A stretch of DNA of 39,560 nucleotides from Ectocarpus siliculosus. Taxonomy: Eukaryota; Sar; Phaeophyceae; Ectocarpales; Ectocarpaceae. This document shows positions 1 to 39,560 of the stretch, piece by piece (the first letter of the stretch is position 1; each line of letters begins with the position of its first letter). The stretch spans positions 3,439,861-3,479,420 of the forward strand of contig FN649726.1 in NCBI GenBank assembly GCA_000310025.1. The letters run 5' to 3'. The notes beneath the pieces are model-generated. The model was not told the DNA's origin. It searched no databases and saw nothing but the letters and a program-made list of their open reading frames with translations. A program made the translations under genes and the position numbers.

Positions 1-534
1 GTCGCACCGTGGGTCCCCGCCACAACCCCCATATCATATCACCCCCGTAACACGCCACAAAACACCAACACCACCTCCGACACCCACCCAGCCGACCGAC
101 ATATGCTGCGTAAATAACAAAAAAAACAAAAGCAAAGGCCAGCACAAGTCAGCAAAACGGCTTCCCCCCCACCTCCTTCGGTTTAGGCCAGATTTTTCGC
201 GGGAACAGCAGCAACAAACCGCGCTGGTGGCGCCCACGTGGGGAGGACAAATCGCCGCGAAGCCTCGAAGAGGTGTGGCGTCCAGCCGCCCGCCTGTCCG
301 TTTTTTTTTGTCCTCCGTCTTTCACCACATCTTCCTCTAATTAACCTTTTTTTCCCCTCTTTTCTTTCTTTCTGCGATCGGCACTGGCGCAGCCGCAACA
401 GCAAATGTACCAGTTAAAAACGTGTCCTCCTTCCTGTGTTGACGAAAAAGCCGGGTTGAGTCTCTTTCTTATTCCTCCTCTCCCTCTCTCTCTCGTGAGC
501 TGTTACACCGCGTCAAGTCAAGTCGAGCCACGTC
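1..534. other. Region downstream of eIF5A, no gene seen
   Basis: This stretch follows the eIF5A stop codon (the gene runs on the minus strand), so part of it is probably 3' untranslated sequence. It is A/C-rich on the plus strand, with short homopolymers and a CT-rich patch around 478-496. The short open frames here have low-complexity translations and no splice or domain support. Confidence 0.5.
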
Positions 535-3000
535 TTAGCCGGACTCCTCCTTATAGGTGACAATCTGCTCGTGGCCCATGGCGGCCATCACGGTCACGCA
601 CTGCAAGCACGCACACAAGAGAGAGAAGACAAAGAGGGCAGGCGGATGTACGCACGTCATTCAACTGCAAACATCACGGCGTGTTTCATTTCCAGTGAAT
701 GCTTTGAATTCCGGGGCAACCAAAGCTTTGGTGGGAGAACGCACAAGACGAACCTTAACATGTTCGGAACAGAATGAAATATGATAATGTCTCAAGGCAA
801 CCTGCGCCCGTCGCCATCGTGACGCGAGCAGAGAGTGCGCCATCTTTCCTCGAAAAATGACGAGACACCCATGACAGAAGAAGCCCGAGACGAGATGCCC
901 GTAAAAAAAGAAAATTGAATCCCCCCGCATGCCAAGACGGAAGAACGTCGTTGGTTTCAATTCAAGCCCCCCACACCCAACACGCATGGTCCATAGCAGC
1001 GGGAGCACACCCGCTCACACCCATAAAGGTGAAAGACCACAGAGCATCGTCGCCTCACTTGAGTGCTACACTACACACACATCTATGGATGGCTGCGTAC
1101 CAGGGTCGCTCCCTCATCGAACTTGGCCTTGATCTCGTTTCCGAAACCCTCGGGGTAGGTGGGCAGCTGCAGGTCGTCCTTGGTGTCGCCCTCCTCTGAA
1201 ACACGGGGGGTGAAGAAAGAAACACATGGCATTGGATATTGGATATCGTATCGATATCAATGAATACTTGACGGAACCCCCAAAACTGCACACCACGCAG
1301 CACACAGCAGCTGCACGCCGTGAAGGAGGCCACGAATTGCATGTATTTGGCGGGGCAGTAGCTGCAGCTACGATCCATTCAACTCTCACGAACAACAAAT
1401 GCATGTGAGTCACGCAAAACGCGACGTCGGCAACCAAGACAACAGCGGAAGCAGCAACAACAGTTTCATGCATGTACACCTGGGCCTTACGAGCGTTTGG
1501 GTTTGCAAATGTAGCGCCAGTTGGACAGGGGGGGCGTCCTCTTCGCTGGACGCATCGAGCTCGTTGAGAAACAGGCTAGATGTAAGATAAGAGAGGAAAG
1601 AGGACGCAATGCAGAGCACCAAAAGCCTCCAAACGGCGGCAAGAAAAAGGATCAACATCGCACAAAAAACACACAAAGAAAGGCACGAACAAACAGAGTT
1701 TTTTGTTTTGTTTTTTTCATTGGTGCGGGAAGACCAACACAATAGAAATACCAAACCACTTCTCAGCGGTGAGAAAATCACCAGAACGAAACAAAAACAA
1801 AAACGATGCACAAGAAAAAAAAACACGAATCATTTTCGTCCTCTCACCGGTAAGGAGCGAGCAGAACCCGTCGTCGGAGATGTCGAGCAGCTGGTACTCG
1901 TTGCGGCTGACCACGGGCACGGAGGTGGTGTGCGTGGAGGGGATGACGTCCTCGAGCTTCTTGCCGGTGAAGATGTCGGTGGCCGTGAAGTTAGCCTTGG
2001 CGTGGCCGTGCTTTCCGGTCTTGGAGGTGGACACGTTAACCACCTTACGGTTGTGGGGATCCAAGACCAAGAATAACAGGGTCGACACGCGACACGAGGT
2101 GAAAAAAAACGGACAATCTGGGTCACTTCTTGGCATCAAGCGGAAGCAATGAAAGGTGAGGTTATCCTACATACTTGGGATCTATATAATGCAGACGTTC
2201 CGAACCCTTGTCGTGCCGGTCGCAAGGTCAACGACACGAGACCATTGCGCGGGCATTATCGTTCTGTTCATCCCAACACAAGTAGGGAAGGTCGTCAATC
2301 GAAAGGCTTGGTAACAAGGGACTGACAACAGAGATACAAAGCCTGCGTGTCGGCATCAAATGCAACAATTTTTCTCCGTTTATTGCTGATTCAGCACGCA
2401 GGAAACACAAAACTCAAGCACCCAAACACAAAACACCAATCCGCAGCGCTACGCGCCCTTCTTGCTGCTGACCCCCACTGCTGTGGCCATGCAGAGAGTG
2501 CATAGAGACAGACGGGCGTTGTTGGAAACACGGCAACAATCAACAACGGAAAGAGAGGGGCCTGGATGCATCTGCTTGCTTCTCTGGGCAGTATAGCATT
2601 CGCCATTTTTTTGTATCAAGTAAACATGTTGGATAAAGCATACAATCGGGGAAGTTGTGTTAAGGGCTACGGTTAGGGAAAGGGGTCTGCACCCCCCCCC
2701 CCTTTCCTGTTTAGTTCCTCAATAAACTTACTAATCGCGCGAAGGCGGTCTCTCTGGGGCGCGTTTCAGATGGCACGACTATGAGGCAACAACCAATATA
2801 TTTTCATGTCCTCTCTTCTCTCTCCAGGCTGTCGCAGCACCCCACACACCGTCCTACTCCTCACGCACCTTGCAGGGGTGTCCCTTGATGACGATGTAGC
2901 CACCCTTGCGGATCTGGCCGGCTTCCGAGGGGATGGTGTGCGACGCACCGGCGTCAGTGCCGGTGAAGTCGTAGTCGTTCAGCTTGTCCTCGGTGGCCAT
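535..3000 (-). CDS. EIF5A: Eukaryotic translation initiation factor 5A (eIF5A), four exons, complete
   Basis: eIF5A binds the ribosome and promotes peptide-bond formation at difficult motifs and termination, using a hypusine made on one lysine. Exons on the minus strand are 3000-2869, 2043-1848, 1195-1101 and 600-535. All have GT-AG borders, and the phases join to give 162 residues, close to the usual 155-160. The start ATG (2998-3000) lies in GCCACC-like context and opens [12 protein letters not shown]. The hypusine loop [12 protein letters not shown] falls at about residues 49-60, making Lys55 the modification site. Next come [17 protein letters not shown] and [10 protein letters not shown], then the acidic-basic stretch [10 protein letters not shown] and the OB-fold end [12 protein letters not shown], with TAA at 535-537. 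These motifs leave no serious alternative. The third exon starts with AG, completing a Glu codon with the last G of exon two. Introns of 825, 652 and 500 bp are T/G-rich in sense. Confidence 0.97.
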
Positions 3001-3006
3001 GGTTGA

Positions 3007-3008
3007 CT
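3007..3008 (-). other. Splice acceptor of a probable 5' UTR intron of eIF5A
   Basis: On the minus strand a run of six T followed by CAG lies only six bases before the eIF5A ATG. It has the form of a 3' splice site, so the leader probably continues in an upstream non-coding exon that I could not place. Confidence 0.5.
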
Positions 3009-5500
3009 GAAAAAACAAGCACAGGCAAAGAAAACGGGGGGGTGCGGGGAATTAAGAATTAAGTGCAAAATTTCGGCGAGAATCGAGCTCGCAACACGGA
3101 GGTTTTTTGTAAAATGGGCGGCAAGCAAGAACTAAATACGAACAGGGCACGCCGCCGTCCATGCACGCAGAAGGCAGTCAAATTATAGGCTTTCGAGCAC
3201 TTGGCCACGGAATGGCCGTGTTGCGTATGGCCAATATGTACGGCCTACGCTTCTACCATGTCGGAAGTAAGCTATTTACGGTGGAGCTTGCTTGCTTTTC
3301 GCCTCGTGCTTTAATTTTTCTCCCCAACACTACACCGATCATATGACTACGGGGCCGGTGGCTGACCAATTAGTAGACAGAGGATAGGTTTGCTTTGACG
3401 GCCCTAACGTCCTTCGCCGCCCGCTTCCAGCTCGACTGTCGATCGGCGCATTGCATAGAGGTGCCCGGACGCGACAAACAGACACTCTTGCCGCAGACGT
3501 CTCTCGTCTGAACTCGCCATGTCGGCTCGGCAACAACGACAACGACCGCACTAAACAGCGGTCTAGGGAACCAGCGTACCTGTGATTTTCCTGTGAACGC
3601 TTCGGGGGGGACAGCGGCAGCAGTAAAAATTGTTCGGCTTGTTTTTTTCGCACCCCTTGCTTTGCCGGATATCTTCCGGGCAAACTGCACTGCTGCTGCA
3701 ACTGCCCTTGGTACGTGGCAGATAGCAGATGGATGTTGTACCGATGAAATGAGGTCAAAGTATGACATCCCCGCTGCTGCTACCCTAAGAGCCGTGAGTA
3801 ATACAACCAACCGCTGTAAGCCGATGTGCACGCATCATCTGATGGCATTCACCCTATAAGGGTATGACGATCACGGTGGTACATATTGGCGTCCGGAATA
3901 TGGTATGGAACAACACACCGAACCCCCCCCAAAAATAAACCCGTGGAACAAAATAACGTGGGAGCAAGAGGGAGGGGGGGAGGAGAATAACTAAAATATA
4001 GGCGCCAACGGATCCCGTGCTTGGGTTTTACATTGGATATATCATAGGACCGTTGGAGAGCGAAGGTGCCCGAGGGAACTACCTGTAGCAGGGAAGCCTG
4101 GGGGATTTGACACGCCATTCGGTGCATGTTGGTGTGTCTTCCAGCGTTTGGGATGGTTGGAAACTCTACTCAATACCTCAATAGTCCGTTCTGAAAGTAA
4201 GTGGTTTGTTTCCTTACAAAAGTACAACTTGTACTTTCCATTTTGCCGCACTGGGACTGCTGACACACCTCTCGGAGTTGTTGGAAGTCTGTAGAGGGAT
4301 AATAGGCATTTTTTGGGAAACAGGGAGTGCTTGCCAAAATTCGCGGCTTATTGGATCACGCTACGTATCTCTCTTGGTGCTCGGTACAGGTGGGAGCAGT
4401 GCAGCACGGGACTTGGCACGCCTCGAATGTTTTATATCTTTCAACACATGGAGCTATCGCGCGGGTTATCGGGTCATCTTCCGTGTGGCTGTGGCTACAT
4501 ATATGTATCATGGGGCTCCCGCCTGGTGGCGTACGTGGTCCAAGGAGGGTGTTTTTCAACCACGAACCTGCTGGTGTATGTACGCCCAACCGTGTTCCAC
4601 TAAATAAAACGGGCTGCTGCGGAACGAAAGCTCTTGTTCGTTGAAGGGGTTCGCACGCCACCCGTTCCGTCCACAGCGACCACTGCTGTTGGAGTTGAAG
4701 ACAACCGCCTCCATCTCCTGTTTCAACACCAGGTCGGGCGGGTTCTCGCGCTACTTCTCTGCCAACTACCAACGAAGGCTGCTGTGAACAACAAAGAACT
4801 GCTGTTGCAGGAACCAATCAAAGTTCTGCACAGGCAACGGTGCAACGGTGCACCAGGACGAAAACAACAACAACAACAACAGCAACATACCGCGCACCCA
4901 AGGCTAGTGGTCGTCTAGACAAGATCCGTTGATTCTACGACTTGCGTCTTTTCAGTGCCGACTTCAACAATCTGTTGGGTGTTCGGGCGTTCGCGACTCT
5001 GTCCACACAGCAGGACCAGCTCCAAGCGCGACCCGCCCGAGCTTCTCTCAAGCGAAGCACGCGGCTAATCGTCCCTCGACGTCTGCGGACTGGACGCTCT
5101 CGCAATGAAAGCGTCGCTTACCTTTGGGTGGTGGGGATGAGGGAGGGGAGAGAGAGGCAGGACGCGGGGTGGGGTGGCGAGGACAGCTAGACCAGGAAAG
5201 CCGAGGGCTAGCGCCACCGGAGACAGGCTCCGACACGCAGATCGGGGAAAAATTGGGGTTGGTGGGGGGGGGGGGGGGTACGGGGATACGATCGATCTCT
5301 CCGCTTTATGGACGAAACCGCTGCTTATTTTTTATTATTGCCGACAACAGCAGCACGACACGAATTCGAGAGGTGCGCTGGTGGCCTACATTCCTCGTGC
5401 TATGGGCAGGAAACGTGCGTGAAGAGGTATCTTCTTCCATCAACGTGGTCAGAGGTAAGAGCTTGTTTGAACTCAAGGCAGGAAGAGAGGTTGTTGCGTC
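3009..5500. other. Region between divergent genes; no supported gene
   Basis: It separates eIF5A (leftward) from the TPR gene (rightward) and should hold both promoters. Open frames exist on both strands (for example minus 3831-3370 and plus 4206-4607), but they overlap each other and have no family resemblance. An AAC trinucleotide run lies at about 4861-4883 and a G run at about 5264-5278. A possible upstream first exon of the TPR gene begins at an ATG at 5105; a GT after 5124 would join in phase to an AG at 5480-5481. That extension is speculative. Confidence 0.45.
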
Positions 5501-8500
5501 ATGCAAGAGCACCAAGACTTCGAGGAAGACGATGATGGTGAGTTGTCGGCGATGGCTTGGGAATCGGCGATACGAGGAAAGAGCGGCCGTGAGATCGCGC
5601 ACCTCCACCAGAGCTGGGCGGCAGCTTTTCTCGCGCGTGGTTCCTTCAACAAAGCCCAGGTTGGGAACAAAATGTATCGGACTGCAGCTGGCTCGGAGGG
5701 GTTGCCATTCATAAATCGCTTGTGCCAAACGTATGTCCCAGCAGGCTTCTCGTGACTTCTTGCTCATGTCGTACATATGGGCTTGGTACAATCCACAGAT
5801 GAACACAGACGGCCTCGCCAAAGGAAGGTGGTCTTGCGTGCACCTGCTTCGATTTAAACCCACACCCTCGTGTCTTCCGACACTACCAAATACAACATAA
5901 CGCAACTCAGGAACACCTCGACCACGCCCTCGAAGCATGGACCGGCTACGACGAGCCCGGCCTCCAGGCCCGCGCATGGTGCCTAAAGGCGTCGTGTAGC
6001 GGCGAGGCCGGCGACTTCTCTGCCGCTGCGGCGAACTTGAAAACTGCCCTAAAGATCGCAGAGGGCACGGGCGACGCCCCTTTGGTGTTATCCGTAATGG
6101 CCAACCGCGCCATCTGCGAGATCCACCTCGGGGACTGCAAGGCCGCCGCAACCCGCTCTCGGCGCGCCTTCATCAGGGCCGAGGCGGAGGGTGGGCCTGA
6201 GACAGTCCTTTTGGCGCACGGTATCCGGTACGTAGGCGTCTCATGGCATAGGCTGGAGACACTGTGGAGTTTCTCTGGTGTTGTCGATGTCGTTGCTGCA
6301 AGTGCAACGCACCCCGGGGGAGCGGGGGGATATCGCCACAGTAGTCAACAGAGGTTCTGACCTTCTTGGCCTGCCCAGGAAGTCGAGGAACAATTATCAT
6401 TCAATGCATATTTAAGCGCGCAACACCACCGCAACTTCGCAGGAGGTATGCACTACGGGTACCAACGCTATTAGAGTACTATCGAGTACATCCATTGGTT
6501 TGGAGAGCCGTTGTTGGGCGACTACGGCACCTGCGGAACTTGGTGGTGGTACAATAGCAGATACTGCTAGATATGTAGATTATCTGGAAACTTACAAAGT
6601 TTACGCCGTTCACTTGGCTAAAGACCCGTCTGGACTGTAAGCCTAAGCTCACAATATCGACCACGGTCACCAGAGCGTGTGGGATGAGGGTTGCGCAGAA
6701 ATTTTTCGGCACTTTTCGTGAAGCTATATGGTAATCTGAATGTAATTTTCCGGGCAGCACAGAAACGGATCTCATCCTATGACGCAACCATACCTCCCCG
6801 AACAACGGCTTTCCAGAGCTGTGGCCGCCCAAGCTGACTGTAAACCAAGCGATCTACCAGGTTCCTGTATTCTACATAGATCGAGTCAGACATGGTGGAA
6901 CTTTTGTCCCATACGCAACAGAGACCACGTGTTCTTACTCAACTTGGAGTGAGTGTTGATTGCAACACCTACAGGCGCTCCTCTCAACTTCCCAGAGGAG
7001 GTAGCAAACGTTTTGAACTCCGGCGTTGAGGCACTGCGGTATATGGTCGAACGCGGAGTGATGTACTCTACACACGCTGTCGACCGGTGGTGTTTCAGCG
7101 GAAGCAATACTATTTTCTTGGTTTCGCGTCGATTTCCCTCATGAAGCGAAAGTACGAGGAGCACAAAGGCGCCAGGAGTACACACCCCGTCAGAAAGAGT
7201 TGACTCATCTTAGCTTTTCATGGTATGGCGTCGAAAGTTGTTTCGCGCACTAAACATGGGAGAGGTGGGCGGAAGCACGCATATCAACTTTGTGCTGGCA
7301 TCAGCGTCATGCCGAGACTGACGTGGAATGCAAAATCGTGGGCCTCACCTGCATTTACGGGAAGAATGGGAAGGGCTAAAGGAAACTTCTGCTGGACAGC
7401 TGTAGAAATGTCTACCTGCACGATACACGAGCCCCACCGCTCCCCATTGAAAAACCTTTTCCCGGAAATGCTTTCCGCACGTACACATCCATTCATCCCG
7501 TATTTACATACATACATGCAATCTGCAACTTTGTCTCCCCAGGGCCATGAGCTACCAAATGACCGGGAACTTCCTGGCAGCATGCAACGAGCACGAGGCC
7601 GCGGCGAAACTTGCCGAACAACGCCAGGTCCACCCGTTAGCACCCGCTTTTGCTTTGGGCATGGAAACCAATTTCGGCATAAGGTAATACGGCGTCATCC
7701 ATGCGCCAGACCCGAAAATCTCGGTGCTGATGATATACCGTAAATGGCCCGAGATTTGGTGGGGATCGGAGAGATGGCACCACCGCCGTACATGGGGGAG
7801 TGATAGGCGCTACAGTGCGGTAGTCCTCTTCACAAGACGAAACAATAGCAAGCCACAGGCGCACATACCGAACAAATCAACGATAAGGAGAGTATGTTGT
7901 CCCGTCGCTGTTCTGGGGTAACTCTGCGGTGCGTCTATCGTCTTGGGGGGCAATTTCACGTGTACACAGCACACGAGGGACCCCTGAGCAGACACTTGCT
8001 GTAGCTGCGTCAAGGGAGAAGTGTTCTTTAAGAGCGTGCGCACCGCATCATGATATAGTTCTAAACCCATCAAACAACGCACGTCGTTGTTCTTCTGTGT
8101 TCTTGTTATGAATATGAAACGAAACCAACGAAACGAACACATACGGCAAGTGACCTTATAGTGCCCTCCGGAGCGGCAAACCGGAGCAAGCTTCGGAGCT
8201 TTTCGAGCGGGCGCTCGAGACCGTACGAAGGGGCGAGGTGGCCGGAGGTGGCGGCGGCGGTGGCGGCGGCAGCGATGACGAAGACGACGATGACGAGTAT
8301 GACGAGGACGAGGACGATGGTGGTGGCGGGAGACCACCCGCGCCGCCGCTGGCCCTGGCTCGCTGCCTGTTTCACGCCGGGGAGGCTAGGCGGCAGAACG
8401 GACAGTTTCGTGCCGCCAACGCTTTTCTAGAGGAGGCGGCCGTTGTTGTTGCTGCGGCCATGGAGTCCTTTTCGGGTGAGCCCCTTCGCACCGGCCTGCC

Positions 8501-10730
8501 AGAATATTTGTCATGCACGATTGCTTTTCGGTCGATTGACTGCAGTGGTGCTCGACATCAAGTATCGGTGCAAGAGCGGTGTTTGGTGCAAGAGCGAATA
8601 CTGAACAGTTGTAGGGGGGTGGGTGGGGGATGAATTAGATTCCGAATACGGTGCCTTTCTTTGGGGCTGTTTGGGTTGAGGTTGATGGTGCCACGGACAA
8701 GCGGCACCGCTGCAGAGTTCACGAGGCCATTCCTTTACACGTTCATGTAGCCCTGCTGTTTTGCTCTCGAAAGCAATGCCCAATCAATGACACCCAACAA
8801 GCATCTCGATCACCTTCCACTACAACAACAGGGCTGTCTCCTTGCAGGAACAACAAACAGTACAAATACAAGACACCTTACCTTGCACACACCTCTGTAG
8901 TTCCGCTCGCGCGCGCGCGATTGCCCTTGTCGGTCTTGTCCTGTCCTCTCGCCGGTCTTCTCCGAAAAAAGCTGCCGAAGCCTCCAGGGTCGACAAGGCG
9001 AAGCGGTCGAAGTGGACCGCGCTCGCCATGGAAGTGGCCAACTCCCGCGGGCTCTGCTTGCTCGCGGAGGCGGCCCAAAGGTTCAGCGGAGAGGTGAGAG
9101 AGACAACCACGGGAAGAGAGGACAACAAAACTTCTCCTGATGCCGCTGCCGCCACCGCCGTGGTAACGACTCCCGGGGAGCGCGCCGGAAGCGTCTCGCT
9201 GACGGCGCCAGAAGCCGCGGGTCGGCGCCGGAGTAGCACGGCGCAAGACGAGCAAGCCACGCGAACCGCCGCAGAGAAAGCGGCGAACCTCATCGCGGCC
9301 GGGTGCAAGGCGGGAGACTTGGGGGCTCACCCGACGCAAAAGATGAACGGTGCCATGCTTGAGGGGCTAGCGTGGTCGCTCGCTGGGCGGGGAAACGCCG
9401 AAGGGGCAAGTTTGTTGTTTCGGGGGTATGCGGTGGGGGGGGGGGTGGCGGGGATGGAAGAGGGTGTCCTAGAAAGCGGGTTCTTTGCGAGCCCGCTCGA
9501 AACTCTAAGTGGTCCCGAGTTGCGGAGAGGGCCTCTTGGAGTCTGTTGATCTGCGTGTGTTGGGCCTTGCCCCACGTGAGTACCCAGCGACTGTCAACAA
9601 AGTCGCGTTCCCGACGCCCCAATGTCGCGTCGCTATCACAAAGGAAAGTGGGAACTAAATCGTGAATGTGCGCCAACGCCCACGTCACCCAGTCGCCTCT
9701 TTCCCCACCCACTTCCCCTAAGCCACACACATACAAGGAGAACTGCACCATGACCGCCGAACGTCCCTGCGGTTTCGCGTCCGCTCCCTTCGCTTCCACC
9801 AACCAATCGGCGTCCGGCTGTGTCGCTGTTTTCGCGGTGCAGGCTGCGGCGATGAAAAGAGCGGAGAGGGGCCTGGAGAAATTCCTCGATCGCGAGCACA
9901 GACGACCCTCGGTGGCGGCTGCGGCGGCCAGCGTCGCCAAGCGGTCGGCGAGCACGGTGGACGACGTTTCCCTCTTGGCGCGAGCCCCGGAAGCCGTCGG
10001 CGTGAGCGTCCCCGCCGGCAGCGAGAACAGCGACCAGATTACGGCAGTGAGTCTTCAAAGGGTGGGCCATCAACAACAACAATCGAAAATCAGCGGCACC
10101 CAGCGGCGGGGCCACCGACAGATGGGGTCTTGGAACGAGTCAAACAAGGCGCCGTAGAACACACCAAAAAATCTCTCTCTGTGCGAGAAAAACCCTCGTT
10201 GTTTACATGTACATCGGTCTACTCCCCCTGTGGTGCCCTGCTGTACTGCTGCAGCTCCAACTCGGCGTTCTGGGCAACCAAGGGCTGGTCGCGAGGGGAG
10301 GGCTTGGGATGGGAGCCGCGTTCTCCACGAGCGCGGTGGCAATAGGCTCCGTCTCGGCGAAGGCCCCGGCGACGGTGGCGGGGGACGCGGCGGGTGCGCT
10401 GGCCGCTGTGGCGGCCGCCCGAACGGCGGCCAAGGCGGCGAACGCCGGGTGGGCAGAGGCTGGATCGCTCGCCAAGAAGCAGCTGACGTATGCGACGAAG
10501 GCGAGTTGATCATGCCTGCCGCTGATATGTTTTGGGAGCGAGGGGGGGGATAGGCAGCCTAACGTTCAGGTCAGGGGGGCCTCTCAGGAGGAAGTGCACA
10601 GGCTGTTGGCTGTTGGATTATACACGGTTGCCTTACTCGGGAGTGCGTCGCGTATCGGTAGGTACTGCGGTTGCCGTGATCGTCTCTCGCCGCCATGCAC
10701 AGTCTCCCCACTCTCTTCTGTCTGTTTCTC

Positions 10731-10817
<87 letters not shown>

Positions 10818-13066
10818 CTCTCTCTTTCTTTCTCTCTCGCTCTCTCTCTAACTCTTTCTCGCTGTCTCTCGTTGTCTCTCTCTCCCGCGCACTTCCCCTC
10901 CACCTCTTTTATGCTGGGCCTACAACGGATTGGTTGATTGGTGTCCAACCCAAAACCAACCGTGTATGTATGTGCGTTCTCTGGGTGACGGGGGCGCGGC
11001 GGGGGGCAGGCGGCGACGGATTCCGCACGGCAGCGCGCGTTGTCTCATGCTCACGCGGGGGCAGTTGACCTTATGACAGGGAGGCCGGTACAAGCGGCGG
11101 AGCGCTTCGAACTCCAGCTTAAAGAAGCTCAAAACGTAAGAGAGAGGGCGAGGGAGAGAGGGGGGGGGAGAGGGAGAGGGAGAGAGCTGGAGAGAAGGAG
11201 AGAAGAAGAGAAGGAAAAAGGCACGCAACGAGGGGCGGGGGGAGGGCGTGGAATCCGCACACACCGATGATCACGACCTAAGAACAGTAAAATTTCAACC
11301 CCACGGTCCCTGATCACAAATAAATTAGGAACGGAACTCGTATAATAGTCGAAAAGCATGGATGGGTGGTCAACGGTCGAACGGCTACATAAATGACAAC
11401 CAAGAAATGAGCACAATCACCTCACCCCGCTCCCGGTCAGATGGATTTTCCTGTGGCGCCAATGTTGGGTGTTGAATCCGCACGGCCAAGATAGTCTAAC
11501 CAGGCAATTTCTTTGGAGATGAAAATACAGGGACGCTAGCTCGTTGTTTCGTCACAAAAACTGTCTGCGGCCGGCGAGTGCCGCGAAACTGCAGGCTGCC
11601 TGTTAGGTTCGCAGGAATCCAGTCAAGAATGCGCCCCGCTTCTCTGTGGTAGTGAGCGTAGACGAAGCGCCTAGAGAGGTTTTGTTGCGAATTATTGCGG
11701 ACAATGTGCGTTTTGTCTATATCTGTACATCGCCCTGCCGACAGCTGGCTTTACCTATGTTTAACCGTACCAGGTACGTACATGGATACGATCGTACTGT
11801 GCGATTCTTGCTCCAGACGACGAATAGAGAATCTGCGGGTTTAATCGCGTTCTGTAATCAATGTGGTAAGCAACGAACGGTGGTATTGGAACCACGCCTG
11901 GTCAGGGCCGAGTGCGCACCGCCTCGCACGTTCCCACGCGGGCACTGAGCCTTCCGTAGAAAAGCCCCCCTTTAGCCTTACCTACAGCAGGCACACAGCA
12001 GCATGCTGCCGTGCTATGATATCTGGAGTGTGTGGCACTGCTCTCCTAAACGTCGGCACTCGCTTCGTCGGTAGATAGGAGTAATCAAGGGCGGAACGAG
12101 CACGATGTGTGATTCATGCACACTCCTCTGGTGCGCTCTCCTCTCCCACACACCTTCTGATCTACTCTACGAACAACGAAAAGCAAGCTCATATCAGACA
12201 CACCCTCCCGCCTGCCCACCCATCCATCACCCTGCACACCTACTACGTACACCACGTATGCATCAGGCTGGTGACCCTATTTTGGAGGCCCTCGCAGAGC
12301 GCAATTTGGCCGACACAAGAGAGGTGGATGAGGACCTGCCTGGGGCACTGGCCCACCTCCGGCGCTGCCGCGCCCTGGCCCAAAGGAGCCGCAACTCCGC
12401 GCTCGAGGCCGACGCCTGCCGGCGGCTATCTTCTGTATACGCGGAGATTGCCGGCCAAAGCGGCGGCGGTGGCGGTGGTATTGATGGGGGTGGAAGAGGG
12501 GGCGGATCGCCGGAGAGAGAGAAGGGTGGTGATCATGGCGACGGTGGTGCTGACGGTGGCGGCGGCACACAAGAGCGCAACCGTTCTGATAGTGGTTCTC
12601 CAGAGCCTGAGGTAAGCTTCGATTTTTATCCAGAGTAAGATGTTCGGACTACTGTGTACCGAAACGCAATCCATTTCTACCGCGCGTGACAAGCAGCGCA
12701 ACCGGTTGGTTTCAAACACCCCCCCGTTCCACCCTGAAACTTCATTCTCTTCGCATATTGAAACGCTGCCATTATCACGCACAGATCGAAATCGAGGAGC
12801 GCGAAGACAGCGATGTCGAATTCTTGAAGTCCACGGCGGCCGACAGAGCCCGCCTGTTTGCCGAGCGTTACGAAACGGCCGTTTTCGGGTTGGAGTGGCC
12901 GGTCAGCAGCGGGAACGGCGGCGAGTTGATCGGCGAAGCGCTCGACGACGACGACGGAGGAGGAGACGAGGAAGCGGGAGACAGAAGAAGAAACAGCAGC
13001 GATAGCGGCGGGGACCGCATCGCGGAGGAGGCTGCGGCGGCCGTGCCGGCTGCTCCTGTCGCCTGA
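5501..13066 (+). CDS. Multi-exon tetratricopeptide-repeat protein of about 885 residues
   Basis: No function can be named; TPR arrays are protein-binding scaffolds. Exons: 5501-5659, 5911-6227, 7543-7635, 8162-8475, 8981-9425 or -9432, 9723-10046, 10255-10500, 11010-11135, 12267-12611 and 12785-13066 (TGA). TPR-like helix pairs include IAHLHQSWAAAFLARGSF, MANRAICEIHLGDCKAA, AMSYQMTGNFLAACNEHEAA, ARCLFHAGEARRQNGQF and GALAHLRRCRALAQRSRN. Gly-, Asp- and Ala-rich linkers interrupt the array: a GGGG-to-acidic run near 8240-8330, a Gly-rich loop near 12465-12570, and an acidic tail near 12945-12985. Phases agree at most junctions. Weak points are the donor of exon five (GTATGC at 9426 is the better site, but GTGGGG at 9433 keeps frame), the acceptors of exons five and six, and the start. 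ATG 5501 follows an in-frame stop at 5468, but an upstream exon is possible. Exon seven seems to use a GC donor at 10501. The boundary between exons three and four may hide a missed exon. Confidence 0.72.
10736..10814 (+). repeat. CT dinucleotide microsatellite inside a TPR-gene intron
   Basis: A perfect CT run of 79 bp, followed by imperfect CT-rich sequence to about 10880. It lies in the intron between 10500 and 11010, on the sense strand of the TPR gene, well upstream of the acceptor at 11008-11009. A GA-rich tract occurs just after the next exon at about 11139-11220. Confidence 0.98.
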
Positions 13067-13755
13067 CCCGAATCTATAATAGAGTAAGAGGTGGGTGCCT
13101 TCGAAGCGAAGAGACGAACGAGTCTACACAGTCTTGGGGTGTGTGGTATAGCTATTATTATGCAGGGGCGGCCAACGAAAGTGGTGGCGACTGTTCTGAA
13201 ACCCATGTTTTGTATGCTATGGGCCACGTTCTCCTTTCTTTGTGGTATTTGGTTTTTGTATGCCCGCGTGTCAATAGACACGTGGGAGTAATCCGTGGTA
13301 CCCGGAAGCACCGTACTGGCCGACAGATCGCCCGACCAATAGAACCCCCGTTCGCCGACACGACTTTGTGAGTGAATTTGTCGTGTTTTCGTAAGAAAAT
13401 ACAATATTAAATGTGGCGTGTCTGTGTTCCCAGAATTTATAGATATCGACGATAGAGAGACAAGGGATCCATCGTACAAAGACGCAGGCTTGATACTACA
13501 TGGGTGGTTATCTTCGTGGCCCGACCCAAAACGCATACCACATATCAATATCATCTCCTCGTGAGACAGCACCAACCACCTCCAAATCTCCGTGTAACAA
13601 GGAAGGAGGCGATCTTCTTGTTGTCCCGACCGTCACAACAACAACACCACCAACAAGAACAACAACAACAACAACAAGGACCTTTCGCCGTGGTTGACGA
13701 TTCCTACACAATCACCGACTATTCTTGTTTCCTACTCCGTGAGAAGAAGAAGACG
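13067..13755. other. Region between the TPR gene and the next reading frame
   Basis: This should include the 3' UTR of the TPR gene. A CAA/ACA-rich run lies at about 13636-13680. No convincing coding segment is visible on either strand; overlapping frames give low-complexity translations. Confidence 0.45.
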
Positions 13756-14206
13756 ATGCTTCGTCACTTCAAGAGAAAGTTGGTCTCGGACACCACGGCT
13801 CGAGGCCGAGTACCGGTGGAGCTACGCCGAGAAGGTCGACCAGGCCGCTCCCCTGCCGCACAGGAGCAACGGCTGGCGCTTCCTGCTGGACCTGCGGGAG
13901 GGAGAGACCTACAGGCGCCAGGCGGTCTTCGGGACCGGGTTCCGGCTTCGCCTGCCGTTCCCCCATCTCTCCCCGGGGCCAGGACACCGACGGTTCATCT
14001 CGCACCCTCTCGGCGGGGATCCCGACCTGCAGGACTTTCAGACTTGGGGGCGAGGGGCACGTTGCGCAAGGGCATGCGTGGTACACCCGCACGACGCCGA
14101 CGCCTGGCGGGCGGCCTTCGTCGACGTCGAGGGCGGCCGCGGCCACGGACAGCTGGTCGTCTCGGCCGCAGACGACACCTGGTCTTTTAGTGTACCAAGT
14201 ATGTAG
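13756..14206 (+). CDS. Unassigned reading frame, GC3-rich, with a frame switch near the start
   Basis: I do not recognise the product. From about 13800 to 14206 (TAG) the second plus frame is strongly coding-like: nearly every third base is G or C and aromatic residues are well spread, with segments such as LEAEYRWSYAEKVDQ, GWRFLLDLREGETYRR, DADAWRAAFVDVEGG and DDTWSFSVP. That frame has no ATG before its final residues. The only nearby ATG, 13756, is in the first frame and gives MLRHFKRKLVSDTTAR before the frames would have to switch near 13800. Either an upstream exon feeds the second frame (an AG at about 13770-13771 is a candidate acceptor), or a single-base indel separates them, real or from assembly. 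A GTATGT at about 14202 could also be a donor, so the stop may not be the true end. The minus-strand frame over the same DNA is less coding-like. Confidence 0.45.
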
Positions 14207-14917
14207 ATGTACTTTTTGTCGAGCTTGTTGACAATGCACCTGCCGGATACATACGTCTCTTCTTTGCCGTGGCATGTTTGGATTATTAATCAACGCTTGC
14301 TTGTACAACTGTAAGTCTACACCGTACAAGTAAACCCTGGGGTGTGTAAGTTGGCAATCCGACGAGTGTCGTCGTCTTTGCCAGTCCCAGGCTCTCGATT
14401 GTTTTGTCACAATGTTACTCCATGTGTAGGGCAGATTACTTTCGGGGCGAAGGTCAGCAGAGACAGACGTCGAACCAAGCTAAGGCGATACTTTCAGCAG
14501 TCGGCGCCCGTTTCAGGAAAACTCGGCTAGAAGAATTACTTTTGTGTGACCTCTTTTATCATTGGGAGAATGCGATCGATCATGCTCCTCCGCCTTCAAA
14601 AAAGCATCAACCGTATGCAGCAAACGAAATGAAACTTTCTTATGATGTGTACCACTGAATTTCACACTTCACCAGTGGCAAAGAAGAGAGAAACACAGAG
14701 ACACTTAAAAAATACGTCAATGGGATGCTGGGGTGGGCAAAAGACACAATGCTCGCGTTTGGCACCTTGTCGCTTCGATTGAGAACCCCTTCGACAAGTC
14801 GAAGCTGGGTCGCGCGAAGACACCGCCGCGATTTTGTGCGCGTAGCTTTCGCGAGCTGAGAGAAATCGAGCAGCAAAAAAAAAACGCTGCCAGATTTCAC
14901 ATTTCTTTCGCAGCAGA
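14207..14917. other. No supported gene
   Basis: Short frames are present: after an AG near 14430 one runs to a stop at about 14530, and another around 14733-14917 leads into the 21-bp repeat. None has recognisable motifs or consistent splice borders. Confidence 0.35.
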
Positions 14918-14980
14918 AACCAATCCTAGTCGGATTGGAACCAATCCTAGTCGGATTGGAACCAATCCTAGTCGGATTGG
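14918..14980 (+). repeat. Three tandem copies of a 21-bp palindromic repeat
   Basis: Three identical 21-bp units lie head to tail at 14918-14938, 14939-14959 and 14960-14980, followed by AAC. Each unit contains the arms CCAATCC and GGATTGG around the five-base loop TAGTC, so each can form a seven-bp hairpin. Because 21 is a multiple of three, both strands read through as a seven-residue repeat (NPSRIGT on plus, SNPTRIG on minus). There are no unique spacers, so this is not a CRISPR array. Confidence 0.97.
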
Positions 14981-16428
14981 AACTACCAAAACACGAACAT
15001 AACCAATAGGAGTGACCGTCATTAATGACATTTTCCTGCTGCAACAAAATACATGAGGATAGAATACACAGGCAGGCAAGTTTAATCGCTTTCTTCCTTG
15101 CGCCTCCCTGGAACACTAGCCACAAAAACGCAGCGCGCTCCGCCCGCATGTATGTGCGCCTGGCACGACTATCATATGCCAGAGCGTTCGACTACCTTAC
15201 GAAAGAGGGACAACAAAAGGGTACAAACTCGGCCAGGACATGGAAAATGGGCGATACTGATCGGCTACCAGATCGAACACAGCAGCGCGGCGGCACACGT
15301 TACCAACTCCTACACCGGGAAAGACGAACGGACCCAATGGGACGTGAAAAGGCCCCGCCCAAATAATTCATTACAAAACATACCGACGTCTCCAGCCATC
15401 GCTTTCTAACCCTAACCAACAGTCAATCAACTCAATAAAAATCACAGTTTACTTTTTGTTGTGTCTCGTTTTCGCTCGTTTACACGCAAGGTCAGCAGCC
15501 AAAGTTATTTCAGCCCAACGACAGCGTGTCGGCCAGCGAGCGGACAGACCAATCACCTATCACTCGAACACCGGGTCTCCTGCTCTGTACCTCTTTCGCT
15601 CCTTGTCGCCGCTGCTGCTGGTGCGCACTAACCAGCAGCACGGCATCGAGAATTCAACGTATATGTAAACCTGCGTTTGAAGTGTGCCACGGCAGCACAG
15701 GTTGGACTGTACAAAGCATGCGAGCACTTCTAGCATAGCGCGCGCAACATCAAACAACTCCCCCTCCCCTCCTCATCTATTTCCCCCACTCCATCCTTTC
15801 AGGGAAACACTACAGGGCAGAAAAGAAGCACCAGCAAAACAAATGGATTCCCGCCCCGCATCTGCCTCAGCCACCACGATCACCAGTGCATCACACATCC
15901 ACGTGACCCCCGGCAGGGAAAAATACCCCCCCCACTCTTCATCTTCTACACCCCCCCCCCCGCCCCCAACACTTTTTAGTTGATAAACCTAGGAACTGTA
16001 AGTAATGACCTCGTGGTGTAACCTACCGTCTTAGCACACGAAACTAAAAAGAAACATCCAGATCTCCATGGCAACGCCAAGACGCGCAAGACGAGCTACA
16101 GAAAAAAAAACACAGACAAAGGTTCCTTTGTATCCTTGGTCTGTGCGCACGAACACGCGGTCGCGTGCGCGGCGTGCGAACGCAGCACGTACGTACGTAA
16201 AACGTGAAGAAACCGACGTGCCACTTGCTGCAAACATGCACATGCCGTCGTAAACGCGATGAGAGACACGAGCTATTGTAACTATCTCCTAATTTATCCT
16301 ACCGATAGAGAGAAAATTTTCGAACGGGCGAGGCGTGCAGAGGCGAGAAACGCGGAAACCGTCGTCGCCTGTGGCCGCCTCGTCACACAATACAGGACTA
16401 CCCCCCCCCCCCCCCCCCTCCTCCCCCC
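14981..16428. other. No supported gene; one unassigned open frame
   Basis: A plus frame at about 15180-15366 reads GKWAILIGYQIEHSSAAAH and is moderately coding-like, but I cannot assign it and see no start or clear acceptor. From about 15400 the plus strand becomes A/C-rich. A poly-C tract leads into the assembly gap. Confidence 0.3.
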
Positions 16429-16528
16429 NNNNNNNNNNNNNNNNNNNNNNNNNNNNNNNNNNNNNNNNNNNNNNNNNNNNNNNNNNNNNNNNNNNNNNNN
16501 NNNNNNNNNNNNNNNNNNNNNNNNNNNN
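16429..16528. other. Assembly gap of exactly 100 N
   Basis: One hundred N, flanked on both sides by C homopolymers. The round number indicates a placeholder, so the true distance and any sequence in it are unknown. Sequencing probably failed in the poly-C tract. Confidence 0.99.
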
Positions 16529-19160
16529 CCCCCCCCCCCCCCCCCCTCTGCCCCCGTGCGGGCCATTTCATACTACTAGCATCTCCTTGGTAAACCTGCC
16601 CAAGTACTGAGGTGGCAAATCCAAAAGACATCGAAGTAACATGGAATACGCAAGCACGCTGCCGTTCCAAGCGAAAAACGTCTCTCCCTGCTCCACTACT
16701 CCTACACTGCTGTACTTCGGCAGTATCGTACCGAGAAAACGAAACATCAAGTGCTCCCTCCCTCCATGCGGCGCAGCCAACCAACAGAATGTACGCGAAC
16801 CAGACCGCGGCAGCGTTAAGTCGCAGGACAGGAACGGCCGCCGTTTTTTTCCAACCAGGAACAACCGTGCGTGTGCCCCACTTTTTCTCGGCCGCCAAAA
16901 CCCAGATCGCACCCGGCGGGCGCTAACTTCCACCACACTACCAGACAGGCCGATTCTTCACGCTTGCCCCAAGCGGGTGCAGTGGGTGCACCTCCACGCT
17001 TGCCACGCAATAAAATCAAGCAGAGGTACGCCCCGCCACCGCTGAATGTCGCTTCGACCTTGGCGGCGCTGCCTCTGTTTCTACTTTCAATCGTCAACAG
17101 GTGGAATCATCTTCCAAACAAACGAAAAGAAGTACATGTATGCGCCGACACAACGGCCGCCGACTTGTGTCTCGAGCCAGCCTTCCGACAAGCAGCGGAG
17201 CAGCAGAAACAGCAGCAGCAGCAACAGCATATGGTGGTCAAGGCGCTCCCACACCCGGCTGCTGCACGAAGAGATTGAACTCCACAACGAGAAACGCGGA
17301 ATCCCCTTTTGCACCCCCCCCCCCCCCAAAACCCCCTCCTTTTGTGATGGGGGTGGACCACCCACGAAAATGGATATAGAAGTATCACGTCAACACATCA
17401 GCAACCTACAAAAAAACGACCGCCGATTAAGACCAACAAAGACACGATTAAAACCCGCCGCACGTTTTGCTTGCTGGATGCTGCGCTTACCAATCAATGT
17501 AATCAACACGTGCATGGGGTGCTAGCCAACTCAAGCCAAGAAAACACCTATCCTGCCTACAGCTACATCGTCCTGCAAACGCGGCGTCAACGTTTCAGAG
17601 CGCTGATAGAAAATCCATGGAATAGCGCCCCCTCCTCGAGCAAAAAAGAAATGGAGGCAGAACTTCCCAACCCCCCCCCCCCGCTTGCCTTCTCTCTATG
17701 ATTGTCCCCCTCCCTGTGTTGTTGCATCGAAGAAAACAAAAAACATGAGCATGGTACACGAAAAAAAAAAAGGTGACGGAAAACAAGAACGAAACGTGCC
17801 GAAACAGCGACGAAACAGAAAAAAAAAAAGAAAGGAAAACGAAGAAACAACCTAAGAGACCAGGAGGGCGCGGTGCCCCGCAGAATCGTTGCAGTTGCTT
17901 CGACGCCAGACTACAGCAATACGCGCTAAGCGGTAAGAGCCAGAGCAGCGCAGCGCATGGGCGAGACCAAAGTGGCGTGTCTCGCGAGCAGCAAACCCCA
18001 TAATCCATCATGAGGCAATGCGCTCTCGGACTACACACACCTCTGGACAAAGAAACACGGGCACACACACACAAACAACGCACGCACGCACGCACGCACG
18101 AACACCACCCGCCTACCAATCGTCACCTTTATCTACCTAGAGACACAACCAACCAACCCCTCTCGAGGGCGACAGCAGGGCAGGGCCCGACGACAAAACG
18201 CAAACCCCTCAGACGGGTGGGCAGCTGGCCCGAGCACCATCACACGCAAAACCCAGGGCGAAAGAGGACTCTCTCCTCTTCGCTCCTCTCGCAACGCAAA
18301 CGCACACTTTTTCTTTTTTTTTGTACCTTTTTCGTGAAAGCCGGGAGTGGGGCAAGACTTCGCTTTAAAAAAGAAATTAGAAAAAGGAAGAGACTCAGGG
18401 GGCGTCTCTTCTTCCCCCCCGCACACGAAACTACAACAGAACTAGCCTCGCGGGACACGACAAGCAGAGAGCGCAAATCCTGCCACGTGGTAAGTCACAA
18501 AACAGCAGACCAATCGAAAAAACGAAACAAAACACAAATAAAGAACATGAACCAACAGGATACAACGTGTTTTGTTCCCTGGCACCCTCGCCCCACATCC
18601 ACTCGCCCACCCTCCCTTCTTTCCTGCTTTGGTACTACTGTTCTGCTGTCTGCTGTTCTTGTGTGTGCTACTGTAACCCATACAAATCCGCCCGCCTTCC
18701 GGCATATGGCACTCGGAGGACACTTTTTCTTTCTCTCCTTCCGTCCCCCTCTCCCCCGTCGTGTCCTCCCAACATCAACAAGCAGCACATCAACACGACG
18801 GCGGCGGCAGGCAGCAGCAACAACAACAAACGAGCAACGTCAACAACGACAACCAAAACGAGCGCCGAACAGCCCGACGCTCCCTCGGCGGAGCACCTCC
18901 TCACCCTCAAACCAAAGACACGAAAACGACATTTCCGCTGTGCGGCGCATCAAGCTCCTGCTGCCGTAACGTTTCTCGCCCAAAGGAGCAACAGCAGCCC
19001 ACAACCGAAAACCAAAACATCCGGTGGATACAGCGGCCTGGGGACGCGACCAAACGGTCCACAGCCGACCCGGGTGTTCGGGCCAACAAACACCGCTGAG
19101 GCTCTTGGAACGACGACTACGCGCCCCTTGACCCTTACCGAACTTTGCCCCTCCCGTGCC
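16529..19160. other. A/C-rich low-complexity region, no supported gene
   Basis: The plus strand is strongly enriched in A and C, with CAA/CAG runs (about 17205-17230), poly-C tracts (17316-17328, 17671-17682) and a CGCA microsatellite at about 18079-18100. Long open frames occur only because stop-forming T is scarce; their translations are His/Pro/Thr/Arg-rich with no domains. The eIF5A introns show the same bias (T/G-rich in sense on the minus strand), so this could be untranslated or intronic sequence of a minus-strand transcript, perhaps the 3' end of the kinase gene. That is inference. Confidence 0.4.
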
Positions 19161-19229
19161 ATGGCATCGTTCGCCGTCGTCTGCTCTCTCGTCGCATCTG
19201 CGATCGCGTGCGCAACCTCTCCCGCACGG
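19161..19229 (+). CDS. Possible first exon encoding a signal peptide; rest not found
   Basis: The ATG at 19161 has GCCATGG context and opens MASFAVVCSLVASAIACA, a hydrophobic stretch ending in a small-residue cleavage-like site, then TSPAR. A GTACTC follows at 19230 and could be a weak donor. No downstream plus-strand exon is convincing before the kinase gene begins on the other strand at 20187. The minus strand also has an open frame here (19237-18950), so this is only a candidate. Confidence 0.22.
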
Positions 19230-20186
19230 GTACTCACTCCCCTTTCCCCCTTGACTTATTCTTTTCTCGAGTATGTACAACAAACCCTATTTAAACCCGG
19301 TCCCATCAACCCACATCTCGGGGGGCGCGGCTCTTCTGATACCGCTGCCGCTGCGGTTCTGCGCGTAGAACGCCAAGGGAGACGATGATATACAATGAAC
19401 GCCGCCTGTGGGTAAGGCTTTTTTTGACGTGGCTCAGCCCGTCCGACTCCCGCCATCGCGTCTCGTTCTGCTCCCCTTTCCCCGCCTGTGGCCCTCCCCT
19501 TCCTATCGAGAAAATACAGCAGTGATCCGTCCGTCGGACCAACAACAGAAAAAAACTCCATCTCTCAAGCACCCCAACCACCAACACAGCACACGCTTCA
19601 AACAGGCGCCAAGGGTGCTTGCACAACAACACTCGCCGCGTCAACACAGCAAAAAACAAAACACACCATGCCTCCTCATGTTCGCCCTCCTTTCCTCCTC
19701 CGATGGCTGTCAACAACAACGCCCTCTTTTTTGTGCGTTTGAGGTTCTCTCTACAAGTTGATGTCAACGTCGCCTCCTCCTCCTCCCTCACACACACCCA
19801 AAACACTCACACCCATACATTGTACGTACAGACCCTCGTAATTCAGTACATGTCGTCTCGCGCTACAGTATTCTCCTTTCTTCCTTCACCGAACCCTACA
19901 ATCCAACACACTTTTAATTGTTCAGCGCCGTGCGCCGTGCGCCGTGCGCCGTGCGCCCCCCTTTCCCCTGCTTCCGTCGCGCGTTCGCCACGGGTTTGGC
20001 AAGGCAGGTGCAGGTGGGCGTGCGAGAGCACACAAGTCGTCGACACACACACCGAAAAAAAAAAAAAGAAGCAAGATTGACCAGCGAGAAAACTTGACTC
20101 CTCGTCTTTTAGTAGAGCGACAACTCACTCTACCCTTCGTTTACCTCAAGGCAAATCAGCCGGCCGCGGTCGCGCCACGCCCCCAT
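19230..20186. other. Region downstream of the kinase gene, no supported gene
   Basis: This is A/C-rich on the plus strand and probably includes the 3' UTR of the kinase gene. It contains a heptamer repeat at 19927-19954. No coding segment with motif or splice support was found. Confidence 0.4.
19927..19954 (+). repeat. Four tandem copies of a 7-bp GC-rich unit
   Basis: The unit GCCGTGC is repeated four times without interruption, followed by a C run. It lies about 230 bp past the stop codon of the kinase gene. Confidence 0.95.
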
Positions 20187-23100
20187 CTATCGCTCGGCGC
20201 GCGGCGCCCCGCCGCCGCCCCCGCCCCCGTCGTTGGCTGTCCCGAGGGCGGCGAGCCCCAGCCCCAGAGCGTCCATGTCGAGGAGGTCTGCCCGGGTGGG
20301 GTCCCTGCGCCCGCTTGCCGCGGAGGCGTCCACCGGTCCGACGGCGGGTGAAGGGTTCCGCGAAAGCTGCGTCAGTTTCCGCTGGAGCTGTCCGATCAAG
20401 ACTTCCTGCGAGGGGGGGGGGGGGCAAAGAAGCAATCAAGCCGTGCAAGCTTAGGGGAGGGGGCGACGACTATCAGCCGAAGGGCGGCATTTTCGTCGGA
20501 CGGACCAACTTGGGTCGAGAGCGGCTCTCAAGAATCGTATTCGTACATGTTGTCGGGGGGGCTGAACAGCGGTGCGGAGAGAAGAGGGAGAAAAAAGGGG
20601 CCGCCGTCTTCCAGCTTGGGGAAAAAAGAGCAAAACATACACCGTTGAAGCTATATAACGAGACATGAGTCGACGACCAAAATCTACTACACAACAACTT
20701 TTGCGAAGACAAAATTCCTCCGCAAAGCATGGAACCATCTTCTGCACCCAAGTCCTAGGCGCGCACGAGGGGGGGAGGGAGGGACACAGAAGGAACCAAT
20801 GAGCAAACGACGGACGAACCTGCTCCTCGACTTTTCGCGTCTTCGCTGCCAGCTCCTCCCGAAGGCCCGAGTCATCCGGGTGCCCGCTGCCGCCGCCGCC
20901 GCCGCTTACGTCCCCGCTGCCGCTCCTACCCCCCCTCCTGTCAGCCCCGCCCGTGATCCCCCCCGGGCAGCCCTCGCACCCGCAGCGGCCGTCCATGTCG
21001 TCCAGCATCTCCAGCATCTCCTCGGCGGACGGGCGCTCCTCCGGGACGGTGCGGCACAGGAGCTCCGCGAGCCGGGCGACGGCGGGGCTCCGCTTCGCGA
21101 GGTGCGGCGGGGCGGACCCGCCGGGCTGCCGCATGGCCTGGAAGGCGTCGGCGCGCTCGTGCGTCGTCGTGAAGCAGCAGCAGAGCTCCAGCAGGACAAG
21201 CCCGAGGGAGAACAGGTCGGACCGCACGCCATACCGCCGGCCCTGCAGCTGCTCGGGGGAGGCGTAGGACGCCGTCCCCACCCCGGTCGTGTGGCACTCG
21301 CTCTGCGGCGGGTTCCGCCTCCGAGGCACGATGGCCGCTTCCAAGGGGTCGGGGTTCACCGCCGCTGTAGCGGTGGCGGCACTGTTTCTGCCGCTGTTGC
21401 TGTCATCGTCGCTGGAAAGACCTGTCGTAACCTCTGTCCGGGAGAGCCCGAAGTCTCCGATCTTGAGACAGCCGTCTTCGCCAACGAACACGTTCTCCGG
21501 CTTTTTGTTGAGGATGATGGGTGTCGTCGTGCAGATCATGCGGGAGTTTGGCGGCGTAAGAGGTGAGACGCGGACGAACAACGCCCGAGATTTGACCAGG
21601 ACGGGGGGAAGGTGTGCCGGAAGACGTGAGGCTAGCCACACATAGACTCTGGTTGACATTGTTGTGACGACTTGGTTTCGAGATAACAGTGAACAAACAA
21701 ATTGAATAAATGTCTTGTCAACCGGTGTCGCATGGACAGCGTGCCATCCTTTGCCCAACTACAAGCGACAACCACTATTATAGAGAGCAGAACGGGAAAC
21801 ATCCAACTCCGGCTGCTACTGCTGCTGCCGTACACACACACCAACCGCACGCATGCGACAGGAAGTGTCGTCGCTCACCGCACCCACGAAAAACATGGGC
21901 CACACGGGGGGACAGGGAGTCAGGTCTTATCACATACCACCATTACACACACACCTTCAGGTCCCGGTGTATGATCCCCTTGGAGTGCACGTGCGAAACC
22001 CCTTCGGCGAGCTGCCGGAAGAGATGCAACGCCTCGTGTAGGTCCACGCGCGCCCCCACCCCGCGGGCGCCCCTGCCGTCGCACGACCCCCAGTCCGAGG
22101 AGACCGATCGAGCCGGGGATCCGGCGGCGATCGGCGTCTTCCGCCGACGTTGCTGCTCCCCGGCCTTCGCGGGAGCCGCCGTGCTGAAAGCCTCCTGCTT
22201 GGAGCTCCCTTGGCCGCCCTCGCACTTCCGGCTCGTCTCGCGAGTGGGAGGGGGGCACAGCACGCCCGCTCCGCCGCCGCTGCCGCTGCTGCTGCTGCTG
22301 CTGGCGCCGGAGGACGAGCTTTCCGACGTCCGGTCTGACTCTCCGGAGGAAGCGGAGGTGACGGGGTCCGTCCTCGGAGACGTCGCGGGAGTTCCAAGGT
22401 CGGCCTTGCGGCCGCCGTCGCCCTTGTCGAGGTCGTTCGAGATCAGGACCGCCGGGACCGAGCCCGTGTTGCCGCCGTCGAAGGCGGGTCGGGGGGGTGG
22501 AGACGGCGGCGATCGCGAACAAGCGCGAGCGTCGTCCTCGAACAGGACGCCGCTCCCCGCGCATTCCGAAGACAGCCGCGAGTTACGGTTCTGCAGCCAG
22601 TCCTGGAGCGTCTCGCTCGGGCAGAGCGTCATCTGGATGTACAGGGTGACCTTCAGGGGCACGTTGAAGCAACAACCAGGTATCATAGTTGGGAGTTGGG
22701 GGAGCGGTTCAAAAACTCAAAAACTCGTTTCTTTTCATTCGTTGCTTGTTGTCGTCTCGAACAGTTGTTGCCTCACATGGCCATGGCGGAAGCGTCGAGA
22801 AACCCACGCAAGAATCAGTGATGTGAGTATATTGCGATACGCTTAAGCGAGATCTGTTGCTTCACCAGAAATATGCCACCCCGTCCCGCACTGTTCTTTC
22901 CGGCACTAGCACCATGCACGGCTCCAACAAGTACGTACGCATCTACCCTTGAATTTTCAATTTCGCACCACCATCCATCTCTCTCGGGTTTCATCTTCCA
23001 CGCACAGATACGCATCACACAAGCGTATGGGTAACGGGGGGCGTGGCTAGCCAAGACACCCACCGGGTACTGGACGAGCCTGTCCGGCGACAAGCTGTGC

Positions 23101-26100
23101 CTAGCGATGCGACGCTCCGAGCCACGTCCGCGACCGTCGCCGTTGTCGAGACGGATCCCGCCGCCACGGCCCCCGCCGCTGCTGCCGCCGCTGACCACGT
23201 CCCACTCGCGCCACCCGGCGTTGCTGCCGCCGCCGCTGTCGTCAGAAGAGTCCGCAAGGACGCCCTGGGCAGGGGCAACACTATCGTCGCCGTCACCGTC
23301 CGCGGGAGAGGAAGAGTTCCCGAAGGACACCAGGTCATCCATGTCGATGGACGGGTTACGGAACTGCTCAGACCGCAGCGTCCGCACGGGTGCATGGACC
23401 CGCCTGCGCACGGCGGCGGCGGCGGGGGCGGCCGTGATCCCGGTCCCTCCACCTTCACAAAACCGGGAGGAGGAGGCAGTGGCCGTCGTACCCCCTCCGC
23501 CGCCTCCTATCGAGTCCTCGTCGAAACCCGCGTACGATGACGCTTCGCTCCACCTGCTCGTCTCGCTCTCCACGTCCTCCGCCGACCACCGGCTGAAGCC
23601 CCGGTCGCGGCCGCTGCCGGCGGGAACGATGATGTGCTTCGGAGACCGAACCTGGGGGGACATGGAACCGCGGCGGTCCCCTCGGCGGCTGCCCCAGAGC
23701 AGCCCGCGCCCCCCGCCGTAACCGCCGGCACCAGCACCAGCACCGGTACCAGCTGCTGCGCCTTGATTATGATGGCGCCCGCCGCGCGGCGGGCCCCTCC
23801 TCGTGGCGCCGAACTCCGCGTCGCCGTCGAAACCCCCGTCGCTCTCCGCACCCCAGCCCCACCCGGAGCCGGAGCCGGACGCCGAGTTTCCCGACCGTAC
23901 CATGGTCTCCAGCCCCTTGATGAGCTTCGACTGCATGTGGGCCGGCACCAGAGCGTCCATGCGATCGCGGAGGGAGACGTCCGCGCTCGCGCCCGCGCCC
24001 ACCGCCCCCGCCCCCGCGCCCACCGCCGCCGCAGCGGCGGTGGCGGTGGCAGTGGCGGCGGTGTTGGGGTCGCCACCGCCGCCGCCGTGAGGGTAGCCCA
24101 TGCCGTTTTCCACCCAGCTGCTCTCCAGCCAGGAGGTATGGTAGCGGACGATGTTCTTGTGGTCGAGCTGGGCCAGGCACTGGACCTCCCGCATCACGGC
24201 CTGCGCCCGGGGATTGGACACGCTGGTCCCGCGGAATACCACCTTCTTGATGGCGTACCTGTTATGGGACGCACGTGTTAAGGAGCCGGGGGAGAAGAAA
24301 GGGCACGGAGAGATGGGTATAGTCATGGCTTATGGCAATATGTCACGACACGTTACTTGTTCGAAGCGTTGAGCAAGTGGTGCCCCCTGTGTGCAAGCAC
24401 CGCGGACAGAGGCTTTCTCGAACGACTACAAGCATTGGGAGTTATTTTTTCCTCCTTGGTTCTCACCTCGTGCCATCCAAGCGGTGGCGCGTGCGGTAGA
24501 CGTCTCCGAACGAACCCCTCGCGATCAAGCCCTCTTCGTCGAAATCCCGCAAGTACCTAGATACACACACGCGGTACCGTCGTACACGTGCAGCGCAATG
24601 GTACGGAAGCGAGCAAAAGAAAACGGTGGAAAGTCAGACGGAAACTCAACCAAGTGCCGAGACATAAAAAGTTTGGTAAAAAGTGTTGAATTAATAGAAC
24701 GTAACCTAACTGTCTCGCAACCCTCAGCGAAAGCGTATCCTACTATTTACCACATTCAGGTGAGCCATGCTCAACTGAAAGCCACAAAAATGCAAAAGTA
24801 GTACACCGCACACACTATTGTAGAACAAGCAAGTGTTCGTGTTGTACATCCCTGTCCGTTCGAGCGTTCACACCTCGACGTGCCGAGCACCCGTAACCCT
24901 AGCGGCGTCGCCGACCGCCTGTCCCTGTCCACGCCATCGCCCCCGCCGCTCGCCTCCGCCGCCGCCGCCGCCGCACGCGCCGGCGGTCCACTCGGCCACG
25001 CGCCCAACAGCAACGGGTCGCCCTGTTGGCCCCCGCGGTTAATCTGGCGCCGCACGGCCTCGACGACGGCGGCGCGATCGGGAGGCGTGCGGTACGAGGG
25101 AAGGGCCACGGGGGGTACGAAGCCCAGGTCGAAGAGGAACTGGATGGAGTCCAGGACCTTCGCCTCGTAGAGCACCAGCACCTTTTGCGTGAATACGTGG
25201 GACAGAGCGACGCAAACAAGCAAAATGGTTATGCAAAGTCATCAGTACTGCTTTACACTGCTCATGTAGCTCATAAGGTCGTGTGTGTGTTATGTGCTCT
25301 TCCCCTCTTTATACGCCACGCTAAGCGAAGGAGATGCGTGAAATGTACATGTACTACAAGTATATATTTACTACAAAATTAATCAATATCTGAACGGTGT
25401 TGGGTTGTTCCGAAGACCGAAGAAGCGACGGGAAAAGCGAGCAACCGCAGGAGATCGCAGTTTCTCCGGCAACGGACACGCAGCGCGCTGCGCGGGTTGT
25501 GGACACACGATTGAAAACATCGTTGAAGTCGCCTCTCGCGAACAACACCACTTATGTTTATATTTAATCGAAAGTCTGCGATCACCCATTCCCTTTCACA
25601 GCAAGGAAAACATCTATCTGCTGCTACAGCCATGTATGTCGCCGTGGCCCGCCTCTGACGCTGCAAGCACGTCGCACGTCAAGCTAGCTAAGCAACGCTC
25701 CTTGTTGCTGAGCAACCCAACGCGGTTGATCACAAGGCACACGCTCACGCACACCCACTGGTTTGTTTGGGACCAGCCACCACAGCAGTAGTCAACACAA
25801 AGACACACCAAAGAACAAACCCTTTCGCTTTCGCGTCCAAAACATCAAAATATGCCGCTGCTGTTGCTGTTACGCACCCAAAAAGAGCGAGCCCCCCCCC
25901 CGTGCCTACCTGCTCAACGAACGTCCTGGGCGTGGCGTCATGCTCGGAGCACATGTGCGCGAGCAGCATGGTTAACAGAATCTGTCTCTCGGCGTCGAGG
26001 CGGACGCGCTCGACCCCGTCCGCCGTGCCACCGTGATCCGCGCCGCTGCTTGCAGCCGTAGCAGCACCAGGAGCTTGCCCTGCTGCAGAGCCGCTCGCCG

Positions 26101-26275
26101 CCGCTGCCGCCGCCGCCGCCGCCACCGCCACCGCTGCTGATTTTCCTCCGCCTCCTGCACCCTCCGCTGCCGCTGAGGCTGAGCTGGCCCCGAGCTGCTG
26201 CCGCTCCAGCTTTCCCTGCCGCAGCAGGATTTCTTCATCCACGGAGCGATCAGATAGATCCGATAGTTGACGCAA
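20187..26275 (-). CDS. EIF2AK1: HRI-like eIF2-alpha kinase, seven exons, 5' end incomplete
   Basis: Kinases of this family phosphorylate eIF2-alpha and slow translation initiation under stress. Exons (minus): about 26275-25910, 25181-24874, 24556-24467, 24258-23064, 22650-21955, 21500-20820 and 20405-20187 (TAG); every junction agrees in phase, giving about 1,185 residues. In order: a helical segment RQILLTMLLAHMCSEHDATP with KVLDSIQFLFDLGF, like the HRI amino domain; TSRYLRDFDEEGLIARGSFG, the HRI-type entry to the P-loop; DGTRYAIKK with the catalytic Lys; MREVQCLAQLDHKNIVRYHT with the helix-C Glu; a Gly/Ser-rich insert; VTLYIQMTLCPSETLQDWL; a second insert; HRDLKPENVF; KIGDFGLSR; GTASYASPEQL and SDLFSLGLVLLEL. 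The tail LAAKTRKVEEQEVLIGQLQ forms a coiled coil as in HRI. PERK and GCN2 are less likely: no membrane segment, RWD or HisRS-like domain is visible. No in-frame ATG occurs in the first exon; a stop at 26333-26335 and a six-codon CAG run precede it, so the start lies in an unplaced exon. Heme binding cannot be judged. Confidence 0.92.
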
Positions 26276-26752
26276 GAGAGGGACAAACCCTTCATGATGC
26301 TGCTGCTGCTGCTGCTGCCCACCTCCTGCTTTTCATGAGGAGTAGAGCACAACGCACAACGGATATATTTGTTATCACCCCATCACCAGAAGCATCCAAG
26401 AGGAGAAAGGAAGGGGGGGAGGGAGGGGGGGGGGGGGGCAAAGAGCTCGATGCCACGGCGAGCGTTGTGCTCGACTTCCATGGATGGGTTGGGCGGCAGA
26501 GCGCGAAGGGTGAAGGATGGGCGGTGAAAAAATTGCGCGAATCGTGTGAGGGGTGATTTTTCCATTTTTCACTGGGTTGGAGAGAAGAAGCGGCGTTCAT
26601 GTTATTCTTACCCAGGGCAAACCAACTTGTTTTTGGATATTTTTGTCGAGCTACTAACACAATCGACCCCTCGCGCGCGGCAGCGTGAACGGGAGAGCGT
26701 AGCCATGGAGTGTTCGCCAAGAGCGGAGGGGAGAACGCTCTACTGATACCAG
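26276..26752. other. Shared 5' region between the kinase and a divergent candidate gene
   Basis: Contains a CAG/CTG repeat at about 26300-26318, probably translated as Gln in the kinase, and candidate minus-strand acceptors near 26326. A G run lies at about 26416-26438. A minus-strand ATG at 26706 opens MATLSRSRCRAR and meets a GTAAGA donor-like site near 26611, but its phase does not match the kinase exon, so I did not attach it. Confidence 0.35.
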
Positions 26753-27667
26753 GGTGCAGCGTTGCAAAATTGGCAACACTTGTTCTAGCGCAAACAGCAA
26801 CAGAGGCACAGAGGCATCGCGACAGCGCCTTCGCCAAGCCAAACAGGACAGGACGCGTGTCGGATTTTGTCCAGATTTTCAGTGGAGCAAAGAACGAAGC
26901 TCGCACTCAGCGGGTGCGACTAGAGAACGACCAACAGCAGTGGGAGGGTGTCAAGGTAACGCAGTGCGCCAAGGCAACGTCAACCTCCTTCTCTGGCACG
27001 TGTACACTTCGAAGGAGGGGCCCTCAACGCTCCCCCCCCTCGCCTTCTCTCTGGGACGGAAAAAAGAAGACATTGGCTGCTTGCTCACCTTCACTGCTAC
27101 CATCCCGTTGTTCACCCAGCTTCCAATTTACGTGCGACATTCCCCTCGCCGCGCCCTTGCTTTGCCAGAGAGCGGCGCCTCTACTGCTGCCACACGACGG
27201 CGTTGCCAGGTGCGTCGCTCGCCCGCGATCCCCTGGCATCCAGGCCGACCCACGGACGAAAGCAACAACGAACACCAGGCACACCTACAGCTGCAGCAGC
27301 TTCACGATGCCTTTTTTCAGGAAAATTTCGCGAAAGCTTTGAAAGCTATTCCTATCTCGATGCACGCTTCGCTCCGGCTGCTTCGCTCGCGACGGGAACC
27401 AATGCAGAGCGGCCGGCAAAGCTCCAAGAGAACGTGCGTAGATAGAGGGCTAGATTTTCACGCGGGGCACACTTGTGTCGTCTGAAGTGTTCACACTCGC
27501 TCACAGACCGGCATGTGGTGACTTGCTGGTGTTTTTTTTTTCTCACAAATTTTTCTCTGTTTTTTCTTTTTTTCTCGTTGTGTACCCTCTTTGTGTGTGA
27601 CAAGATGAGGTGCTCCCTACAGAGCTCCAAAGCTTCCACCCACTCCCAGCTCTTGTACATGGAGTAA
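26753..27667 (+). CDS. Probable exons of an unassigned coiled-coil protein (partial model)
   Basis: Three stretches look coding and are bordered by splice-like sites. 26753-26955 follows a CAG and ends at GTAACG; it reads GRVSDFVQIFSGAKNEARTQ then a charged helix with NDQQQWEGVK. 27321-27433 follows TTTTTTCAG and ends at GTGCGT, with ESYSYLDARFAPAASLATG. 27623-27667 follows CTACAG and ends SQLLYME with TAA. The last two join in phase. The first does not join the second directly, so an exon is missing or a border is wrong. No start codon is placed and I recognise no family. The gene would diverge from the kinase. Confidence 0.3.
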
Positions 27668-28734
27668 ATTCGCCCTATCCTCCAGTGGGTTCAGCGTGCT
27701 GCCCAGGACCTGGTGCGTGACGCTGATCCGCTAGAAGGTGATTTTAGAGCTAACCAGCCGGCCGGCACCATGCGCCCCGCACCGAAAAAACGTTCCCCGT
27801 TTGTTCCTTTGAGACATACACACCCGTCTTCTTGTTTGTACCCTGTACCCCATTGTGTCAATTCCCCTATGAAATGGCCACTGCAATCCACTGCATCATC
27901 TCATCATCACCATCACTGCGTGTGTGTGTGCGGAAGATCCACCCCGCCTTATCGAGAAAGCGGCCGCCCGCGTACTGCTGTAGCCAGCCAGCCTGGCCGA
28001 CACAGACAGCGGGGTCGGGCAAAACAATTACCCGAGTGAGATTCAAAGGCTGATGGAATCCTGCGTGAGAGCGGTGGATATTTTTTTAGCGTGGGCGCGC
28101 GCTGGGCTCTGAAATAAATGCAGTTTGTGTTGTAGTTCTTCACAGACACGCATCATGCAACAACACTGCAGCTCTCACCATTGCTGTTGTTCCTGCTGTA
28201 ACGGCGGCCGTTTTTCACATGTGTTCCTTGTGCCGGGTTGCACGTGAAGGGGGCGTGCAGAAGCCGGGTGATGATGCGATGGTGTGTGTGTGTGTCGGGA
28301 TCGTTCGCCAGGTTCCGTGAACTCTCCTTGTGTGAGAAAACCCAAAACCTTCGCCCAATACTCAACGCCCAGAACGATTTCCCGTGTGGTAATGGGGTAA
28401 AGGTAGCATAGCGCACAGACTCGACCTTATGTTCCACAGATTACGACATGAATATGAACACGGCAGGCACCAATTGCACAACAAGCACTTTGTTTGGCAA
28501 GAAATTTATTAAGGGCTCATTCAGGGTGAAAGAAGACTTAGGACCAGGTGAAAAATTTTCCGAGACATAAACTACGACGACCAATAGACAACAACGGAGG
28601 CCCAAAATATGGCGGCTGCAAGGTAAAAACGGAGGGGGCGGGGCGAGGCGCTACTCTTCTTGTGTTTTGCATACCTTACTTGGCGTTTTTAGACCATTCA
28701 TTGACCACGCGTCCTCGAGAGGACGGAGCATTGT
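27668..28734. other. No supported gene; two short coding-like stretches
   Basis: At 27681-27732 the plus strand has a possible short exon (WVQRAAQDLVRDADPLE) after CTCCAG and before GTGATT, while the minus strand of the same segment reads RISVTHQVLGSTLNPLEDRA. At about 28012-28112 a plus frame reads NNYPSEIQRLMESCVRAVD before TGA. None can be placed in a gene model. A GT microsatellite lies at about 28280-28296. Confidence 0.3.
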
Positions 28735-29580
28735 GTTCCCACGGGACCGATCACCGATGGCCAATCGTTCCTACTTTGCCAAAAGGTGGCTCAAAAAGGT
28801 TTTCTCTAGCCTATTTATCCTATCGATATCACTTCCTGCCTATTCAACCCACGTACAGTCACCACCGTCTTGTCCTCGCTATTCCGTGCCTCAAACATCT
28901 TCCTGTATCTTCCTTCTACTTTCCCCAGCTAAGTGGTGTATACTCCCCTACAACGGACATGCCGCAACTACACGAACCCGGTCTTCGCACTCGGAGCCGT
29001 AATCACATTTGAACTTGGCGTCTTCATCGTCTACGTTCCTAAATCTGCGTCTACGTTCTCAAAAGGTCCTCAATTTGACCTTCAGCTTTGTCCCTGCATC
29101 CATTGGTCCATGTAGGCACTCCATGAACCGTTTTCCTCCTTTCAACATCGTACACATCTACATGTAGACCCTTCTTAATCTTGGTCTCTTTGGTTAGACT
29201 ATGTTCTCTCTCGGCAAAAGCAACAAATATATTATCCTGGAACCCTCTAGACCTTCCGCTTCCAGTGTATCACCTTCGTCAATTTCGACCTCGTTCCATA
29301 CGTCATCTACAACGTTGACCCACTCGGTGGGTTGTTTGCCCCTCTTCTTGTTTGCCCACTTTTCCTCCAAGCTATTCTGGGTAACCTCTCCTCTCCCATA
29401 CCGCACATGCGATACTGCCATTTTAGCTTCCTTGCGTCTCTTCCCGATCGTAGGGATTGGATCCCCAGTTCTGCCCTGACGGCTGCATTACTTATGCGCT
29501 TGGAGCATCCTAGGATGATTTTCGCTGATTTCATCTTCGACGCCTCGAGCCCTTTGACCGCAAAAAAAACAAAAAAGGCA
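28735..29580 (-). pseudogene. Decayed LINE-type reverse transcriptase, carboxy-terminal part
   Basis: On the minus strand, fragments in several frames line up in the order expected for the region after the reverse-transcriptase domain of non-LTR retrotransposons. They are ILGCSKRISNAAVRAELGIQ, SGRDARKLKWQYRMCGMGEE, then after a frameshift EEKWANKKRGKQPTEWVNVV, DEGDTLEAEGLEG, later MDAGTKLKVK, ECEDRVRVVAACP, EARNSEDKTVV and INRLEKTFLSHLL. Several in-frame stops and frame changes separate them, so no protein can be made. The catalytic reverse-transcriptase and endonuclease parts are absent; the sequence beyond 29580 is unrelated, suggesting a truncated or later broken copy. The motif match is from memory of the family. 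Confidence 0.7.
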
Positions 29581-32500
29581 ACAAAAAAGCGGTAACCTGG
29601 TTGCCGAGCTCACATAGTGATCGGCTTGTTTTGCCAAGCGACGCCTTTACCCAACCCCGATGGCAACACCAAGGGGGTGGGGGAGTGTGTGTGTGGGGGG
29701 ACCCTCAAGGACCTGGGAGAGTGCCTTGGAAGCTGGGAGGGAACAGCGGCTAAGGATGGGTACATCCGGAAGGCTGAGAATGGCAAACAACTGGACGTTT
29801 GGCTCGGGCAGCCGCACAGCTCGATAGGAGAGAAACCAATATGCATCGACACCGTCTGCCCGGGGTATATGGTGATCACGCAATGGGTTGGGGTAGCCAG
29901 CCATGGAGTTTGTCGACGATGGTCCAGACAACTAGCGGGTTCGCCTTCGAGAAGTGTGGCATAGCGATGAGTGTGGATGGTTCAGACATCGATCGAATCG
30001 GGTTGGAGGGACTGGACAAGACGTAAAATGGACGCTGAAGGCTCCAGCGACAATGAGAGAGTGCCAGACACTGGCAGCGACGGGTGCGGGGAGGGAGGAT
30101 GACCAGAGGGTTGGGAGAGGGGAGACGAGCTTGGTGGGTACGGGCGAGAGGAACGACGGCGGGCAGGGGATGGAAGCGGCGATTCCAGAGACTAAGACGA
30201 TGACGGAAAGTTTGGTTTTCACCAGTTTATACTTTTCCATCACATCTGCAGTGTTCCCGTCGTCTTGTTGCGTTCACGAAATAGCTTGTATTAATGAACA
30301 TTTGTTTAGTGACCACGGTGACATGTTTTGGCGATCTCGCGGTACCTTTCTACGAAGACACGTCCGGGCCATAGCGGTTAGCTGGGCTTCTGGACGAAGA
30401 TGAAAGCATGGACGTGGGCGACGAGATACAGCACGTACGTGGAGATCCCCGACAGTTGTTGCATCCAGGCGTGTGCGGGCTTGTTGCTCTTGACAGCTCG
30501 TTGCTGCTGGGGTGCAATACTTTTTGGGGTTGGTATGGAGTGGTTTGGTGGATAAAATCGCTCGGCAGTCGGCGTATCCGCTACCGGTACGACTACCTTC
30601 TCCGAGACTGAGTTGAGACCCAGATGCGGGCGTATGCTCGTGGATTTTGCTAAAACGAACGCGGCAGAGCAGGTGGATGGTGCTACAATCGGAGCTGTAC
30701 CTACAACGGGCGAGTTGCTCCACGATACCAAAGTTAGCACTAGGCCTGACTTAGGATTTGTGTGCTAATGAAGAGGGGGGTAGTCGCACCAACTCCACCT
30801 TACACACAGTGCCTCAAAGCGTCACCCAAGAGTCAGATCGGGACGACGGTGACTGGGGGGGAGGGGGGCATACTCACATTCAGCATGCCTCAACTATTCA
30901 ACCATTGACCACGGGTTTGTTTGGGTGGCGGTCCTGTTGGCGGTCCGAGCGACGCATTTCTTTGAATTAATGAAACCGGCGATGATAGTTTGAGAAAAAT
31001 ATGTACATCATCAAGTGTTATTACCACGGGCGACCCGAACACCTCAGACACAGAGCATCAGCTGACACACGAACGAACCTGTTCTCTCGTGGGTTCCCTT
31101 TACGTAGGGTTGAGACTCTGAAGACCACCGCCACGCGCAAGGTGGGAACAGTACTCCCCTGAACCTTTGCGCTCCCTTTGTTCATGGTCCGGACAATGGC
31201 CTCAATCCCAATTCCCTTTCCCTACGAACCCTTTTATTTTCGTCGTAGCTTTGGTATCTACAACCACGCAGTCCACGCGTGACGCATTAGACAAACTCCA
31301 TATGTGGTTGTAACACACCAACAAAAATAACACAACACAAAATCACACACCAACAACACCTCAAAAGTCAGACAAACAGTACTTGTGATCGGCACCATAC
31401 CGCACCATTCACCGCTCACCACGTATAAATTACGCTAACCTTTCTCGTGTTCCAACCTCGCCTCCCACACGCTTGTTGGGTGGCGCATGAAAGTAGCATG
31501 GATCTGAGGCATGCAAAATACCTGTTGTTCATCCCACCTCACACCGCCAGAGGAAATCATGTGACACGTGTAGGTAAGTCAGGGAAAACGAAGAGCTCCA
31601 TTGTTGTGTTGACGACAGCGAGGCTCGACCCGTTTCTTCGATGACTTTGACGATATACACGTCTAGCTGCGTTCTATTCAATAAATAAAGACAGTCTTGA
31701 AACGCGCGTTTCGCCGATTACTGCTGATAGATGCACAACTCACCACTTATGCCTTCCCGCAAGTCGAGACCCCCCGCCCCCCAACCCGCGTACAAAAGTG
31801 CTACCGTGGAAATCACGTGGCCGGTATGCGGGATGGACGGCATGGCCATCTGTTACAACTTGCCTCTGGCGCACTTCCTTTCCTCCAAGACCCATCAAGC
31901 GAACCCGAGGTTTTCCCGAACTCAATGCTCAAGACCCCGTTCCACCCTACGCAACCGTTTGCCACCTTCAACAAGCACGGATGTCGAAAACAGGCCAACC
32001 AACAACTTGACTCCATTGCCCGGTGGCTCGGCGTCGACGTTCGCTGATTGCGTTTGACGACAACTCATTTATTTTCGTTGGCCCCGCCGCTGCCGCAAAC
32101 GCCGCCAAACATGCCACCGCAAAACCTACTCTAGGTGGGTGGTGGAGTACGACACAAGAGCACAAGGTCCGCATTGTGAATTACAACTACGATATATTCA
32201 CAATAAAAAAATTCGGTAAGGCAGTTTTAAGCAATTCTGGCTTGTCCTTAAAGAAATAGCAATCACACGATGCTCATCAAGCCAAGTGATAACCTACTCT
32301 TTCATGTATTAAGCATGCGTTTTGCTCATCGGCTTCACGCCCCCGCATCTTCCTTCCCACCCCTTCTCCTCTAGAAAAGAAAACGAGACAATGAAGACCA
32401 TGAATTTCCATTTTCTGTTGTTCACGTGCTTCTATGAAGGGAAGCGCGCGGTATCCCACAAACAATCGGGTGTGGCAAAGGGTCATGCTCGATGAGAGAG

Positions 32501-32963
32501 ACGGAGAAGCCATGGATCGTACCGCGTGTACTGCTGTCGTGGCCCTTGGCCTGCCGAAAACCAACACGAAAACGCTATGCATGGACTGCAAGCGCACACA
32601 TACCATGATATGTGGGGTTTATTCGGTCAGCCACTATCTGCAGAATCATTCACAAACTGTTGACACACAAGGGTGAGCCAGTTCATGATTCTACCTTCCC
32701 TCCGTCTTCTACCCTGTGTCCTAGGCCCTTTCAAGCATTTACCTTACCCCAAGACGGGATGACGCCACCAACCCTTCCTTCTTCCGCTACGAGAACCATC
32801 CACATCAACAACCACGGGATGGCCTCGAACGGTGACCCTCACCACCGCCCTCCCGCACGTTCAATTCCCAACCCTGCACAGACACATTCGATTCGTTAGG
32901 ACAGAGTTCGACGTCCCTCCCCCTCTCCCTCCACCCGTACTTACGTACGTACGCATGTCTCCA
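29581..32963. other. No supported gene, probably old transposon and intergenic DNA
   Basis: Several frames of 100-150 codons occur on both strands (plus 29617-29964, plus 29954-30403, minus 30740-30378, plus 31697-32047). They overlap one another, lack domains and show mixed codon use. An A/C-rich low-complexity patch lies at about 31310-31385. Decayed mobile DNA is plausible next to the LINE remnant but cannot be shown. Confidence 0.35.
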
Positions 32964-34712
32964 CTATACGAGGGTTCCTGCGCCTGAACAAGTCTTCGGC
33001 GGCCTCCTTCGCCAGAAATTCTTCGCCAGAAATGCTTGCCTTCGTTCTTTCCTTGACCAGGGGGGCCAAACATCCCAGTCCTTCACGGTTGTCTCCTGTG
33101 GTCCATCTTCTCCTCCTCCTCCTCCTCCTCCTCCTCCTCCTCCTCCTCCTCCTCCTCCTCCAGCAGCCCCAGCCGCGTCGGCGTACTCGTGGTTCTCTTC
33201 AACCGCCAGTCCGCCCGTGTTGGCGAGACGCTCACGACGCATCAGCACATGGAACTCGATGGTGGGCGTAGCGAATCCCGTGTTCCACTCGCTGGAGCCG
33301 TTCATTGTGGACGGGCAGTGGCGAAATTTCATCCAGATACCTCCCAACGCAGGATTGAAGATGAAGTCGCCCCCCTCGCGGATGTCGTCCATCTAGCGCA
33401 GGACGGTGCGCTTCTGTTCGAGGTTGTCGACCCACCGAAGACTATCATAGCCACCCCTGGCATTCAGATCGATATGGGTGTCCAGCCTGCAGGTGGTGTC
33501 TGAGCCTCTTGATGCGGTTCACCCCAACACCCCCCCCGCAACCAGCGACAAATCCATCTTGGTTCTTCGCATCCGCTGGAGCTGTGATGTCAATCTTTGC
33601 CCCAACGCCTCGATGGTGAGCTTCCAGGGGCTATGGGTGAAGGTGACCCCCGGCAGCCCTGTGCCCCCCGCCGCATCCTCGACGATAGCTGATACCATCA
33701 CGAGGCCACCGTCCCACCATATCTTGGCCAGGCGCGGGTCGCTACGCATGGCTCTCTCCAGCCTTCGGCTAGAGGCATGGCCATCGCACGCCAGCAGCAG
33801 CATGGAGCACGTTAGTTTCACACGCCCAACGTTGTTGGACACGGCAGGGGCAACGGGGTGGGCCGCGGGGATAGAGGCGGAAGAAGCCTTGCGACGGCCG
33901 ACTTTGAAGCCCCCGGTGCTTGCTCCGGCACTGTCAAGAGCCCGGCGCGCTCATTCCGGGGGCGACCACGCTGTTGGATGGATCACGAGGTCGATCGGCC
34001 GACCCCCAGAGGCAACCACTGCTGCTGGTGCTGGTGCCGCTGCTGAGGATAGTAGCGATGCTGCTGCCGCTGCCGCTGTCGCCGCCGCCACCGCTGTGAA
34101 GAGTTTATCCTCGTCAGAGTCGGCGATCGCTGCGGCTTCCACCAAGACTGCCGGGAGAGGGGGCGGTGCGTGTTTGCCAACCCTGGTAGCTTTGCCCTTG
34201 AGTTTGAAGGTGAATTTCCTCCCCGGCGGCTTGTCGTGTACTGTTGTCTTTGTCGAGGTCCCTTCACCGCCGCCACTGCCGCCCTCCTGTCTACGATCGC
34301 CGACATCTGTTGCACCCACGGCCGCAGCCGCCAAATTCCGATGCCCGTGTGCTTTTTTGAAGACAGGCTCTGCACAGGAGATGCCGTTAGTTGGTGTTGT
34401 GGTGACCTCTGTCTCTTCAAGCTGGGGCTCCACCTTCGTCTGCACAATCCGGTCGGCTTTGATGACGGGCGGAGGACGGGGGTGTGGGTGTGGGGTACGG
34501 TGGAGGTTTGTACGAAGAAAGAGGAGATCGTGTATGCTGTGCATACAAGTGCGCCACCGCAAGGAAAAAAGCACTAAATAGATTGATTGGGTCGTTTTCA
34601 TGGCGTGTTTAAGGAGATGACCACCACTGAAAACAAAGGTCTCGGATCCAATGACCATGAAAAAGAACGAGAAGGAGTTTAAAGTTGCGTGGACGTCCAT
34701 AACGCTCATCAT
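32964..34712 (-). pseudogene. 583-codon reading frame broken by three stop codons
   Basis: One minus-strand frame runs from ATG 34712 to a stop at 32964, interrupted only by TGA at 33953-33951, TGA at 33521-33519 and TAG at 33395-33393. Coding character continues across each stop: KADRIVQTKVEPQLEE and KFTFKLKGKATRVGKH before the first; VKLTCSMLLLACDGHASSRR, KIWWDGGLVMVSAIVED and HSPWKLTIEALGQRL between the first two; DLNARGGYDSLRWVDNLEQK between the second and third; GDFIFNPALGGIWMKFRH after the third. A 17-Gly run comes from a TCC microsatellite. Near the end a 14-bp tandem duplication (33007-33020 and 33021-33034) shifts the frame; the alternative frame reads AAEDLFRRRNPRIVETC and then meets GTAAGT. 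I do not recognise the family. It may be a dead retrogene or transposon gene, or a gene with unseen short introns, though three separate stops favour decay. Confidence 0.55.
33111..33161 (-). repeat. TCC trinucleotide repeat, 17 units
   Basis: A perfect 51-bp TCC run on the plus strand reads as 17 consecutive glycine codons (GGA) in the broken minus-strand frame. It keeps the frame because its unit is three bases. Confidence 0.98.
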
Positions 34713-36285
34713 ATCTGAACAGACAAGCGAAACTCGCAGGCGTCGTCCACATCATCACCTCCACAACCGGTTGGCGACGTTCAACCGCTTTAAATGGTGA
34801 GGCCCGCACGGAGACAGCTTACAATAGTTGATTCATGCGCATAAAACACCTACCAACCAATAGCAGCAACAACGGGCAACCTCTACGGCGTTCACCCGGC
34901 TGAAACTGCGTTGTCATATCGCCGTACTTCAGACAACTCTTCGATGTCCCTTGCTACGGGGTACCGGATCGATGAAAACCCGACCACCGGAAGCTTGTGG
35001 AGCGAAGCAACGGAACAGGAGGCAGGGGGGGCGAGGGTCGTACGGGATTTACGGTTAGGAACGAATGATGCGTGGATAAGAAACACGATTCGTCAACAAC
35101 AACACCCTCCTAACGGACGGGGTTGGGGGGACAACCGATGCGGTTGGCATTTGGGCACGAAAGTGGACAGAACCAGGTCGTACGCGTGTGTTTATGAGCG
35201 ACAATACTATTAACGTCAACCAATCAATCCAACTGATCACTTGTCAACTGCCTGGCAGCACGCATTGCAGGTACATTCGGGAGGGTTGCGTAAACGCCAA
35301 GCGACGAGGTGGTGAAATTCCCACAGCTTAAGGTACATCTGAGACACTCCAAACGACAGTGTGCACCAGCAAGAACGCCTTCCATTTCCGTGAGAACGAA
35401 ATATAAATATTTGCGACGAGTTTGGTGCTACTACAGTAGCCTAACGAGTAAAACCAGGGAGTTCCGTCGGTTCTCCGCACACACCACACATACGTTTTCC
35501 TGCGTGTCGCGTTTTCCGGAATCAGAACCTGGCGGTGAGGATATCGAGTCTTCCCTACTACGCAGAACGGAGGAGGAAAAATAGAAAGGAGGTACACAGG
35601 GAGAGAGTGATAAAGACAAACGCACGGAAATCATCGTGCTATCGACGTACGTCAACCATGAGTGTGAAAATATCGCCGAAGTGTGACACGCCAGCATACT
35701 TTGTGGAGATTGGGAGCCCCTGGTGGCATATTGCGAGTAACGAATAAAAGGGTCGTGGGTTAGAACCACACATCATGTACGCGAACGTACTCTGTGGAAA
35801 GCAATAGCGGGTACAATAAGGGGGGTGTTGTACCTGGTGGGACCTGTGGGTGGGTACGAGGTCTCGTCATCCGCGGAGGCACCTGCGTGCTTAAGCTCCC
35901 TGAGCCATTCCACGACCTGCGTCTCCTCGCCCTCTTGTTCGCTGCAGGTTGGTGAACGAAGTCGGCGCGGCAGGCGGAGAAAGGGCGGGGGACGCCAAAA
36001 CTCGTGGGCTGGTGCTCTTGTTACAGGTGTTTGTGTTTTGTCGCCGTTGTTGCCGTTGTTGCCACCGCTCTCGCTTCCTTCACCACGAAAACTCGTCCTG
36101 ATGTTTATCCAGTACATCATCTTCCGCACTCGTACATATATCATGCTATATATATACTTGCAGGATGGTCGACGTGTCGTGACACATTTCTTACCTGTAG
36201 TATGGGGAAAAGAAGAAACTCCGAGCTCGATATATTTTTTTGGCCTCAACACACAGCACAGTTGTACCAGACACCGAAGGTTCAC
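34713..36285. other. No supported gene
   Basis: Short frames (for example plus 34911-35213) lack motifs. A stretch around 35825-36000 on the plus strand is moderately open on both strands, with no recognisable product. Confidence 0.35.
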
Positions 36286-36700
36286 GTTCAGGCACGCGCA
36301 ACCGCATCGTAAAGGCCGGCACGCGTCGCAAATGGTTGACAGCATGGAGCATAGACGCGCAGCACGCGTCAGCCGTACTTGCAGACCTACCGCAAGCCAG
36401 TAAGGGGTAGCGCAGCTTTGTTGTACGTATTGTTTCACGCAGGTATCCACACCACGCTGTTTTACGCAGCAGCAGCATGCACAGCAACAGATACACACGT
36501 TCAATCACGCGCAGATAAAGGCCGACACACGTCGCAACTGATTGACAGCATAGAATAGACGCGCAGCACGGGTCGCCCGTATTTGCAGACCTACCGCAAT
36601 CCAACTAAGGTTTAAGCGCAGCTTTGGACGCACGTGTACATAAGAATATCGACAGCGGCACCACGCTTGATACAACACACAGCAGTACGTGACAGCAACG
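36286..36700 (+). repeat. Tandem duplication with a period of about 206 bp
   Basis: Two diverged copies lie head to tail. The shared core runs from TTGACAGCAT through ATAGACGCGCAGCAC, then TTGCAGACCTACCGCAA and GCGCAGCTTTG. The TTGAC at 36336 recurs at 36542, a shift of 206 bp. Beyond the core, both copies have an ACCACGCT segment and a CAG-rich end with GACAGCAAC or similar. Both minus strands read AVGLQ-like and TRAARL-like peptides, which may be accidental. Confidence 0.8.
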
Positions 36701-37500
36701 TTTTCCTTTTCGCGTAAAAACTCTCCGCATGACACGAGACAAAGCACTCTACTGCTGTAGTCTGGTGCATGTCCCTATCCATCACAACGAAAGCAGAGGG
36801 AGTTGCGGCCGCTATCGTGCGCCCAGCACACCAATCTGGAAACTACTGCTTGCTGTGATCTAGCCCTTGATATACGTGATTTTGCCGTCTGTAGCACAGC
36901 GCGCAGTATGGAGTAGGTGTCGGGACGACATGCACAGCGTTTGCTCTTTTTTTGTATGTCCATGTCCACAGCGTTGGTCCAGAGCTCCCTACGTTGTTCG
37001 TTTTTGTGTATGTATGTATGTATCCATCAGAGATATCCCACAGTCTTCACTACTGGGAGTATATGGTTGATAGGTGTACATAACATGTAGTGTTGTGAAG
37101 TTCATGCACACAAAAATACTTACTCTTCTTTCGGTTCCTTACCATGGGGGCTACGGTGTTATGGACTCGAAGTATTATATTGTAATCGCTGTATGTACTG
37201 TAGTACTACTTTCTTTTTTTTCGTTTCTCGGGTCACTTTATTTTGTTCAACAACAGCATGTACTTCATCAAGTTGCACTCGTTGCTATCGTCAAAAAGCT
37301 TTAACGAAGTAATAAGTACTTGGATCGACTATTGCCGCACCGAATGAAGGATGTGGATTGCGTCTTGGTTGTTGTATGGGACAACAAATGCTTTCAACAC
37401 GAAAAGTTTTTTGCATGATTAGAGTATTAGTCTGCCCACGAAATGAAATGGTCGAGAGATGGTCCCGAACTACTGTACGACAGTACCACATGTAGTAAAT
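36701..37500. other. No supported gene
   Basis: AT-richer sequence with a TGTA microsatellite at about 37008-37022. No coding stretch with support on either strand. Confidence 0.4.
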
Positions 37501-37560
37501 GATTGACAGCATCGACCATAGCCGCGCAGCACTCGCGTCGGCCGTTCTCGCGGACCTACT
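37501..37560 (+). repeat. Third, diverged copy of the 206-bp repeat core
   Basis: GATTGACAGCAT at 37501-37512 is followed by ATAGCCGCGCAGCACTCG and a GGACCTACT end, matching the core of the tandem copies at 36335 and 36541 with substitutions. Only about 60 bp is recognisable. It lies roughly 960 bp from the second copy. Confidence 0.65.
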
Positions 37561-38366
37561 CGACATCTGTCACACCGCGAACCTACTCACACCTTATGCC
37601 CCCCCCTGCCCACTGGGGGCGTGGGGGCCGATGCTTCACCCTCCTGTGCCCTCTCGCTCTTCGCGAACGTCTTCACGTCTTCACGTCTTCATTGCGTCTC
37701 CATACACCGTCCCTTCTTGCTACTTCTAACATGTCGTCTTCCTTCTTCTTACTCCTAACTTCCCGCCAAACCCTCCCTCACCGTAATCCATCCCGGTGTG
37801 GCCGCCTGCCCCATTGGGGGGCGGGCGGCCAATCCTTAACCATAGTATGCATATGGGCAAAGGAACTGAACTTCCGTGGCCACACGTAAACCCAAAAGAA
37901 TAGGATGAACAAACTACTTTTGCAGAACAAGTTCCTAAATAATGAAACATGTGGCAGACGAGACAATGCGCTGGTCGACAACGCCTACAGGCCCACCTGC
38001 ACCCAATTGCAAAACGTGTACAAGTATCACGTCGAGAGATCCCGCTTACCAGCACACTCGTTTACGCCCATGGACACTCGTACACACACCTGTCTTTCCC
38101 ACACAGACTCCTCGTGACACCGGCTACCGTTCCTGTTGCTCCCAAGCTCACTATCGACAATACGTGCGCTACCGTGGGAGCGTGGGAGTGTGCCTCGCCG
38201 GTGGTTTACACATTTTTGTTGCGGTTCGGGGCGTGATGCGGTGCAACTATTATACAGAGAAGTCGTGACATCGGTTACGTGCTTTGATTGACCCCCGTAA
38301 CCGATCGATTCAAGACACCTTTCTCTCGAGGGTTCCTGACGACTTGGTCGAAAGCAATGGTTGACG
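37561..38366. other. No supported gene
   Basis: Contains G/C clusters around 37600-37630 and 37800-37830 that can pair locally, and short open frames without motifs. Confidence 0.35.
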
Positions 38367-38465
38367 GGAAGGTTGCTGTACGGTGTCAGGGCTAGGTTGT
38401 TGTGCACCGTGAACACTAGGTTGCTTGGCAGTGAAGGGCTAGGTTGCCGTGAAGGGCTGAACGCA
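38367..38465 (-). repeat. Imperfect 24-nt tandem repeat, about four units
   Basis: The motif GGTTG recurs on the plus strand at 38371, 38395, 38419 and 38442, spacings of 24, 24 and 23 bp. On the minus strand the units read SNLVFTVH, NNLALTPY and SNLPVN, an eight-residue periodicity. Confidence 0.7.
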
Positions 38466-38640
38466 CCCACCCAAGGAATGTTCCAAGAAATGGTATCCCG
38501 ACATGGAGACCACTGCTTTCGATCAAGTCGTCAGCACTTCTGGAGAGGTTGTTTCTCTCCCTAATAGCTCACTTTGACGACGAGACTGTCTGTGGATATT
38601 GTTGCTTGATTAGCTGCGTGTACGGCCACACGAGCACCAG

Positions 38641-38674
38641 CACCGCAGCCTGAGCGGGCACCGCAGCCTGAGCG
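38641..38674 (+). repeat. Two tandem copies of an 18-bp unit
   Basis: CACCGCAGCCTGAGCG occurs at 38641-38656 and again at 38659-38674, separated by GG. A partial CACCAG lies just upstream. Confidence 0.9.
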
Positions 38675-39046
38675 AAGTGAGTGTGTAGACTTATATTATT
38701 TTCTGCAACACAGGTTGATTCAGATCTCATCTTAGGTGCGACGGTAGCGCATACGTCGGAAGTACTGATTTTTTTACCTTGCGGAACACCTCTCACGTAA
38801 CCCATGGCGCATACCCAGATGTTTACAGGAATCAAACTTGAAACCACCAAATACCTCCACACGCTCTCCTGTCAGTCGGGAACGACACCCATGCTCCAAA
38901 ATGTAAGTGAGCTGTCATTTCAGCGGTACCGAGTGTGAACACGGTCGCGCACGTGCCATCCCTTCTTTTCGCTTGAAGTCGAGAATCCGCTGACGGAATT
39001 TTTTCCATCACCTGTTTCGCGTTTCCTTGCGCCGCCGCTGATACAG
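38675..39046. other. No supported gene; sequence before an orphan exon
   Basis: Nothing with coding support is seen. The pyrimidine-rich stretch at about 39004-39030 precedes the splice-like AG at 39045-39046 of the next feature. Confidence 0.35.
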
Positions 39047-39117
39047 CCAATCACCAACGAGGTACACTTCGTGGACAGCCCCAAGAGCTGGGTCAACCGC
39101 GGCATCGCCAACCTTAG
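39047..39117 (+). CDS. Orphan internal exon of an unrecognised gene
   Basis: After GATACAG at 39040-39046, 23 full codons read PITNEVHFVDSPKSWVNRG and IANL, then two bases before GTGCTT at 39118. Almost all third bases are G or C, unlike the flanks. I cannot name the protein. Neighbouring exons were not found between 38675 and the window end, so this may be part of a gene continuing beyond the window, or a fragment. Confidence 0.4.
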
Positions 39118-39239
39118 GTGCTTGTGTTGACGTCGTGATTCCCATATCTTACAGGAGCTCGTTTTCCGTTCCCCAGAAGAACCCTTTTTTTTTTTTTGTC
39201 TCTCTGTTTACACCAGCGTTTTAGGTGGGCCGCAGTCCT

Positions 39240-39560
39240 ATTGTACGGCACGTTGCCGCAACGACACGCCGAATGCGTGTTGCGTCACTTGAGCCTCCCG
39301 TAGGGAGCCCCCGGGAGGGCGCCCCCCGCGTAGGGGCCTTTCCGGAGGGGCCGCCGGAGGTAGATTTTTGGACGAAATTCGACGCAATTCTTGCAAAAAA
39401 AACTTCAAAACCAGCATAAAAGTGTCAATGGTGGTGTTTTTCACCTGCTTAGCGGCAAAATACGTCTCGTTCACCAGCGAGAAAAGAGAGATCTATGTTT
39501 TTTTCTCGCCTATATAGCGGCAGAATACGTATTGTATACGTCTCGTTCACCAGCGAGAAC
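39240..39560 (+). repeat. Probable edge of a mobile element with repeated hairpins
   Basis: Two direct copies of a 23-bp sequence beginning TACGTCTCGTTCACCAG lie at 39461-39483 and 39537-39559. Each is preceded by AGCGGCA plus a few bases at 39451 and 39516, and each contains TCTCG and CGAGA arms that can fold. Upstream, 39293-39362 is a dense GC block with short palindromes such as CTCCC-GTA-GGGAG. This looks like a terminal or subterminal region of a transposable element cut by the window end; the class is not known. Confidence 0.5.

Follow-up and report, generated by a model that had tools for sequence, protein, structure and literature searches.

A putative HRI-branch eIF2-alpha kinase in the brown alga Ectocarpus siliculosus with counterparts to few of the heme ligands of human HRI

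Does one of the eIF2-alpha kinases of a brown alga belong to the HRI (EIF2AK1) branch, and if so, is it likely to be regulated by heme? The question is raised by a stretch of Ectocarpus siliculosus DNA of 39,560 nucleotides (hereafter the window, in whose coordinates all positions in the gene are given), for which an initial annotation made from the sequence letters proposed an HRI-type kinase. In their passages on the distribution of HRI, earlier papers place it in S. pombe and many vertebrates and call it absent from plants and protists (PMC5025754), have it arise with flatworms and nematodes (PMC5851622), or list it in vertebrates, Anopheles, Schizosaccharomyces, and sea urchin (PMC3359775). 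The table of one review labels the protist eIF2-alpha kinases TgIF2K-B and TcK3 as HRI-like and PK4 as PERK/HRI-like (PMC13076163), and these we set beside the algal kinase by description only. Excerpts of two further papers describe Entamoeba kinases as closer to PKR/PERK (PMC9241534) and give two oomycetes five PEK-type kinases each, with no subfamily named in those lines (PMC3019232). Among the open-licence PMC papers listed by our searches, none was on an HRI in a stramenopile; automatic EIF2AK1-like annotations may exist.

The gene is real and looks intact. It occupies positions 20187-26329 on the minus strand, where seven exons give 1202 codons in one frame with a single terminal TAG stop, and its six introns are all GT-AG, phase-compatible, and 208 to 728 bases long. 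The seven phase-consistent exons originally proposed are therefore borne out, with the strand now fixed as minus and the frame of exon 1 extended past 26275 to about 26329. The exons are as follows:

25910..26329, minus strand: exon 1, residues 1-140 (open frame to about 26329, GT donor, phase fits exon 2; 5' border approximate)
24874..25181, minus strand: exon 2, residues 141-242 (GT-AG, phase fits)
24467..24556, minus strand: exon 3, start of the kinase N-lobe and glycine loop (GT-AG, phase, HRI alignment)
23064..24258, minus strand: exon 4, N-lobe with the catalytic Lys and first long insert (GT-AG, phase, HRI alignment)
21955..22650, minus strand: exon 5, hinge, second insert, helix E, and HRDLK (GT-AG, phase, HRI alignment)
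20820..21500, minus strand: exon 6, DFG, activation loop, helix G, and the remaining C-lobe (GT-AG, phase, HRI alignment)
20187..20405, minus strand: exon 7, tail and TAG stop (AG acceptor, phase, stop)

Exons 2-7 have a third-position GC of 0.83-0.89 and exon 1 one of 0.65; intron GC lies at 0.46-0.55. In exon 1, a different frame is favoured by a codon-usage scan whose training set was exons 2-7, and no in-frame ATG occurs upstream of its helical segment. Between 26300 and 33000, a codon scan of the minus strand for a start exon peaked at 18.4 bits versus 29.0 in the plus-strand control. Because the modelled 1202 residues begin without a start codon, a sensor or membrane segment could lie upstream; within those residues, no strong hydrophobic stretch was found outside the kinase core. 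A pseudogene or a wrongly joined model would fit the start codon not found in the model, the weak exon 1 frame, and exon junctions known from genomic sequence alone, but it is hardly credible given an open frame of this length, six in-phase GT-AG introns, intact catalytic motifs, and the high third-position GC of exons 2-7.

Compared with 177,635 distinct PDB sequences, the protein best matched human HRI (9rhh; E 4.8e-51, 177 bits), followed by PERK (3.5e-40, 141 bits), GCN2 (7.7e-35, 123 bits), and PKR (2.7e-32, 115 bits). There were 2170 matches at E <= 0.001, and the top 20 among the best 60 of these 2170, which we examined, were all HRI, PERK, GCN2, or PKR chains; Pfam found kinase families only in the 1202-residue protein. 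The glycine loop, catalytic Lys, HRDLKP-N-F, and DFGL are conserved relative to human HRI, PERK, GCN2, and PKR and to yeast GCN2. Judged by this core, nearest to known members and with its catalytic motifs intact, the protein is a member of the eIF2-alpha kinase family, and the product should work as such a kinase; on this point the initial annotation is confirmed by matches to solved eIF2-alpha kinases far beyond chance. TSRYL, YASPEQL, and SDLFSLG, which it had cited, together with the two protein ends, as a combination that PERK or GCN2 would not give, all occur in the spliced product, but they are less diagnostic than claimed because SRYL is also found in PERK and SRY in GCN2. The following features were placed in the core:

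21288..21290, minus strand: Thr974, aligned with T488 of HRI (HTTGVGT versus HTSRVGT)
21147..21167, minus strand: helix G TTHERAD, the expected eIF2-alpha docking site (T-x-x-E conserved across the aligned eIF2-alpha kinases)
23082..24104, borders approximate, minus strand: low-complexity insert of about 340 residues between kinase strands (a gap in the HRI, PERK, and GCN2 alignments)
22060..22575, borders approximate, minus strand: second insert, of about 170 residues, before helix E and absent from human HRI (alignment)

The T-x-x-E of helix G is what we take to be the eIF2-alpha docking motif, and the R-x-x-x-D pair, presumably a dimer contact as in PKR, is present as SRYLRD in the sequence alignment. 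T488 of HRI is described as a critical autophosphorylation site in the relevant section of a recent review (PMC13181343). About 130 residues follow the kinase domain, with no Pfam match and no HisRS-like domain among them. Human HRI, to which the core is closest, shares the inter-strand insert of the N-lobe and the activation-loop Thr with the algal kinase; unlike it, the human protein has no second insert of about 170 residues and is about half as long (630 versus 1202 residues).

Membership of the kinase core in the HRI branch is moderately supported by these comparisons and by those that follow. Core identity is 46.1% to HRI (124/269), 40.4% to PERK (107/265), 38.7% to PKR (98/253), and 36.7% to human GCN2 (97/264); with the GCN2 of the alga itself it is 40.7% (96/236). 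Residues common to the algal kinase and one family alone number 27 for HRI, 11 for PERK, 9 for PKR, and 7 for GCN2; as a control, the alga's GCN2 has 28 exclusive residues in common with GCN2, 11 with HRI, 10 with PERK, and 6 with PKR. When the 248 shared columns were resampled in 5000 draws, the nearest kinase was HRI in 4890, PERK in 89, and PKR in 21. Six tree runs joined the algal kinase to the HRI branch with UFBoot values of 91-97 and SH-aLRT values of 93.8-97.7; these trees held seven to nine sequences with human HRI as the single HRI sequence, so long-branch effects are possible. An AU test of eight topologies favoured HRI as sister (0.962), while trees with PKR as sister (0.059, 0.098), on the GCN2 stem (0.11), and on the PERK+PKR stem (0.095) were retained and are disfavoured only; the more cautious SH test rejected, among the eight, the tree with the alga's own GCN2 alone. 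The core thus proves nearest to HRI, as first suggested, by identity, exclusive residues, and small-set trees, and on this small sequence set it did not group with PERK or GCN2.

Outside the core, likeness to HRI at both protein ends is no more than suggestive, and an amino-terminal HRI domain is doubtful. Three segments carry it:

25928..25990, minus strand: stretch resembling the first helix of the amino-terminal domain of HRI, in which His125 aligns with H75 (weak pairwise likeness)
20820..20861, minus strand: coiled-coil-like tail, exon 6 part (pairwise likeness to the HRI tail)
20355..20405, minus strand: coiled-coil-like tail, exon 7 part (pairwise likeness to the HRI tail)

Residues 116-134 (19 residues) align weakly and without gaps to human HRI 66-84, and shuffled sequences scored equally well or better in 41 of 2000 trials for residues 101-240 and in 75 of 2000 for residues 1-240. 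The tail gives a weak ungapped match of 22 residues to the HRI coiled coil (19/2000 shuffles equal or better). A piecewise phmmer comparison of two human HRI pieces with four algal pieces, at a search space of one, returned 0.0027 and 0.0098 for the two end pairs expected to match and 0.099 or worse for the other reported pairs; full-length phmmer with human HRI at a search space of 20,000 reported four kinase pieces and neither end. The human HRI end sequences used in these comparisons are assumed to be correct. In a global alignment the amino-terminal segment came out of register, free end gaps having let it slide, and the human HRI amino-terminal piece run against PDB gave one row at chance level (E 1). 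The HRI amino-terminal domain PF22949 had no match in the full protein, residues 1-240, an 83-residue piece, or three splice forms, whereas the human HRI control scored 100.7 bits. Of the ends read by the initial annotation as an HRI domain and a coiled coil, pairwise likeness survives, weakly, at both, and the profile search it proposed for the amino-terminal 250 residues, run with Pfam on residues 1-240, found no HRI domain. Genome-wide, PF22949 gave no match either, which is uninformative with the domain split by an intron here and 14 control genomes silent; the RWD profile PF05773 was uninformative in the same way.

Heme ligands and predicted ligands of HRI are given as H75, H119, H120, C411-P412, and C553-P554 in the relevant section of a 2026 review (PMC13181343), and an excerpt of another paper supports H119/H120 as ligands and mentions C411 (PMC12235045). 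In our hand alignment the counterpart of H75 is His125, and H119, H120, C411, and C553 have no counterparts in the algal kinase. By eye, Pro-Pro stands at the H119/H120 positions; the insert of about 170 residues replaces the C411 stretch, and Ser takes the C553 position. His125 and His130 are the only histidines within residues 101-240, and Cys-Pro pairs occur elsewhere in the protein, at 681, 803, and 1081. Mammalian-style heme control of the algal kinase accordingly appears doubtful, and classical heme control is probably absent. Because only H75 among the ligands has a counterpart, we file the gene as HRI-branch or HRI-like and not as heme-regulated HRI, so that "HRI-type" holds for the kinase lineage and does not extend to heme sensing.

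Two other placements have to be weighed against an HRI-branch kinase. A stramenopile- or protist-specific eIF2-alpha kinase near but outside HRI, with its HRI likeness retained from ancestral sequence and its regulation unrelated, would suit the several stem placements that the AU test leaves standing, the failed amino-terminal profile match, the absence of most heme ligands, and the five PEK-type kinases of oomycetes, whose subfamily the excerpt does not state (PMC3019232). We nevertheless think it unlikely, since HRI-exclusive residues outnumber those of every other family and reach the level that a true GCN2 shows against GCN2, tree support is 91-97, and the likeness at both ends, though weak, is correctly positioned. 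A PERK-type kinase, with its endoplasmic reticulum part in upstream exons outside the model, seems very improbable. PERK shares the eIF2-alpha kinase core at the identity given above, LQDWL of the alga resembles LKDWM of PERK, and the luminal and membrane parts of PERK, absent from the modelled 1202 residues, could be sought upstream of a model that has no start exon; yet the AU test rejects both PERK-sister trees tried (0.009, 0.018), and the minus strand upstream to 33000 stays at or below the 18.4 bits noted above, under its plus-strand control. Union with the alga's own GCN2 was likewise rejected by the AU test (2.6e-6); human GCN2 shares the eIF2-alpha kinase core, and the alga has a separate GCN2.

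We therefore favour, as the likely reading, an HRI-branch eIF2-alpha kinase, presumably cytosolic, that would dimerise under stress, autophosphorylate, phosphorylate eIF2-alpha, and slow translation. Some stress would bring about dimerisation; the activation loop would then be autophosphorylated at Thr974, helix G would dock eIF2-alpha, and phosphorylation of the equivalent of its Ser51 would slow translation, presumably in the cytosol. Because most heme ligands are missing, a signal other than heme is favoured, which may be oxidative, proteotoxic, or organelle stress and not mammalian-style heme release.

Partners for such a pathway are encoded in the same genome, which we searched as 189 Mb in 492 contigs, with the gene itself on contig C1. 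The eIF2-alpha encoded there has an intact target site (SELSRRRIRS) and carries GMILLSELSRRRIRSINKL. A separate GCN2 lies on another contig (C14:2948464-2957360) in nine BLAST pieces, one of them HisRS-like; its catalytic loop (L057/L058) reads HRDLTPPN versus HRDLKP or NRDLKP in the other aligned kinases. Genome searches gave 16 matches with the algal core as query (5 in the same gene), 12 with PERK (1 in the same gene), 19 with yeast GCN2, and 23 with human GCN2, and the loci translated, a part of these matches, were other kinases except for the GCN2 on C14. The exon of that GCN2 ranked 9th with the human GCN2 query and last of 19 with the yeast query; because a true GCN2 exon ranks so low, these searches may have passed over additional paralogues or a PERK gene broken up by introns. 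With the PERK query no PERK was recognised, in searches where intron-broken genes rank low. Among the other kinases, one frame (L003, C476:41298-41735, plus strand) continues into a part that looks RING-finger-like by eye, and three near-alike paralogues (L006 on C25, L009 on C10, and L011 on C29) each open with DERSELT/DERTELT-W-EIDY. Two scans of viral contigs found no relatives of the kinase. The scan of bacterial and archaeal contigs yielded 8 loci from 41 stretches, all in bacterial records, and human HRI was the best match of none of the 8.

If a brown alga has a kinase of the HRI branch, the origin of that branch would lie closer to the base of the eukaryotes, and the integrated stress response of these seaweeds would have a second arm beside GCN2. 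The HRI branch may thus have a longer history and more variety than has been assumed, and if the kinase belongs to it, its lack of most heme ligands could be used to test which function of HRI came first. Tentatively, and as a possibility that we do not hold to be the probable one, HRI could be an ancient eukaryotic kinase that predates the animal-fungal lineage and was kept in brown algae, with the original HRI sensing another stress and heme control through H119/H120 and Cys-Pro added later in the animal-fungal line.

Brown algae are rich in EsV-1-7 motifs, which are rare in other organisms. The corresponding profile (PF19114) matched the genome at least 150 times (150 of 880 candidates were scored) and had no match in 14 control genomes; the motifs occur on many contigs, often in tandem within a single frame (as on C30, C45, C476, and C29), and their abundance supports the brown-algal host supposed by the initial annotation. 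Elsewhere in the window, an open frame at 5803-6357 on the plus strand belongs to a neighbouring gene that is not annotated and encodes tetratricopeptide repeats (TPR_12, E 3.7e-10); of the 22 long frames scanned, only this one matched Pfam. At 14918-14983 a 21-base unit, AACCAATCCTAGTCGGATTGG, which contains an inverted repeat, is perfectly repeated in tandem for 3.1 copies, and at 10711-10884 lies a microsatellite rich in CT, about 174 bases long.
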